DNA from: Cyanobium sp. ATX 6F1
GTDB lineage: Bacteria; Cyanobacteriota; Cyanobacteriia; PCC-6307; Cyanobiaceae
NCBI RefSeq assembly: GCF_024346315.1
Contig: NZ_JAGQCS010000001.1
Location: forward strand, 62,001-126,000
DNA: 64,000 nucleotides
Direction: 5' to 3'
Shown: positions 1-64,000 of the stretch, in pieces
Position numbering within the stretch: the first letter of the stretch is position 1
How the letters are laid out: every line of letters begins with the position of its first letter
Translations under genes and position numbers: made by a program
Notes under the pieces: model-generated
What the model saw: only the letters and a program-made list of their open reading frames with translations
Database searches by the model: none
What the model was told of the DNA's origin: nothing

Positions 1-846
1 AGCGAAGGGGGTGGTGCCGCGTTCCACCTGGGTGGTTTCCAGCAGGTGCCCGCAGGCCTCGTGGAAGATCACGCCGCCGAAACGGTTGGCCAGCACCACC
101 GGCCACTGGCCGGCCTCCACGTAGTCGGCGTAGAGCATCGTTCCGGTGCTGGCGCAGAGGTCGCGGGCGGCCGCCTCGGCATCCCACTCGCGCAGATCAT
201 CGGGTCGACCGGAGGTGCCGTAGCGGCGCCCCAGGCTCGCCCGGTGATCGCCATCGGCCGCCAGCACGTTCAGCCCCACCGACTGATGCAGGCGGATGTC
301 GCGGGCGAAGGTGCCATCGCTGGCGGCCACCAGCACCTCCTGCCAGTCGCGGGAATAGCTGCCGCGGCGCACCTGCAGGTGCTGGCCGAGGCGATCGAGC
401 TGGGCCGTGCCCTCCAGCAGCCGGTCGGTGGCCTCCCCCAGGGCCGGGCAACGGCCAAGCCATTCGGACTTCAGGAGCCCGAAATCGCGCAGGGCCGGCA
501 GACCCTCGAAAACGCTGCGGGCCTGGGCTGAGCGCTCCAGCCCGAGCATTCCCAGGGCTTGATCGAGGGCCGTGAGCAGGCCCGCTTCGCTCAGGTCATT
601 GGTGCTGACGAAACCATCGCGCTCCCCGAGGAACACCCGCAGCCCGGCGCCCCGGCCCAGGCCGGGGCTGACACTGGTGATGCGGTCCTGCTCCGCCAGC
701 ACACCGACCACATCGGTGCGTTCCAGGAACACCTCCACCAGATCAGCCCCAGCCCCGCAGCCGGCGGCCAGGAGGGCTTCCAACTGCGGCTGCCACAGCT
801 GGTCAAAGGGTTCAACCGCCCTTACGGCGACAGGGGAAGACAGCAA
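1..846 (-). CDS. tldD: TldD family metalloprotease, N-terminal part (cut by window edge)
   Basis: The reading frame on the minus strand runs off the left edge, so only the N-terminal part (about 280 codons) is present. It reads ...EALLAAGCGAGADLVEVFLE... then DRITSVSPG and ends in HEACGHLLETTQ, where HEACGH is the HExxxH zinc motif of TldD. TldD works with TldE/PmbA as a cytoplasmic protease that degrades unfolded peptides and matures some modified peptides. The frame is open from the acsF stop codon, and no ATG or GTG lies near the expected N-terminus; TTG at 846 is the best candidate and fits family length, but the start is uncertain. Separated from acsF by about 30 bases on the same strand, so the two may be co-transcribed. 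Confidence 0.88.
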   Translation of the reverse strand, partial: MLSSPVAVRAVEPFDQLWQPQLEALLAAGCGAGADLVEVFLERTDVVGVLAEQDRITSVSPGLGRGAGLRVFLGERDGFVSTNDLSEAGLLTALDQALGMLGLERSAQARSVFEGLPALRDFGLLKSEWLGRCPALGEATDRLLEGTAQLDRLGQHLQVRRGSYSRDWQEVLVAASDGTFARDIRLHQSVGLNVLAADGDHRASLGRRYGTSGRPDDLREWDAEAAARDLCASTGTMLYADYVEAGQWPVVLANRFGGVIFHEACGHLLETTQVERGTTPFA

Positions 847-876
847 TGGCGGGCTCGTAGGGGTGGTGGATGGGGA

Positions 877-1989
877 TCAGCGGACGGCTGGCTGGAACTG
901 TTCGCTGCGGATCGGGGCCGTCAGGAACAGCTTGGCCATCACCAGACCGTTGGCGGTCCAATAGGGCAGCTTGCGCAGCAGCTTCAGGGGCGCAGGGCCA
1001 CCTGAGGCCTCGACGGCACTGAGGGCGGCGTTGTTGCTGACGATCCGCTCCAGGCGTGGGTAGAACTTGGGATGCTCGACATTGAGCACCACAGGGAACA
1101 CCCGGGCGGAGGTTTCGTTGGTCTTGGCGATCACGTACTTGTCGTAGTCGCGGGCATCAAGGCCGAGGGCTTCGTAGAACTCCTTGCGGGCCACGTCGCG
1201 CACGTACATGGTGGCGAACACCGCCAGCAGGAAGAAACGGCACCAGAGCCGGGAGGAGAGGCCGCGCACGGTGCCTGGCTGGGCCTTCATCAGGGCGTCG
1301 AAGAAGTCACCGTGACGGTTCTCGTCCTGGCACCAGCTCTCGAAGAAGTTGAAGATCGGGAAGATCTTGCTCTCGGGGTGCTGCTCGAGGTGGCGGTAAA
1401 TGGCGATGTAGCGCCAATAGCCGATCTTCTCGGAGAGGTAGGTGGCGTAGAAGATGAACTTGGGCTTGAAGTAGGTGTACGACTTGCTGGAGGTGAGGAA
1501 GCCGAGATCGAGCTGGAGCCCGAAATCGCCCATCGACTTGTTCAGAAAACCAGCATGGCGGGCCTCATCACGGGCCATGTGGGCGAAGCACTCCGCCAAC
1601 AGGGGGTTCTTCTCCTTGATGCGGCGGCTGAGCTCCTTGTAAAGCAGGAAGCCGGAGAACTCGGAGGTGCAGCTCTGCTCGAGGAACTCCACAAACACCT
1701 TTCGGGTCTCGGGATCGAGCTTGTCGGCCGCTCCGTCGAATTCCTCGTTACGAACGAAGTGGTGGCGGTTGTAATCCTTGCGGAACTCCTCGCAGATCGC
1801 TTCGAGTTCCACCTCGTTGGGCCGCAGGTCCATGGCCGCCATGGCCTCGAAATCTGTGGTGTAGAACCGCGGCGTCAGAATCGTGTCCTTGACCGGTTCC
1901 TTGAAGGTGGCGGCAGCTCCTGGGGCGGCGCCAGGAAGGGTGTCTGTGGCGGTGGCTGTGGCGGTGGCTGTGGCGGCGGGGGGCACCAT
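877..1989 (-). CDS. acsF: Mg-protoporphyrin IX monomethyl ester (oxidative) cyclase AcsF
   Basis: Aerobic di-iron enzyme that forms the fifth (E) ring of chlorophyll from Mg-protoporphyrin IX monomethyl ester, at or near the thylakoid membrane. The 370-residue protein is full length and near-identical in pattern to cyanobacterial AcsF: SEFSGF with Glu110, DEARH at 141-145 and DENRHGD at 222-228 supply the di-iron ligands. The first 25 residues are a low-complexity Ala-Thr stretch encoded by three copies of a 12-bp repeat (1944-1979), an unusual extension. The ATG at 1989 is used; a TACGAT box at 2018-2023 (minus strand) could be its -10 element. tldD follows downstream. Confidence 0.97.
1944..1979. 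repeat. Three tandem 12-bp repeats inside the acsF 5' end
   Basis: CTGTGGCGGTGG occurs twice in a row and is followed by a third copy with one change (CTGTGGCGGCGG). On the coding strand this produces the Ala-Thr-Ala-Thr run at the AcsF N-terminus. The array is in frame, so copy-number change would alter length by four residues without breaking the gene. Confidence 0.9.
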
Positions 1990-2038
1990 CGCGGACCAGG
2001 CTTACGTCTGAAGGTGCATCGTAAGGGGGCTGGACCCC

Positions 2039-2506
2039 TCAGTTGGGTCCCAGCCACTTCTGGCCGTTGAGCCTTGACACAACCCGCGACACCAGCAGCG
2101 CCAGGGTGCTCTTTTTCTCATCCACCAGGAACGACTCCAGCAGGGTGGGCTCGCTCCCTCCCTCAGCCAGGGCGAAGGTCTTGGCGCCGTTGATGTCGGC
2201 GTCGATGAAGCTCAGCCAGAAACGTCGCCCCCCGGGGAGGCCCCCCTTCACCTGCCAGGCGCTGCTGGCCACCACGGGGATCGCCCCCTGCTCGAACACC
2301 AGCTCATCCAGGGCAGCGCCGGAAGCCTCCATGCGCTCGCGCAGGGCCGGCAGGAACAGCTCGGGGATGAACACGGCGAAGGGCTGATCCTCCGGGGCGG
2401 GGGGCTTGGCCTTGGCCGCCGCAGGCTTGGCGGCGGCTGGCGCCGCAGCGGGGCTGGTCGTGGGGTTGGTCGTGGAGTTGGTCTCTGGGCTGGTCGGATC
2501 GCTCAC
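2039..2506 (-). CDS. DUF2996 domain protein
   Basis: 155 residues. The first 40 are Ala/Pro/Thr-rich linker; the rest matches the cyanobacterial DUF2996 pattern: EDQPFAVFIPELFLPALRE near 39-57, then a middle beta-rich part, and the diagnostic end TLLESFLVDEKKSTLALLVSRVVSRLNGQKWL. The function of this family is not established. The start is GTG at 2506. The gene lies 49 bases upstream of acsF on the same strand, with a weak GGGG/CCCC hairpin between them, so partial read-through into acsF is possible. Confidence 0.8.
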   Translation of the reverse strand: MSDPTSPETNSTTNPTTSPAAAPAAAKPAAAKAKPPAPEDQPFAVFIPELFLPALRERMEASGAALDELVFEQGAIPVVASSAWQVKGGLPGGRRFWLSFIDADINGAKTFALAEGGSEPTLLESFLVDEKKSTLALLVSRVVSRLNGQKWLGPN

Positions 2507-2555
2507 GGCGCAAACCTGACGTAGGCGGGTGGCAGGACTGTAGAAGCGAAGCGCT

Positions 2556-3086
2556 CTACCAGTCGTCCTGTTCGGGGCTGTCCCAGCTCACATCCGGATC
2601 GGCCGCCGCGGCGGAGCGCCCGTGGGACGGGCCCGTGGCGACGGTGGCCTGGGCCGCCGCGGCGGGCTTGCCCTTGCGGATCACCCGAAACGGCACCGAC
2701 ACGGTGGGGGGAGGGTCCTGGGGGGCGCGGCGCGGCCACTGGCCTCCGGTCGGTATGGCGACCTCGGGGGCGGCGAAGCCTGGGGCCCGCTCCGGTTCTG
2801 CGGCCGGGCGCGGGCGGGTGGGCCCCTCCCAGGGCGCACCGGCGGGCCCCTGGCGCAGCCGGCGACGCAGGGCCGGAGCCCCGGAGCGCAGGGCCAGGGC
2901 CGTGGCCCCGCCGCTGAGCAGGGCACCACCACCGGCCGCCAGGGCCATCCAGATTCCGATCGGCAGGGCCGGTGCGCTCCAGACCAGCAACCGCAGCGGC
3001 AGGACAGGCCGTGGATTGAGCGCGCCCACCAGAAACACCGCCAGCAACGGCGCCAGCAGGGGAATCAGCAGCAGGCGACGGAGCAC
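2556..3086 (-). CDS. Uncharacterised two-helix membrane protein
   Basis: 176 residues, GTG start. Two hydrophobic helices lie at about 4-24 and 38-68, followed by a long Pro/Arg/Ala-rich cytoplasmic-type tail that ends in a short conserved-looking acidic motif (WDSPEQDDW). The topology resembles small cyanobacterial membrane proteins of unknown function. It starts 7 bases after the ubiX stop, so it probably belongs to the zam-ubiX transcription unit. I do not recognise a family with certainty and assign no function. Confidence 0.6.
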   Translation of the reverse strand: MLRRLLLIPLLAPLLAVFLVGALNPRPVLPLRLLVWSAPALPIGIWMALAAGGGALLSGGATALALRSGAPALRRRLRQGPAGAPWEGPTRPRPAAEPERAPGFAAPEVAIPTGGQWPRRAPQDPPPTVSVPFRVIRKGKPAAAAQATVATGPSHGRSAAAADPDVSWDSPEQDDW

Positions 3087-3093
3087 GGGCCGT

Positions 3094-3708
3094 TCAGGTG
3101 GGGGGAAGGGGACCTTGCCAGCGGCGCAGCGAGCCGAGGTCGTAGCCGAGGCAATCGAACACCCGAATCACCAGAAAATCCACCATCTCCTCGATCGTGC
3201 TGGGGCGGTGGTACCAGGCGGGCACGGGCGGGGCGATGCGGGCCCCCGCCTCGGCCAGGGCGGTGAGGTTGCGCAGGTGCACCAGGCTCCAGGGCATCTC
3301 CCGGGGGGAGATCACCAGGGGCCGGCCCTCCTTGAGGTGCACGTCCGCCGCCCGCTCGATCAGATCCAGGGCCACCCCCGAAGCGATCCGCCCCACGGTG
3401 CCCATGCTCGCCGGCAGGATCACCATGCCGCGGGTGCGGAAGCTGCCGCTGGCGATCGCAGCGGCCTGGTCGTTCCAGCGGTGGCAATGGAGTGTGCCGG
3501 AACTGGTGCCCGTGCACTCCCGCCAGAAGGCCTCCTGGGCCGCCGGTTCCGACGGCACCCTGAGCCCCAGCTCCGCCTGCCAGACCCCGATCGCCCCGCG
3601 ACTGGTCACAAGCTCCACCGTCTCGCCCGCCTCCAGCAGCAACTGCAGGGCCCGCTGGGCCAGGGGCTGGGCGGAAGCGCCGGACACGGCCAGCACCACC
3701 GGGTCCAT
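3094..3708 (-). CDS. ubiX: UbiX-like flavin prenyltransferase
   Basis: Makes prenylated FMN, the cofactor of UbiD-type decarboxylases, by attaching dimethylallyl phosphate to FMN. Visible motifs are SGAS near residue 9, a SFRTRGMVILPASMGTVGRIA segment, and REMPWSLVHLRNL followed by PPVPAWYHRP, all standard for the UbiX flavoprotein fold. The ATG at 3708 is preferred over an in-frame TTG at 3714: it sits two bases after the stop of the upstream RNB gene and has GAGG about 8 bases ahead. 204 residues, normal family length. Its UbiD partner is not in this window. Confidence 0.92.
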   Translation of the reverse strand: MDPVVLAVSGASAQPLAQRALQLLLEAGETVELVTSRGAIGVWQAELGLRVPSEPAAQEAFWRECTGTSSGTLHCHRWNDQAAAIASGSFRTRGMVILPASMGTVGRIASGVALDLIERAADVHLKEGRPLVISPREMPWSLVHLRNLTALAEAGARIAPPVPAWYHRPSTIEEMVDFLVIRVFDCLGYDLGSLRRWQGPLPPT

Positions 3709-3710
3709 GC

Positions 3711-6017
3711 TCAATCCTCGCTGGGGGCCATCGTCAGGGGTTCGGGGCCATCGAAACCAGAGGCCCCAGCGGAGCCGGACTCACTTCCGTCGTCGCCATC
3801 GGGCTGAACCACGACCAGGTCGATCTGGTGACGCAGCACGTCCACCTTCTGAATCACCACATCAACGGCATCGCCGAGCATGTAGGTGCGCCGGTTCTTG
3901 CGGCCCACCAGACGGTTCTGGCGGGAGCGGTACTCGTACCAGTCATCTTTCAGGGAGCTCACGTGCACCAGCCCCTCCACCTGCGATGGGGGCACCTCGA
4001 CGAAGAAGCCGTAGCTCTGCACGCCGCTGATCACCCCCGGCAGGGTCTGGCCCACCAAGGGTTCGGCCTGGCGCGCCTGGGCCAGGGCCAGGGCGTCGGC
4101 GTGCAGCTCCTGCACGAAGCGGGAGCGGGTGTTGAGGCGGTGCAGCAGGGCGCTGCTGCGGGCCTCCTGGATCGGCGCCAGGGTGCTGGGGGGCAGCAGC
4201 GGCCAGTCCACCTGTCCGTGGCAGCTGTCGGAGGCCAGCTCCACCTTGGTCTTGTGGCGCACGGAGGGACGGTCCTTGCCCTCAGTGAGCAGCAGCACCA
4301 GCACCTGCTGGTTCCAGATGTCGGCGTAGTGGAGCGCGGGAAGGGTCCAGGGGGCGTAGGCGGTGTCCTCGCCGACCACGTGGTTGGGGCCAGGGGTTTC
4401 GCTCAGCAGCACCGGCCGCAGACTGTCCTTGAGCTGCTGCTGCAACACCCGGGCGCGGTCGCTGCTGGCGAAGGCCGTGGCCAGTTCCGAGGCGGTGGCG
4501 TTGCCGTCGGCCGAAAGCTCCAGGGGGAGTTCCAGGGCCAGGGCGGCCTTGGCGACCTCGTTCAAGTCGGCAGGGTCGGGGGCCTCGTTGGTGGCATAGA
4601 GACCCGGCAGATCCAGGGAAGCCAGGTGGCGGCCCAGGGCCCGGTGGGCCGGGATCAGCAGTTCCCGCAACAGGGCGAAGGGATGGGTCTCGTCCAGGGA
4701 CACCAGCCAGCCTTCGCGGCTCTCATCCGGGGGCGCCGTGGTCAGATCCCCCAGGCTCTCGATCGCCGGGGTCGGTAGGTCCAGATCAATCGAGCCGGCC
4801 TGCCACCGTTGCTGACGCAGCAGACCCGCCAGCTCAATGAGCTGCTCCAGCAGGGGCAACTGATCCTTGAGGGCCTTGAGGGCCGCCGGCACGGTGCGGG
4901 CCTTGGGCTTGCGCTCGGCGAGCGCCTGGAGCGTCCCGGCGTCGACGCGGGCATCGACGCGCACGCTGCTGCGGCTGAAGGTGTAGTGCTGCAAGCTCCC
5001 CTGGCGATCGAGGTCCAGGGCCACCGACAGGGCCGACTGGCTCTCACCGCTGCCCAGGGCGGCCGCCTTGGTGAGGGCGGGGCTGAGCAGGGGCAGCCAG
5101 CGGGGGCCGATGCACAGGGCCTCCGCCTCCTCCCGCAGCCAGAGATCGAAGCTTCCGCCCGGGCTCAGCCTCTCAGCCACCGCCGGGGCGTGGACCCACA
5201 GCCGCCAGCCCTCGCCGGTGTCCTCGAGGGACACGGCCGGCAGCAGGGGGGCCTCAGCGCCGCTCCAGCCCTCCAGCAGCAGGGTGGGGAGGGCGGTGAG
5301 ATCGTCGCGGCCCTTTTCCGGCAAGCTCTTGAGCGTGGCGCGGGGCGCGGCGGGCCGCTCCCGAAGACCGTGCTTGGTGATCAGCAGATCCAGGTCGGCC
5401 TCAGGGCCACCGTTGATGGCCAGGCTGCGGGCCACGTGGCCCTGGGGGGCGAACTGGCCGACCGGGTAGCGGTCGATGCGCACCTCCACCACGGAGTCCT
5501 GCTGAGGGCTCAGGTGGGCGCTGTCGGTCTCGGGCAGCTCGACGGTGGTGAGCAGGCGGTCATCCAGGGGCAGCGCCACCAACCGCTCGTTCTGCTGGGC
5601 CACCTGGGCCAGCAGCGAGGTGGTGCCCCGCTCGAGGATGCACTGCACGCCCCCTTCCGGGGAGCGGCGGCGACCGCCGTCGCGGGTGATGCGCACCAGC
5701 ACCCGATCGCCGTTCCAGGCGTGGTTGAGCTGGTGGTCACGGATGTAGATGTCTTCGCCGCCGTCATCCCGCAGGGCGAAACAGAAGCCCTTGCTGGAAC
5801 AGCGCAGCCGCGCCTCGATCAGGCTCTCGTCCGGCCGGCGGCTGACGGCCTCGCCATCGGCCTCCAGCAGGCCCACACGGCTGAGGCCGTCGAGGGCGAT
5901 GCGCAGCTGCTCTTTGTCGGCCTTGTGGCTCAAACCGAGCGCTTTCTCCAGCTTGGCGACCGGCAACGGATCGCTGGCGGGGAGCTGGTCGAGCAGGTCG
6001 GCGACCGTGAACTTCAT
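3711..6017 (-). CDS. zam: RNB (RNase II/R)-family protein, Zam-like, probably catalytically degenerate
   Basis: 768 residues from ATG 6017 (an in-frame GTG at 6095 would add 26). The N-terminus is a winged-helix-like segment (MKFTVADLLDQLP), then a cold-shock-like part, a long RNB-like middle and a clear C-terminal S1 domain (GVISGVQSYGFFVEV...GLVHVSSL). Cyanobacteria carry this family as Zam, first named for acetazolamide resistance. Where active RNase II/R proteins have the DxxxxxDxDD metal cluster, this one has hydrophobic residues before LEDTGEGWRLWVHAPAV, and the TSPIRRYAD motif is TLPALHYAD, without the arginines. RNA binding is therefore plausible, exonuclease activity doubtful. ubiX follows after two bases. 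Confidence 0.8.
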   Translation of the reverse strand: MKFTVADLLDQLPASDPLPVAKLEKALGLSHKADKEQLRIALDGLSRVGLLEADGEAVSRRPDESLIEARLRCSSKGFCFALRDDGGEDIYIRDHQLNHAWNGDRVLVRITRDGGRRRSPEGGVQCILERGTTSLLAQVAQQNERLVALPLDDRLLTTVELPETDSAHLSPQQDSVVEVRIDRYPVGQFAPQGHVARSLAINGGPEADLDLLITKHGLRERPAAPRATLKSLPEKGRDDLTALPTLLLEGWSGAEAPLLPAVSLEDTGEGWRLWVHAPAVAERLSPGGSFDLWLREEAEALCIGPRWLPLLSPALTKAAALGSGESQSALSVALDLDRQGSLQHYTFSRSSVRVDARVDAGTLQALAERKPKARTVPAALKALKDQLPLLEQLIELAGLLRQQRWQAGSIDLDLPTPAIESLGDLTTAPPDESREGWLVSLDETHPFALLRELLIPAHRALGRHLASLDLPGLYATNEAPDPADLNEVAKAALALELPLELSADGNATASELATAFASSDRARVLQQQLKDSLRPVLLSETPGPNHVVGEDTAYAPWTLPALHYADIWNQQVLVLLLTEGKDRPSVRHKTKVELASDSCHGQVDWPLLPPSTLAPIQEARSSALLHRLNTRSRFVQELHADALALAQARQAEPLVGQTLPGVISGVQSYGFFVEVPPSQVEGLVHVSSLKDDWYEYRSRQNRLVGRKNRRTYMLGDAVDVVIQKVDVLRHQIDLVVVQPDGDDGSESGSAGASGFDGPEPLTMAPSED

Positions 6018-6125
6018 CGGGGGCGGTGGGGCGGCGATGGGCACCTCGGCCGTCTGGGCGTGCAGCGAAGCCCAGGCGGACGTGCGTCTTGACACCTGAC
6101 TCTAAGGATCGGTGGGATCGCAGGC

Positions 6126-6419
6126 CTAGGCCGTGGGCGGCTCGGCCTGGGTGGAGCGCCAGATCAGCCGGCCGCCGATCAACAGAAAGCCCAGGGCCGC
6201 CGCGAGCTGAAGGGTCTCCGGGTCAATCACCGAGGAGAGGGAGCCCCCGGCGGCGGACCCCAGCAGGCTCGCCAGCACCAGGGCGGCGGAGCTGCCGGCG
6301 AACACCGCCCCGGGTCGGTTCGTGGTGCCGCTGATGGTCACCACCGCCAGCTGGGTCTTGTCGCCAAGTTCCGCCAGGAAGACCGTGATGAAGGTGGAGG
6401 CCAGCAGGGGAAGGGTCAT
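6126..6419 (-). CDS. Half-size GDT1/UPF0016 family cation exporter, subunit B
   Basis: 97 residues with three hydrophobic helices and one copy of the family signature ELGDKTQ (E-x-G-D-[KR]-[TS]) at about 17-23. Full-length GDT1/TMEM165/Mnx proteins carry two such motifs in six helices and export Mn2+ or Ca2+; here the two halves are separate genes. It starts 13 bases after the stop of the other half (6433-6831), so the products very likely pair. In cyanobacteria a full-length relative moves Mn2+ across the thylakoid or plasma membrane; the substrate here is inferred only. Confidence 0.85.
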   Translation of the reverse strand: MTLPLLASTFITVFLAELGDKTQLAVVTISGTTNRPGAVFAGSSAALVLASLLGSAAGGSLSSVIDPETLQLAAALGFLLIGGRLIWRSTQAEPPTA

Positions 6420-6432
6420 GGGAGTGGTGATC

Positions 6433-6831
6433 TCAGGGGGCCATCAGGCCGAGGGCGGCCTGGCGGCCGATCCACAGCCCCAGGCCCACCATCAAGATGC
6501 CCGCCAGGCGCTCCAGCTGATGGGCCGGCATCACGCCCGCCAGCCATCGGCCCAGCAACACGCCCACCAACGAGGAGCAGACCAGGGCCAGGGCGGCACC
6601 GATGAACACCACCACGGGCTGCCCCGACTGGGCCGAAAGCAGCAGGGCCGCCAGCTGGGTCTTGTCGCCCAGCTCCGCCAGAAACACGGTGGTGGCGGTG
6701 GTGAGGAACACGGCGCCCCAGCGTCCCGCCCCCAGGTCGGCCGTTGGGGCAGCAGGCGTTGGGCTTGGCTCCACCACGGCAGGTGGGTCGGCAGCGGCCT
6801 CAGTTGTGGCGGACGGGTTCTCATCGACCAT
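6433..6831 (-). CDS. Half-size GDT1/UPF0016 family cation exporter, subunit A
   Basis: 132 residues: an acidic Pro/Ala-rich leader of about 35 residues, then three helices with the family motif ELGDKTQ (VFLAELGDKTQLAALLLSA). The ATG at 6831 overlaps the stop of the upstream cysteine-cluster gene (TGATG), a sign of translational coupling. A longer open frame to 7341 exists but is antisense-free coincidence: it runs through the upstream gene. Together with the adjacent half-size gene it should form a two-subunit equivalent of a full Mn2+/Ca2+ exporter. Confidence 0.87.
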   Translation of the reverse strand: MVDENPSATTEAAADPPAVVEPSPTPAAPTADLGAGRWGAVFLTTATTVFLAELGDKTQLAALLLSAQSGQPVVVFIGAALALVCSSLVGVLLGRWLAGVMPAHQLERLAGILMVGLGLWIGRQAALGLMAP

Positions 6832-7187
6832 CAGCGTCCCTGGATCGCCCGCTCGAAACGTCGATACACCCTGCCACGGCCTCCGTAAACACCGCGGATC
6901 TGCTGGCGGCAGCAGGCGATCGCGAAGCCGTCGGCGGCCTCCTCCTCCACGCCGAACAGACCGGCCAGGTTCCCCACCCGGCAGAACTCCGGCCGCTCGT
7001 CGTAAATGCGGCAGCGGCGGCCACCGCTGTCGTAGTAGAGGCACCAGCCATCGGGTCCCACCATGGCCAGATAGAGCTCCCGCTGCTCCGGGCCCAGGGC
7101 CTCGAGCGCCTCGCCCCGCTCCTCGGGATCGAGCCGGCAGCAGGCGCCGCAGCCGCTGATGCAACTCCACTGCTCCGGGCGAGTCAT
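6831..7187 (-). CDS. YkgJ-type cysteine-cluster protein
   Basis: 118 residues. The N-terminal CISGCGACCRLDP, the central CRIYDERPEFC and the later ACCR match the cysteine pattern of the YkgJ/UPF0153 family, proposed to bind zinc or iron; the biochemical role is unknown. It is the first gene of a three-gene set with the two half-size cation exporters, linked by a TGATG overlap, so a metal-related role is a reasonable inference. The upstream gap holds a perfect CTGTGAC/GTCACAG inverted repeat 18 bases before the start. Confidence 0.82.
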   Translation of the reverse strand: MTRPEQWSCISGCGACCRLDPEERGEALEALGPEQRELYLAMVGPDGWCLYYDSGGRRCRIYDERPEFCRVGNLAGLFGVEEEAADGFAIACCRQQIRGVYGGRGRVYRRFERAIQGR

Positions 7188-7204
7188 GGCCGCTGCCCCA
7201 CCAG

Positions 7205-7223
7205 CTGTGACAAGCCGTCACAG
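7205..7223. promoter_or_regulatory. CTGTGAC-N5-GTCACAG inverted repeat, candidate operator
   Basis: A perfect 7-bp inverted repeat with a 5-base spacer in the gap between the divergent ykgJ-like gene (start 7187) and psb30 (start 7344). Its inner TGTGA...TCACA halves resemble a CRP-type half-site pair, but the spacing is 7 rather than the canonical 6. It could equally form a short hairpin in the leader of the minus-strand operon. Confidence 0.4.
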
Positions 7224-7343
7224 TGGCCCGGCAGGCCAGCATGGCGGGCTTGCAGGGCCCCGTAGGCTGCACCCAGGCCAATGGTCCGGGGAGTTGATCC
7301 CCGCCCACCATCTGCACGCCGTCCAACCGCAAGCCGACCAACC

Positions 7344-7451
7344 ATGGGCATCGACGTCCACCTGATCGCCAACTTTCTCGCCCTGGCCCTGATCACCCTG
7401 GCTGGTCCCGCCGTGATCTTCATCCTCTTCTACCGCCGCGGCGCCCTCTGA
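7344..7451 (+). CDS. psb30: Photosystem II protein Psb30 (Ycf12)
   Basis: A 35-codon gene, read directly from the sequence: [15 protein letters not shown], then [11 protein letters not shown] and ILFYRRGAL. One transmembrane helix with the conserved LAGPxVIF core and a short basic end identifies Psb30, a peripheral low-mass subunit of the photosystem II core that stabilises the complex. The ATG at 7344 is the only sensible start; no strong Shine-Dalgarno is visible. Its last 22 bases overlap the 3' end of the convergent clcA-like gene. A TAGGCT box at 7263-7268 may be its -10, which would give a leader of about 70 bases. Confidence 0.9.
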
Positions 7452-8746
7452 AGCTCCGCCAGGGCGTGGTAGATCGGCCGATCGAGCACCAGCCGGCTGG
7501 CGTAGGCCGCCAAGGCGGCTGCCAGCAGCAGCCCGGGTAACAGTTGCTGGTCGCCCGCCAGCCGCATCGCGAACACGATCGTCATCACCGGCAACTGGGT
7601 GGCGCCCGCCAGGCCGGCGGCCATGCCCAGGGCCAGTCCCAGGTGCGCGTCGGCCCCGAACAGCTGCAGCAGGCCGACCCCAAACACCGCTCCAAGGCTG
7701 AAGGCCGGATCGATCAGGCCCCCGGGGATGCCCGCCCCAAGGGCGAGCACCGGCCCAACGAGCCTGGCCAGCAGCACCCCCAGCCCGCCCAGCGGCGTGA
7801 AGGGAACGCCCGTGGCCTCGATCAGCTGACTCATCAGCCGCTCGCCGTCGCCGCCGCTGCTGCCGCCACTGACCAGGGCGAGGGCCGCCAGCAGTCCCCC
7901 CAGCCCAAGGCCGAGGCGCAGCGGGCGCCGGCGCAGATGGGGCAACAGCCTGGCGCTGACCAGCAGCAGCAGCCGCGAGAAACTGCCCCCCAGCAGACCG
8001 CCCAGCAGCCCCACGGGCACGGCCCAGGCCAACTGATCGGATTCAAACGCCGGGCCGCCCAGCAGCCCCAGCCCAAACATCGGCTCACCCCCCAGGTGGC
8101 TGAGGGCGGCGGCGCTGGAGCACACGAGCAGGGCGGGCCAGATCAGCTGCAGCTGGAAGCTGTGGGTGAGCTCCTCGGCCATGAACACCACACCCATCAG
8201 GGGGGTGTTGAAGCCACCCGCCAGACCGGCGCCGGCGCCGAGGGCAATCAGGTCAGGGGGCTGGAGGTCCTTGAGCAGTGCGGGCCAGCGGCGCCTGAGC
8301 CCATGGGCCACGGCGGCCCCCACGTGCACCACCGGTCCCTCCCGCCCCAGGGGCATCAGGGCAAGGGTGGCCGCGCTCCAGAGCGCCAACCGCTGCAGGG
8401 TGGGCCCGGGGGCCATGAGGCCATGGGCCTCGGCGGCATTCTCCAGGCTGGCCATGGTCTGAGGGATGCCGGAGCCGGCACCGTTATGCCAGCGATCCGC
8501 CTGCAGCCACAGCAACAGCGGCAACACCAGCAGCGGCGAGGCCGCCAGCAGCAGACCCGCCGTGGTCCAGCCCTGGCCACTGAAGGCCGGCAGCAGGCCC
8601 AGCCACTGGGACTGGAGCCCGTCGATCAGGTTCAGGGGCCAGCAGGCCGCCCCCACCGCCAGCCCCAGAAGCGCCAGTTGCAGCAGCTTGCGCGCCAGGG
8701 CCTGCCCCTGGTTCAGCAGCGGCGGCAACAACCGATCCGTTTCCAT
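7430..8746 (-). CDS. clcA: ClC-family chloride channel or H+/Cl- exchanger
   Basis: 438-residue integral membrane protein with the ClC selectivity motifs in order: GSGIPQ near residue 90, GREGPVV near 134 (with the gating glutamate) and GIPGGLIDP near 342, plus PIYHAL near the end for the central tyrosine. [10 protein letters not shown] supplies a glutamate at the position of the internal proton glutamate of bacterial exchangers, so H+/Cl- antiport is more likely than a passive channel. Lies just after recJ on the same strand (one base between the genes). Its 3' end overlaps psb30 by 22 bases, tail to tail. Confidence 0.92.
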
Positions 8747-8747
8747 C

Positions 8748-10712
8748 TCAGGCCACCAGACCCAGGGCCACGGCGGCCTCCTGCACTAGGGAGCGGATGT
8801 AGGGGTGCTCAGCGGCGGCCTCCCCCAGCGGGCCGATGGCGGCCTCCACCTCCTCGCCGGCGGCATTGCGGATGAGCAGGCCCTCCCCCTGGCGCCGGCA
8901 CCAGTAGCTGCGCTCCCGGCGCAGCAGCAGCACCTCGCCCGCACCGCTGCAGCGCACCCCCGCCAGCTCCAGTTGCAAGCGCTCCTGACCCTGCCAGCGG
9001 TCCAGCCGCAGGCGGAAGGCCACATCCACCTGCTCGGGCAAGGGGCCCTGGCCCTGCCAGCGCCAGGCGATCGCCCGCAGCCGGCTCTCCCCCTGCTCCA
9101 GGGTGAGTTGTAGATGGCCGCCCCGCAGCAGCCGTTGCTCCAGCACGCGGCAGCGGGCACACCAGAACAGGGGCGCCGCCAGGCCGATCCCGAAGGGCTC
9201 CAGCCGCCGCAGCTGCTGCCAGAACGCACGGTCGATGCGCCCCAGGGCCAGGTGCGCCTCCGGCTCCAGGGGCAGGCCTTCGCCCCGCTCCGCCAGCCAG
9301 CTCTGGGCCAGACCCTCGAGGCGCTCCTGCAGGGCCGCCACCTGCTCGGCGCGCACCGTGAAGCCCCCGGCGGCGGGATGCCCCCCAAAACGCTCCAGCA
9401 GGTCGGCGCACTGCTGCAGGGCCTGATCGACGGCGAAGCCCTTGGGCGAGCGCACCGAGGAGCGCAACCGGCCCTTGCCCTCACTGGACAGCAGCGCCAC
9501 GGGCCGGCCGAATCGCTCCACAAGCCGGGCCGCCACGATCCCGATCACCCCGTGGTGCCAATGGCCCTGGGCCAGCAGCAGGAAGGCCGAGCGCCGGGGG
9601 CCATCGGCCTCCACCAGGGCCACCGCCTCGGCCTCGATCGCCTCACAGAGTTCCTTGCGCTGGCGGTTGAGGGCCTCGCACTCCCGCGCCAGTTCCAGGG
9701 CCCGTTCCGGATCGCCGGTGGTCAGCAGCTCCACCACCAGCCGCGGATCCCCCAGGCGGCCCACGGCGTTGATGCGTGGCGCCAGCTGGAAGCCGATCGT
9801 GGTGGCATCCATCGGCCCCTCCTCCAGGCCCGCCACCCGGGCGAGCGCCTGCAGGCCGGGCAGGCCGCTGGCCCCGAGCCGGGGCAGCCCATCCATCAGC
9901 CAGCGGCGGTTGACCCCCAGCAGGGGGGCCATGTCAGCCACGGTGCCGATGCAGAACAGATCAAGGGCCACCGCCAGGGCATCAGCGCGCTTGAGCTTGA
10001 GGCAGAGGGCCTGGGCGAGCACATAGGCCAGACCCACCCCCGCCAGGCCGCGGTAGGGGGAGCCTTCGGGGGTGCAGGCCGGGTGCAGCAGGGCCAGGTA
10101 GGGCGGGTGCTCCGCCGGCAGGCTGTGGTGGTCCGTGAGGATCACCTCCACCCCCAGGTCCCGGGCCCGCTCCAGGGCCTCGCGGGCGGAGATGCCGTTG
10201 TCCACGGTCACCAGCAGACGCACCCCGCCGGCTTCCAGGCGCTCCACCATCGGCGCGTTGAGGCCGTAGCCATCGTCCTGGCGGCTGGGGATCGCCGCCA
10301 CCGGCCGTGCCCCCAGCCGTTGCAGCACGCCCACCAGCAGCGCCGTGCTGGTCATGCCATCGGCGTCGTAGTCGCCGCAGATCGCCACCGCCTCACCGGC
10401 GGCGCAGCTGGTTTGCAGGCGGGCCACCGCCTTGGAGAGATCGGCGAAATGAAGCTGAGGGTCCGGGGCAGCGGGCGGCTCCAGCAGGGCTGCAATCGCA
10501 GCGGCGCTGGTGAACCCCCGGCGCCGCAGCACCGCCAGCAGTTCATCGGGAAGGGCGAAGGTCTCCAGGTCGCCTGGATCAGCCCGGTCGTTCGGCCCGG
10601 CGGAGCCCAGGCCCTCAAGGGGGGCAGGCAGGTGCCAGCGTTGCTCGGGCAGGGAGGGGAGCAACGGCGGAGCGCTGGGGCCGCCGCATTCTGCGTGCCG
10701 TTCGGACTCCAT
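8748..10712 (-). CDS. recJ: Single-stranded-DNA-specific exonuclease RecJ
   Basis: 5'-3' exonuclease on single-stranded DNA acting in recombination, mismatch repair and base-excision repair. From ATG 10712 the protein has 654 residues with the DHH-family motifs DYDADG (114-119), DNG (171-173) and DHH (194-196), followed by the DHHA1 part with GGHPAAGGFTV, and a C-terminal OB-like region. ATG 10712 is chosen over an in-frame start at 10745 because AGGAGG lies three bases ahead and the longer form would overlap the divergent neighbour's start. Confidence 0.95.
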   Translation of the reverse strand: MESERHAECGGPSAPPLLPSLPEQRWHLPAPLEGLGSAGPNDRADPGDLETFALPDELLAVLRRRGFTSAAAIAALLEPPAAPDPQLHFADLSKAVARLQTSCAAGEAVAICGDYDADGMTSTALLVGVLQRLGARPVAAIPSRQDDGYGLNAPMVERLEAGGVRLLVTVDNGISAREALERARDLGVEVILTDHHSLPAEHPPYLALLHPACTPEGSPYRGLAGVGLAYVLAQALCLKLKRADALAVALDLFCIGTVADMAPLLGVNRRWLMDGLPRLGASGLPGLQALARVAGLEEGPMDATTIGFQLAPRINAVGRLGDPRLVVELLTTGDPERALELARECEALNRQRKELCEAIEAEAVALVEADGPRRSAFLLLAQGHWHHGVIGIVAARLVERFGRPVALLSSEGKGRLRSSVRSPKGFAVDQALQQCADLLERFGGHPAAGGFTVRAEQVAALQERLEGLAQSWLAERGEGLPLEPEAHLALGRIDRAFWQQLRRLEPFGIGLAAPLFWCARCRVLEQRLLRGGHLQLTLEQGESRLRAIAWRWQGQGPLPEQVDVAFRLRLDRWQGQERLQLELAGVRCSGAGEVLLLRRERSYWCRRQGEGLLIRNAAGEEVEAAIGPLGEAAAEHPYIRSLVQEAAVALGLVA

Positions 10713-10720
10713 GCACCTCC

Positions 10721-10726
10721 TAGCCT
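10721..10726 (+). promoter_or_regulatory. Candidate -10 box (TAGCCT) six bases before the cbbY-like start
   Basis: TAGCCT is followed by six bases and then the ATG at 10733. If it is a -10 element the transcript would start at or next to the initiation codon, so the mRNA would be leaderless. The same hexamer at the same distance precedes the UPF0182 gene at 18041. Only 20 bases separate the divergent recJ start. Confidence 0.4.
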
Positions 10727-10732
10727 GCGCCC

Positions 10733-11536
10733 ATGCAGGTTTCATCCCCTGAGAGTTCCCCGGGGTGTGCGCTGAGGGCGCTGCTCTGGGATGTGGACGG
10801 CACCCTGGCGGAGACGGAACAAAGGGGCCACCGAGTGGCCTTCAACCGGGCGATGGCCGACGCCGGCCTGCCCTGGCAGTGGGACGAAACCACCTACCGG
10901 GAGCTGTTGAACGTGAGCGGCGGCCGCGAACGGCTGGAGCTCTTCCTGGAGCAGCGCGAAGGGCGGGTCCCGGAGCCCGCCCGACTGGAGGATCTGGTGG
11001 GGCGCAAGCAGGAGCACTACCGCGCCCTGGTGGAAGCCGGTGAACTGCAGCTTCGCCCGGGGGTGCGCCGGTTGATGGCGGCGGCGGCGGCGGCCGGCCT
11101 GAGCCAGGGCATCGTCACCACCAGTGGCCGGGGCTCGGTGCAGACCCTCTGCCAGCACCTGCTCGCTGACCTGGCCGGGGCGCTGAGCTTCTGGATCTGC
11201 GGCGAGGACGTGCGGCGCAAGAAACCGGACCCCGAGGCCTACCAGCTGGCCCTGACCCAGCTGGAATCAGGCGGCCAGGGGGTGCTGGCGATCGAGGATT
11301 CGCTCAATGGCCTGGGCGCGGCGAGCGCGGCGGGCCTGAGCTGCCTGATCACCCTGGGACTCGACAGCGCCGAGCAGGCCATCGCGGGCTTCGCCGCCGC
11401 CGCTGTGACGACCAGCGTGGCCGTGGTGGATGGGCTGGGGGATCCTGGCCGTCCAGCAAGCGTGCGCTGCGGTCCGGCTTGCCCCGAGGGGCTGGTTACG
11501 CTCTCCTGGCTGGAGCAGCTGGTGCCCAGGCCATGA
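10733..11536 (+). CDS. cbbY: HAD-family sugar bisphosphatase, CbbY-like
   Basis: 267 residues. The HAD motif I is LLWDVDGTLAETEQRGHRVAFNRA (Asp20, Asp22), motif II lies in GIVTTS, and motif III-IV in RKKPDPEAY and AIEDSLNGL. The ETE...GHRVAFN spacing is characteristic of CbbY, a phosphatase that removes xylulose-1,5-bisphosphate, an inhibitory misfire product of RuBisCO; a related phosphoglycolate or general sugar-phosphate activity cannot be excluded. The ATGA overlap with ycf20 and then glycerate kinase suggests one coupled operon handling RuBisCO side products. Confidence 0.82.
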   Translation: MQVSSPESSPGCALRALLWDVDGTLAETEQRGHRVAFNRAMADAGLPWQWDETTYRELLNVSGGRERLELFLEQREGRVPEPARLEDLVGRKQEHYRALVEAGELQLRPGVRRLMAAAAAAGLSQGIVTTSGRGSVQTLCQHLLADLAGALSFWICGEDVRRKKPDPEAYQLALTQLESGGQGVLAIEDSLNGLGAASAAGLSCLITLGLDSAEQAIAGFAAAAVTTSVAVVDGLGDPGRPASVRCGPACPEGLVTLSWLEQLVPRP

Positions 11537-11877
11537 CCCGGCTCCCGGTGGAACCGACCCGCTTCAGCCGGGTCCAGGAGCGACTGGGGAGCGTGCTCTT
11601 CGGGGGCCTCGCGGGCAGCTGGCGGGAGCGCAGCCTGGCGATCCTGGCCCTGCTGCTGGGCTTCTATGGCGGCAGCAACCTGACCGCCTACTTCCTGCAG
11701 CGCATCGGCCAGCGCCCCCTGGTGGTGCTGGCGTTGGTCCTGCTGATCGAAGCGGTGGTTCGGGTGCGCAGCCGCTGGCTCAAAGGCGACCCCGGCCTGG
11801 GCTGGGTGCTCTGCGACAACCTGCGCATCGGGCTGGTCTACGCCGTCGTGCTGGAAGCCTTCAAGCTCGGTTCGTGA
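11533..11877 (+). CDS. ycf20: Ycf20 / DUF565 family membrane protein
   Basis: 114 residues from ATG 11533, which overlaps the stop of the preceding gene (ATGA). Three hydrophobic segments follow RVQERLGSVLFGGLAGSWRERSL, a pattern typical of DUF565/Ycf20, a protein conserved in cyanobacteria and plastids. In plants a homologue is linked to thermal dissipation of light energy; no biochemical function is established in cyanobacteria. An upstream in-frame start at 11479 would lie inside the previous gene and is unlikely. Confidence 0.85.
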   Translation: MTRLPVEPTRFSRVQERLGSVLFGGLAGSWRERSLAILALLLGFYGGSNLTAYFLQRIGQRPLVVLALVLLIEAVVRVRSRWLKGDPGLGWVLCDNLRIGLVYAVVLEAFKLGS

Positions 11878-12899
11878 CCAGCGCGGCCCTGCTGGCGGCC
11901 TGCGGCGTAGCGGATCCAGAGCGTTGGCGGCTCCTGGGGCAACAGCGGCTCGAGGCCGCCGCAGCTGAGGCCGAACACCAGGGTGATCCCGAACTCCGCG
12001 ACGCCCTGGAACGCGCCCACCCCAGCCTGATTTGGGGCCTGTGGCTGCCGCTGCTGACGGCGCTGGAGAGGCGCCAGGGCGCCGGCAAGCCGGTGGTGAT
12101 CGGAGTCAATGGCCCGGTGGGGGCCGGCAAATCCACCCTGGCGCGGGTGCTGCGGGCGCTGGCCGCCCAGGCGGGCCTCAGCCTGGCCACGGCCTCGATC
12201 GACGACGCCTACCTCCCCTGGGGGGATCGGCAACGGGTGTTGGCGGGCAATCCCTTCGGGGTGCTGCGGGTGCCCCCCGGCAGCCACGGGAGCGGGGAGC
12301 TCACGGTGGCCCTGGAGCGTTGGCGCCAGGGCGGGGTGCTGCGCCTGCCCCGCTTCGACAAGACCCTGCGGGGGGGTGACGGGGACCGCAGCGGCTGGGG
12401 GGAGCAACGGGCCGATGCCGTGCTGCTGGAGGGCTGGCTGCTCGGCTGCCGGCCGCTGGCGGCGGACCAGCTCGAGTACCTCGTTGAGGCCCACGGTGGC
12501 GCCGCCGGCCTCGGGCTGACAACGGCGGAAGTCGCCTGGCTGCCCCGCTGGAACAACGCCCTGGAGTTGTATGCGCCCCTCTGGGGACAACTGGACGCCC
12601 TCTGGATCCTGCGACCGGGCGATTGGCACTGGCCCAGGCGCTGGCGCCTGGAGGCCGAAGCGCGACAGCGGCGCCGCACCCCAGGCTCAGGGCTCACGGC
12701 AGCGGCTGTGCTGGCTTTGGTGCGGGCCAGCCTCGGATCCTTGCCCCCCCGGCTCTACCAGGACCCGCTGCTGAGCACGGCCGAGGGGGTGGCCCTGCTT
12801 GATCGCCGCCGCCGTTGTCTCTGGAGTGGCACAGGCGCTGAAGCGCCCGCAGCGCTCAATCAGCTGTCGCTGGACTCGTCGACGTCAGCGATCGGATAG
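11874..12899 (+). CDS. glyK: D-glycerate 3-kinase, plant/cyanobacterial type
   Basis: Phosphorylates glycerate to 3-phosphoglycerate, the last step of the photorespiratory salvage pathway. GTG at 11874 overlaps the ycf20 stop (GTGA). The 341-residue protein has a P-loop [12 protein letters not shown] at 77-88, a downstream [11 protein letters not shown] and [17 protein letters not shown], and a LLEGWLLG segment, all standard for the GLYK family. The last 40 bases overlap the 3' end of the convergent rpmF. Being third in a coupled operon with a CbbY-like phosphatase supports a role in RuBisCO by-product recycling. Confidence 0.9.
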
Positions 12900-13039
12900 A
12901 TGAAGCCCTGGGCCCGGCCGCTCAACACGGACTTGCCGATCGAGAGAGCTTTCTGGGCGGCCTCGCCGGCCTTCGCCTTCCAGTGGGCGTGGCGCTGATT
13001 GCGCTTGCCCTTGGAGGTTTTCTTCTTGGGAACAGCCAT
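12860..13039 (-). CDS. rpmF: 50S ribosomal protein L32
   Basis: 59-residue basic protein beginning [21 protein letters not shown], the signature of bL32, a small component of the large ribosomal subunit near the peptide exit side. The C-terminus ([14 protein letters not shown]) is the extended cyanobacterial form. ATG 13039 is chosen because MAVPKKK is the invariant N-terminus. Monocistronic by position; its 3' end overlaps glycerate kinase by 40 bases. A TTGACG lies upstream at about 13090-13095 on the minus strand and could be a -35 element. Confidence 0.96.
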
Positions 13040-13097
13040 CCCCGTCGCTCTGCCAAACAACGATCCTGCGCTGCGGCCCTGCCATTCGTCAAATCGC

Positions 13098-13103
13098 TAA
13101 GCT
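13098..13103 (+). promoter_or_regulatory. Candidate -10 box (TAAGCT) for ftsH
   Basis: TAAGCT lies 20 bases before the GTG at 13124 in the short rpmF/ftsH divergent gap. A start point around 13110 would give a leader of about 15 bases and would exclude the longer reading frame that begins inside rpmF. Confidence 0.35.
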
Positions 13104-13123
13104 CTTGGAAGTGGTCGAGCCCA

Positions 13124-15190
<2,067 letters not shown>

Positions 15191-15192
15191 GG

Positions 15193-15209
15193 CTGGAGCG
15201 CGGCTCCAG
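15193..15209. terminator. Hairpin between convergent ftsH and bicupin genes
   Basis: CTGGAGC-GCG-GCTCCAG forms a perfect 7-bp stem with a 3-base loop directly after the ftsH stop and 13 bases before the bicupin stop. No T-run follows on either strand, so it is a possible bidirectional transcript end rather than a classic intrinsic terminator. Confidence 0.45.
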
Positions 15210-15221
15210 GCAACCGGCCCC

Positions 15222-16184
15222 TCAGCTGAAGCGGATGTCGAGGCTGCGCAGGTAGGTGTGCAGGCCGGCGTCCTGAATCGGCAGGAGCATGGAGCTTCGT
15301 CCGCTCTCGTTCACATGCGAGTGCCAGAGGCCAGGGGGGGTCACGAAGGCGGCCCCGGGTTCCCAGTCCATGCGCACGGGATTGCGGATCGTGCCGTCCC
15401 CATTGAGCTCTGAACCCGAGAGCGTCGCGCAGCCGGGATCACAGTCGATCACCAGATCCAGGGCCACCGATTGGTGGCGATGGGGGGGCTGAACCGCTCC
15501 ATCGGGCACCAGGCCCAGCATGGCCCAGAGGGTGTGGGTCACGGTTCGGCTGGCGGGCAGGTCTCGATTGGCCATCAGCAGGCTGAGTCGGTTGCTGCGG
15601 GCACTGGAGGGATCGGCGGCGAGGGTCTCCAGCTCCTGCCGCAGCCAGGGCCCGGGGTAATGGGTGGCCTCGAAGCGGGGCTGGGTGGCCGTGACCCCAA
15701 GGAAGCTCAGCAGCGGAGCGTCATGGACCCAGTAGAGAACGCTCTCGGCGGAGGCCTCCAGCCGGGCAGGCCCACCGGCGGGCAACACGAACAGATCGCC
15801 GGCATTCCAGGGCTGGTTGAACTCATTTCCAAGGCCGTCCGCGGGACGCCGGCAGCTGCCGGCCCCACGCCAAACATAAAAAAGTTGGCTGGTGGCTTTG
15901 GCGCTGACCTCGATCGCCTCCCCGGCGAGGATCCGGATGAAGTTCGCCGAGAGGGCCGGGCTGGTGGCCGGACCCTCGCAGCCCAGCTCGGCGCTGAGAT
16001 CCAGGGGCAGCACCGCCGTGGGCCCGTGGGCATGGAGGGCGGCGCCCCAGCGGTGCTCGCGCATCGGCTCGGTGAGGCCGTGGCGGATCGGATTGGCGGC
16101 CTGGCGGTAATCGAACACCAGGGCCTTGGCGCTCCCTGGGCAGGCGGCAGACCCTGCATTCGTTGCCTGGGGTGCCTGGGTCAT
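15222..16184 (-). CDS. Bicupin protein, gentisate 1,2-dioxygenase-like
   Basis: 320 residues with two cupin-type halves. The C-terminal half keeps metal-site-like histidines (PPHRHQSVALDLVID and PGLWHSHVNESG); the N-terminal half (QLFYVWRGAGSC, WNAGDLFVLPAG) looks degenerate. The arrangement resembles gentisate 1,2-dioxygenase and related bicupin oxygenases, but no substrate can be inferred. The ATG at 16184 is supported by length. Four 13-bp repeats occupy the gap just upstream (16248-16299). Confidence 0.65.
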   Translation of the reverse strand: MTQAPQATNAGSAACPGSAKALVFDYRQAANPIRHGLTEPMREHRWGAALHAHGPTAVLPLDLSAELGCEGPATSPALSANFIRILAGEAIEVSAKATSQLFYVWRGAGSCRRPADGLGNEFNQPWNAGDLFVLPAGGPARLEASAESVLYWVHDAPLLSFLGVTATQPRFEATHYPGPWLRQELETLAADPSSARSNRLSLLMANRDLPASRTVTHTLWAMLGLVPDGAVQPPHRHQSVALDLVIDCDPGCATLSGSELNGDGTIRNPVRMDWEPGAAFVTPPGLWHSHVNESGRSSMLLPIQDAGLHTYLRSLDIRFS

Positions 16185-16247
16185 GGATCCAGCCGCTTGA
16201 TGGGAATGAGCCTATTGACCCAGAGGCCGGGGCGGGCGACCAACAGC

Positions 16248-16299
16248 TTCGACAGGGTTGTTCGAGCTTGTTGTTCGACCCGGTTGCTCGACTCAGCTG
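16248..16299. repeat. Four tandem 13-bp repeats upstream of the bicupin gene
   Basis: Copies start at 16248, 16261, 16274 and 16287: TTCGACAGGGTTG, TTCGAGCTTGTTG, TTCGACCCGGTTG and CTCGACTCAGCTG. The consensus is TTCGAnnnnGTTG with an exact 13-bp period. The array fills the gap between the moaD-like stop (16303) and the bicupin start (16184), and is not part of any gene. It may be a set of protein-binding sites for bicupin control; the function is unknown. Confidence 0.8.
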
Positions 16300-16302
16300 G
16301 GT

Positions 16303-16578
16303 TCAGCCCCCGGCCACCGCCGGCACGATGCTCACCTCATCGCCGTCCTTGAGGAGAGTGGATTGGTTGTCGAGGAAGCGGATGTCCTCGGTGTTGACGT
16401 AGACGTTGAGAAAGCGGCGCAGCTTGCCGTTCTCATCGGTGAGCCGCTCCTGGATGCCAGGGAACATGGCCGCGAGCGCCTGAATCAGCGCGTCCACATC
16501 GCTGGCCTCAATCGCCACGCTGGCCTGGTCGGCGGTGTACTTCTGCAGCGGAGTGGGGATCAGAACCTGAACGGCCAT
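16303..16578 (-). CDS. MoaD/ThiS-like small sulfur-carrier protein
   Basis: 91 residues, beta-grasp pattern, ending in Gly-Gly (VPAVAGG), the motif that is adenylated and thiocarboxylated in MoaD, ThiS and CysO. The ATG at 16578 is the natural start. It lies 44 bases after the stop of threonine synthase on the same strand and is probably co-transcribed with it. In other bacteria a similar carrier (CysO) delivers sulfur to a PLP enzyme (CysM), which makes the pairing here notable. MoaD proper would normally sit with other molybdopterin genes, absent here. Confidence 0.82.
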
Positions 16579-16622
16579 GGGGAAGCTTCGGGGATGGGCA
16601 ATGGTGGAGGGAAGGCCGGGGC

Positions 16623-17909
16623 TCAGGGGGTGAGCTGCTCCCAGGAGGCGCGTTGCAATGACTGGGCCCGCTCCCAGGCCGCATTGAAGCTGGCCAGCTG
16701 CGGTTCGATCGTCAGCGGTTCGCCCACGGCGGAACTGATCGCCTCGGTCGTCTTGAGGCCGTTGCCGGTGATGTAGGCGACGGTGGTCTCCTCCGGGTCG
16801 ATCTTGCCCTGCTCCACCAGCTTCTTGAGCACGGCGATGGTGGTACCGCCGGCGGTTTCAGTGAACACCCCCTCGGTTTCCGCCAACAGCTGGATCCCGG
16901 CGACGATCTCGGCGTCGCTCACCGCGGCGATCGAGCCACCGCTGGAGCGGGCGATGTCGAGGGCATAGGGGCCATCGGCGGGGTTACCGATGGCGATCGA
17001 TTTGGCAATCGTGTTCGGCTTGACCGGGGTGATGAAATCGCGCCCCTCAGCGAAGGCCTGGGCGATCGGGCTGCAGCCCTCGGCCTGGGCACCGCTGAAG
17101 CGGACGGGCTTCTCGTCCACCAGACCCACCTTGACGAACTCGTCGAAGCCCTTGCGGATCTTGGTGAACAGGGATCCCGAAGCCAATGGCGCCACGATGT
17201 GATCGGGCAGCTGCCAGCCCAGTTGCTCGATCACCTCAAAGCCCAGGGTCTTGGAGCCTTCGGAGTAGTAAGGGCGCAGGTTGATGTTGACGAAACCCCA
17301 GCCATAGGTGTTGGCCACCTCACAGCAGAGCCTGTTGACCTGGTCGTAGTTGCCTTTCACCGCCATCAAGGTGGGGTTGTAGATCAAGGTGCCGAGCACC
17401 TTGCCCAGCTCCAGATCAGCGGGGATGAACACGCAGCATTCAAGGCCGGCGTAGGCGGCGATCGCGGCGGTGGAGTTGGCCAGGTTGCCGGTGGAGGCAC
17501 AACTCACCGTGGAGAAACCCAGCTCCTTGGCCCGGGTGAGGGCCACCGACACCACCCGGTCCTTGAAGGAGAGGGTGGGGGAATTGACACCGTCGTTCTT
17601 GATGTAGAGCTTCTTGAGGCCGAGGCGGCGGGCCAGGCGATTGGCGCGCAGCAGGGGGGTGAAGCCGGTGCCCACATCGATCGGATCGCCTTCGATCGGC
17701 AGGAAGTCGCGGTAGCGCCAGATCGAGACGGGGCCGGCTTCGATCGAGGCGCGGCTGACGCGGGCGCGGATGGCGTCGTAGTCGTAGACGACCTCAAGGG
17801 GGCCGAAACAGACGTCTTCGCAGACGTGACGGGCCGTGGCCGCGTAGGGATGGCCGCATTCCTTGCAACGCAGGCCCGTGAAGGTGGCGCGGGAGAGGGT
17901 GGCGGTCAC
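16623..17909 (-). CDS. thrC: Threonine synthase
   Basis: PLP enzyme that converts O-phosphohomoserine to threonine. From GTG 17909 the protein has 428 residues. An N-terminal zinc-ribbon-like CKEC...CEDVC (Cys15, 18, 30, 34) precedes the PLP domain; SPTLSFKDR carries the Schiff-base lysine near 116, and [10 protein letters not shown] binds the phosphate of PLP. The much longer frame to 18356 overlaps the divergent UPF0182 gene and is rejected. A TAGCTT box at 17932-17937 (minus) would give a leader of about 15 bases. The MoaD-like gene follows. Confidence 0.94.
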
Positions 17910-17931
17910 ATCCCGGAAACTGAGTTGAAGA

Positions 17932-17937
17932 AAGCTA
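17932..17937 (-). promoter_or_regulatory. Candidate -10 box (TAGCTT) for thrC
   Basis: TAGCTT on the minus strand lies 22 bases before the GTG start of thrC. It fits the TAnnnT pattern that recurs ahead of many genes in this window. Confidence 0.35.
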
Positions 17938-18028
17938 GCAGCGCTCTCTAAGCTGGCCTTCAATAGCCGATTCTTTTGGTCGGGATTAGTGAGGCCTGGG
18001 GAACCCTTGCGCCCCTGGTGACGCGAAC

Positions 18029-18034
18029 TAGCCT
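18029..18034 (+). promoter_or_regulatory. Candidate -10 box (TAGCCT) six bases before the UPF0182 start
   Basis: TAGCCT, six bases, then the GTG at 18041. TTGCGC at 18007-18012 lies 16 bases upstream and could be a -35. The spacing to the start codon implies a leaderless transcript and matches the cbbY-like gene exactly. Confidence 0.4.
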
Positions 18035-18040
18035 CACGCC

Positions 18041-20920
18041 GTGGCTTTTCGTCCCTTTCGCCGGCCGTTCCCGTGGCTTGCCGCGGCCCTGGGACTGCTT
18101 GTCGCCGCCACCGCGGTGCTGCTCCTCTCGCGGCTGTCGATCGAGTGGGAATGGTTCGCCCAGTTCGACTTCCAGCAGGTGCTGCTCCGCCGCTGGCTGC
18201 TGCAGCTGACGGCCTTCGTGCTCGTGATGGGGTTGGGGGTTCCGCTGCAACTGCAGCAACTGGGCCGTTGCTGGCGCCTTCGGTCCACAGGCGGAACCGG
18301 CAGCGCGCCGGCCAAGGTCCTGCCGCGCCTGACCTTGCTGCGGCTGGAGCCCGCACCGTTGGTGATCATGCTGGCGGTGCTGCTGCTGCTGCTGGTCGGT
18401 GGCCTCACCTACCTGTTCATGCAGGCCAGGGGGCTGATCAGCGCTCCGTTCAGCGGCGAGGTGATCACCGGCCTGCCGGCCCTGGCCGATCTACCGATCC
18501 CCCTCGTGGTCGCGTTGCTGGTGGCGCTACCCCTGCCCCTGCTGACCCGTCCATTCACCACGCTGCAACTCACGCTGGTGGCGGCCCTGGCCGGTTCGGC
18601 CACCGCCCTGGCGCGGGGCTGGAGCCTCTGGTTGCCAGCGCTGCTGGCGGTCCCCTTCGGCGAGGGGGATCCGCTCACCGGCTTCGACATCAGCTTCACC
18701 GTCTTGCGGCTGCCGGCGCTGAATCTGCTGCTGAGCATCCTTCTGGCCCAGACGATCGTGGGGTTCGCCGCCTGCCTCTGGCTCACCTTCAGCGAAGGAA
18801 CCAGCCTCAGCGATCTGCGCTTCGTGGGCCTGAGCCGTGCCCAGCAAGGGGTGCTCAAGCCCCAGTTCGCGGTCCTCTGCCTGCTCGCCGCCTTCAGCAC
18901 CGCCCTGGCCCCCTTCGATCTGATGGTGCAGGGCAGCGGGGTGGCCTCCGGCGCCGGATTCGTCGATCTGCATGTGCGCCTGCCGCTGCGGCTGCTGCTC
19001 GCCGCCCTGCTGGTGCTCACCGCCACGGGCCTGCTGGCCTCGGTGCGCCGTCACTGGTTGCGGCGAGTGGCATTGCTCCCCCTGCTGGCCACGCTGGTGC
19101 TGGTGCCGATCACCGAGTTCGTGGTCGCTCCTCTGGCGCAACGCTTCTGGGTGCAGCCGCGGGAGCTGGTGATGGAGGCGCCCTACATCGAGCGCAGCAT
19201 CCGCGGCACCCGCCGAGCCTTCGGGCTGGAGGCGATCCAGGAGGGCACCCTCAATCCCCAGCAGAAGCTCACCCCTGCCGATCTGGAATCGGCGCCGGGA
19301 ACCCTGGCCAACATCCGCCTGTGGGACAGTCGCCCCCTGCTGGCCGCCAACCGGCAGCTGCAGCAGTTAAGGCTGTACTACACCTTCCCCTCCGCGGCGG
19401 TGGACCGCTATCCGCTGCTGGGGGATCCCCTTCGCCGCGGCTCGCAGCAGGTCTTGATCGCGGCGCGGGAACTCGACAGCGGCGCCCTGCCGACCGGCTC
19501 GCGCACCTGGCTCAACCGCCATCTGGTGTTCACCCACGGCTACGGCTTCACCGTCTCGCCGGTGAACGTCTTCGGCCCTGACGGCCTGCCTCTGTTCTTC
19601 GTCAAGGACCTGGGCCGCAGCGGCCGGGTGCAGGGCATCCCCAAGCTGGGCATCAGCAACGCCGCCGCCGAGACGTCTCTGCCGGTGGGGGAACCGCGCC
19701 TGTACTACGCCTCGGCGCCGGCTCCCTATGTGATCGCCCCCACCAAGGTGCAGGAATTCGACTTCCCCGACGGGGAGCTGAACGTCTACACCCATTTCTC
19801 GGGGCGGCTCGGAATCCGCCTCGACTCCTCCTGGCAACGGCTCAAGGCAGCGGTCTACCTGCGCGAACCGCGGCTGCTGTTCAACGGTTCGTTGACACCC
19901 GACTCGCTGCTGCTGATCCGCAGGCAGGTGAACGAACGGCTGGAGGCCCTGGCGCCGTTCCTGCATTTCGAGGCCGAGCCGTATCTGGTCACGGCGCGGG
20001 TGGAGGGCTCCCCCGGCTTCGAGCCCTCCCAGCATCAGTACTGGATGCTCGACGGATTCACCAACAGCCGCAGTTACCCCTACAGCGACGCCAACGCCAA
20101 GGGCATCCGCTACTTCCGCAACCCGGTGAAGGCGGTGGTGGATGCCCACGACGGGCGCCTGTGGCTCTACGTGAACGATCCCAGCGATCCGGTGCTGCGC
20201 ACCTGGCAGCGGGCGTTCCCTGAGCTGTTCCGCCCGCTGCAGGAGATGCCGGCGGCGCTGCTCAGCCACATCCGCGTGCCGCTCAGCCAGTTCGCGATCC
20301 AGTCGGAGCGTCTGCTGCGTTACCACGTCACCGATGTGCGTACCTTCTACAACGGTGACGACGTCTGGTCGATCCCGCTTGAGGTCTACGGCTCCAGCAA
20401 CGTGCCCGTGGAGCCGTATCACGCCACCCTGCAGCTGCCAGGCAAGGAGCGGCCTGAATTCGTGCTGTTGCTGCCGTTCTCGCCCCTGCGCCGCACCAAC
20501 CTGGTGGGCTGGCTGGCGGCGCGCAACGATCCCCCCCATTACGGCGAGCTGGTGCTAGTGCGCTTCCCCCAGCAGCGGCTGCTGCTGGGTCCGCAGCAGA
20601 TCTCGGCCCTGATCGAGCAGGACCCGGTGATCAGCTTTCAGTTTGGCCTCTGGAACCGCACGGGCTCCCAGCTGCTTCGAGGCAATCTGCTGTTGCTGCC
20701 GGTGGGCCGGGGCCTGCTCTACGTGGAGCCCATCTACCTGCAATCGAAAAACAACAATCTGCCCACCCTGGTGCGGGTGGTGGTCACCGACGGTCGCCGC
20801 TTCGTGATGGAGCGCAGCCTCGACGACGCCCTCGCCCGGTTGGTGGGGCCCAAGGCCCAGGAGGCCCAGGGATTTGCCGCCCTGGAACAGGCGGCCGCGC
20901 CCGTCAAAGCAGCGCCCTGA
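18041..20920 (+). CDS. UPF0182 family large membrane protein
   Basis: 959 residues. About seven hydrophobic helices occupy the first 360 residues, then a long extracytoplasmic-type domain begins after VLVPITEFVVAPLAQRFWVQPREL and runs almost to the end, including RSIRGTRRAFGL and NPQQKLTPADL segments typical of UPF0182. The family is widespread in cyanobacteria and actinobacteria; its function is unknown. GTG 18041 gives a basic N-terminus followed at once by the first helix. Divergent from thrC. Confidence 0.9.
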   Translation: MAFRPFRRPFPWLAAALGLLVAATAVLLLSRLSIEWEWFAQFDFQQVLLRRWLLQLTAFVLVMGLGVPLQLQQLGRCWRLRSTGGTGSAPAKVLPRLTLLRLEPAPLVIMLAVLLLLLVGGLTYLFMQARGLISAPFSGEVITGLPALADLPIPLVVALLVALPLPLLTRPFTTLQLTLVAALAGSATALARGWSLWLPALLAVPFGEGDPLTGFDISFTVLRLPALNLLLSILLAQTIVGFAACLWLTFSEGTSLSDLRFVGLSRAQQGVLKPQFAVLCLLAAFSTALAPFDLMVQGSGVASGAGFVDLHVRLPLRLLLAALLVLTATGLLASVRRHWLRRVALLPLLATLVLVPITEFVVAPLAQRFWVQPRELVMEAPYIERSIRGTRRAFGLEAIQEGTLNPQQKLTPADLESAPGTLANIRLWDSRPLLAANRQLQQLRLYYTFPSAAVDRYPLLGDPLRRGSQQVLIAARELDSGALPTGSRTWLNRHLVFTHGYGFTVSPVNVFGPDGLPLFFVKDLGRSGRVQGIPKLGISNAAAETSLPVGEPRLYYASAPAPYVIAPTKVQEFDFPDGELNVYTHFSGRLGIRLDSSWQRLKAAVYLREPRLLFNGSLTPDSLLLIRRQVNERLEALAPFLHFEAEPYLVTARVEGSPGFEPSQHQYWMLDGFTNSRSYPYSDANAKGIRYFRNPVKAVVDAHDGRLWLYVNDPSDPVLRTWQRAFPELFRPLQEMPAALLSHIRVPLSQFAIQSERLLRYHVTDVRTFYNGDDVWSIPLEVYGSSNVPVEPYHATLQLPGKERPEFVLLLPFSPLRRTNLVGWLAARNDPPHYGELVLVRFPQQRLLLGPQQISALIEQDPVISFQFGLWNRTGSQLLRGNLLLLPVGRGLLYVEPIYLQSKNNNLPTLVRVVVTDGRRFVMERSLDDALARLVGPKAQEAQGFAALEQAAAPVKAAP

Positions 20921-20939
20921 GAAGCCGCACCGTCCCATG

Positions 20940-20960
20940 AAAAAGGGGCCCGAAGGCCCC
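20940..20960 (-). terminator. Intrinsic terminator downstream of fbaA
   Basis: Read on the minus strand: GGGGCC-TTCG-GGCCCC followed by TTTTT. A perfect 6-bp GC stem with a UUCG tetraloop and a T-run makes this the clearest rho-independent terminator in the window. It lies about 28 bases after the fbaA stop and just beyond the convergent UPF0182 stop. Confidence 0.92.
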
Positions 20961-20988
20961 TGAACCCATCCTTGGGCTGGTCTCGGAT

Positions 20989-22062
20989 TCAGACGGCCAC
21001 CGCGGTCTTCGGATCAAGAGCACCCTTGGCGTAGAGGCCGGCGTAGAAGTTGATGTCGCGTTGCTTGATCTTGCTGGCGTTGCCGGCACACCAGAACTGC
21101 TGATAGCGGTCGAGGCAGACCTGCTTCATGTAGGCCCGGGCGGGCTTGTTGAAGTGGCGGGGGTCGAAGTTGGAGGGATCTTTGAAGGCGGCTTCACGCA
21201 CGGCTGCTGTGAAAGCCAGGCGGTTGTCGGTGTCGATGTTGATCTTGCGCACACCGTTGCGGATGCCTTCCTGGATCTCCTCGACGGGCACCCCGTAGGT
21301 TTCGGGGATCGCGCCGCCGTACTTGTTGATCATGTCCAGCCATTCCTGGGGCACGGAGGAGGAGCCGTGCATCACCAGGTGGGTGTTGGGGAGGGCCTTG
21401 TGGATCTCCGCGATCCGGGAGATCGCCAGCACCTCACCGGTGGGCTTGCGGGTGAATTTGTAGGCGCCGTGGCTGGTGCCGATGGCGATCGCCAGGGCAT
21501 CCACCTTGGTCTTGGCGACGAAGTCGGCCGCCTCGGCCGGATCGGTGAGCAGCTGGTCGTGGGAGAGGGCGCCTTCGAAGCCGTGGCCGTCCTCGGCCTC
21601 ACCCTTGCCGGTCTCCAGGGAGCCCAGGCAGCCCAGTTCGCCTTCGACGCTCACGCCGATGGCATGGGCCACATCCACCACTTCCTTGGTGACAGCCACG
21701 TTGTACTCGTAGCTGGCGGGGGTTTTGGCGTCGGCTTCGAGCGAGCCATCCATCATCACGGAGGTGAAGCCGTTGGCGGCGGCCCCAAAGCAGGTGGCGG
21801 GGCTGTTGCCGTGGTCCTGGTGCATCACCACCGGGATGTCGGGATAGGTTTCCACCGCCGCCAGGATCAGATGGCGCAGGAAGTTCTCACCGGCGTACTG
21901 ACGGGCGCCGCGGGAAGCCTGCAGGATCACCGGGCTGTCGGTCTCGTAGGCCGCCTCCATGATCGACTGCACCTGTTCCAGGTTGTTGACGTTGAAGGCT
22001 GGGATGCCATAGCCGTTCTCTGCGGCATGGTCCAGCAGCAGCCGAAGCGGAACGAGCGCCAT
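20989..22062 (-). CDS. fbaA: Fructose-bisphosphate aldolase, class II
   Basis: Zinc aldolase interconverting fructose-1,6-bisphosphate (and sedoheptulose-1,7-bisphosphate in the Calvin cycle) with triose phosphates. 357 residues, with the N-terminal [24 protein letters not shown], the metal-binding HQDHGNS and the later GTSHGAYK and HGSSSVP segments of the Calvin-cycle subgroup. The ATG at 22062 has GAGG nine bases ahead. A TAGAGT box at 22205-22210 (minus) would give a leader near 140 bases that holds three 9-bp repeats and a 15-bp palindrome. A strong terminator follows. Confidence 0.97.
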
Positions 22063-22144
22063 GGGAAGAATCCTCGGGGGTGTGGAGAGAGATGACAGGG
22101 ATGAAGGCAGCCGTGATGAACGACGTTCACCCGGAGGCTTGGTC

Positions 22145-22184
22145 GCCTGGATTGCCTGGGTTGCCTGAACGGCGTTGAACGCCG
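22145..22184. promoter_or_regulatory. Triple 9-bp repeat plus 15-bp palindrome in the fbaA leader region
   Basis: GCCTGGATT, GCCTGGGTT and GCCTGAACG start at 22145, 22154 and 22163 with an exact 9-bp period and run into the palindrome CGGCGTTGAACGCCG (22170-22184). The block lies 80-120 bases upstream of the fbaA ATG and just downstream of a possible -10 box, so it could be an operator or an RNA hairpin in the leader. Confidence 0.5.
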
Positions 22185-22204
22185 ACCTTGCTGAGCCTGT
22201 TCAA

Positions 22205-22210
22205 ACTCTA
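22205..22210 (-). promoter_or_regulatory. Candidate -10 box (TAGAGT) for fbaA
   Basis: TAGAGT on the minus strand in the 253-base gap upstream of fbaA, the only good -10-like hexamer I see there. No convincing -35 partner is visible. Confidence 0.3.
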
Positions 22211-22315
22211 GGGGATGCCCCTTGAACCCCTGCGAGGGAGCCCCAGACAGCGAAAGTGCTCTCACCAGATGGCCTGACGAGATCGCTGAGCGGGCCCCTG
22301 AAGAGAGGGCCTCAC

Positions 22316-23455
22316 TCAGCCGAGCCGCTCCTGCAGGCCGCTGGCGGCGGAACGCTGGGCCGCATCGCAGCAGCGCTGGCTCAGGGCCGCCTCCGCCAGA
22401 CCGGGCACCATGGGCCTGTCAGCGCGGACGGCCTCGGCCCACCAGCCCAGCAGCCGCCGCACCGGGGCGATCCGTCCATCCACCCAGGTGCGCGCAAAGG
22501 CCAGGGCCGGATCGGGGCTCACGCTCTGGAGCGGCTCACCGCCGCGGGAGATCCAGAGCTGGAAGCCGTGCACATAGTCGCCCTGGTTGTCAGACCCCAG
22601 CACCAGGGTGGCCTCACTGCCGTAGAGCTCGATCCAGTAGCCACGCCCCCGCCGCGTCACCGCCGCCAGGGTCAACTGGGCCGGCACCGTTCCGTTCACT
22701 CCAGCCCCCAGGCTGAGCTGGGCCAGGGCAATGTCCTCGGCATCGACCGCGGCCAACCGGCCGGAACCATCGGACAGCGGCCGCTCGGGGATCGCCACCC
22801 GGGTGCTGGCCGTCAGCTCCAGGGTGGGCCCGATCAGCCAGTGCAGGGTGTCGAAGGCGTGGCTGCCCAGGGAGCCGATCACGCCACCGCCCTGGTCCGC
22901 CTGGGCATACCAGTTCCAGGGGCGGCTCGCGTCACTGCGGCTGCCCATCAGCCAGTCGAGCTTCACCAGATAGGGCTCCCCCAGGGTGCCCTGTTCCAGC
23001 AGCGCCTTGAGCTGCTGGAACACCGGCACCGCCCGGTACTCGAAATCCACCGCCACACAGCACCGCCGAGCCAGGGCCAGCCGCCGCAGCTCCTCCACCT
23101 GGCCTGCCCCAAGGCCCACGGGCTTCTCCAGCAGCAGGTGCTTGCCGGCTTCCAGGGCCCGACAGGCCAGATCGAAGCGCACGGCGGGGGGGGTGGCGAT
23201 CACCAGGGCCTCGATCGCCGGATCCGCCAGCAGGGCCTCGAAATCGCAGGTACCGGGCAACTCGGCGGCGCGACAGGCGGCCTCCAGCCGCTCGGCGCGC
23301 GGATGCCAGAGGGCCACCGGCTCGGTGAGCGGCTGATCCCGCAGGGCCGGCAGGTGCACCTTCTCGCCGAACCCCAGGCCGGCGATCGCCACCCTCAAAG
23401 GGGTCGCAGGTGAAGCCGCCAAGGGGGCCCCTGCCGTGGCGGGGACGGCACTCAT
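22316..23455 (-). CDS. Gfo/Idh/MocA family NAD(P)-dependent oxidoreductase
   Basis: 379 residues. An N-terminal Rossmann fold (VAIAGLGFGEKVHLPAL, glycine motif GLGFG) is followed by the family EKPVGL motif (KHLLLEKPVGL) with the catalytic-type lysine, and GGGVIGSLGSHAFDTLHWL in the C-terminal domain. Enzymes of this family act on sugars, inositol or biliverdin-like substrates; the sequence does not fix which. Its ATG overlaps the stop of the next gene upstream (ATGA shared at 23452-23455), so the two are coupled. Confidence 0.85.
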   Translation of the reverse strand: MSAVPATAGAPLAASPATPLRVAIAGLGFGEKVHLPALRDQPLTEPVALWHPRAERLEAACRAAELPGTCDFEALLADPAIEALVIATPPAVRFDLACRALEAGKHLLLEKPVGLGAGQVEELRRLALARRCCVAVDFEYRAVPVFQQLKALLEQGTLGEPYLVKLDWLMGSRSDASRPWNWYAQADQGGGVIGSLGSHAFDTLHWLIGPTLELTASTRVAIPERPLSDGSGRLAAVDAEDIALAQLSLGAGVNGTVPAQLTLAAVTRRGRGYWIELYGSEATLVLGSDNQGDYVHGFQLWISRGGEPLQSVSPDPALAFARTWVDGRIAPVRRLLGWWAEAVRADRPMVPGLAEAALSQRCCDAAQRSAASGLQERLG

Positions 23456-23868
23456 CGGGCGGCCAGCAGCGGGGCTCCCGCGTCACAGGCCGCCTGCAGC
23501 ACCGCGGCAATCAACGGATCGCCTCCAGCCGGTTGCCACTGGGCGCCGAACTGGGGCCAACCGCCGATGGAGGTGTCGCGGTAGAGCCCCTGGCCGCAGT
23601 CGAGATCCATCACATAGAGGGTGCCCAGTTTGGGCCGGGCCTCCAAATCAGCTTCGTCCGAGGCGGTGCGGAAACGGCTCAGCACCGTGAGTTGGCCGTC
23701 GCGGCCGACCCGCAGGCTGCCCGCATCCCACCACTGCTCCCCCTCGGCCGTGGTGCCCACCGAGCGCCACTCCAGCGGGGCCGCCCCAACCCCCGCCGGC
23801 AGCCCCATCCAGACGACCAGCGCCAGCAGCAGAGCGCACAGGAGCTTGATTGGTCTGAAACGGCCCAT
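23452..23868 (-). CDS. Secreted or lipid-free exported protein of unknown function
   Basis: 138 residues from ATG 23868. A signal peptide is evident (KLLCALLLALVVWMGLPAGVGAA, cleavage likely after AGVGAA near residue 29). The mature part contains two cysteines (MDLDCGQ and LQAACDAG) that may form a disulfide, with a WRSVG...WWDAGSLR start typical of small exported cyanobacterial proteins. I do not recognise a function. A GTG one codon upstream is an alternative start. It lies 17 bases after accD on the same strand. Confidence 0.65.
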   Translation of the reverse strand: MGRFRPIKLLCALLLALVVWMGLPAGVGAAPLEWRSVGTTAEGEQWWDAGSLRVGRDGQLTVLSRFRTASDEADLEARPKLGTLYVMDLDCGQGLYRDTSIGGWPQFGAQWQPAGGDPLIAAVLQAACDAGAPLLAAR

Positions 23869-23884
23869 CACGTTCAATCCAGGT

Positions 23885-24793
23885 TCAGGCCTTCGCGGCG
23901 ACGGTGGTGCAGCCATGGAGCCGCAACAGCCCCGCCAGGGTGGAGCGCAGGCGGGTGCGCGGCACGATGTGATCAACGAAGCCATGGTCCTGCAGGTATT
24001 CGGCGGTCTGGAAGCCGTCGGGCAACCGCTCCCGCAGGGTCTGCTCGATCACACGCCGGCCGGCGAAACCGATCAGCGCCTTGGGCTCGGCCAGGATCAG
24101 GTCGCCGAGCATGGCGAAGCTGGCGGTCACCCCGCCGGTGGTGGGGTGCGTGAGCAGGGGGATGTAGAGCAGTTCCGCCTGGCGGTGGTGCTGCAGGGCC
24201 CCGGAGATCTTCGCCATCTGCATCAGGCTCAGCATCCCCTCCTGCATGCGGGCGCCACCGGAAGCGCAGACGATCACCACCGGGATCCGCCGGGCGGTGG
24301 CCTCCTCGATCAGCCGGGTGAGGCGCTCGCCCACCACCGATCCCATCGAGCCGCCCATGAAGCGGAAATCCATCACCCCCAGGGCCAGGGGCAGACCCTC
24401 GATCCGGCACAGTCCCGTGACCACCGCATCCTTGAGGCCTGTGCTGAGCTGGCTGTCCCGCAGACGATCGGCGTAGCTGCGGCGGTCCTTGAAAGCCAGG
24501 GGATCGGTGGGCGTGAGCTCGCCATCGAGCACCTCAAAGCTGCCGGGATCGGCGATCAGCCGGATGCGCTCCTCGCTGTGGATGCGGTGGTGGTGGCCGC
24601 AGCCGCTGCAGACGCTGGCATGGGCGATCAGGTCTTTGCGGTAGACCACCAGGCCGCATTCGGGGCACTTGCTCCAGAGGCCGTCCCCCTCTTCGGGTTC
24701 CTGGGCGGCACGCACCACCGGAGTGGTCTTGCGACGATCGGCGAACCAGTCGAACAGCGACACGGCGGAGCGGACCCTGGGGGAATCAGCCAT
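23885..24793 (-). CDS. accD: Acetyl-CoA carboxylase carboxyltransferase subunit beta
   Basis: Beta half of the carboxyltransferase that transfers carboxyl from biotin to acetyl-CoA, the first step of fatty acid synthesis. 302 residues with the N-terminal zinc ribbon CPEC...CSGC (Cys43, 46, 62, 65) and the carboxyltransferase core with [23 protein letters not shown] and [12 protein letters not shown]. Its ATG shares one base with the pilD stop (TAATG), indicating coupling. Confidence 0.97.
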
Positions 24794-25650
24794 TAAAGGC
24801 CGGCAAAGCCCAGGCGCTCAGCGAACTGCCGCAGCCACCAGCCGTTGCCCCCCAGCCACAGGGCCACGCCGCCGGCCGCCAGGAAGGGACCGAAGGGAAA
24901 GGGCTCATGGCGCTTGAGCCGGCCCGTGAGGCGCCCCAGGCTGCCGAGCAGGGCACCGCCCAGCACCGCCAGGGCCACCGCCAGACCCATCCCGGCAAGC
25001 CCCAGCCAGGCCCCCAGCAGGGCGGTGAGCTTGGCGTCACCGAGGCCCAGGGCGGGCTGACCCATGGCCTTCTCGGCCAGCCAACTGAGCCCTTCAAAGG
25101 CCAGCAGACCGACGGCGGCGGCAAGCAGATGATCCAGCAACAGCCGCCGGCCGATGGCCTCCCCCTGGCTGAACCCCAATACCGCCGTCACGGCCCAGCC
25201 CAGGAGCACCCCCCAGCGGCAGAGCGGTTCCGGCAGCCACAGCTGATCGAGGTCGATCAGCACCAGCGGCACCAGCCAGCTCACGAACAGCCAGCCGGCC
25301 GCCAGCAGCAGCCAGGGGGCTGGAGCTCCCATGGCCGAGGGAACCGCCAGCAGCACCGCCACCCATAGCCCGGCGGTGAGCAGCTCCACCAGGGGGTAGC
25401 GGATGGCGATCGGGCCCCGGCAATGGCGGCAGCGGCCCCGCAGCAGCATCCAGCCGAGCAGGGGCAGGTTGTCGTACCAGCGCAGGCGGGTGCCGCAGTG
25501 GGGGCAGTGACTGGGGGGGGAAACGATCGATTCCTCCCGCGGAACCCGCCAGGCCACCACGTTCAGGAAGCTGCCGACGCAGGCCCCGATCAGCGCCGCC
25601 CCAAGGGGCAGAACCTGGACGCTGGCAAGAAGCGGAGCCGTGGCGCTCAA
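24793..25650 (-). CDS. pilD: Prepilin peptidase / N-methyltransferase
   Basis: Membrane aspartyl protease that cleaves type IV prepilin leaders and N-methylates the new N-terminus; used for pili and DNA uptake. 285 residues, multi-helix. The methylase-associated zinc site CPHC...CRHC (Cys49, 52, 74, 77) is intact, and the catalytic aspartates lie in [11 protein letters not shown] and the GLGDAKL (GxGD) motif. The start is TTG at 25650, supported by GAGG six bases ahead. One-base overlap with accD downstream. Confidence 0.93.
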
Positions 25651-25657
25651 GCGGACC

Positions 25658-26035
25658 TCAGAGGGACTTCGGGGAGGAGGGTTTGCGGGGGAGGCGCAGC
25701 CGGGCTGAACCGCCGCGGCCCAGCCGGCCCCAGATCAGCTCGATCGGAACAAACTGCTCGTCCGGCAGCAGCACCGGCGGGTCAAAGACGATCCGCCCCT
25801 GGAGCGTGCTCAACCTGGCGTTGAGCACCACGCCGCAGACATCAGCTCCAGCGAAACAGTGATCGAGGGCCTGGAACAGAACCCGACGGGCGGCCTGGAT
25901 GACCAATCGGCTGTTGATCTGATCGAGACGCAACTCTGGGGCTGCCTTGGTGGAGGCGCCCGAGATCAGAAACGAGGGGGCAGACTTCGTGGGTGTGGCG
26001 AAGGAAATCGGCCTCACCAGTACGAATGGCAGCAC
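25658..26035 (-). CDS. Hypothetical protein
   Basis: 125 residues from GTG 26035, seven bases upstream of pilD. The N-terminal 30 residues are mildly hydrophobic and may be a weak export signal; the centre (LRLDQINSRLVIQAARRVLFQALDHCF) looks alpha-helical; the C-terminus is Arg/Gly-rich (GRLGRGGSARLRLPRKP). The organisation resembles a short exported or membrane-peripheral protein. No family recognised, and the start is uncertain. Confidence 0.5.
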   Translation of the reverse strand: MLPFVLVRPISFATPTKSAPSFLISGASTKAAPELRLDQINSRLVIQAARRVLFQALDHCFAGADVCGVVLNARLSTLQGRIVFDPPVLLPDEQFVPIELIWGRLGRGGSARLRLPRKPSSPKSL

Positions 26036-26058
26036 CAGACTAAGGGCTGACGCTGCAA

Positions 26059-26961
26059 TCAGGCCAGCTTCTTCTTCTCTTCAATCATCCGATGGATGAT
26101 CGGAGTGAGGATCAGCTCCATCGCGAAGCCCATCTTGCCGCCGCTCACCACGATGGAGGTGGGGCTGGACATGAAGGAGTCGTGGATCATGTCGAGCAGG
26201 TAGGTGAAGTCGATCCCCCACTTCTCGCGAGCCCCCTTGCGGAAGTGGACGATCACGAAGCTTTCATCTGCGGTGGGAATACTCCGAATCATGAAGGGGT
26301 TCGAGGTATCGACGGTGGAGACCCGCTGGAAGTTGATGTCGGTGCGGCTGAACTGCGGGCAGATGTGATTGATGTAATCGGGCATGCGGCGCAGGATCGT
26401 GTCCACCGTGGCCTCGGCCGAGTAGCCGCGCTCCTGGTTGTCACGGGCGATCTTCTGGATCCACTCCAGGTTCACGATCGGCACCACGCCGATCAGCAGG
26501 TCCGCCAACTTGGGCAGGTCGTAGCCCTCCCCAACCACGCCACCGTGCAGGCCCTCGTAGAAGAGCAGGTCGCTGTCGGCGGGGATGGTCTCCCAGGGGG
26601 TGAACTGGCCGGGCTGGAGGCTGGTGCCGAGGCGGGCGTTGTGCTCGGCAGCTTCCTCCACCGAGTGCAGGTAGTAGCGCTTCTGGCCGCTGCCGGTCTC
26701 GCCGTAGGTCTCGAAGAGTTCGGCGAGCTTGTCGAACAGGTTGGCCTCGGGGCCGAAGTGGGAGAAGTTTTCGCCATTGGCCACGGCAACGGCCATGGCT
26801 TCCTTCATCGGGCCCCGCTCGAAGCGGTGGTAGCTGTCGCCTTCCACCACGGCGGGATGGATGCCCTCGCGGGTGAAGATGTATTCGAAGGCACGCTTGA
26901 CGGTGCTTGTTCCAGCGCCGGAGGAACCGGTGACAGACACAACCGGGTGACGCTTCGACAT
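26059..26961 (-). CDS. prk: Phosphoribulokinase
   Basis: Calvin-cycle kinase making ribulose-1,5-bisphosphate, the RuBisCO substrate. 300 residues from ATG 26961, with the P-loop GSSGAGTST at 12-20 and the downstream EGDSYHRFER, NLFDKLAE and IARDNQERG segments. Both the length and the MSKRHPVVSVTG start match the short class I form rather than the longer class II form of plants and beta-cyanobacteria, consistent with an alpha-cyanobacterial genome. The frame extends upstream to 27153 but that part overlaps leuB and is not conserved-looking. Confidence 0.95.
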   Translation of the reverse strand: MSKRHPVVSVTGSSGAGTSTVKRAFEYIFTREGIHPAVVEGDSYHRFERGPMKEAMAVAVANGENFSHFGPEANLFDKLAELFETYGETGSGQKRYYLHSVEEAAEHNARLGTSLQPGQFTPWETIPADSDLLFYEGLHGGVVGEGYDLPKLADLLIGVVPIVNLEWIQKIARDNQERGYSAEATVDTILRRMPDYINHICPQFSRTDINFQRVSTVDTSNPFMIRSIPTADESFVIVHFRKGAREKWGIDFTYLLDMIHDSFMSSPTSIVVSGGKMGFAMELILTPIIHRMIEEKKKLA

Positions 26962-27040
26962 CGGAGCAAGGGGAGGAAAAGCGAATTCGAGTGTCGCAGA
27001 TCGCCCGCCCGCCCCCGCTGCCGGCAGAGCTGAGCCGCCT

Positions 27041-28114
27041 TCAGAGCACCGCCAGCAGCTGCTCGCCCATGGCCTGGCAACCGAGCACCGTGGCGCCTTC
27101 GGCGGCCAGATCTCCGGTGCGGTAACCGGCCTCCAGCACCCGATCAACGGCACGCTCCAGATCGGCGGCAGCGGCCCCCTGGTGCAGGCCGATGCGCAGC
27201 AGCATGGCGGCCGAGAGCACCATCGCCAGCGGATTGGCCTTGTCGGTGCCGGCGATGTCGGGGGCGGAACCGTGCACCGGCTCGAACAGGCCTGGGCCTT
27301 CGGAGCCCAGGGAGGCCGAGGGCAGCATGCCGATCGAACCGGTGAGCATCGCCGCCTCGTCGCTGAGGATGTCGCCGAACAGATTGCTGGTCAGCAGCAC
27401 ATCGAACTGGCGAGGGTCCCGCACCAGCTGCATGGCGGCGTTGTCCACGTACATGTGGCTCAGCTCGACGGCGGGGTAGTCGGCGTGAATCGCCTCGACC
27501 CGATCGCGCCAGAGCTGGCTCACATCGAGCACGTTGGCCTTGTCCACCGAGCAGAGCCGGCCGCCGCGCTGGGCAGCCAGCTCGAAGCCCACCCTGGCGA
27601 TGCGGTCGATCTCGTCATCGGAGTAGGCCATGGTGTTGAAGGCACGCACGTGGCCATCGGCCTCGACGCGGCCCTTGGGGGTGCCGAAGTAGATCCCCCC
27701 GGTGAGCTCCCGCACCACCAGCAGATCCACGCCTCTGATCACCTCCGGGCGCAGGCTGCTGGCGTCGATCAGGGCGCTCAGGATCTTCACAGGCCGCAGG
27801 TTGGCGAACAGGCCCAGGCCCGAACGCAGGGCCAGCAGGCCGGTCTCGGGGCGCTGTTCCCGGGGCAGGGCGTCGTACTGGTAGCCGCCGATGGCCGCCA
27901 GCAAAACGGCGTCGCTGGCGCGGCAGGCCTCCAGGGTGGCCTCGGGCAGGGGCACGCCGGTGGCGTCGATGGCGGCCCCACCCACGGGCTGCTCGTCGTA
28001 ATCGAGCGCGAAGCCGTGGCGGGCGCTGACCGCATCCAGCAGCTGCCGGGCCACTGCCGTGATTTCCGGCCCGATGCCGTCACCGGGCAGCAGGGTGAGG
28101 CGGTAGCGGGTCAT
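27041..28114 (-). CDS. leuB: 3-isopropylmalate dehydrogenase
   Basis: NAD-dependent oxidative decarboxylation of 3-isopropylmalate in leucine synthesis. 357 residues with [11 protein letters not shown] at the start, [20 protein letters not shown] and the NAD-site [15 protein letters not shown] near the end, the standard beta-decarboxylating dehydrogenase set. The other leucine gene in the window, leuA, is about 27 kb away, so the pathway is not an operon here. ATG 28114 is followed closely by the first strand. A TAGCTT box lies about 40 bases upstream. Confidence 0.96.
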
Positions 28115-28193
28115 GGCAGGTAGGAGCGGCTGGCGGTTGCGTGGCGCGAAGCTACCCCAGCGGTGATGGCCCGCCGAGGCGGGCGGTCCTGGC

Positions 28194-29231
28194 TCAGCTT
28201 GCGTCGCGGCTCAGCTGGCGCAGGGTGCGTGCCATCTCCGGCAGCTTGTTGAAGGCGGCCGAGCAGCGCAGCCAGAGCCGGTTGGGGATCGCCGGGTAGC
28301 CGCTCACCACCTCACCGGCGGCCACCTCGCCGTGGATGCCGGATTTGGAGGAGGCGATCGAGCGGTCGCCCATCACGGCCTTGTTGGCCAGGCCCACCTG
28401 GCCGGCCAGGATCACGCCGTTGCCGAGGCGGGCGCCGCCGGCGATGCCCACCTGGGCCGCCAGGGCGCAGCCCTGGCCCGTCACCACCCCATGGCCGATG
28501 TGCACGAGGTTGTCGATCTTGGTGCCAGCGCCGATGCGGGTCTCCCCCACCGAGGGCCGATCGATCGTGCTGCCGCAACCCACCTCGACCCCCTCCTCAA
28601 GCACCACCAGGCCGGTCTGGGGCATCTTGCGCCAGCCGCTGGCGGTGGGCACGAAGCCGAAACCCTCCGACCCCACGACCGCGTTGGAATGCACCACGCA
28701 GGCGCGTCCCAGGCGGGAACCGGGGTGGAGGACGGCGTTGGCGTGGATCTCGCAGCCCTCCGCCAGCACCACGTCGTCGTAGAGCACCACGCCGGGGTGG
28801 AGGGTGGAGCCCTCACCCACCACCGTGCCCTCACCCACCACCACATGGGCCGCGATGGACACACCGGCGCCGAGGCTGGCACTGGGATCGACCACGGCGC
28901 TGGGGTGGATGCCGCTGGGCCGGGGCCTGGCTGGATAGAGCGCTTCGAGTGCCTCGGCAAAACCGAGGCGGGGGTTCTTCAAGGCCACCCAGGCCAGGCC
29001 GGCCGACGTCGCCTGCTCCTGCAGGGCCGGGTCGCTGGGGAGCAGCAGGGCGCCGGCGCCGCTGGCCGCCAGTTGGGCCGCCAGGCTGTGGCCCGCCTCC
29101 AGAAAACTGAGCTGGGAAGGGCCCGCCTGATCGAGGGCGGCGGCACCGGAGAGCTCGGGATCCGCAGCCAGATGGGGCTCACCGGCGGCGTTGCCGGGGC
29201 TGAGCCGGGCCAGCAGTTCACTGAAGCGCAT
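28194..29231 (-). CDS. lpxD: UDP-3-O-acylglucosamine N-acyltransferase
   Basis: Third acyl-transfer step of lipid A synthesis for the outer membrane. 345 residues: an N-terminal LpxD domain, then the left-handed hexapeptide-repeat helix with repeats such as [15 protein letters not shown] and [18 protein letters not shown], and the catalytic-type [14 protein letters not shown] segment (family catalytic histidine in the IGHGV stretch). Normal length. It stands 79 bases upstream of leuB on the same strand. Confidence 0.95.
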
Positions 29232-29270
29232 TCCGCCGATCGCCAGCCGCGGCCGGATGGTAGGTCGGCC

Positions 29271-30392
29271 TCAGGCCAGGGCGGCGGGGGCGGTTAGCAC
29301 CAGGTGGTCGCGGTGCACCACCGCAACGCCCACATCGGCGCCCAGGGTGCGCTGGAGCGTCTCACTGCTCTGGCCGATCACCAGGGCCAGCTCCTCACTG
29401 CTCAGGGCGCTCAGGCCGCGGCCGAGCTCGCGGCCATCAAGGGCCATCAGGCGCACGGCATCGCGGCGCTCGAAGCGACCATCCACCTGCCGGATGCCCA
29501 CCGCCAGCAACGAGGCGCCGCGCTCCAGCAGGGCGCGCTCGGCGCCAGGGTCGATCCAGAGCTTTCCCTTGGGCACCAGGGCATGGGCCAGCCAGCCCTT
29601 GCGATCCGGCAGGGGTTCGGGGCTGGGCTGGAACACGGTGCCCAGGCTCTCCCCGGCCAGCAGGGCCTCGAGCACAGCCGGATCGCGGCCATCGGCCAGG
29701 CGCACGCGGATCCCACTGGAGGTGGCGATGCGGGCCGCCGCCAGCTTGGTGGTCATGCCTCCAGTGCCCCACTGGCCGCCGCCCGTGGCCACGCCGCTGA
29801 GCCGTTCCAGTTCCGCGAGGCTGCCCACCTCCTCGATCGGCTCGGCGTTGGCGTCGCGCCGGGGATCCCCTGAGTAGAGGCGGTCCACGTCGGTGAGCAG
29901 GATCAGCTCGTTGGCCCCCACCGCCACCGCCACCAGGGCCGAGAGGGTGTCGTTGTCGCCAAAGCGCAGCTCGTGGGTGGCCAGGGTGTCGTTCTCGTTG
30001 ATGATCGGCACCACGCCCCAGGCCAGGAGCTGCTCCAGGGTGCGGCAGGCGCTCTGGTAACGGCGGCGGGAGGCGAGATCGCCGCGGGTCAGCAGCACCT
30101 GGGCCACCGTCTGGCCGTGGGCGGAAAAGGCGGCGTCATAGAGGCCCATCAGGCGTCCCTGACCCACGGCAGCGGCGGCCTGGAGCGCCGCCACCTCCTT
30201 CGGGCGCCCCGGCAGCTCCAGGGCGCGGCAGCCCAGCCCCACCGCACCGCTGGTGACCAGGGCCACGCTGTGGCCATCCGCGCGCTGACGGCTGAGGCTG
30301 GCGGCCAGATCAGCGATCACGGCGGCGGTGTCGCGCCCGGCGATCCCCCGCAGCAGGCTGGTTCCCACCTTGATGACACGGCGCACGGGCAT
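29271..30392 (-). CDS. proB: Glutamate 5-kinase
   Basis: First step of proline synthesis: phosphorylation of glutamate. 373 residues from ATG 30392: an amino-acid-kinase domain (RVIKVGTSLLRG, VTSGAVGLG, NENDTLATHELRFGDNDTLSALVA, GTGGMTTKLAAARIA) followed by a C-terminal PUA domain (RALLERGASLLAVGI). The start ATG overlaps the yqeG stop by one base (TGATG). An in-frame start at 30461 lies within yqeG and is rejected. Part of a five-gene minus-strand cluster. Confidence 0.96.
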   Translation of the reverse strand: MPVRRVIKVGTSLLRGIAGRDTAAVIADLAASLSRQRADGHSVALVTSGAVGLGCRALELPGRPKEVAALQAAAAVGQGRLMGLYDAAFSAHGQTVAQVLLTRGDLASRRRYQSACRTLEQLLAWGVVPIINENDTLATHELRFGDNDTLSALVAVAVGANELILLTDVDRLYSGDPRRDANAEPIEEVGSLAELERLSGVATGGGQWGTGGMTTKLAAARIATSSGIRVRLADGRDPAVLEALLAGESLGTVFQPSPEPLPDRKGWLAHALVPKGKLWIDPGAERALLERGASLLAVGIRQVDGRFERRDAVRLMALDGRELGRGLSALSSEELALVIGQSSETLQRTLGADVGVAVVHRDHLVLTAPAALA

Positions 30393-30904
30393 CAGCCCAG
30401 TTCGCTGCCCACCCAGCGGGCCAGGCGGAGCTCGAAGTTCTGCAGCCGGTCGTGCTCGCAAGGCTGACCCACCGCGTTCACCGGCTTGACCAGCACCGTG
30501 TAGAGACCCAGCCGGTTGCCGGCCAGCACATCGGTGAACAGGCGATCACCCACCAGGGCCACCTGCTGCGGGGGCAGATTCAGCTCGGCCAGCACCCGGC
30601 GCAGGGCGCTGCGGCGGGGCTTGCCGGCGGAGGCGGTGAAGGGCACCCCGATCCGCTCGGCCACGGCGCCGATGCGCGCCTTGGAGGGGTTGTTGCTGAA
30701 CAGCCGCAGCTCCAGGTGCTCCTGGGCCCGCTGGAGCCAAGCCTCGATCGGTGCCGGCAACTCCGTGCGCCGCGCGGGCAGCAGGGTGCGATCCACATCG
30801 AGCACCAGGGCGCGCAGCGGCACCGCCAGCAGCCGCTCCAGCGACAGCTCCGCCAGGGTGCCGCTGGCGAGCCAGTCGGGTTGCAGCAACTGGGGGAGAT
30901 TCAA
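30392..30904 (-). CDS. yqeG: YqeG family HAD IIIA-type phosphatase
   Basis: 170 residues. HAD motif I is VLDVDRTLLP (Asp36, Asp38), motif II lies in LRLFSNNPS, and motif III-IV in GKPRRSALRRVL and VGDRLFTDVLAGNRLG, matching the YqeG phosphatase group. In plants a relative dephosphorylates phosphatidylglycerophosphate in plastids, so a membrane-lipid role is possible but not shown. TTG at 30904 overlaps the DUF3727 stop and is the best start, with GAGG just ahead; the N-terminus fits the family. Confidence 0.87.
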   Translation of the reverse strand: MNLPQLLQPDWLASGTLAELSLERLLAVPLRALVLDVDRTLLPARRTELPAPIEAWLQRAQEHLELRLFSNNPSKARIGAVAERIGVPFTASAGKPRRSALRRVLAELNLPPQQVALVGDRLFTDVLAGNRLGLYTVLVKPVNAVGQPCEHDRLQNFELRLARWVGSELG

Positions 30905-31452
30905 TCCTCGCTCTCCCTCTCCTCAAGCTCGGCTTCGATGCGGGGCTGGACACGATCAAATTCCTCCCCCTCCACCAGCACCGCTTCGCCGTCGGTGATC
31001 CGCGCCAGCACGAAGAAGGGATCGAGGGGAATGAACAGGCCGTACTCCTGGTCGTCGGCGCGGAACTGGATCAGCAGTTCATAGGCGTCGGTGTCGTCGT
31101 CGAGGTCGTCCTCCTCGTCGTCGAAGTCATCGGGATCGGGCTCTTCGAGCTCACCGCTGACCGTGAGCGTGACGGCAGAGCGCACCAGGGTGAGGTCGTG
31201 CTCCTGGAGGACCACATCGGCCACCGAGAGGATCGGCTCGGCCGCGTCCACCGATTCGATCACCTCCGGTTCAGCGTCGTCTTCGAGACGCACCAGACAC
31301 ACTGGGGTGTCCACCGGGGTGAGCAGGGCGTAGTCGTGGCCGTCGAGGGGAATCAGCTGCTCGAGAAAACACAGCAGTTCCCTGCCGCGCTCACGCACCA
31401 GCACCGTGGGCACGTCACCGGATCCGGAGATGGAGGGGCCTTCGGCGCTCAT
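30901..31452 (-). CDS. DUF3727 family protein
   Basis: 183 residues. The N-terminal half (VRERGRELLCFLEQLIPLDGHDYALLTPVDTPV) and the C-terminal LLIQFRADDQEYGLFIPLDPFFVLAR form two similar beta-rich modules of the cyanobacterial DUF3727 family. An acidic linker with PDPDDFDDEEDD lies between them. Function unknown. ATG 31452; 3' end overlaps yqeG by 4 bases. Confidence 0.85.
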   Translation of the reverse strand: MSAEGPSISGSGDVPTVLVRERGRELLCFLEQLIPLDGHDYALLTPVDTPVCLVRLEDDAEPEVIESVDAAEPILSVADVVLQEHDLTLVRSAVTLTVSGELEEPDPDDFDDEEDDLDDDTDAYELLIQFRADDQEYGLFIPLDPFFVLARITDGEAVLVEGEEFDRVQPRIEAELEERESED

Positions 31453-31471
31453 GGTGCGAGTTCAGATCTGC

Positions 31472-31948
31472 TCAGAATGAATCAGCGTGGTCCCGGCGGC
31501 CCGGATCGATGGCCGCCGCTCCGACCGGTAGCGGCTCAGGCCCTTCCACCAACCACTGCTGCAGCAGCAGGGCGGCGGCGGCGCTGTCGAGGGCGCCGCT
31601 GCGGTCGCCGTGCAGGTGATGCTGGTCCGCGGCGGCCCAGCTGCTGGCGTGCTCGTTCACCCAGGCCAGGGGCAGATCAAGGTCGCGGGCAAGGCGTTCG
31701 CCGTAGCGACGGCAGTGGCGTGCCTGCTCGGTGGGTTGCTGGTTCCCGTCCAGGGGCAGGCCCACCACCAGCGCCCGTACCCGCCGCTGGGACACCACCA
31801 GCTGCAGCTTGGCCCGGTCGAGGGCATAACGGCCCCGCAGCAGGGGTGGCAGCGGAGTGACGGTGAGGCCGAGGGGATCGCAGCCGGCCAGGCCCAGGCG
31901 GCGGCGGCCCACATCAAGGGCCAGCACGGACTGGGGCTGGGGCTTCAA
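31472..31948 (-). CDS. ruvX: Putative pre-16S rRNA nuclease / Holliday junction resolvase-like YqgF
   Basis: 158 residues, RNase H-like fold. LALDVGRRRLGLA carries the first active-site aspartate, VVGLPLDGNQQPTEQA the middle motif, and LDSAAAALLLQQWL the last aspartate. The family processes the 5' end of 16S rRNA in E. coli. The usual DERxST motif is changed here to NEHASS, a departure at a conserved position. TTG 31948 is the likely start. Positioned in the proB-to-acetyltransferase cluster, 13 bases before the next gene. Confidence 0.87.
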   Translation of the reverse strand: MKPQPQSVLALDVGRRRLGLAGCDPLGLTVTPLPPLLRGRYALDRAKLQLVVSQRRVRALVVGLPLDGNQQPTEQARHCRRYGERLARDLDLPLAWVNEHASSWAAADQHHLHGDRSGALDSAAAALLLQQWLVEGPEPLPVGAAAIDPGRRDHADSF

Positions 31949-31961
31949 AGGAGCTGGGGCT

Positions 31962-33008
31962 TCAACGGGGCTGGAGCACGGGGGTAGGCAGGGGCCGCCG
32001 ACGGGGCTGCCAGCTCTCGAGCATCGCCTCCAGCCGGCGAGCCGCCTGGCGGGAGGGTTGGGGCTCCTGGCGCCGCCAGACGCTGCGCGCCATCAGCACC
32101 TCTTCTCCCTCGGGCCGCAGCCCCAGCCCGCGCAGCCAGCCGTTGCGGGGTTGATCGAGCACATCACTGCGCAGCAGCACCCCATCAAGGCCAGCGGCCG
32201 CCTCCCACATCAGGCGCTCAACCGGCGCCCCCAGCATCTGCTCCCATCCTGGGTGGATGGTGAGTTCCAGTTCGGGCAGGGACTGACCCGGCTCACTGCG
32301 CAGTCGGCGCACGGCCGCGACCGCCTGGCGGCGGCTGGTATCGATCAACAACAGGCTGGGGGCGCCGCTGTGGTCGAGCAGGTCTTCGACGCGGCGATCC
32401 AGCAACTGGCGCAGGTGGGCCGGACAGGCGGCCTGCTCCAGGTGCCAGAGCAGCGGGGCATTGCGGCGCTGGAGGGGCCGCACCTGCAAATCAGTCGGGA
32501 GCGCGGCCAGATCGGGGGAGATCGCGGCGGGGGACCAGCGCCACAGGATTTCGGTGCGCTGGGGCTGGAAGCCCAGCTGGCGCAGCAGGGCCAGGCGGTC
32601 ACCATCGAGGCTGGAGGCGCTGGCGATCCAGCTGGCGGCGCCATGGCTGCGCTGAATCGCCTCCCGCAGCAGGGCCGTTTCCACCGCCAGGGTGCTGGGG
32701 CGGTCACCGCCTCCGGCCGCCTCACCATCGGCCACCCGCAGGTGACGCAACTCCCAGCAGCTGCCGCTGCGGTTGAGCCGCTGGCTCACCACCAGCCCGA
32801 ACAGTCGCTGATCGGCTCCGGAGGCCACCAGCACCTGGGGCGCCAGGGGCCTACGGGAGGCCACCATGCTCAGCAGCCAGTCCGGTCCCTGCAGCAACAG
32901 CGCTCGCTGCAACAGCGGCTGCAAATCCAGGTAGGCGGCCTCGTGCAGCAGGGGGAGATGCCAACCCTGCAGCGGTTCGATCACCAATCCCCGGGGGTCG
33001 TGACGCAC
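31962..33008 (-). CDS. Possible GNAT-fold acetyltransferase-like protein
   Basis: 348 residues, GTG start. Two parts of similar size are suggested: LVIEPLQGWHLPLLHEAAY...LFGLVVSQRL...WELRHLRV and LQVRPLQRRNAPLLWHLEQAAC..., each with the order of strands of a GNAT domain, but the acetyl-CoA-binding loop (R/QxxGxG/A) is not clear in either. It is common in picocyanobacteria next to ruvX. No substrate can be named. Confidence 0.5.
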   Translation of the reverse strand: MRHDPRGLVIEPLQGWHLPLLHEAAYLDLQPLLQRALLLQGPDWLLSMVASRRPLAPQVLVASGADQRLFGLVVSQRLNRSGSCWELRHLRVADGEAAGGGDRPSTLAVETALLREAIQRSHGAASWIASASSLDGDRLALLRQLGFQPQRTEILWRWSPAAISPDLAALPTDLQVRPLQRRNAPLLWHLEQAACPAHLRQLLDRRVEDLLDHSGAPSLLLIDTSRRQAVAAVRRLRSEPGQSLPELELTIHPGWEQMLGAPVERLMWEAAAGLDGVLLRSDVLDQPRNGWLRGLGLRPEGEEVLMARSVWRRQEPQPSRQAARRLEAMLESWQPRRRPLPTPVLQPR

Positions 33009-33074
33009 GGCAGTGGCGCTGATGGGTGGCTCGCGCTGAGCTTCAACTGTATCGACCCTGGTCGATTGCCGGGA

Positions 33075-34262
33075 TCAGGCGGGTCGTACCACCACCAGCG
33101 GGGTGCGCTCGTTGGCATTGCCAGCGGGGTTGGGGCGCAGGGCCCGTTGCAGCAGCGCTTCATCGCAGCCGGCGCTGGAGGCGAGCACCTTGACCCGCCC
33201 CAGGTCGTTCACATCGACCACAGCCACGGGCACCCCCAGCTCCGCCGCGAGCTCGCGGCAGGTGCGCTCGGGCTGATCAGGGCCCAGCACGATCGTCTGG
33301 TCATAGGGGGGGGTGGTACCGGTGATGTCATCGATCAGCCGGGCCTGGGAGCCGGCGAGGCGATAAAAGCCCCCTTTGCTGCCCACCAGCTTGAGCAGGC
33401 TGCCCAGGATCCAGGCCAAGAGCACCCGGGCGGGACCCACCTGGTCGATCAGGGTCTGCAGGCCGCAGGCGGTGGCCAGGCTGCTGGTGGGATGGAACAC
33501 GCGGCAGAGCAGCCGGGCCAGGGCCGAGGGCTGCACAGTGGACGGGTGGTGGTAACGCCCCTGGATCACCGCCAGGGGCGTCTCGCCGATGGTGAGGATG
33601 TCGCCCGGCTGGAGCACGGCGCCCGCATAACGCCGGAGCACCTCGATCGGATCGTCAAGCACCCCCAGCAGGTGAGTGCGCACCGGAAGAACGCGGCAGC
33701 CATCCCCCAGGCGCCATTGGGCCGCCTCCGGTGCCACGGGAGCGGGCCTGCGCAGGGGCACCAACAGGCCATCACGGCGCTCAAGGCGGCCGAAGGGGCC
33801 GTAATTCACCCAAAAAACATCCACCCAGAGGGTGTCGATCAGGGAGTTGAGATCGATACCGGCGGGGGCCTCGATGCGCACGGTCAACCTCGCCCGGGTG
33901 CGCTTGTGGCCTTTGACGATGTAGGCGGCCCAGTAGCCATCGGCTCGGGCCTCCTCATCGGGGTGAAGCGCCTCGATGCGTGTGCTGACCTTGAGCTGGT
34001 CGAGCCGACCCGTGCCCAGCAGGGTGGGCAGCACGCGCAGTTCGGGCACCATCACCTCCATGCGCCGGTGGGGGTTGGCGATCTCGATCTCACCGATCGC
34101 CTTGAGGCCCTGATCGAAGGGGCGCACGGACCAGGGACCCGAACGCAGGATCAGCGGCGAGGCGGGCCGCAGCCGATGGCGCAACTCCAGCACCAGCAGC
34201 GTGAGCCCGAACAGCAGGGCCACCGACAGGAGCAGGCTGAGCGGAAGGGAAAGGGCAGGCAC
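33075..34262 (-). CDS. Membrane-anchored CofE-like (F420-0 gamma-glutamyl ligase family) protein
   Basis: 395 residues. One N-terminal helix (LPLSLLLSVALLFGLTLLVLEL) anchors the protein, followed by a beta-rich N-terminal region and a CofE-like domain with GDILTIGETPLAVIQGR and a C-terminal GPARVLLAWILGS and DDITGTTPPYDQTIVLGP. In F420 producers CofE adds glutamates to the cofactor; cyanobacteria of this type are not known to make F420, so another gamma-glutamylation target is likely. GTG 34262; divergent from phoH. A TACGCT box at 34285-34290 (minus) may be its -10. Confidence 0.75.
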   Translation of the reverse strand: MPALSLPLSLLLSVALLFGLTLLVLELRHRLRPASPLILRSGPWSVRPFDQGLKAIGEIEIANPHRRMEVMVPELRVLPTLLGTGRLDQLKVSTRIEALHPDEEARADGYWAAYIVKGHKRTRARLTVRIEAPAGIDLNSLIDTLWVDVFWVNYGPFGRLERRDGLLVPLRRPAPVAPEAAQWRLGDGCRVLPVRTHLLGVLDDPIEVLRRYAGAVLQPGDILTIGETPLAVIQGRYHHPSTVQPSALARLLCRVFHPTSSLATACGLQTLIDQVGPARVLLAWILGSLLKLVGSKGGFYRLAGSQARLIDDITGTTPPYDQTIVLGPDQPERTCRELAAELGVPVAVVDVNDLGRVKVLASSAGCDEALLQRALRPNPAGNANERTPLVVVRPA

Positions 34263-34310
34263 GCCGGGCTGGTGAGGTCTGCGGGAGCGTAGGTCGGGCC
34301 AAGGCGGGGG

Positions 34311-34316
34311 TAGGTT
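34311..34316 (+). promoter_or_regulatory. Candidate -10 box (TAGGTT) for the phoH-like gene
   Basis: TAGGTT lies 29 bases before the ATG at 34346 in the 83-base divergent gap. With the TACGCT at 34285-34290 on the other strand it suggests two back-to-back promoters. Confidence 0.33.
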
Positions 34317-34345
34317 TTCAACCAGGCCAGGCCCAGGGGGGCGCC

Positions 34346-35737
34346 ATGCGCAAGACCTTCGTTCTCGACACCAACGTCCTGCTGCACGACCCCCGTGCCC
34401 TCACCCGCTTCGAAGACAACGATGTGGTGATCCCGATCGAGGTGGTCGAGGAAATCGACCGCTTCAAGCGGGACTCCTCCGAGAAAGGCCGCAATGCCCG
34501 TCAGGTGTCACGGCTGCTGGATGGCCTGCGGCAGAAGGGCAACCTGTCCGACGGGGTGGAGATCGACGACGTTCACCACGGCCTCCTCAAGGTGGTGTTC
34601 TGCCGGAGCGAGACCCTCAGCCAGTTGCCGCCGGAGCTGAAGGCGGGCAACGGCGACAACAACATCCTGGCCGTGGCCCTGGAGCAGCGGCTGCAGGAGG
34701 TGATGGGCAGCAAGCGACCGGTGGTGCTGGTCACCAAGGACACCAACCTGCGCATCAAGGCCGATGCGGTGGGGCTGATCGCCCAGGACTACAGCACTGA
34801 CAAGGTGGACCTGGCGGACCTCTACCCGGGGTTCTGTGAACTGCCGGTGAGTGCCGCTCTGATGGAGCAGTTTAAGGGCGGCGGGGGCCTGGGGATCGAT
34901 CAGTTGCCCGACGGGGCGCGCTCGGGGGTGACGCTCCAGGCCAATGAAGGGGTGACGCTGGTGGATGAACTCCAGGGCAACCACACCCTGCTGGCCCGCT
35001 ACGACGGGGCGACCCGCCGCCTGCAGCCGCTGCAGAAGGTGCATCGGATCAAGCTGGGGCGCATCCTGCCGCGGAACCGCGAGCAGACCTTCGCCCTCGA
35101 TCTGCTGCTGGATCCGGCCATCCAGCTGCTCACGCTGGTGGGCAAGGCGGGCACGGGCAAGACCCTGCTGGCCCTGGCGGCGGGGCTGCACCAGGTGGCC
35201 GATGACCACCTCTACGACCGGTTGCTGGTGACCCGGCCGGTGATCCCCCTGGGCAAGGACATCGGCTTTCTGCCCGGCGATCTGCAGGACAAGCTGGGCC
35301 CCTGGATGCAGCCGATCATCGACAATCTCGATTTCCTGCTCGGATCCAGCGCCAGCGATGAACCAGGGGCCGGCCGCGGGCGGGGGAACCGGGCCCAGCG
35401 CAGCAACTGGGCCGACCTCAAGGGCATGGGGCTGCTGGAGGTGGAGGCGATCAGCTACATCCGCGGCCGCTCGATTCCACGGCAGTTCATGGTGGTGGAT
35501 GAGGCCCAGAACCTCACCCCCCACGAGGTCAAAACGATCGTCACCCGGGTGGGTGAGGGCACCAAGATCGTGCTCACCGGCGACCCTTATCAGATCGACA
35601 ATCCCTATGTGGATGCCGACAGCAACGGCCTCACCTGGCTGGTGGAGCGCTTCAAGGGCCAGGTCCTGGCGGGCCATGTGACCTTGATGCGGGGCGAGCG
35701 CTCGGAGCTGGCGGAGTTGGCGGCGAATCTGCTTTGA
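34346..35737 (+). CDS. phoH: PIN-PhoH family ATPase
   Basis: 463 residues joining an N-terminal PIN RNase-like domain (MRKTFVLDTNVLLHDP, Asp8; VTKDTNLRIKADAVGL) to a C-terminal PhoH/RecD-like ATPase with Walker A VGKAGTGKT, Walker B FMVVDEAQNLTPHEVKTIVTR and an LTGDPYQID motif. The PIN-PhoH fusion (YlaK-like) is proposed to act on RNA, with the ATPase as a helicase. Followed by the FAH-family gene after 36 bases on the same strand. Confidence 0.93.
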   Translation: MRKTFVLDTNVLLHDPRALTRFEDNDVVIPIEVVEEIDRFKRDSSEKGRNARQVSRLLDGLRQKGNLSDGVEIDDVHHGLLKVVFCRSETLSQLPPELKAGNGDNNILAVALEQRLQEVMGSKRPVVLVTKDTNLRIKADAVGLIAQDYSTDKVDLADLYPGFCELPVSAALMEQFKGGGGLGIDQLPDGARSGVTLQANEGVTLVDELQGNHTLLARYDGATRRLQPLQKVHRIKLGRILPRNREQTFALDLLLDPAIQLLTLVGKAGTGKTLLALAAGLHQVADDHLYDRLLVTRPVIPLGKDIGFLPGDLQDKLGPWMQPIIDNLDFLLGSSASDEPGAGRGRGNRAQRSNWADLKGMGLLEVEAISYIRGRSIPRQFMVVDEAQNLTPHEVKTIVTRVGEGTKIVLTGDPYQIDNPYVDADSNGLTWLVERFKGQVLAGHVTLMRGERSELAELAANLL

Positions 35738-35773
35738 GGCCCGGCAGGCCGCCGCTGGGCCAGGATTGAACCG

Positions 35774-36583
35774 ATGAAGGTGCTTCGCTACGTCGATCCC
35801 CAGGGCATCATCCACCTGGCGGTGCAGCACTCCGACGGCTCCCACGAGCGCCTGAACGGCGAGCTGTTCGGCGCCCTCAACCCCAGTGGGGAGGCTGCCG
35901 ACGTCAAGCGGGTGCTGGCGCCCCTGGAGCCAGGAACCATCTACTGCATCGGCCTCAATTACCGCCAGCACGCCGCCGAAACCGGCGCCGCCCTGCCTGA
36001 GCGGCCGGTGCTGTTCATGAAGGCCGCCTCCGCCCTGCAGCACCCCGGTGGGCCCATCGAACTGCCCCGGGCGCTGGCCAGCGACTCCGTCGACATTGAG
36101 GGTGAGTTGGCGGTGGTGATTGGCCGCCGCTGCAAGAACGTGCCGCGTGAGCGGGCCCTCGAGGTGGTGCTCGGTTACACCTGCGCCAACGATGTGAGCG
36201 CCCGCGACTGGCAGAAACGCCTGGGGGGCGGCCAGTGGTGCCGCGGCAAGACCTTCGACACCTTCGCCCCCCTGGGCCCGCTGCTGGTGACGGCCGATGA
36301 GATCCCCGACCCCAACAGCCTGCGCCTGCGCACACTCCACAACGGCGTGACCGTGCAGGACGCGAGCACCAGCGACATGATCTTCGATGTGCCGGCGCTG
36401 ATCGAATTCCTCAGCGGCAGCACCACCCTGTTGCCCGGCACCGTGATCCTCACCGGCACCCCCAGCGGCGTCGGCATGGCCGCTGATCCACCCCGCTGGC
36501 TTCAGAGCGGCGATCGCGTCGGTGTGCTGATTGAGGGCATCGGCCAGCTGGACAACCCGGTGATCGAGGAGCCACTCGGCTGA
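35774..36583 (+). CDS. Fumarylacetoacetate hydrolase family protein
   Basis: 269 residues. The core motif set is IYCIGLNYRQHAAE, VDIEGELAVVIG (Glu metal ligands), GYTCANDVSARDWQK, and GKTFDTFAPLGP, with the C-terminal ILTGTPSGVG. Family members cleave C-C bonds of 2,4-diketo acids or decarboxylate oxaloacetate; the substrate cannot be told. ATG 35774 is preceded by AGGATT, which could be a weak -10 at leaderless spacing. Nothing in the flanks fixes a pathway. Confidence 0.9.
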   Translation: MKVLRYVDPQGIIHLAVQHSDGSHERLNGELFGALNPSGEAADVKRVLAPLEPGTIYCIGLNYRQHAAETGAALPERPVLFMKAASALQHPGGPIELPRALASDSVDIEGELAVVIGRRCKNVPRERALEVVLGYTCANDVSARDWQKRLGGGQWCRGKTFDTFAPLGPLLVTADEIPDPNSLRLRTLHNGVTVQDASTSDMIFDVPALIEFLSGSTTLLPGTVILTGTPSGVGMAADPPRWLQSGDRVGVLIEGIGQLDNPVIEEPLG

Positions 36584-36795
36584 GGCCCGACACGATCACG
36601 CCGTGAACGGCACTCCCAGCTCAGGCTTCCCGGCGCTGATCACCTCCCAGGTGGAGCCATGGGCAGCGGCTTGGGCCTGGGGCAACAGGTGTTGCTGTCC
36701 AAGCGAGCAAGCGGGCCTGGGGCGCCTAGGAAGGATTCGGATGGCTCGGGGCCCTCGGGCGCCTCAAGCAGCACCATCGCCCAAGGGGAGCCGAG
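36584..36795. other. 212-base intergenic region, no gene seen
   Basis: GTG-initiated frames exist on both strands here but run straight through the SulP gene or lack any recognisable protein pattern. AGGGGAG just before 36796 is the Shine-Dalgarno of the SulP gene. I find no tRNA-like fold, strong terminator or repeat. Confidence 0.5.
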
Positions 36796-38475
36796 ATGAA
36801 CCAGCTGAACCTCCCCGCCCCCGCCGCCTGGCTGCGCCACTACCGAGCGGAGTGGTTTCGCCCCGATCTGCTGGCCGGCCTGACGGCGGCAGCGGTGGTG
36901 CTGCCCAAGGCAATGGCCTACGCCACCGTCGCCGGGTTGCCCGTGGAAGTGGGGCTCTACACCGCCCTGGTGCCGATGGTGATCTACGCGCTGCTGGGCA
37001 GCTCACGGCCCCTGAGCGTCAGCACCACCACCACCCTGGCGATCCTGGTGGGATCGGAACTGCAGCGCAGCGCCCCGGACGGTGATCCCGCCAGCCTGCT
37101 GGCCACCAGCGCCACGCTCACCCTGCTGGTGGGGGTGATGCTCACCCTGGCGGCGCTGCTGCGGCTGGGCTTCGTCGCCAACTTCATCAGCGAATCGGTG
37201 CTGGTGGGCTTCAAGAGCGGCATCGGTCTGGTGATCGTGGCCGACCAGTTGCCGAAGCTTCTCGGCCTGCACGTCGAAAAGATCGGCTTCTTCCGCGATC
37301 TCTCCTCTCTCCTCCAGCAGTTGCCTCAGACCTCACTGGCCACCACGGCCCTGGCCCTGGTGTTACTGGTCCTCCTGGTGGGGCTGCATCGATGGCATCC
37401 GAGCCTGCCCGCCCCGCTGCTGGCGATCGCCGTGGCGATCGGCGCCTCGGCCCTGCTGGGGCTTGATCGCTTCGGGGTGGCCGTGGTGGGCCCGGTGCCC
37501 ACGGGCCTGCCGCCGCTGGTGCTGCCCCATCTGGATGACGTGCTGCGGCTCTGGCCCGCCGCCGCCGGCATTGCCCTGATGAGCTTCACCGAGAGCATCG
37601 CCGCCGCCCGCACCTTCGGCAACGGCAACGAGCCCCGGCCCGCGGCCAACCAGGAGCTGGTGGCCCTGGGGCTGGCCAACATCGGCGGCGCCTGCTTCGG
37701 CGCCATGGCCGCCGGCGGTGGCACCACCCAGACGGCCGTGAACCGCCTGGCGGGGGCGCGCTCCCAGATGGCGGAACTGATCACCGCCGCCGGCGCCGCC
37801 CTCACCCTGCTGCTGCTGGCCCCCCTGATCGCCCGCATGCCCATCGCCGCCCTGGCGGCGGTGGTGGTCGTCTACTCCTTCGAGCTGATCGCGCCTGGGG
37901 AGTTCCTGGCGATCCGGCGCGTGCGTGTCACCGAGTTCCACTGGGCCCTGATCGCCTTCGCCGGGGTGGTGCTGCTGGGCACCTTGAAGGGGATCCTGGT
38001 GGCGGTGGTGGTGTCGCTGCTGGCCCTGGCCCAGCAGGAGGTGAACCCGCCCGTCTACGCCCTGGCCCGTAAACCCGGCAGCGATGTGTTCCGGCCGATC
38101 TCGCCGGAACACCCCGAAGACCAGACCTGGCCAGGCCTGCTGCTGCTGCGGGCCGAGGGCCGCCTGTTCTTTGCCAATGCCCAGTCCGTGGCCACCTTGA
38201 TGCGCCACCTGATCGATGCGGTCCAGCCGAAGGTGGTGGTGCTCGATTGCAGCGCCGTGATCGACATCGAGTACTCGGCCCTGCGCATGATGATCGAAGC
38301 CGATCAGAACATGGCCCGCCATGGCGTCAGCCTCTGGCTGGCGGCCCTCAACCCCCACGTGTTGGAGGTGGTGCAGAAGTCGGAGCTGGGAGCGCGCCTC
38401 GGCCGCGAGCGGTTGTTGTTCAACGTGGAGCGGGCCGTGGAGCGCTTCGAGGACCTGTCCGAGTCAGGGGCATAG
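36796..38475 (+). CDS. SulP family anion transporter with STAS domain
   Basis: 559 residues: about 10-12 helices with the SulP signature (LAGLTAAAVVLPKAMAYATVAGLPVEVGLYTALVP), then a cytoplasmic STAS domain (VVVLDCSAVIDIEYSALRMM). SulP proteins carry sulfate or bicarbonate; in cyanobacteria BicA is a Na+-dependent bicarbonate transporter. The N-terminus here does not resemble the BicA start I know, so sulfate or another anion is equally possible. ATG 36796 has AGGGGAG six bases ahead. Confidence 0.88.
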   Translation: MNQLNLPAPAAWLRHYRAEWFRPDLLAGLTAAAVVLPKAMAYATVAGLPVEVGLYTALVPMVIYALLGSSRPLSVSTTTTLAILVGSELQRSAPDGDPASLLATSATLTLLVGVMLTLAALLRLGFVANFISESVLVGFKSGIGLVIVADQLPKLLGLHVEKIGFFRDLSSLLQQLPQTSLATTALALVLLVLLVGLHRWHPSLPAPLLAIAVAIGASALLGLDRFGVAVVGPVPTGLPPLVLPHLDDVLRLWPAAAGIALMSFTESIAAARTFGNGNEPRPAANQELVALGLANIGGACFGAMAAGGGTTQTAVNRLAGARSQMAELITAAGAALTLLLLAPLIARMPIAALAAVVVVYSFELIAPGEFLAIRRVRVTEFHWALIAFAGVVLLGTLKGILVAVVVSLLALAQQEVNPPVYALARKPGSDVFRPISPEHPEDQTWPGLLLLRAEGRLFFANAQSVATLMRHLIDAVQPKVVVLDCSAVIDIEYSALRMMIEADQNMARHGVSLWLAALNPHVLEVVQKSELGARLGRERLLFNVERAVERFEDLSESGA

Positions 38476-38484
38476 GTGCTGGAG

Positions 38485-38545
38485 TCGGTGGGCCCAGCGC
38501 CCTTGACAGGCCCCACAGCCCTGCCCAGGGTTGGGCCCCCACCGA
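38485..38545. repeat. Inverted repeat between the SulP and DoxX genes
   Basis: TCGGTGGG (38485-38492) pairs with CCCACCGA (38538-38545), and after a two-base bulge CCCA (38493-38496) pairs with TGGG (38532-38535). The arms enclose about 35 bases. It begins 10 bases after the SulP stop and ends 18 bases before the DoxX start, so a transcript end or processing structure is possible; there is no T-run. Confidence 0.45.
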
Positions 38546-38563
38546 TGTCCTCGGGTCAGACGG

Positions 38564-38938
38564 ATGACGCGCTCCTCCCCCACCGCCGGCAACCCCCTGG
38601 TGGATGGCATCGCCAGGGTTCTGCTCAGCCTCGTGTTCGTCCATGCCCTGCTGGGCAAACTGACGGGCTTCGAGGCCGTCGCCGCCAAGATCGCCGCCAA
38701 GGGATTGCCGTTCCCCTCCCTGCTGCTGGGGGCGGCGGTGCTGCTGTTGGCGGTGGGTTCGCTGCTGCTGATCAGCGGCTGGAAGCGGCGACTCGGGGCG
38801 GTGCTGCTGCTGGTGTTCCTGATCCCCACCACCTTGATCTTCCACGGCGCCGTGGCCGAACTCCCCGAGCGCATTCAGCTGCTGAAAAACGTGGCGATCA
38901 TCGGTGGGCTGCTGCTGGTGGCCAACCAGAGCGATTGA
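38564..38938 (+). CDS. DoxX family membrane protein
   Basis: 124 residues from ATG 38564, four helices. [24 protein letters not shown] at the start and [45 protein letters not shown] are the DoxX/YphA pattern. Family members are small membrane proteins sometimes linked to quinone-dependent redox or detoxification; the function here is unknown. An upstream GTG/ATG at 38531 is possible but adds an Arg-rich stub with no family match. The prfC start follows 28 bases later. Confidence 0.8.
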
Positions 38939-38966
38939 GGGAACCGGGGGCTGGCAGGCTGGGGCG

Positions 38967-40622
38967 ATGACCAGCAGCTCCAGCACCGCCGCCGCCTCGG
39001 CCCCAGGCAGCACCTTGTCCCTGGCCGAAGCGGTGGCCCGGCGGCGCAATTTCGCGATCATCTCCCACCCGGATGCGGGCAAGACCACCCTCACCGAGAA
39101 ACTGCTGCTCTACGGGGGCGCGATCCAGCAGGCCGGCGCGGTGAAGGCCAAGGGCGAGCAGCGCAAGGTCACCTCCGACTGGATGGAACTGGAGAAGCAA
39201 CGCGGCATCTCGATCACCTCCACTGTTCTGCAGTTCGACTACGCCGGCAACACCGTCAACCTGCTGGACACCCCGGGCCACCAGGACTTCTCGGAGGACA
39301 CCTACCGCACCCTGGCCGCCGCCGACAACGCGGTGATGCTCGAGGACGCCGCCAAGGGGCTCGAACCCCAGACCCGCAAGCTCTTTGAGGTCTGCCGGCT
39401 GCGGCGGGTGCCGATCTTCACCTTCATCAACAAGATGGACCGACCGGGGCGCGAGCCCCTGGAGCTGATCGATGAGATCGAGAGCGAGCTGGGCCTCACC
39501 TGCTGGCCGGTGAACTGGCCGATCGGCAGCGGCGACCGCTTCCGTGGCGTGATCGACCGGCGCAGCGGCGACGTGATCCTGTTCGAGCGGGCCGAGCGCG
39601 GCAAGCAGGCCGCCGAGCGGCGCCTTTCGGTGGCCCAGGCCCGCGCCACGGGCGCCGTGGAGCCGGAGCTGCTGCATCAGGCCCTTGAAGAGCTGGAGCT
39701 GCTGGATGGGGCCGGCGCCGAGCTGGATCTGGAGCTTGTGCATGCGGGCGAACTGAGCCCGGTGTTCTTCGGTTCAGCGATGACCAACTTCGGGGTGCGT
39801 CCCTTCCTCGATGCCTTCCTGGAGCTGGCCCAGCGCCCGGTGGCCCGCAGCGGCAGCGATGGCCCGGTGGATCCGTTGCGCGAGGAGTTCAGCGGCTTCG
39901 TGTTCAAGCTCCAGGCCAACATGGACCCCCGTCACCGCGACCGCATCGCCTTCGTGCGCGTGTGCTCGGGCCGCTTCGAAAAGGACATGACCGTGCGCCA
40001 CGCGCGCACGGGTAAGACGATCCGGCTCTCGCGGCCCCAGAAGCTGTTCGGGGCCGACCGCGAGGTGGTGGAGGACGCCTACCCGGGCGATGTGATCGGC
40101 CTCAACAACCCCGGCATGTTCGCCATCGGCGACACGTTGTACGTGGGGCGAAAGGTGGAATACGAGGGCATCCCCTGCTTCAGCCCGGAGATCTTCTCCT
40201 GGCTGCGCAACCCCAACCCCTCGGCGTTCAAGAGTTTTCGCAAGGGGGTGAACGAGCTGCGCGAGGAGGGGGCCGTGCAGGTGCTCTATGACACCGACGC
40301 CAGCAAACGGGATCCGATCCTGGCGGCCGTGGGCCAGCTGCAGCTGGAGGTGGTGCAGTACCGCCTGGAGAACGAATACGGCGTGCCCACTCGCCTGGAG
40401 CCCCTGGGCTACTCCGTGGCCCGCTGGGTGGTGGGGGGCTGGGGGGCCCTGGAGGCGGTCGGGCGTTTGTTCAACTGCAAGACCGTTCGCGACGCCTGGG
40501 ACCGGCCGGTGCTGCTGTTCAAGAACGACTGGAACCTGCACCAGCTGGCCGAGGATCACCCCAGGCTTGAGCTCTCCGCGGTGGCACCGGTGGTGAGTGG
40601 GGTGGAGCCGATCGCGTTGTAA
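38967..40622 (+). CDS. prfC: Peptide chain release factor 3
   Basis: GTPase that recycles RF1/RF2 from the ribosome after termination. 551 residues from ATG 38967: G1 [12 protein letters not shown], switch region [16 protein letters not shown]3 [17 protein letters not shown]4 [10 protein letters not shown], then domain II and a C-terminal domain ([18 protein letters not shown]) diagnostic for RF3. CAGGCT at 38955-38960 lies six bases before the ATG. An earlier in-frame start at 38904 sits inside the DoxX gene and is rejected. Confidence 0.95.
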
Positions 40623-40663
40623 GAAGCGGCGCGCCAGAATCTTTGCAACGAAAGGTCACAGTC

Positions 40664-40888
40664 ATGGCTGAGCCGCTCTGGCTGGTTCGCCCCCGCCGCG
40701 ATGGAGGTTGCGATTACGTCCGCTTCCTGCCCACCCAGGAGCGGGTCGAGGTGCGTGAAGGGAGCCACCTGCCACCCCAGATGCCCCTGCTCAAACACCG
40801 CCAATGGGTGCAGCGGGCGGAAGCCGAAGCCCAGAGCCTCCACTTGCAACAGGAAGGTGGCTATCGCTGCAGTGAGCCCCTGTTTTGA
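40664..40888 (+). CDS. Small DUF1651-like protein
   Basis: 74 residues from ATG 40664, with AAAGGT about 9 bases ahead. The order PLWLV...YVRFLP...VREGSHLPPQMPLLKHRQWVQRAEAEAQSLHLQQEGGY follows the DUF1651 pattern of marine and alpha-cyanobacteria (short protein, basic centre, Arg/Ala-rich helix, GW/GY near the end). The function is unknown. A CAGAAT box at 40633-40638 could be its -10. Confidence 0.65.
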   Translation: MAEPLWLVRPRRDGGCDYVRFLPTQERVEVREGSHLPPQMPLLKHRQWVQRAEAEAQSLHLQQEGGYRCSEPLF

Positions 40889-40939
40889 GCGCCGCCTCGA
40901 TACGCTCAGGCCAGCACAGCGCGTCCCGCGCCGGGACCC

Positions 40940-41635
40940 ATGAACCAGGCCTCTGACCAGCCCTCCAGTGATGCCGCCGCTCCGGGGCCCTACGAACGCC
41001 TCGGTGTCACGGCCGACGCCAGCTTCGATGAGGTGCAGGCCGCCAAGCTGGCCCGTCTCAAGGACCTGGGCAACGATCCCCAGGCCAAGGCCCTGATCGA
41101 GGCCGCCTACGACAGCGTGCTGATGGACCGGCTCAAGGAGCGCCAGCAGGGCAAGGTCAGCAGTGCCGCCCTCAATGCCTCCCAAAGGGAAGCGGCCAGG
41201 CCCACCGCCACAGCCCCCAGCCGGCCAGCGCTTCCGTCCTTCCCCTCCCTGCCGCGGCTCCCCGCCGGGAGGCTCCAGGCCCCACGCTTCAGCCTGCCCC
41301 AACTGCAACTGGCCGAAGGGCGGGAACGCTGGTTCCCCCTGGCCGCCGACGGGGTGCTGCTGACCTTGGTTCTGCTCGCCCCCGGCGCCTCACCCGAACT
41401 GCTGCTGGCCATGTCCACAGGCGTGACCGTGATCAACCTGCAACGCCGTAACGGCCGCTTCCTGGCGGCCGTGGGCTGGAGCTTTCTGCTGTTGAGCGTG
41501 GGCCTGGCACTGGGGGCCCTGCTGCTCGGTCTTCTCCACCCCGGCCTGCCCCTGGGGCTGCCCCTGAACGCCTTGCAGGTGCAGGCGCTGCCGGCGCTGC
41601 TGCTGCTCCTCCTGGGGGCGCTGCTGATCGCCTGA
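40940..41635 (+). CDS. CPP1-like family protein (DUF3353), J-like and membrane domains
   Basis: 231 residues. Residues about 17-70 (PYERLGVTADASFDEVQAAKLARLKDL) form the degenerate J-like domain of the CPP1 family; the C-terminal third has three to four hydrophobic helices. In plants CPP1 stabilises protochlorophyllide oxidoreductase, and cyanobacterial relatives are conserved but poorly studied. A Pro/Ala-rich linker separates the two parts. A TACGCT box at 40901-40906 may be its -10. Confidence 0.83.
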   Translation: MNQASDQPSSDAAAPGPYERLGVTADASFDEVQAAKLARLKDLGNDPQAKALIEAAYDSVLMDRLKERQQGKVSSAALNASQREAARPTATAPSRPALPSFPSLPRLPAGRLQAPRFSLPQLQLAEGRERWFPLAADGVLLTLVLLAPGASPELLLAMSTGVTVINLQRRNGRFLAAVGWSFLLLSVGLALGALLLGLLHPGLPLGLPLNALQVQALPALLLLLLGALLIA

Positions 41636-41671
41636 GGTCGGGCCTCCCCATGCTCGTCCAGCGGGGGCCGC

Positions 41672-42265
41672 TCAGCCCAGGGCTGGAAACGAGCCCCTTA
41701 GGCCACCCACCAGCATCTGCACGGCGATGGCCGTGAGCAACAGGCCCATCAGCCGGCTGATCACCTTTTCCTGCAGCTCCCCCAGGGCCCGGCGCAGGGG
41801 CATCGACACCAGCAGCACCAGGTAGATCCCCAGCGCCAGCAGGGCGATGATCGCGCTCAGGGCCAGGCGCCCCTGCCAATTCGGCGGGGCATCCGACACC
41901 ACCAGAGAGATGGCGCCAGGCCCGGCCAGCAAGGGCAGGCCGATCGGCACCACCCCCAGCAGGCCCTCATCGAGGTCGAGTTCGGAGCTGCTCACCTCCT
42001 TGCCATCGATCAGGCGCAGGCCGATCGGCAGCAGGATCAGGCCGCCGGCCACCCGAAACGAATCGAGGGTGATCGCGAACAGATCCAGCAGCGCCTGGCC
42101 CCACCAGCAGGCGGCCAGCAGCGTGAGCAGAAAGGTGAGCACCGCCAGGCGGCTGATGCGCCGCACACGGCTCGGGTCGTTGCCGGCGGCCTTGGCCACC
42201 ACCGGCAGCACGCTGATCGGCGAGCTGATCGCCAGCAGACCGACGGCGGTGTTGATCAACGACAC
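41672..42265 (-). CDS. marC: MarC family membrane protein
   Basis: 197 residues with about six helices. The family pattern ISSPISVLPVVAKAAGNDPSRVRRISRLAVLTFL near the start, DSFRVAGGLILLPIGLRL, and VVPIGLPLLAGPGAISLVV is clear. MarC (UPF0056) proteins are inner-membrane proteins of unknown transport role. GTG 42265. Convergent with the CPP1-like gene, with 36 bases between stops. Confidence 0.88.
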   Translation of the reverse strand: MSLINTAVGLLAISSPISVLPVVAKAAGNDPSRVRRISRLAVLTFLLTLLAACWWGQALLDLFAITLDSFRVAGGLILLPIGLRLIDGKEVSSSELDLDEGLLGVVPIGLPLLAGPGAISLVVSDAPPNWQGRLALSAIIALLALGIYLVLLVSMPLRRALGELQEKVISRLMGLLLTAIAVQMLVGGLRGSFPALG

Positions 42266-42383
42266 GGCGGCCCCCCAGATGGAACGGGGGGCTCACCGTA
42301 AGGCCCGTGGACGCTGCTCGCTGGCTGGGATCCATGCCCCAGCATCCGTCATCCTGATCAGGCTCGCCGGGCGAGGGTGCCTG

Positions 42384-43586
42384 ATGACTGGCTCACCGGC
42401 AGACCGGCTTGCGGTGATCGGTGCCGGGGTTTCCGGCTGCGCGCTCGTGGCCCAGCTGCGGCGGTTGGGCTGGCACGGTGACCTGAGCGTCTGGGAAACA
42501 GGACGGGGCCCGGGTGGTCGGGCCAGCACCCGTCGCTCCCGCAGCGACGGCGGACGGCGCCTCGATCACGGAGCTCCCCTGTTCAACATCAGCTCCAGCC
42601 CTGAGCCGGCCTTACTGGCGCCGCTGCTGGAGGGGGGCTGGATCGAGCCCTGGCCCGGCCGCCTCGCCCAGCTCGATGTCGACGGCGCTCTGCATCCCCA
42701 CCCGGGTGATCGCCTCCATGGGGGACGGCTCTTCCGTGGCCGTGGCGGCATGGATCAGCTCTGCCAAGGACTGCTGGAACTGGCGGGCGGCAGGGTCGAG
42801 CTGCGTTTCGGCACCCTGGTGCGCCACCTGGCGGTGACCCCCACGGGGCCCTGGCAGCTACTTGATGACGGCCAGCAGCTGCTGGACGAGGCCGACTGGC
42901 TGGTGCTGAGCGGCACCCTGCTCGCCCATCCCCGCAGCCAGCAGCTCCTGGGCTGGGAGGAGCCTCCCCTGCAGCCGGTGGCCCGAAGCCTGGGGGACCC
43001 CCAGCTCACGGAAGCCATGGCCTCGATCGCGGCCCTTGGCTACGAGCCCCGCTGCGTCTTGCTGCTTCTGATCGACGCGAGCAGGGCCGATCACTGGCGC
43101 AAGTTGCCGTTTCGCTTGCTTGAATTCCAGCCTGCGGCCCGGCAGCGTTGGGGCCTTGAAAGGCTGGCCCTCCAACCGCTCGAGGATGGACGCTGCGCTG
43201 TGGTGGTGCATTCCACAGACGCCTTCGCTTCGCGGCATCTCAGCGTCTACGGCGCAGGCTCGGCGATCGCCCGGCTGCAGCCCACGCAGCCCAGCGGCGA
43301 ACGGGAGCAGGCGGTGATCGCGGAGCTCACAGCAGCCCTGCAGCAGGTGCTGAAGCACTGGATCAGCCCCTGCGATCTGGGGGATGGTCCGAGCAAGTTG
43401 ATGCGCTGGGGTGCCGCCTTTGCCCAGCCGCCAGGGCTGCCCGCCGAGCTGATGCTGTGCCCGCAGAGCCGCATCGGCTTCTGCGGCGATGGGCTGGAGG
43501 GCCCTGGATTCGGCCGCGTCGAGGGAGCCCTGCTCAGCGGCGAACGACTGGCGAACCGCCTGGTCTCAACCCTCCGAGCGCACTAG
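42384..43586 (+). CDS. FAD-dependent oxidoreductase, renalase-like
   Basis: 400 residues from ATG 42384, with GAGGG about 7 bases ahead. The N-terminal Rossmann motif LAVIGAGVSGCALVAQLRRLG, the following GRGPGGRASTRRS and LDHGAPLFN, and the C-terminal IGFCGDGLEGPGFGRVEGALLSGERLA are typical of the renalase-like amine-oxidase-fold group found in cyanobacteria and plants. Substrate unknown. The frame continues upstream across marC in antisense and that part is rejected. The last four bases overlap the next, convergent gene. Confidence 0.85.
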   Translation: MTGSPADRLAVIGAGVSGCALVAQLRRLGWHGDLSVWETGRGPGGRASTRRSRSDGGRRLDHGAPLFNISSSPEPALLAPLLEGGWIEPWPGRLAQLDVDGALHPHPGDRLHGGRLFRGRGGMDQLCQGLLELAGGRVELRFGTLVRHLAVTPTGPWQLLDDGQQLLDEADWLVLSGTLLAHPRSQQLLGWEEPPLQPVARSLGDPQLTEAMASIAALGYEPRCVLLLLIDASRADHWRKLPFRLLEFQPAARQRWGLERLALQPLEDGRCAVVVHSTDAFASRHLSVYGAGSAIARLQPTQPSGEREQAVIAELTAALQQVLKHWISPCDLGDGPSKLMRWGAAFAQPPGLPAELMLCPQSRIGFCGDGLEGPGFGRVEGALLSGERLANRLVSTLRAH

Positions 43587-43840
43587 GCCTGGGAAGGGCG
43601 ATTCCGCCGTCGCCCCAGGGGCTCGATCCAGGACACGCGCACCTGATCGTGATGGAGTTTCAAGGCCGGCAGGCGGCAGCCCAGCCGAATGGCCCCTTGA
43701 TCCAGCAGGCGTCCAAGGCGCAGGGCCGTCGCCTCCTCGAGCCGGGAAAAGCGGTTCTGCTGCCGGGTGATCCAGCCCAGCTCGGAGGGGGTGATCACCC
43801 CAGTGGAGAGGGACTCAAGGAACAGCTCACCAACCGTCAT
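43583..43840 (-). CDS. Small conserved cyanobacterial protein
   Basis: 85 residues from ATG 43840, starting MTVGELFLESLSTGVIT, followed by PSELGWITRQQNRFSR and LEEATALRLGRLLDQGAIRLGCRLP. I recognise this as a widespread small cyanobacterial protein without an assigned function. Longer starts to 43987 would add an Arg-rich stretch read antisense-like and are not favoured. Convergent overlap of 4 bases with the FAD gene. Confidence 0.75.
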   Translation of the reverse strand: MTVGELFLESLSTGVITPSELGWITRQQNRFSRLEEATALRLGRLLDQGAIRLGCRLPALKLHHDQVRVSWIEPLGRRRNRPSQA

Positions 43841-43871
43841 GACTTTTTGTAACGGAACCTCAGCAAGTCTG

Positions 43872-45443
43872 TCAGCCCGTTCCCTGGGCCGTGGGTTGAG
43901 CTGGATCCTGGGTTCCCGAACGCTCCGGTTCAGGCGCAAGGGTGACCCGGGCGATGAACGCCTCCGCCTGCTCCCGTTGCCGCGCACGCTTGGCCGGCTC
44001 GATCCGATCGTGCAGCGCCACCATCATCGAAAGGCGGGGGTTGGCGGCAAAAAAATCCCGGTGGAGATCAATGAAGCGCCAGTAGAGCCCATCCCAGATC
44101 TCGCACCACGGGCCCCGGGGACCGCCACCCATCTTGAGGATGTAGTTGGAACCGCAGATGTAGGGCTTCGTGGCGAAGATCCCCCCATCACTCATCTGAC
44201 CCATCCCGTACACGTTGGGACCCATCACCCAGGCGTAGGAATCGATATAGCGCTCCATGAACCAGCCGTAGACCTCGCCGGGGTGGATCTCGCAGAGCAA
44301 CATCAGGTTGCTGATCACCATCAGGCGCTCGATGTGGTGATTCCAGGCGAGACGGTTCAGCCTCTCGATCGCCTGATCCAGGGGCGGCAGACCCGTTTCG
44401 CCGGCATTCCAGCAGGGGGCCAGACGGCGCTGGTGACCCCAGAAATTGCCCCCTGCCTGGCGCTCGCCGTACACCAGATCGATGCCGCGCACGAACTCCC
44501 GCCAGCCCACCACCTGGCGCAGGAATCCCTCCAACGAGGCGATCGGCGTGGCGGCGACGGCGGCGTGATCCAAGGTCTGCCTCACCACGGTCGCGGGGCT
44601 GAGCAGGCCGATGTTGAGCAGGGGCGCGAGCAGGGAGTGCTGCAGCACATCGTCACTGGAGCTCAGGGCGTCCTCAAAAGGTCCGAAGTCATGGAGGCGC
44701 ACCGCCAGGAACTGATCCAGCCAGTCCTGGGCGCCGGCGTGATCGAAGGGCACCACCAGGGGCCCCAGCTGGCCGGGATTCTGCGGGAAGTGGGTCTCAA
44801 TCAGGGCGCGCACCGCCGGCTCCTCGGCACTGGGCGACACCTGGGGCAACGGCGGTTCCCGGTAGCCCCTGGGCAGCTTGCGGCGGTTGTCGGCATCAAA
44901 ACTCCAGCGGCCACCGCTGGGGCTGCCGTCGGCCTCGATCAGCAGATTCAGGCGCCGGCGCTGGCGCTCGTAGAAGGTTTTCATGAACGGCCGCCGCCGC
45001 CCCTCGAACTCAGCGCGGCTTTCCGCCGCGCTGGCCAGAAAAGCCGGCGACGGCAGCACCACCAACGCCACCTGGCGCTGGTGGCAGAACGCCACCAGCT
45101 CGGCCTGAACACCGGGATCGGGAATTTCGGCGATCCGCAGCTCCGGCTGGAACCCATCCGCCGCGGCCTGGGCAAGCTCCTGCTCCAGGCGCCCCCAGAA
45201 ACTGAGGCCGATGGAGTCGCCCAGCTCGAAGTAGTGCACGGGAATCGCGGCGGCCCGCAGGGCCTCGCGGAAGGCCCGCATCGCCACGAAACAATGGAGC
45301 AGCCGCAGCTTGTGATAACGAAACCGCGACGCCAGGCCGAGGTCTTCCACCATCAGCACCCGGCTGGAGGGATCGAGCCGCAAGGGCGGGGCCGTGAGCC
45401 ACTCGGGGTGCAGCTGGTTGCCAAGAATCAGGGTCAGTCCCAT
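43872..45443 (-). CDS. Cryptochrome/photolyase-related protein (FeS-BCP type) with altered cysteine set
   Basis: 523 residues from ATG 45443, which gives the conserved start MGLTLILGNQLHPEWL. The order of motifs is that of prokaryotic photolyase-related (PhrB/CryB-like) proteins: an N-terminal alpha/beta domain, WSFDADNRRKLP, LEGFLRQVVGWREFVRG, RLAWNHHIERLMVISNLMLL, and PNVYGMGQMSDGGIFATKPYI. The usual CxxC ligands of the [4Fe-4S] cluster are missing after KPYI...YILKMG; only one of the later Cys (PWCEIWD) and one earlier Cys (LLCEIHP) remain. Repair of (6-4) photoproducts or signalling is the family role; whether this one binds a cluster is doubtful. Confidence 0.85.
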   Translation of the reverse strand: MGLTLILGNQLHPEWLTAPPLRLDPSSRVLMVEDLGLASRFRYHKLRLLHCFVAMRAFREALRAAAIPVHYFELGDSIGLSFWGRLEQELAQAAADGFQPELRIAEIPDPGVQAELVAFCHQRQVALVVLPSPAFLASAAESRAEFEGRRRPFMKTFYERQRRRLNLLIEADGSPSGGRWSFDADNRRKLPRGYREPPLPQVSPSAEEPAVRALIETHFPQNPGQLGPLVVPFDHAGAQDWLDQFLAVRLHDFGPFEDALSSSDDVLQHSLLAPLLNIGLLSPATVVRQTLDHAAVAATPIASLEGFLRQVVGWREFVRGIDLVYGERQAGGNFWGHQRRLAPCWNAGETGLPPLDQAIERLNRLAWNHHIERLMVISNLMLLCEIHPGEVYGWFMERYIDSYAWVMGPNVYGMGQMSDGGIFATKPYICGSNYILKMGGGPRGPWCEIWDGLYWRFIDLHRDFFAANPRLSMMVALHDRIEPAKRARQREQAEAFIARVTLAPEPERSGTQDPAQPTAQGTG

Positions 45444-45618
45444 GGCGTCAGAAGCTCCCTGGCACGCTGAATTCGCCCGAGCGATCATCTTGGCGCTGAG
45501 CTCCCGACTTGATCAGCGGGCGAAAGTGGAGGCCGGGGCCCTTGACGCAGGGAGCACTCACTGGCTGGAAACCGCCTGCGGGAGAGCCAACAGACGCCCG
45601 ACGACCAGCCGCCACAGC
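45444..45618. other. 175-base gap between photolyase and HLIP genes, no gene seen
   Basis: Contains no clear reading frame, terminator or repeat. It should hold the photolyase promoter (minus strand), but no convincing -10/-35 pair is visible. Confidence 0.4.
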
Positions 45619-45909
45619 TCAGCCCAGCTCCAGGTACCAGCGCAGCAGTGCGGCGAGTTGACCGGCCGGCCCCCGGCCGGTGATCAACTCGCCCACCACG
45701 GCGGCAACAAAGCCGAGCATGGCGGCGCGCCCATTGAGCCGCTCCACCCCCGCCAGCGCCGTGGTGTTCCAGGGCCTGCGGGTTGTGAGGCCCTCCCCGA
45801 AGCGCTCCAGCGGCTCGTAGCGGAACGAATCATTGGCCAAGGGGTGTGCACGCAGCGGTGCAGAGCCTATGGGTCCTGCGTCCTCCCCTGCGACCTGGAT
45901 CGATCCCAC
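45619..45909 (-). CDS. High-light-inducible / chlorophyll a-b-binding-like protein (HLIP)
   Basis: Single-helix thylakoid protein related to plant LHC proteins, which binds chlorophyll and carotenoid and protects photosystem II assembly. FRYEPLERFGEGLTTRRPWN precedes the signature ERLNGRAAMLGF and one helix (AAVVGELITGRGPAGQ). The start is not settled: GTG 45909 gives 96 residues, but a TTG at 45840 gives a 73-residue protein closer to the usual family length and lies after a TAGGCT box at 45865-45870. I list the outer limit. Confidence 0.85.
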   Translation of the reverse strand: MGSIQVAGEDAGPIGSAPLRAHPLANDSFRYEPLERFGEGLTTRRPWNTTALAGVERLNGRAAMLGFVAAVVGELITGRGPAGQLAALLRWYLELG

Positions 45910-45963
45910 GTCAGAGTTGGATCAGCTCGCTGGGCCGGTGGAGCGCCAACAGGAGGTGAAGCG

Positions 45964-46338
45964 ATGGAGCGCACGATTGCTGAGCTGACCTCATTGCTCG
46001 TCGGCCGCGGCGGCCAGCGGGTGGATTTCGCTCCCGGTGATGGCCGTGACTTCGGCCAAGGTTGCTGGACCATCTACGAAGCGGACGACGACCCGACCCT
46101 GGTGCTGATCATCGGCCGGGAGAAAGGGAGCATGAGCGTCAACGTCGAGCGAGACAGCGGCCTGCTGCAGACGCTCGAGCTGGACGACGACGAGGGCGGC
46201 ACGGTGATGGCGCTGGCCTGGTGGCCGGGCCTCGAGAGAGCCGAGGAGCTGTGCGATCTGGCTGTTGCACTGTGGGGCGATCGCCGCAAGCAGATCCGTC
46301 GCTGGCTCAGCGCAGGGGAGACGATCCCTGACACCTGA
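45964..46338 (+). CDS. Hypothetical protein
   Basis: 124 residues from ATG 45964, with an excellent AGGAGGTG seven bases ahead, which decides the start against longer frames. The protein is soluble and acidic, with a beta-rich centre (GCWTIYEADDDPTLVLIIGREKGSMSVNVERD) and a C-terminal helix containing ERAEELCDLAVALWGDRRKQIRRWL. No family recognised. Divergent from the HLIP gene, and possibly expressed under the same light regime, but that is inference only. Confidence 0.75.
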   Translation: MERTIAELTSLLVGRGGQRVDFAPGDGRDFGQGCWTIYEADDDPTLVLIIGREKGSMSVNVERDSGLLQTLELDDDEGGTVMALAWWPGLERAEELCDLAVALWGDRRKQIRRWLSAGETIPDT

Positions 46339-46612
46339 TCCACCTTGGGCGCAAGGCCCTGGAGTGTCTGAACAGGCCGAAGGCAGGGTGATCGCTGATC
46401 GCTGCGGCTGAAGCTGCCGGCACTTCCAGTCCCAACGGTTCAGGCGCCTCGATCCGAGCAGCGGATCTCAACCCGGGAACTGCTTTCAGTCCCAAGCCGG
46501 TCCGCGGAAGCCGCCAGCCTGCGCTCCACCGGCACAAACCCAAGCCAGCCTGGCTATGCCTGGGCCAGGCCCCACGCCCCTCCACCCACCACCGGGCTTT
46601 CTACGCTGAAAC
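46339..46612. other. 274-base intergenic region ahead of the GH3 gene
   Basis: No convincing gene. It has a short GATCGCTGATCGCT duplication near 46390 and two CAGTCCCAA blocks about 60 bases apart. TACGCT at 46602-46607 sits five bases before the GTG of the GH3 gene and may be its -10. Confidence 0.5.
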
Positions 46613-48832
46613 GTGAGCTCCACCACCATCCGCTCGGGCGCCCCGCTGGCCTCCATCGAGGCTGAAGCCCTCCGCCTGCTGGAGCAGCTGAGCCTCAGCG
46701 AAAAGCTCGCCATGCTCGATGGCGGCACCTCCTTCTGGCGGGGGATGGAGGCGATCATCCGCCGCGATGCGGGTCATCGCCAGAGCTGGCCCGCTGGCGT
46801 GGTGCCGCGCCTGGGGATCGGCGGGTTGCATTTCGTCGACGGACCACGCGGCGTGATCCTCGAAGGCGGCGCCACCACCTTTCCGGCCAGCATCAGCCGC
46901 GGCGCCTGCTGGGATCCGGAGCTCGAAGAGCGCATCGGAGCGGCCATGGGCCGGGAGGCCCGCAGCTTTGGCGCCAACCTGTTCGGCGGGGTATGTGTCA
47001 ACGTGCTGCGCCACCCCGGCTGGGGCCGGGCCCAGGAGACCTACGGCGAAGATCCGCTGCACGTGGGATCGATGGGGGCGGCCCTGAGCCGCGGCGTGCA
47101 GCGCCACGCCATCGCCTGCGTCAAGCACTTCGCCCTCAACTCGATCGACAGTGCCCGCTTCCGCGTCGACGTGAGCGCCCGCGCGCGGGTGCTGCACGAG
47201 CTGTATCTGCCCCAGTTCCGCGCCTGCATCGAGGCTGGAGCGATGGCGGTGATGAGCGCCTACAACAGTGTCAATGGTCAGTGGTGCGGCCAGCACCCGG
47301 AGCTGCTCAGCACCATCCTCAAGCGGCGCTGGGGGTTCCGGGGATTCGTGCTCACCGACTTCATCTTCGGCCTGCGCGATGGGCCCGGGGCCGTGCTGGC
47401 CGGCCTCGACCTGGAGATGCCCTTCAAGATGGTGCTGGCCGCCAGCCTGGCCGAAGCGGTGGCCCAGGGAACGGTGCCGATCAGCCGCATCGACGATGCG
47501 GTCTTGCGCCAACTGCGCGCCCAGCTCGCCGTTCCCGCCGGTGACTACCCGCCCTCCCTGCGGGGCTGCGCCGCCCACCGCGCCCTGGCCCGGGAAGCCG
47601 CCACCAAGGCGATCGTGCTGCTCCGAAATCAAGACGCGGCGCTGCCGTTCAGCGGACTGCGCTCCCTGGCGGTGCTGGGCCGGCTGGCGGCCGTGCCCAA
47701 CCTGGGCGATCACGGCTCCTCCGACACCCGACCGGCTTCGGTGCTGACGCCGCTGGAGGGTCTGCGGGCCGCCAATCCAGCCACGGCGATCCGTTACGAC
47801 GACGGCTCAGAGCGGCAACGGGCCGCCGCCCTGGCCGCGGGGTGCGAGGCGGCGGTGGTGGTGGTCGGTCTGAACTGGAACGACGAGGGCGAGCACTTCA
47901 ACCCCGGCGACATCGCCCCGATCCTCCAGCACCTGCCACCCCCGGGGCTCTTGCTGCGCTGGTTCGGGCGCGCCCGGCTGGCGCCGGTGTGGTCGCGCAT
48001 CGCCCGGGCGATCGCCGCCTTCACTCACCACGGCTCCGGCCATGCGATTCCCGGCTTCGCCGCCGGCGATCGCACCGAGCTGGGCCTGGCGCCGGAGCAA
48101 GAAGCGCTGATCCTGACCGTGGCGGCCGCGAACCCGCGCACGGTCGTGGTGCTGATGGGCGGCGGCGCGATCCTCTGTGAACGCTGGCGATTGGCGGTGC
48201 CCGCGATCGTGCTGCTCGGCTACCCCGGCATGGAGGGGGGCGCGGCCCTCGCCGATGTGCTCTTCGGCCAGGTGTCCCCCTCGGGCCGCCTGCCCTTCAG
48301 CGTGCCCACCGACCACGACCATCTTCCCGACTTCGATCCCCGCGCCCAGCGGATCACCTACGACCTCTGGCACGGCTACCGGCGCCTGGGGCGCGATGGC
48401 CACACCGCGGCTTTCCCGTTCGGCTTCGGGCTCTCCTATGTCGGCTTCGAGCACACCGACGTGGTGGTGACGCTCGAGAGCAACGAGGCGTGCAACGACG
48501 GCTCCACCAGGCAGCTGAAGGTGGAGCTGACGGTGCGCAACACCGGCCTGATGGCGGCCGATGAGGTGGTGCAGGTCTACGCAGGCGTCCCCGCCCTGGC
48601 GGTGGAGCGTCCCAGACGGATGCTGGTGGGCTTCCAGCGGCTGCGGCTGGAGGCCGGCACAGCCGAGCGGGTGGTGGTGCTGATCCCCCTGCGGCACCTG
48701 GCCTACTTCGATGAGGGGCGCGATGCCTTCGTGGTCGAGGCCGGCCGACACCGGCTGCGCGTGTGCCGCCACGTCGAGGACGACGGCATCGGCGCCGACC
48801 TGGAGCTGACCGAGATGGTGCTGGGCCGCTGA
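46613..48832 (+). CDS. bglX: Glycoside hydrolase family 3 beta-glucosidase-like enzyme
   Basis: 739 residues, GTG start. GH3 two-domain core: the (alpha/beta)8 part has VPRLGIGGLHFVDGPRG, ETYGEDPLHVG and CVKHFALNS, and GFRGFVLTDFIFG places the nucleophile-type Asp at 249 in the TD[FW] motif. The alpha/beta sandwich domain follows, then a C-terminal fibronectin-III-like domain (RNTGLMAADEVVQVYAGV). No signal peptide is visible, so action is probably cytoplasmic on beta-glucosides or polysaccharide fragments. A complete hydrolase of this kind is uncommon in this lineage. Confidence 0.9.
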   Translation: MSSTTIRSGAPLASIEAEALRLLEQLSLSEKLAMLDGGTSFWRGMEAIIRRDAGHRQSWPAGVVPRLGIGGLHFVDGPRGVILEGGATTFPASISRGACWDPELEERIGAAMGREARSFGANLFGGVCVNVLRHPGWGRAQETYGEDPLHVGSMGAALSRGVQRHAIACVKHFALNSIDSARFRVDVSARARVLHELYLPQFRACIEAGAMAVMSAYNSVNGQWCGQHPELLSTILKRRWGFRGFVLTDFIFGLRDGPGAVLAGLDLEMPFKMVLAASLAEAVAQGTVPISRIDDAVLRQLRAQLAVPAGDYPPSLRGCAAHRALAREAATKAIVLLRNQDAALPFSGLRSLAVLGRLAAVPNLGDHGSSDTRPASVLTPLEGLRAANPATAIRYDDGSERQRAAALAAGCEAAVVVVGLNWNDEGEHFNPGDIAPILQHLPPPGLLLRWFGRARLAPVWSRIARAIAAFTHHGSGHAIPGFAAGDRTELGLAPEQEALILTVAAANPRTVVVLMGGGAILCERWRLAVPAIVLLGYPGMEGGAALADVLFGQVSPSGRLPFSVPTDHDHLPDFDPRAQRITYDLWHGYRRLGRDGHTAAFPFGFGLSYVGFEHTDVVVTLESNEACNDGSTRQLKVELTVRNTGLMAADEVVQVYAGVPALAVERPRRMLVGFQRLRLEAGTAERVVVLIPLRHLAYFDEGRDAFVVEAGRHRLRVCRHVEDDGIGADLELTEMVLGR

Positions 48833-48850
48833 GGGGAAGGCACTGGGGCG

Positions 48851-49066
48851 ATGGCCGATGATCGCCCGATGGCGACCCCTTCCCTCGATCTCGATCCCGC
48901 CGACTGGCGCCGGGTGCGCGACGCGCTGCGCTACCTCGGCCGGGATCTGCACCACCGCTCCTATGGCGTCGAGGCCAGCCGGCGGGAGCTGCTCTGGGCC
49001 GAAATGGACGCCTGCCTCGCCCTGGCGGAGCGGATCGAGGCCGCCCAGCCGCAGGACCCCGGCTGA
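48851..49066 (+). CDS. Small hypothetical protein
   Basis: 71 residues, predicted mostly helical (DWRRVRDALRYLGRDLHHRSY...ELLWAEMDACLALAERIEAA). ATG 48851 lies 18 bases after the GH3 stop on the same strand, and a second ATG six codons later could serve. Nothing is known of its role. The spacing suggests transcription with the GH3 gene. Confidence 0.6.
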   Translation: MADDRPMATPSLDLDPADWRRVRDALRYLGRDLHHRSYGVEASRRELLWAEMDACLALAERIEAAQPQDPG

Positions 49067-49084
49067 ACGCCTCAACTCAACTGG

Positions 49085-50020
49085 TCAGGTCACTGAGGGC
49101 TCCAGCTCGGCGATCAGCTCGCGCAGCTCGCCTTCGTCCACCCGGTAGACCTCGTTGCAGAAATGGCAGGTGAGCTCGGCGTGGCCCTCATCGCGGAGCA
49201 TCTCGCCGAGTTCATCACGGCCCAGCAACTTGAGGGCGTTGACGCTGCGGCGGCGGGTGCAGGGGCAGTGAAAACTCACGGCCTGCTGAGCCTCGGCGTC
49301 CTCCAGCAGCTGGGGATCCAGGTCGGGAAAGATGTCTTCCAGCAGGCGCTGCAGATCACCGGTGCTGGCGGCCAGCCGGGCACTGAAATCGCGGATCTCG
49401 CGGCAGCGGTCTTCCAGCAGGGCCACCAGGGCCGGCTCCTGGGCTGCCTTGGGCAGCACCTGCACCAGCACCCCGCCAGCACAGCGCACACCACTGCTGT
49501 CGATCTGCTCGCCCACGAACAGGGCCGAGGGGGTCTGCTCGGAGTGCAGCAGGTAGGAAGCCACGTCGTCGCCGATGCCGCCGCTCACCAGCTCCACCGT
49601 GCTGCTGAACGGTTCACCCGTGCCCAGATCCCGCACCACGTGCAGGTAGCCAGTGCCGGTGGCCTTGCGGAAATCGAAACGCACCGGCCCCTCGCCGTTC
49701 TCCCCTGCGGGGGACTCCACCAGGTCGAGCTCCAGGCCGGGGTTGCCCACATGGCCGCGCACCGTGCCATCGCGGCCCGCATCCACCGTCAGCCCCCGCA
49801 GCGGCCCATCCGACTGGATGCGCAGGTTCACCCTCCCGTGGCGCACCTTCATCGAGCTGGCCAGCAGCAGGCCGGCGGTCATTGCCCGGCCCAGCAGGAC
49901 TGTGGCCAGGAACGAGAGCCCATGGCGGCGGCGGGCGTAGCGGCTGGTGACCGTGGTGTTGGCGGCCACCAGGCGGATCCCGCCACCGGCCGCGGTGGCC
50001 CGCACCAACTGATCCGCCAT
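49085..50020 (-). CDS. hslO: Redox-regulated chaperone Hsp33
   Basis: Chaperone activated by oxidation that holds unfolding proteins in the cytoplasm. 311 residues: the N-terminal core starts [24 protein letters not shown], and the C-terminal zinc redox switch is FHCPCTRR...[10 protein letters not shown] (CxC then CxxC), fully conserved. The ATG at 50020 follows the ABC ATPase stop by 15 bases on the same strand, so the two may be co-transcribed. Confidence 0.96.
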
Positions 50021-50035
50021 CGACGCTGCCCGCTC

Positions 50036-50683
50036 TCAGGGCATCGTACGGAGCGCCGGCAGGGGCCTGAGCGCTCCGCCCCGCAGCTCCCAGCCCCGCT
50101 CGATCAGTCCCCGGAACAGCTCCGGCTCGTGGGTCACCACCAGCAGCACCCGGCCGCTGCTGAGCTTCCCGATCAGCTGCAGCACCTCATCGCGCACCGA
50201 CCAATCGAGGCCGGCGGTGGGCTCATCGAGCAGCAGCACCTTGGGCTCGCGCAGCAACTGCACCGCCAGGGCCAGCCGCCGCTGCTGGCCGCCGCTGAGC
50301 CGCTCCGGCGCCTGCTGCAGCGAGAGCGCCCCCAGCCCCACCTGCTCGAGCACCTCCTGCACGCGCTCGCTGGCCAGGCGCCGCTGGCCGAGCTTCAGCT
50401 CCTGGCCCACCGTGAGCCCGAGGAAATGGCGTTCGGGGAACTGAAACACCAGGCCGCAGAGCCAGCGCCGCTGGCGGCCCTTGAGGGCCTCGCCGTTCCA
50501 GAGGATCGAGCCGCTGCTGGGCTCCGCCAGGCCGCTGAGCAGCTCCAGCAGGGTGGTCTTGCCGCTGCCGCTGCGACCCGCCACCAGGGCCGGCTCCCCC
50601 TCTTGGAGCGTCAGGTTCAGGCCGGCGAGCACGGGCTCAGCCGCGGTGGCCGGGTGGTAACCCACCGAACGCAGTTCGAGCAT
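50036..50683 (-). CDS. ABC transporter ATP-binding protein
   Basis: 215 residues from ATG 50683. Walker A AGRSGSGKTTLL, LVFQFPERHFLG for the Q-loop, signature LSGGQQRRLALA and Walker B LLLDEPTAGLD are intact. The FQFPERHF pattern is typical of energy-coupling-factor-type (CbiO/EcfA) ATPases. No permease or substrate-binding gene is adjacent. The longer frame to 50788 would enter the divergent DUF3531 gene and is rejected. Confidence 0.88.
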   Translation of the reverse strand: MLELRSVGYHPATAAEPVLAGLNLTLQEGEPALVAGRSGSGKTTLLELLSGLAEPSSGSILWNGEALKGRQRRWLCGLVFQFPERHFLGLTVGQELKLGQRRLASERVQEVLEQVGLGALSLQQAPERLSGGQQRRLALAVQLLREPKVLLLDEPTAGLDWSVRDEVLQLIGKLSSGRVLLVVTHEPELFRGLIERGWELRGGALRPLPALRTMP

Positions 50684-50753
50684 GGCGCGGCCGTCGTGGT
50701 CCCAGCTTGCCTGCCGGCCGTGTTGGAGTGGGGGGCGCTGCCGATGCCCCGCC

Positions 50754-51308
50754 GTGGAGGTCCGCTTCCGCTCGATCGATCCGTTCAACTGCTGGCTGTG
50801 GCTGCGCTTTGAGCACCCGCCTGGCTCCGGAGAGCGCGGTTACCTCGACACCGTGTTCGACAGCTGGTTCGTGCTCGGCAAGCTCGGCGGCTTCAACGCC
50901 GAGACCCTGCAGGCCCACGAGGAGGGGGTCGACCTGGGCTGGATGGCCTACGACAACGACGAAGCTGAAGCGGCCCTGCCGGCCCTGATGCACAACCTGG
51001 GGCCCCTGGAGTACCGGGATAACTGGGGCCGCTGCTGGGTGGACCTGGGCACCAGTGACGCCCTGGCCCTCGATGTGCTGTTCAACGTGCTGCGCCAGCT
51101 CGACAACGACCTGGTGCGGATCGAGGAGCTGGTGGTCGGCGGCGTCAACGAGGACTGGCCGGTGGAGGACCAGCCCGACAGCCCCTTCATCGGCCTGAAC
51201 CCGCGCTCGGACGAGGACCAGGACGAGAACGACGACGACGACGAGAACGACGACGATGACGAGCCAGGCACCGCCGGCGCTGCCAACCGCAACAGCGACC
51301 AGGGCTGA
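50754..51308 (+). CDS. DUF3531 family protein
   Basis: 184 residues from GTG 50754. The body (VRFRSIDPFNCWLWLRFEHPP, FDSWFVLGKLGGFNAETLQ, WMAYDNDEAEAALPALMHN) follows the cyanobacterial/plastid DUF3531 pattern. A run of Asp and Glu (DENDDDDENDDDDEPG) forms a short acidic tail. Function unknown. It ends two bases before rsmE, which it may be co-transcribed with; the divergent ABC gene shares the upstream gap. Confidence 0.83.
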   Translation: MEVRFRSIDPFNCWLWLRFEHPPGSGERGYLDTVFDSWFVLGKLGGFNAETLQAHEEGVDLGWMAYDNDEAEAALPALMHNLGPLEYRDNWGRCWVDLGTSDALALDVLFNVLRQLDNDLVRIEELVVGGVNEDWPVEDQPDSPFIGLNPRSDEDQDENDDDDENDDDDEPGTAGAANRNSDQG

Positions 51309-51310
51309 GC

Positions 51311-52108
51311 GTGGCCCGTGAACTGCGGCGCCTGCTGATCGATCCAGCGCGGCTCGCCCCCGAGCTGCCGCTCAGGCCTGAGGAAATCCGTTACCTGACG
51401 CGGGTGCTGCGCTATAGCCCGGGCGATCGGGTCGAACTCACGGATGGGGCCGGCGGCCTCTGGAGCGCGGTCCTGATCGGCAAGGATCGCCTGGCTCTGG
51501 AGCAGCCGCTCGGGCGGCCCCTGCGCCGGGAACCGCCGCCGGCCCTGCGCCTGGAGCTGGCGATCGCGGTTCCCAAGCGGGACATGGACCTGGTGGTGCG
51601 CATGGCCTGTGAGCTGGGGGTGGACCGGCTGCAGCCCCTGCGGGCGGAGAACAGCGCCCTGGTGGGCAGCCAAAAAAGCGAGCGCTGGGAGGCGATCCTG
51701 CGGGAGGCCAGCGAGCAGTGCGAGCGGCTCTGGTTGCCCGAGCTGGCGCCACCCGTGCCGGCTGCCCCCTGGCTGGGGGCCGCGGCCCAAGGGGGTGCGC
51801 TGCGCCTGCTGAGCACCACCCGTCAGCAGGGGTTGCCGCTGCTGGGTGAGGTGCTGAGTGAGCTTGGGCCGCAGCCTCCCGCCACCCTCTCCCTGGCCTG
51901 CGGACCGGAGGGGGGCTGGAGTGGGGCCGAAGAGGCGGCCGCCGGCGCCAGCGGCTGGCGGTTCGTGAGCCTGGGGCCCCGCATCCTGCGCTGCTCCACC
52001 GCGGCGGTGGCGGGCCTGGCCGTTCTCGACCACTGGCGTGCCGGAGCGGGCACGAGCCGGGGCGAAGACTGGGGCGAGAACAGGGGCGATCCAGCGGCGC
52101 TGCGATGA
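51311..52108 (+). CDS. rsmE: 16S rRNA m3U1498 methyltransferase
   Basis: Methylates U1498 of 16S rRNA with SAM. 265 residues, GTG start two bases after the DUF3531 stop. The N-terminal PUA-like part has FRPEEIRYLTRVLRYSPGDRV-type residues (LRPEEIRYLTRVLRYSPGD), and the SPOUT knot domain shows LACGPEGGWSGAEEAAA followed by VSLGPRILRCSTAAVAGLAVL, diagnostic of RsmE. The last four bases overlap the next gene (ATGA). Confidence 0.94.
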   Translation: MARELRRLLIDPARLAPELPLRPEEIRYLTRVLRYSPGDRVELTDGAGGLWSAVLIGKDRLALEQPLGRPLRREPPPALRLELAIAVPKRDMDLVVRMACELGVDRLQPLRAENSALVGSQKSERWEAILREASEQCERLWLPELAPPVPAAPWLGAAAQGGALRLLSTTRQQGLPLLGEVLSELGPQPPATLSLACGPEGGWSGAEEAAAGASGWRFVSLGPRILRCSTAAVAGLAVLDHWRAGAGTSRGEDWGENRGDPAALR

Positions 52109-53274
52109 TCCAGGCTCCGATCTCCGAGCGCAGCGCAGCCATGGCCGGGCCAGGGTCAGGATCCGTCGACCAGCAGGGCGCCCAGCTCCGGCGGATCGCC
52201 GCACGCTTTGCCCTCGGGGGCGCCATCGCCGCGATCGAGCCCCTGGGCAACGGCAACGTCAACGACACCTACCGCGTCACCCTGAGCGGGGACCGCGCGC
52301 GCCGTTTCGTGCTGCAGCGCCTGAACACCACGGTGTTCCCCCATCCGGAGCGGGTGATGGGCAACATCGCGGCCCTGGGGAACCACCTGGAGGGCCGCCT
52401 GGCCCAGGAGGCTGCCGGCCCCGGCCGCCGCTGGGAGGTGCCGCGGCTGATCGCCCCCCTTGGCGCAGAGAAGCACTGGGTGCAGGACGGCGACGACGTC
52501 TGGCGCCTCACCACCTACATCGAAGGCGCCCAAAGCCTGGAGACCGTGGCCACCGAGGCCCAGGCCTGGCAGCTGGGCTTCGGTCTGGGCACCTTCCATC
52601 GGCTGCTGAGCGATCTGCCGATCGAGGCTCTGGCCGACACCCTCGAAGGCTTCCACATCACCCCCGCGTACCTGGCGGCCTACGAACGGGCCCTGGCCTG
52701 CAGTACGGCGGCCTCCTGCGAGGAACTCAGCTTCTGCCAGGCCTTCGTGGCCGAGCGCAGCGCCCTGGCAGGGGTGCTCGAGACCGCCAAGGACCAAGGC
52801 GTCCTTCGGCTGCGGCCGATCCACGGCGATCCGAAGGTCAACAACGTGATGCTGGATACGGCCAGCGGCGCGGCCATCGCCCTGGTGGACCTGGACACGG
52901 TCAAACCCGGTCTGATCCACTACGACATCGGCGACTGCTGCCGCTCGGGCTGCAACCCCCTGGGGGAGGAAACCAAGGACTGGCAAGCCGTGTGTTTCGA
53001 TCCCGGCCGCTGCGAGGCGATCCTGGCGGGCTACCTCAACGCCGCCCGGGGCTCCCTCACCACTGGGGACATCGCCTACCTGTTCGATGCGATCCGCCTG
53101 ATCGCCTTCGAGCTGGGCCTGCGCTTCCTCACCGATCACCTGCAAGGCGACGTCTACTTCAAGACGCGAGAGGCGGGGCAGAATCTCGATCGAGCCCTGG
53201 TGCAATTTCAGCTCACCGCCAGCATTGAGGCCCAGGAGGAGGCGATTCGCTCCCTGATCGAGCGGCTGCGATGA
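52105..53274 (+). CDS. Phosphotransferase family protein (aminoglycoside/sugar kinase-like)
   Basis: 389 residues. The kinase-like fold is evident: GNGNVNDTYRV in the N-lobe, RFVLQRLN, the catalytic HGDPKVNNVM and the DLDTVKPG magnesium site. The sequence order, including a long IEALADTLEGFHITPAYL stretch, resembles N-acetylhexosamine 1-kinase (NahK)-like sugar kinases more than aminoglycoside resistance enzymes. ATGA overlap with rsmE and with the next gene suggests translational coupling across all three. Confidence 0.8.
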   Translation: MIQAPISERSAAMAGPGSGSVDQQGAQLRRIAARFALGGAIAAIEPLGNGNVNDTYRVTLSGDRARRFVLQRLNTTVFPHPERVMGNIAALGNHLEGRLAQEAAGPGRRWEVPRLIAPLGAEKHWVQDGDDVWRLTTYIEGAQSLETVATEAQAWQLGFGLGTFHRLLSDLPIEALADTLEGFHITPAYLAAYERALACSTAASCEELSFCQAFVAERSALAGVLETAKDQGVLRLRPIHGDPKVNNVMLDTASGAAIALVDLDTVKPGLIHYDIGDCCRSGCNPLGEETKDWQAVCFDPGRCEAILAGYLNAARGSLTTGDIAYLFDAIRLIAFELGLRFLTDHLQGDVYFKTREAGQNLDRALVQFQLTASIEAQEEAIRSLIERLR

Positions 53275-53837
53275 GCGAGCTTTCCTTCCAGCTCCAGCGC
53301 TTCGACGATGGCCTGTCGTTCCCCTCGCTCGCGATCAGCGGCCAACTTCGGTGTGAGGGCCCCGATCTCTCCGTACGGTTCCTGCTCCGCGGTGACCTTG
53401 CTGAGCTCGTGATCGCCCCGAGTGCCGCCCGGCCCGAGCGCCGCGATGGCCTCTGGCAGACCACCTGCCTGGAGGTCTTCCTGGCCGCGGCGGGGCAGGA
53501 GCCCTACTGGGAGTTCAACCTCTCGCCCGGCGGCGATTGGAACGTCTACCGCCTGGAGGGCTACCGGCGCGATCTCAAACCAGAGGCGACCTTCAGCACC
53601 TTCCCCTTCGAAGTCAGCCACAGGGAAGAAAGTCTGGAACTGACGCTGAACTGCACGCTGCCTGAGCCTTTGGCCGCCCCGGTCCAGCTGGAGGCGGCGA
53701 TCTGCGCCGTGATCGAGCCCCATTCGGGCCCGATCGGCTACTGGGCCCTGGCCCACCCAGCCCCTGAGCCCGATTTCCATCGCCGCGAAGCATTTCGGCT
53801 TCTCACTTCGCCTCCCACCAGCCCGATACCCGGCTAG
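53271..53837 (+). CDS. DOMON-like domain protein
   Basis: 188 residues, beta-rich. LWQTTCLEVFLAAAGQEPYWEFNLSPGGDWNVYRL is the characteristic DOMON-like/CBM9-like segment, and WALAHPAPEPDFHRREAF closes the domain. Such domains bind sugars or haem, but no residue here tells which. No signal peptide. It overlaps the kinase stop by four bases (ATGA). The sugar-kinase neighbour hints at carbohydrate, as inference only. Confidence 0.78.
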   Translation: MSELSFQLQRFDDGLSFPSLAISGQLRCEGPDLSVRFLLRGDLAELVIAPSAARPERRDGLWQTTCLEVFLAAAGQEPYWEFNLSPGGDWNVYRLEGYRRDLKPEATFSTFPFEVSHREESLELTLNCTLPEPLAAPVQLEAAICAVIEPHSGPIGYWALAHPAPEPDFHRREAFRLLTSPPTSPIPG

Positions 53838-53864
53838 GACGAAGGAAGAACCGTAGGCCGTGCC

Positions 53865-54623
53865 ATGAGGATCCCCACCGCATTCACCTGCTGGAGAACC
53901 CTGACCCTGGCCGCCCTGGTGGCCAGCTTCTGTGCGCCGATCGCCGTCCAGGCCCGCGGGGGCGGGGGGAGAGGCGGCGGCGGTGCGGGTGTTGGCGGAG
54001 GCAGGGGCGTCAACCCAGGAGGGTTGGGAGGTCCGGCCTCAGGCGCTGGTGTGCGGCCAGGCGCGGGCGTTGGCGCCCCCGGTGCCGGATTCACCCGGGC
54101 CCCTGGCGTCAACCCTGGCGGTCTGGGCGGACCGGCCTCAGGCGCTGGGGTGCGACCCGGTGCGGGCTTCGGTGCACCGGGGGTGGGGCTCACCCGGGCG
54201 CCCGGGGCCCGGGGCGCCTGGAATCCCGCCTGGGGCCAGAGGGGGTATTGGGGCTCCCGGCCCTGGAGGGTCGGCTGGTATCGGGTGAATCCAGTGGCCT
54301 GGAACTGGTGGGGACCCAGTTCCCTCACCTGGGGCGCCACCAGTTTGGCGACCGCCGCCGCGGTCAGTTCCATGGTGGATCAGGCGGTGGCGGCCCAGGC
54401 CACCGCCTTCACGGTGCCCAGCACGAGCTATCAGCTTGACTACGCCTCCCTGCAGGCGGTGGCCCCCTACGGCGCCAGCTTCACCTACCTGGAGGGGGGG
54501 GCTCCCCTTGCCGGGCAGGTGGACTGCCAGCAGGGGTGGCTCAATGGCGCGCCACCGAGCTCGGCCGATCAGGCCCAGCTTCTCAATGCCGCCTGCCTGG
54601 TGGCCTACGGCAACGGCAGCTGA
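53865..54623 (+). CDS. Secreted glycine-rich protein with 33-residue tandem repeat
   Basis: 252 residues. A signal peptide (TLAALVASFCAPIAVQA, cleavage near 30) leads into [12 protein letters not shown], then two 33-residue repeats (48-80 and 81-113) starting GVNPGGLGGPASGAG and ending TRAP. A Trp-rich middle (GYWGSRPWRVGWYRVNPVAWNWWG) and a folded-looking C-terminal part with two Cys (VDCQQGW, LNAACLV) follow. It may be a cell-surface or matrix protein; function unknown. TAGGCC lies five bases before the ATG at 53865, and GAAGGAAG is also present upstream. Confidence 0.78.
   Translation: MRIPTAFTCWRTLTLAALVASFCAPIAVQARGGGGRGGGGAGVGGGRGVNPGGLGGPASGAGVRPGAGVGAPGAGFTRAPGVNPGGLGGPASGAGVRPGAGFGAPGVGLTRAPGARGAWNPAWGQRGYWGSRPWRVGWYRVNPVAWNWWGPSSLTWGATSLATAAAVSSMVDQAVAAQATAFTVPSTSYQLDYASLQAVAPYGASFTYLEGGAPLAGQVDCQQGWLNGAPPSSADQAQLLNAACLVAYGNGS
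54006..54203 (+). repeat. Two tandem 99-bp repeats within the glycine-rich gene
   Basis: Copies at 54006-54104 and 54105-54203, exactly 33 codons each. The first 21 residues of the two units are identical (GVNPGGLGG... to GAG); only a few later residues differ. Synonymous differences show the duplication is not brand new. Confidence 0.9.
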
Positions 54624-54647
54624 GGCCGGAAGCTCAGCCCTTCAGCC

Positions 54648-55472
54648 TCAGCCTTTGACCGCATCGCCGCTGGCGCTGGGCAGGATGAACCGCTGCAGGC
54701 CGATGAACAGCGCCAGCACCGGCAGGATCGAGACCACCGCACCGGCGGCCACCAGACGCCAATCGAGCGAAAAGCTGCTGGCCAGCTGCTGCAGTCCCAG
54801 GGGCAGGGTGTAGAGCTTGGGATCATCCAGGATGATCAGCGGCCAGAGGAAATCACTCCAGGTGCCGATGAACACGAACATCGCCAGGGTGATCAGATCG
54901 GCCCGGGCCGCCGGGATCATCACGTTCCACCATTCCCCCAGGGGCGTGCAGCCATCGATCCGGGCCGCCTCCTCCAGCTCCACCGGCACCCCCATGAAGC
55001 TCTGGCGCAGCAGGAAGATGCCGAAGGCGGTGGCCGCCTGGGGCAGGATCAGGGCCCAGAGCGTGTTGCGCAGCCCCAGCTGCACCATCAGCAGATAGAG
55101 CGGGATCATCACCACCTGAAAGGGAATCAGGATCGTCGCCACCACCAGGGCCAGCACCAGGCCGCGCCCCTTGAAGCGCAACCTCGCCAGGGGGTAGGCC
55201 GCCAGGGAGCAGAACAACAGATTGGCGATCACCGCTAGGGCGCTGACCACCGTGCTGTTGAGCAGGTACTGGCCCAGGGGGTTGTCGTTGAAGAGGCGGC
55301 CGTAGGCCTCCAGGCTGGGCTGCTGCGGCAGCAGGGCCGGCGGAGTGGTGAAGATGTCTTCGGCTGGACCCTTGAGCGAGGTGCTCAGCAGCCACAGCAG
55401 CGGCAACAGCATCAGCAGCGCCACCAGCAGCAGCGCCACCAACTGCAGGGCCCGGCCCAGGCTCGTGCCCAT
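54648..55472 (-). CDS. Sugar ABC transporter permease, MalG type (CUT1)
   Basis: 274 residues from ATG 55472 with about six helices; the EAA loop is ELEEAARIDGCTPLGEWWNVMIPAARADL, and AMFVFIGTWSDFLWPL follows, typical of MalG-type permeases. GGGAGGGG five bases ahead supports this start; an upstream ATG at 55532 overlaps the leuA stop (TGATG), also with AGGGGG ahead, and would add 20 residues. No partner permease, binding protein or ATPase lies nearby, so the rest of the transporter is elsewhere. Confidence 0.87.
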   Translation of the reverse strand: MGTSLGRALQLVALLLVALLMLLPLLWLLSTSLKGPAEDIFTTPPALLPQQPSLEAYGRLFNDNPLGQYLLNSTVVSALAVIANLLFCSLAAYPLARLRFKGRGLVLALVVATILIPFQVVMIPLYLLMVQLGLRNTLWALILPQAATAFGIFLLRQSFMGVPVELEEAARIDGCTPLGEWWNVMIPAARADLITLAMFVFIGTWSDFLWPLIILDDPKLYTLPLGLQQLASSFSLDWRLVAAGAVVSILPVLALFIGLQRFILPSASGDAVKG

Positions 55473-55531
55473 GCGCACCCCTCCCGACTGACCCGCTCGC
55501 AACTGACTCGACCCGATCCGGCCCGTCCCCA

Positions 55532-57208
55532 TCAGACCCCCTGGCGCTCGGCCACGGGCAAGGGCGCTTTCTGGGGATGGAGTGGAACGCTCTGCTGACC
55601 CTGGACCAGCCGGTTGAGGGCGTTCACGAAGGCCTGGGCCGCCGCCACCACGATGTCGGTGTCGGCGGCGTGGCCGGAGTAGAGCACCCCCTGGTGCCGG
55701 AGGCGGATCGTCACCTCGCCCATGGCGTCGATGCCTTCGGTGACGCTCTTGACCGAGAACTCCACCAGCTCATTGGGCACCCGCGCCAGGGAATTCAGAG
55801 CCTGACAGACCGCATCCACGGGGCCGGTGCCGATCGAGGCCTCGGTGAGCTCGGCGCCATCGCTGGTGATCAGGGTGACGGTGGCGGTGGGCTGCAGGTT
55901 GGTACCCGTGCTCACCTGCACCAGCTTGAGGGTGAAACGTGCCTCGGCCTGCTGGATGTGCTCGCTGACGATCGCCTCAAGGTCGCGGTCGGTGATCTCG
56001 CGCTTGCGGTCGGCCAGCTCCTTGAAACGGGCAAAGGCGTCATCGAGGTCATCGCGCTCCAGGTTGTAGCCGAGCTCCTCCAGGCGGGCCCGGAAGGCGC
56101 TGCGGCCGCTGAGCTTGCCCAGCGACAGGCGGTTATCGGCCAGGCCGATGGTGCGGGCGTCGATGATCTCGTAGGTGAGGCGGTTCTTGAGCACCCCGTC
56201 CTGATGGATGCCCGACTCGTGGGCGAAGGCATTGGCGCCCACGATCGCCTTGTTGGGCTGCACCGCCATGCCGGTGAGGTTCGACACCAGCCGCGAGGTC
56301 TTGTAGATCTCCTCGGTGCGCACGCCCGTGAGCGGTTCAGTGCTGGTTTCGCTGCGGCCGAAGTAGGGGTTGAAGTAGGAACGGCGCACATGCAGCGCCA
56401 TCACCAGCTCCTCGAGCGAGGCGTTGCCGGCCCGCTCGCCGATGCCGTTGATCGTGCACTCCAGCTGGCGGGCGCCGTTCTTGACAGCCTCCAGAAAATT
56501 GGCCACCGCCAGCCCCAGGTCGTTGTGACCATGGACGGAGATCACGGCCCCACCGATGTTGGGCACATGGCGGTCGATGCCGGCGATCAGGGCGCCGAAC
56601 TCAGCCGGGGTGGCGTAACCGACCGTGTCGGGGATGTTGATCGTGGTGGCCCCAGCGGCGATCGCCGCCTCGATCACCTCGTACATGAACTCCGGATCGC
56701 TGCGGCCGGCGTCCTCGCAGGAGAACTCCACGTCGTCGACGAGGGAGCGGGCGTAGGCCACCATCTCGGGCACGATCGCCAGCACCTCGGCGCGGCTTTT
56801 GCGCAGCTTGTGCTCCAGGTGGATGTCGCTGGTGGCCAGAAAGGTGTGAATGCGCCTGCGGGCGGCCGGGGCGACGGCATCGGCGCAGGCCTTGATGTCG
56901 CCACGGGCGGCCCGGGCCAGGCCGCAGATCACAGGACCCTCCGGGGTGCCGACAGTGGCGGCGATGCGCTGCACGGCATTGAAATCGCCCGGGCTGGCGA
57001 AGGGAAACCCGGCCTCGATGATGTCCACCTTGAGGCGGGCGAGCTGCTGGGCGATCGCCAGCTTTTCTTCAAGATTGAGGCTGGCACCGGGGGACTGCTC
57101 GCCGTCGCGCAGGGTGGTGTCGAAGATCAACACCCGGCCTGGATCGCGGGCCCGGGGCGGCGCGAAGCCAGTGGGGCCAGGGGAGCTGGAGGCAACAGCG
57201 GAAGCCAT
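55532..57208 (-). CDS. leuA: 2-isopropylmalate synthase
   Basis: First committed step of leucine synthesis. 558 residues: [17 protein letters not shown] at the start (metal and substrate site), [14 protein letters not shown] with the metal-binding histidines, [18 protein letters not shown], and a C-terminal LeuA dimer/regulatory domain ([17 protein letters not shown]), the leucine feedback site. Full length. The divergent gap to the GH57 gene holds a 9-bp inverted repeat and two GGGCGCCC palindromes that may control one or both genes. Confidence 0.97.
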
Positions 57209-57249
57209 GACCGCTACAAGTCGAAGTGAGTATGAGTTAAGTCAGTCTA

Positions 57250-57292
57250 GGGGCCGGTGGGCGCCCCGAAACCGGCCCCGGTCCGGGCGCCC
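57250..57292. promoter_or_regulatory. Inverted repeat and duplicated palindromes between leuA and GH57
   Basis: GGGGCCGGT (57250-57258) and ACCGGCCCC (57271-57279) form a perfect 9-bp inverted repeat with a 12-base loop. The 8-bp palindrome GGGCGCCC appears at 57259-57266 inside that loop and again at 57285-57292. The block lies between the divergent leuA (start 57208) and GH57 (start 57298 or later) genes; a regulatory site or an RNA structure is possible. Confidence 0.55.
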
Positions 57293-57297
57293 TTAAA

Positions 57298-58884
57298 GTG
57301 CAGACCCTGCAACGGATGTCCATGGCCGCAGGCGATCTGGCCCTGGTCCTCCACGCCCATCTCCCCTACGTGCGCTCCAGTGAGCCCGGCTCCCTGGAGG
57401 AGGACTGGTACTTCCAGGCCCTGTTGGAAAGCTACCTGCCCCTGCTGGAGGTGCTCGAAGCCAGCGCCGCCGACCGTGCCCAAGCCCCGCGCCTCAGCCT
57501 CGGGCTCTCGCCCACGCTGCTCTCACTGCTGTCTGCCCCCGACCTGCGCGAGCGCTTCACCCCCTGGCTGAAACGGCGCCTGGAGTTGCTCAAGCGGGCC
57601 CCCGCCCAGCACCACGGGGCCGCCAGCGCCCTGGCGGCGCAGCTGGAGCGCAGCGTCCGCCAGTGGCGCGCCTGCAAGGGCGACCTGCTGCCGCGTTTCC
57701 GGCGTCTGCAGCGCCAGGGCGTGCTCGATCTGCTCACCTGCGCCGCCACCCACGGCTACCTGCCGCTGCTGCGCCACACCCCCGAGGCGGTACGCGCCCA
57801 ACTGCTCAACGCCGTGCGGGAACACGAGCGCCTGCTCGGGGTACCCCCCCAGGGGATCTGGTTGCCGGAATGCGCCTACTACGAGGGTCTCGACCAGCTG
57901 CTCGCCAGCTGCGGCCTGCGCTACGCCGTGCTCGACGCCCACGGCCTGCTGCACGGCCTGCCCCGACCGCGCTATGGGGTCTATGCCCCCATCTGCTCCC
58001 CCGGCGGCGTCGCCTTCTTCGCCCGTGACGGCGACTCCACCCTGCCGGTCTGGTCCGCCAGCAGCGGCTACCCCGGCGATGGTGCCTACCGGGAGTTCCA
58101 CCGCGACCTGGGCTGGGACCTCAGCGACGCGGTTCTGGCGGAGCAGGGCATCACCAGCCGCCGCCCCCTGGGGCTCAAGCTGCACCGGGTCACCGCCCAG
58201 GGTTGTCCGCTCGATCAGAAGCAGCCCTACGACCCCGCCGCCGCCCAGGCCAAGGCCGCCGACCACGCCGCCCGCTACCTGGCCGGACGCGCCGAGCAGC
58301 TGGCAGGATTACGGCAGGCCATGGAACGGCCGCCCGTGCTGGTGGCACCCTTTGACGCCGAGCTGTTCGGTCACTGGTGGTACGAGGGCCCCAGCTTTCT
58401 CGCCGAGCTGTTCCGGCAGGCCCCGGCCGCCGGCGTGGGCCTGGTGACCCTGCGACAGGTGCTGGAGCGCTCCAGTGATCTGCAGCTCTGCCGCCCCTCA
58501 CCCTCGAGCTGGGGCCAGGGGGGCTACCACCACTACTGGCTCAATGAGAGCAACGCCTGGGTGGTGCCGGAATGGCACCGGGCGTCGGGCGCCATGGTCA
58601 GTCGGGTGAACCGCGGGGTGCGCAACGTCCGCGAGCAGGAACTGCTCGCCCAGGCGGGCCGGGAGCTGCTGCTGGCCCAGAGCTCCGACTGGAGCTTCAT
58701 CCTGCGGGCGGGCACCACCACCGAGCTGGCGCGCACGCGGATCCAGCGCCACCTCGATCGCTTCTGGCGGTTGCTGGATGCGATCGAACGGGGTGTGGAT
58801 CCACCGGCCCAGTGGCTGAAAGCCGTGAAGGCCGAGGACAGCCTTTTCCCGCTGCTCAGCGGCGCCGACTGGGCCAGCCACTGA
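57298..58884 (+). CDS. Glycoside hydrolase family 57 protein, probable 1,4-alpha-glucan branching enzyme
   Basis: 528 residues from GTG 57298; ATG at 57316 or 57322 are equally good starts (MAAGDLALVLHAHLPYVRS). GH57 motifs are HAHLPY, GIWLPECAYYEG with the nucleophile-type Glu191, and FDAELFGHWWYEGPSFL with the acid-type Asp, followed by a C-terminal helical domain. GH57 enzymes of this layout branch alpha-glucans such as glycogen. arsS begins at its stop (TGATG overlap). Confidence 0.87.
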   Translation: MQTLQRMSMAAGDLALVLHAHLPYVRSSEPGSLEEDWYFQALLESYLPLLEVLEASAADRAQAPRLSLGLSPTLLSLLSAPDLRERFTPWLKRRLELLKRAPAQHHGAASALAAQLERSVRQWRACKGDLLPRFRRLQRQGVLDLLTCAATHGYLPLLRHTPEAVRAQLLNAVREHERLLGVPPQGIWLPECAYYEGLDQLLASCGLRYAVLDAHGLLHGLPRPRYGVYAPICSPGGVAFFARDGDSTLPVWSASSGYPGDGAYREFHRDLGWDLSDAVLAEQGITSRRPLGLKLHRVTAQGCPLDQKQPYDPAAAQAKAADHAARYLAGRAEQLAGLRQAMERPPVLVAPFDAELFGHWWYEGPSFLAELFRQAPAAGVGLVTLRQVLERSSDLQLCRPSPSSWGQGGYHHYWLNESNAWVVPEWHRASGAMVSRVNRGVRNVREQELLAQAGRELLLAQSSDWSFILRAGTTTELARTRIQRHLDRFWRLLDAIERGVDPPAQWLKAVKAEDSLFPLLSGADWASH

Positions 58885-59918
58885 TGCGCCGTTCTCCCGC
58901 CCTCGAAGCCAACCAGCAGCGCCAGCTGCTGCGGGACGCGCTGCCGCAGGAAGCGAGCTTCACGGCCAACCTCGCCGGCCGTGATCTGGAGCCCCCCCGA
59001 CGGGGAGGGCTGCGGGTGCTGCAGCTCAATCTGGGCCGCCTCTGCAACATGCACTGCCACCACTGCCACGTGGATGCGGGGCCCGATCAGGGCCACACCC
59101 AGATGGGCGATGCGGTCGTGGAGCAGTGCCTTTCGGCGATCGAGCGCCTGCGCCCCGAGGTGGTGGACCTCACCGGCGGTGCCCCGGAACTGCACGGCCG
59201 CTTCCGCGATCTGGTGCGTGCGGCCCGCTCCCTGGGCTGCCACGTGATCGACCGCTGCAACCTGACGGTGCTGCTGCTGCCGGCCATGGCGGATCTGGGG
59301 GCGTTCCTGGCGGCGCAATCGGTGGAGATCGTGGCCAGCCTGCCGGATCCCGAGGCCGGTCCCACCGACGCCCAGCGGGGCGAAGGCACCTGGGCCGCCT
59401 CGATCGAGGCGCTCCAGAAATTGAACGCCCTCGGCTACGGCCAGGGCGATCCCGCCCGGGCGCTCACCTTGATGAGCAACCCAGCGGGCACCCGGCTGCA
59501 GCAGCTCACATCCTGTGACGAGCAACGCTGGCAGCGCCAGCTGCTCGAGGCCCATGGGGTGCGCTTCGATCGCCTGATCGGCCTCAACAACATGCCGATC
59601 GCCCGTTTCCTGCAGCAGCTGCAGCGCGATGGCCACGTCAACTGCTACCTGAAGCTGCTGCAGGGGGCCTTCAACCCCGGGGCCCTGGGCGGCCTGATGT
59701 GCCGCGACACCCTCTCGGTGGCCCCCGATGGCCGCCTCCACGACTGCGACTTCAACCAGATGCTCGACCTGCCCCGCGCCGCTGACGGGAAGGGCGGAAC
59801 CAGCCTCGCTTCGATCACCAACGCCGAGTTGGAGGGGAGCCCGATCACCTGGGGCAACCACTGCTATGGCTGCACCGCCGGCCAGGGCAGCTCCTGCGCC
59901 GGCGCCACGGCGGCATGA
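58884..59918 (+). CDS. arsS: Arsenosugar biosynthesis radical SAM protein ArsS
   Basis: 344 residues from ATG 58884 (overlapping the GH57 stop, TGATG). The radical SAM cluster motif is CNMHCHHC (Cys54, 58, 61) after VLQLNLGRL, followed by VDLTGGAPELHG. The C-terminal domain (DUF3641) has SVAPDGRLHDCDFNQMLDLP and NHCYGCTAGQGSSCAG, both diagnostic of ArsS. ArsS converts dimethylarsenate to a deoxyadenosyl product on the way to arsenosugars; the usual partner ArsM is not in the window. Confidence 0.92.
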   Translation: MRRSPALEANQQRQLLRDALPQEASFTANLAGRDLEPPRRGGLRVLQLNLGRLCNMHCHHCHVDAGPDQGHTQMGDAVVEQCLSAIERLRPEVVDLTGGAPELHGRFRDLVRAARSLGCHVIDRCNLTVLLLPAMADLGAFLAAQSVEIVASLPDPEAGPTDAQRGEGTWAASIEALQKLNALGYGQGDPARALTLMSNPAGTRLQQLTSCDEQRWQRQLLEAHGVRFDRLIGLNNMPIARFLQQLQRDGHVNCYLKLLQGAFNPGALGGLMCRDTLSVAPDGRLHDCDFNQMLDLPRAADGKGGTSLASITNAELEGSPITWGNHCYGCTAGQGSSCAGATAA

Positions 59919-60946
59919 CGACCCAAGGAGCAAGGAACCCGGGGATCGACCTGATCCGCAGCGTCTGCATCCTCTACATCGTGGGCTTCTGGCACCTGCT
60001 CGGCTACGCCCCTGCCATCGACGGCTACAAGAACGATCTGACCCATCGCCTGACCCTGGTGGTCCTCGGGCTCTTCATGTTCGTTTCTGGCCATCTGATC
60101 GGACGATCGAGAAACGCTGCAGCCAAAGGTTGGAGCTCGATTCCCAAGTTCTACAAGCGTCGACTGATCAGGATTTATCCCCCATATCTGCTGGCCCTGT
60201 TGCTGTTCAAGTTATGCGGCCTTCTTGAGAGTGGCCAGCTCCTTCCAGCTGTCTTTTTGGTCTCCAGTCTGATCGGCCACCAGCTGCGAACCCTCTGGTT
60301 CGTTGAGGTTCTGGTGGTGTTCTATCTGCTGGCTCCCTTTCTTCTGCTCCTGAGGCAAAGCACTGGTGCTGGAGCGTCACGGCTGAAGGGTGCTGCCCTA
60401 CTGATGATGCTCATCGGCGCCGATGTACTGCTATCCAGAATGATCCCTCATTCGGATCCAAGGTTGTTCTTTTATTTCCCCGCCTTCGCCACTGGAGTGA
60501 TCAGCGCCAGCTGGCCATCCACACAACCAATCGATGGCCCCTTACCTACAAGGATCAGCACCCTGACCTACATCATTCCTGCCTGCATCGCTGCGGTGGT
60601 GGTGTCGTTCGGGCATGGGGATTTTAACGAAAACAATCTGGCCATCTTCCCCCTGGCTCTGTTCGGACCTTGGGCCCTGTTCCTTGTTGTCAACCGCCTG
60701 GAAACGAGGCTTCGATTGCCGGGATTTCTTCTACAGCTGAGCCTTTCGAGTTACTTCCTCTATCTCTTCCACCGGCCGGTCTTCTGGGTGTTCACCTCCC
60801 TGATCTCTCCCTCAGGCGCCACGCTGCAACTGATCTATCTGTTGGTCGTCTGCTTGCCGGCGGCGATCACGACCGCCTGGCTGGGCCAGCGGCTCTACGA
60901 CCGACTGTTGCGCCGGATCCAGGGATCTCCATCGATCACGGTTTAA
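59915..60946 (+). CDS. Acyltransferase 3 family membrane protein
   Basis: 343 residues with about ten helices. The start PGIDLIRSVCILYIVGFWHLLG, then FYKRRLIRIYPPYLLALLLF and SLSSYFLYLFHRPVFWVFTS are typical of acyltransferase-3 proteins that O-acylate surface sugars. Overlap with arsS (ATGA) suggests a shared transcript. Base use is visibly lower in G+C (for example TTCTTTTATTTCC and GATTTTAACGAAAAC) than its neighbours, which hints at later acquisition. Its last 11 bases overlap the convergent crtL. Confidence 0.83.
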   Translation: MTTQGARNPGIDLIRSVCILYIVGFWHLLGYAPAIDGYKNDLTHRLTLVVLGLFMFVSGHLIGRSRNAAAKGWSSIPKFYKRRLIRIYPPYLLALLLFKLCGLLESGQLLPAVFLVSSLIGHQLRTLWFVEVLVVFYLLAPFLLLLRQSTGAGASRLKGAALLMMLIGADVLLSRMIPHSDPRLFFYFPAFATGVISASWPSTQPIDGPLPTRISTLTYIIPACIAAVVVSFGHGDFNENNLAIFPLALFGPWALFLVVNRLETRLRLPGFLLQLSLSSYFLYLFHRPVFWVFTSLISPSGATLQLIYLLVVCLPAAITTAWLGQRLYDRLLRRIQGSPSITV

Positions 60947-62216
60947 GGACCCTACCCAGCAAGGCCAGCTCCCGCCCCTTCGCTTCCAGCAACCCCCAGC
61001 GCACGGAACCCGGGGCGCTGGCGAACAGCCGCAGCATCGCCGCCACCAGGGCCGGCAGGGGCAGGCTGTTGGTGAGAAACCCATACCACTGCTCGGCTGG
61101 CAGGGCGAAGAAGGTGGCGAAGAAAGCCCGCAGCTCACCCTCGGGGTAGCGCATCAACTTCTCCAGCCCGAAGCGGTAGAGGGCATGCTTGCGCCGCATC
61201 TCCAGCGGCCAGAGCCCCGCCCAGGCCCTGCGTGCTAACTCAGCGGTGGGCCGCTGGGGATCGGCCAGCCCCTCAGCGATCGCGCCGGCCAGGTCGGGGG
61301 CCCGCCGCAGCAGGGCGCCCACCAGGTAGCCGGAGGCAGGGTGCACCATCGAGGCCGCCCCACCGAAGCCCACCACAGGCTGATGCAGATCCGGCAGGGG
61401 CAGATTCATCGGAAACAGGCAGTGCTCCTCGTGCTGCACCTCCAGCACCTCCACCCCCCGGGCCGCCAGACGTCGCCTCAACCGCTCCTTCAGCGCGGCG
61501 AAGGGCAGCGGTGGGGCCAGGGCCAGGGAGGTTTCCTCCACGAAGTACACCCCATCGCCGTAATCCATGGCGTACAGGAAGGTGGGGGGCTCAAGGCGCT
61601 CGGCTGGGGTGAGGTGGCCGGTGCGGAAATCCATCAGCACGAACTGCCCCGGCTCCACCGGCGGCGCCGAGAAGCGCCCGACGATGCCGTAGGCGGCCTG
61701 GCCCGCCACCGGGCCCTCGCTGGGCCTGTGCACGAAGACCGGATCATGGCCGCTGGCATCCACCACCAATCGCGCCGAGAGCTCTTTGCCCTCTGCGGTG
61801 GTGACCACGGAATGGCATGGGGCGTGGTGAATCGACGCCGCCCGGCCCCGGTGCCAGACCAGCCCCGCCTCCTCACCCCGCTCCAGCCAGTGGCGCTGCA
61901 GCTTGTCCTTGTCGAAGAGGCCGTAGTCGCGGCCATGGGGACATGGGGTCTCTGCGAACCAGCTGAGGGTGTTCGACCAACGGTGGCCGAGCAGATGGGC
62001 CAGCCCCAGCCGGTCCACCTCCTCACCCCAGATGCCGTAGGTGTTGGGCCAGGGCGCCCTGGGATCCCCGAGCGCGAGTGCCGCCACGGTGACGCCCCGC
62101 TCCAGCAGGGCCGTGGCGATGGCCAGGGCCGCGGGTCCCGCCCCCACCACAAGCACATCGGCCCCAGCGGATTGATCGCCGTTGGTGGCGGGAGCCCCTG
62201 GGGCGTTTGAGCTCAA
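60936..62216 (-). CDS. crtL: Lycopene beta-cyclase
   Basis: Converts lycopene to beta-carotene by two beta-cyclisations at the membrane. 426 residues: Rossmann GAGPAALAIA near 25, the lycopene-cyclase segments DPRAPWPNTYGIWGEEVD, LVVDASGHDPVF, FLYAMDYGDGVYFVEETSLA, and GFGGAASMVHPASGYLVG. TTG 62216 is the earliest start and appears necessary, since no ATG or GTG lies between it and the FAD site. It starts 11 bases after the gyrA stop on the same strand. Confidence 0.93.
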   Translation of the reverse strand: MSSNAPGAPATNGDQSAGADVLVVGAGPAALAIATALLERGVTVAALALGDPRAPWPNTYGIWGEEVDRLGLAHLLGHRWSNTLSWFAETPCPHGRDYGLFDKDKLQRHWLERGEEAGLVWHRGRAASIHHAPCHSVVTTAEGKELSARLVVDASGHDPVFVHRPSEGPVAGQAAYGIVGRFSAPPVEPGQFVLMDFRTGHLTPAERLEPPTFLYAMDYGDGVYFVEETSLALAPPLPFAALKERLRRRLAARGVEVLEVQHEEHCLFPMNLPLPDLHQPVVGFGGAASMVHPASGYLVGALLRRAPDLAGAIAEGLADPQRPTAELARRAWAGLWPLEMRRKHALYRFGLEKLMRYPEGELRAFFATFFALPAEQWYGFLTNSLPLPALVAAMLRLFASAPGSVRWGLLEAKGRELALLGRVLKP

Positions 62217-62227
62217 GGCCTGGATGC

Positions 62228-64000
62228 TCAGGCGTCCGGCAACGCGTCAGGGTCCTGGGAACCGCTGGGCTCGCCATCGGTGGCCCCAGGATCCATCGGC
62301 CCAGCCACCGTCGCCTCGTCACCTGTGGCTTCGCCGCCCGCGGCCTCGCCGGGCTCCTCCTCGGCCGCCGGGGGCACCAGCACCACCTCGGAGAGCCGGT
62401 CGCCGGAATCGAGCCGTTGCAGACGCACGCCGGTGGCCGCCCGCGACTGCTGTGGCACCGCATCGGCCTGCATGCGCACAATCACACCCTTCTCACTCAC
62501 CAGCAGCAATTCCTCGCCGGCCCCCAGCACCTTGAGCCCCACCAGCACGTCACCGTCGCGGCGGAACTTGATCGCCCGCAGACCCAGTCCTGCGCGCTTC
62601 TGCAAACGGAACTGGTTCACCGGCACACGCTTGCCCAGGCCGCTGGCACTGGCCACCAGCACCCAGGGCCCCTCACTGGCGGTCGTCTCTTCAGACTCGC
62701 CATCAAGCTCCTCATCGGCTCCATCGCCGGAGCTGTTGGCAATCTGATCGGCGAGTTCCACCGGGAGCACATCCATGCTCACCAGTTCATCCCCCGGCCG
62801 CAGGGCCATGGCCCGCACCCCCCGCGCCGTGCGCCCCAGGGGCCGCAATTCTTCGTCGGTGATGCGGAAATGGATCGTCATCCCTTTGACCGAGCCGATC
62901 AGCACGCTGTCGCCGGGGAGGGCCAGGCGCACCCAGCGCAGGTCATCGCCCTCCTCAAGACCAATGGCGATCAGACCGTTGGAGCGGATGTTGGCAAAGG
63001 CCGACAGGCGCGTGCGCTTGATGTACCCGCCGCTGGTGAGCATCAGCAGTTGCACGTTGTCTTCGAAGGCAGTCACCGCCAGCAAGGACGTGATCTGCTC
63101 CTCGCGCGGGATCGGCAGCAGCTGAACGATCGGGGTGCCCTTGGCGGCGCGACTGGAGAAGGGCACCCGGTAGGCGGGCAGGGCATAGGCCACGCCGCGG
63201 TCGGAGAAGAGCAGCAAGGTGTCGTGGTCGTTGCAGCTGATGAACAGCCGCACCGCCTCCTCCCCCTGGCTCTTGGTGCCGGCCTTGCCGCGGGTGCCGC
63301 GGCTGGTGGCCTCGAACTCGCTCACCGGCATGCGCTTGAGGTAGCCGTTTTCGGTGAGCAGCACCACCGAACGCTCGTTGGCGATCAGGTCGATGTCTTC
63401 GAGGCCGCCTTCGAGATCCAGGATCTCCGTGCGGCGGGGGGAGTCGTAGCGGCTGCGGATCTGGCCCAGTTCCTCGGTGATCAGCCCCAGCACCCGTTCC
63501 CGGCGGCCGAGGATGTCGGTGTAGTCGGCGATCTTGGCGACCAGATCCGCGTGTTCCAGACGGATCTTGTCGGCCTCGAGGGCCGTGAGCCGTCGCAGCT
63601 GCATCTGCAGGATGGCGTCGGCCTGGATTTCGCTGAGGCCGTGGCGTTCCTGCAGCTGTTTCCGCGCTGTGGCGGTGTCGGCGGCGGCGCGGATCAGGGC
63701 GATGATCGGATCGAGTTGCTCGAGGGCCAGCAGCAGGCCCAGCAGAATGTGGTCGCGCTCCTCGGCCTTGCGCAGGAAATAACGCGTGCGCCGCTCGATG
63801 GTGGTGATGCGGAAATCGAGGAACACCTCGAGCATCTTGCGCAGGGTGAGCAGTACCGGCTCGCTGTTGACCAGCGCCAGCAGATGGGCCGAAAAATTGT
63901 TCTGCAGCGGGGTGAGCTTGAACAGGTTGTTCAGCACCACCTGGGGGTAGGCATCGCGGCGCAGTTCGATCACGATCCGCATGCCGTCGCGGTCGCTCTC
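62228..64000 (-). CDS. gyrA: DNA gyrase subunit A, C-terminal part (cut by window edge)
   Basis: The reading frame enters from the right edge (ESDRDGMRIVIELRRDAYPQVVL...), so the N-terminal part with the active tyrosine is outside. The visible 590 residues cover the end of the breakage-reunion domain with its coiled coil and the C-terminal beta-pinwheel (VVLLTENGYLKRMPVSEFE, CNDHDTLLLFSDRGVAYALP). In place of a canonical QRRGGKG GyrA box there is SRGTRGKAG. An acidic, Gly/Glu-rich tail closes the protein. Confidence 0.93.
   Translation of the reverse strand, partial: ESDRDGMRIVIELRRDAYPQVVLNNLFKLTPLQNNFSAHLLALVNSEPVLLTLRKMLEVFLDFRITTIERRTRYFLRKAEERDHILLGLLLALEQLDPIIALIRAAADTATARKQLQERHGLSEIQADAILQMQLRRLTALEADKIRLEHADLVAKIADYTDILGRRERVLGLITEELGQIRSRYDSPRRTEILDLEGGLEDIDLIANERSVVLLTENGYLKRMPVSEFEATSRGTRGKAGTKSQGEEAVRLFISCNDHDTLLLFSDRGVAYALPAYRVPFSSRAAKGTPIVQLLPIPREEQITSLLAVTAFEDNVQLLMLTSGGYIKRTRLSAFANIRSNGLIAIGLEEGDDLRWVRLALPGDSVLIGSVKGMTIHFRITDEELRPLGRTARGVRAMALRPGDELVSMDVLPVELADQIANSSGDGADEELDGESEETTASEGPWVLVASASGLGKRVPVNQFRLQKRAGLGLRAIKFRRDGDVLVGLKVLGAGEELLLVSEKGVIVRMQADAVPQQSRAATGVRLQRLDSGDRLSEVVLVPPAAEEEPGEAAGGEATGDEATVAGPMDPGATDGEPSGSQDPDALPDA

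Follow-up and report, generated by a model that had tools for sequence, protein, structure and literature searches.

The window analysed here, a stretch of 64,000 nucleotides from Cyanobium sp. ATX 6F1, encodes on its minus strand (positions 3711 to 6017) a protein of 768 amino acids plus stop codon, an orthologue of Zam from a cyanobacterium of the Cyanobium/Synechococcus type. The protein has kept the domains and the predicted fold of RNase R, but the residues used for catalysis by RNase II and RNase R are replaced. Judged from its sequence, it very probably does not hydrolyse RNA, and there is good support for interpreting Zam as a pseudonuclease with an RNA-binding or regulatory role. This interpretation was already published in 2022 by Thomas et al., who described degenerate active sites in Zam together with photosynthesis phenotypes (PMC9145284). 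The additions made here are modest and concern the residues of the window Zam, the graded decay of the catalytic site with its repeated losses, a test of selection, exceptions to the cysteine pair and the ubiX neighbourhood. The gene is kept by nearly every cyanobacterium and its deletion alters the pigment and photosystem balance; zam genes should not be annotated as ribonuclease R.

The reading frame of zam is also open from an upstream GTG at 6095. The ATG at 6017 was taken as the best start, because its methionine (M1) is nearly invariant across the Zam alignment and because the two cysteines of the first cold-shock domain then fall on residues 73 and 79, as in the protein of PCC 7002. Pfam matches were obtained for RNB (2.6e-46), OB_RNB (1.9e-18), CSD2 and S1. 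The NCBIfam model of RNase R gave 205 bits against a cut-off of 598 bits, a score to be expected for a divergent, non-enzymatic relative of RNase R. Orthologues in Cyanobium and Synechococcus records showed 67-75% identity to the window Zam, which places the window among these picocyanobacteria. On the minus strand, the protein starts with an RNase R-like winged-helix region (residues 1-62, positions 5832-6017; modelled by AlphaFold2 as helices and then a hairpin, no Pfam match), followed by the first cold-shock domain, CSD1 (residues 63-126, 5640-5831; Pfam OB_RNB), and the second, CSD2 (residues 127-213, 5379-5639; the Pfam match overlaps its start and the extent was taken from the model). 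The RNB domain covers residues 237-578 (4284-5309) and the S1 domain residues 654-734 (3816-4058).

An AlphaFold2 model based on the window protein and 63 orthologues reached a mean pLDDT of 90.3 and a pTM of 0.89, with disorder confined to the last 27 residues (742-768, 3714-3794, minus strand; pLDDT below 50). The best matches among solved structures were RNase R, namely 8cdu (Z 36.6, 4.6 Å, 615 residues) and, for E. coli RNase R, 5xgu (Z 35.0, 3.0 Å over 599 residues), while fungal Ssd1 (7am1), a proven pseudonuclease, scored a Z of 30.6. RNase R of E. coli and Bacillus, the closest solved fold, shares the winged helix, CSD1, CSD2, RNB and S1 with the window protein. A previous sequence-only reading of this DNA had proposed a Zam-like member of the RNB family with intact fold, S1 domain and N-terminal winged helix, and the Pfam domains, the alignment and the predicted structure agree with it on each of these points.

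The active site was examined in two alignments. In the first, made by MAFFT L-INS-i, 90 Zam proteins were set against RNase II and RNase R of E. coli and the Rnb encoded in the same genome; the second was larger and held 188 Zam proteins. The anchor residues of E. coli RNase II were confirmed in the E. coli sequence itself. At the positions of D201, D207, D209, D210 and R500, the window Zam carries E249, E255 or P, L259, P260 and L562, respectively, where the D207 column depends on the alignment (P in the 90-protein set, E255 in the 188-protein set). The position of the catalytic aspartate cluster corresponds to residues 249-260 (EGWSGAEAPLLP, 5238-5273, minus strand), and TSPIRRYAD is replaced by TLPALHYAD at residues 558-566 (4320-4346, minus strand), with L562 standing for the catalytic arginine. 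The RNA-clamp positions Y253, Y313 and F358 are occupied by C, A and D. RNase R, in contrast, has four catalytic aspartates, the catalytic arginine and the clamp tyrosine. D209 has been described as the most critical residue of E. coli RNase II (PMC3293843). The peptides quoted in the sequence-only reading proved to be correct, and its arginine-free TLPALHYAD was confirmed. Its statement that no acidic cluster is present was right in substance but too strict in wording, as E249 and E255 show the D201-x5-D207 spacing, although neither is conserved.

Among 99 Zam proteins of Cyanobiaceae, residue 259 is L in 93, residue 260 is P in 91 and residue 562 is L in 76, which shows that the replacement is old and fixed, a trait of the family and no sequencing error. 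E is found at 249 in 29 of the 99, and D or E at 255 in 60. A sequence search for a substitute acidic cluster elsewhere in the chain found none; an alternative cluster was rejected, since the conserved acids in the RNB region of Cyanobiaceae Zam lie dispersed, and no intact set of aspartates could be located by sequence. Three single acids, E282 (5172-5174), E299 (5121-5123) and D424 (4746-4748), are present in 96-100% of Cyanobiaceae Zam and nearly absent from other Zam. One could suppose that E249, E255 and other acids form a rebuilt metal site by which the window Zam still hydrolyses RNA, as the glutamate spacing and these lineage-specific acids might suggest. Such activity is highly improbable: E249 and E255 are not conserved, D209 and D210 are represented by L and P in more than 90% of the family, and neither R500 nor the tyrosines are retained.

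Apart from zam, the genome (2.96 Mb, 17 contigs) holds a single RNB gene (L001), located on a different contig. Its cluster is intact (IDDPLTREIDD), and its FTIDDPLTREIDDG together with TSPIRRYGD represents the normal signature of RNase II, the D207 position being Glu. The window Zam combines the CSD1-CSD2-RNB-S1 architecture, seen by Pfam and in the model, with a degenerate RNB site and the CSD1 cysteine pair, and its genome encodes a canonical RNB protein besides. Zam of Synechocystis PCC 6803 (sll1910) and of Synechococcus PCC 7002 (A1543) likewise show this domain layout, a degenerate RNB site, C73 and C79 at identical positions and a coexisting canonical Rnb. No difference in kind was seen towards these two proteins; Cyanobiaceae have a fixed APxLPA site that lacks an acid at both D209 and D210.

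Selection was assessed by the Nei-Gojobori method on six close pairs of Cyanobiaceae Zam. The dN/dS values were 0.09-0.19 for the RNB domain, 0-0.06 for CSD1, 0-0.10 for S1 and 0.65-0.88 for the weakly constrained, disordered tail. The dead RNB domain is therefore maintained as a fold and does not drift, and it is still under purifying selection, as is the whole folded part of the protein. Across the 188 Zam proteins, mean conservation was 0.76 for CSD1, 0.76 for S1 and 0.49 for RNB, and in S1 at least 95% conservation was reached in 31 of 83 columns; the same pattern was published earlier for a smaller set of Zam (PMC9145284). The RNB domain and the linker before S1 are the least conserved folded parts, which could be taken to mean that the RNB domain is merely decaying and that Zam is on its way out. 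This explanation is already contradicted and has almost no probability left. It conflicts with the low dN/dS of the RNB domain beside the much higher value of the tail in the same proteins, with the nearly universal retention of the gene and with the deletion phenotypes of PCC 6803 and PCC 7002 (PMC9145284). Of 145 genomes sampled from the class, 140 gave a Zam match (131 of the 135 good ones), as did 134 of the 151 sampled from the family (93 of the 94 good ones). A possible plasmid or phage Zam was also considered and rejected, as the matches listed were ordinary RNase R relatives with 19-27% identity over long stretches.

The decay of the catalytic site is graded across cyanobacteria. None of the 90 Zam proteins has all four acids, with or without R500, while D209, D210 and R500 are kept together in 32, of which 19 also have D201. 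Among named genomes, Microcoleus sp. FACHB-1515, Elainella saxicola and LEGE 07170 carry the D209/D210/R500 form. Nearly all Zam have lost D207, in a column whose alignment is difficult wherever the loop carries insertions. The 14 Cyanobiaceae proteins of this set retain none of these residues. The absence of the catalytic cluster put forward in the sequence-only reading is right for the window protein, whereas the 32 of 90 Zam mentioned above are less degenerate. A provisional tree of Zam was built by a quick LG+G4 run with the motif columns left out. Rooting with E. coli RNase R and the own Rnb was defeated by long branches, and minimum numbers of losses were taken over all rootings. Loss-only counting, which presumes that the residues were ancestral and were never regained, gave at least 7 losses of D209, at least 17 of D201 and at least 10 of R500; the minima were 4, 10 and 6 when branches below 95% support were collapsed. 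Presence in the ancestor is reasonable, since the catalytic residues are common to the active family. For D209 and D210 as a joint pair, as few as two losses could suffice, depending on the root, so that the case for independent loss is strongest for D209, D201 and R500 considered one by one. The graded decay supplies Zam forms with three, fewer or no acids, by which nuclease function could be separated from adaptor function.

The fungal Dis3L2/Ssd1 branch is the closest published parallel to Zam. Ssd1, a pseudonuclease of this branch, likewise combines a dead RNB site with conserved cold-shock domains (PMC8097288, PMC8934651), and in this branch at least four losses of the active site occurred while the cold-shock domains were conserved (PMC8097288). 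The two proteins are of separate origin. Ssd1, whose funnel is blocked by insertions in CSD1 and S1, has proven RNA binding on the outer surface of the cold-shock domains, whereas RNA binding by Zam is putative. Conversely, Alr1240 of Anabaena, identified as Zam in PMC9145284, speaks against a pseudonuclease. It is called RNase II and is reported to be an active exoribonuclease that degrades unstructured RNA; it also binds RNase E and increases the activity of that enzyme (PMC10989914). Alr1240 is likened to Zam here by its name in the literature and by its RNase E partner. Provided that Alr1240 is Zam, some Zam proteins are not dead.

With slightly less than even confidence, we propose that Zam may be a bacterial parallel of Ssd1, in which a non-cutting function would have arisen first in an ancestral cyanobacterial RNase R, followed by stepwise and repeated loss of catalytic residues, D207 apparently everywhere. 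The large group with three of the four acids (D201, D209, D210, together with R500), consisting of filamentous and related cyanobacteria, may then retain weak activity. If true, a three-of-four site would reconcile an active Alr1240 with the dead Zam of PCC 7002.

The cysteines C73 and C79 lie in the L12 loop of CSD1 (RCSSKGFCF, 5781-5801, minus strand), and both are present in the window Zam, numbered just as in PCC 7002. C73 was found in 182 and C79 in 181 of the 188 Zam proteins. In PCC 7002 the pair is redox-active, the mobility of the protein depends on redox state and C-to-S mutants phenocopy the deletion (PMC9145284), which changes phycocyanin synthesis and the photosystem ratio (PMC9145284). 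Both cysteines are missing in one Zam clade (L090:2008-4065, L091:3355-5412, L092:3764-5836, L093:1847-3904 and L086), where RFSRGSFWA stands in place of RCSSKGFCF; four of its members (L090-L093) are also shorter, at about 690 amino acids. A single cysteine is lost in RCC307 (L117), L140 and L021. The Zam of Synechococcus sp. RCC307 (L117:4001-6253) has S73, the natural counterpart of the deletion-mimicking C73S of PCC 7002. Given the clade lacking the RCSSKGFC loop and the S73 of RCC307, the published term "invariant" for these cysteines needs softening. The cysteine-free clade would provide a natural test of the redox model.

Thomas et al. suggested that redox state controls either RNA binding or RNase E (PMC9145284). 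We regard Zam as an RNase R-derived pseudonuclease kept beside a working RNase II, and hold it to be moderately probable that it acts as a redox-gated adaptor. CSD1 and S1, the most conserved parts, would bind RNA or RNase E, or both, without cutting, and the RNB domain would serve as a scaffold. Such an adaptor could tune RNA turnover, with the C73-C79 disulfide setting its activity by redox state, and might in this way couple mRNA decay to photosynthesis. The missing redox pair of the cysteine-free clade and the single cysteine losses weigh against this mechanism, as does the purified protein of PCC 7002, which showed neither nuclease activity nor RNA binding, although its authors urged caution owing to aggregation (PMC9145284). 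Given this result, Zam may just as well bind RNase E. The regulatory protein derived from an exonuclease envisaged in the sequence-only reading thus stands as far as its non-hydrolytic character is concerned, while its RNA-binding part is challenged by the same purified protein. Zam might even work by protein contacts alone, activating RNase E or serving as its scaffold, with no RNA binding of its own. The RNA clamp and channel residues are gone, the purified protein did not bind the RNAs tried (PMC9145284) and Alr1240 binds the catalytic region of RNase E 1:1 and stimulates it (PMC10989914). We nevertheless consider this rather unlikely, as the basic and aromatic CSD1 loop and S1, which are RNA-contact surfaces in RNase II/R, stay the most conserved.

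The gene neighbourhood of zam does not fix its function. A ubiX-like flavoprotein gene (3094-3714, minus strand; Pfam Flavoprotein) overlaps the zam stop by 4 bases, and such a gene lies near zam on the same strand in at least 93 of 107 Cyanobiaceae loci and at least 47 of 89 other cyanobacterial loci, several of the loci being truncated. Directly upstream, two short tandem genes of the GDT1 family of cation/proton antiporters (6126-6786, minus strand) are present in 104 of the 107 Cyanobiaceae loci but absent from all 89 others. In 44 of these 89 there is a gene which, from our own reading of its sequence, is presumably PhoU-like. A rough motif scan for ribosomal protein genes (S18, L33) upstream of zam gave no pattern. 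Three genes downstream of ubiX, a gene with a Pfam Rubrerythrin domain was found, which we take to be AcsF-like. Between ubiX and a DUF2996 gene lies an ORF of 176 amino acids (2556-3086) with no Pfam match, absent from the other cyanobacterial loci and present on the same strand in 77 of the 107 Cyanobiaceae loci.
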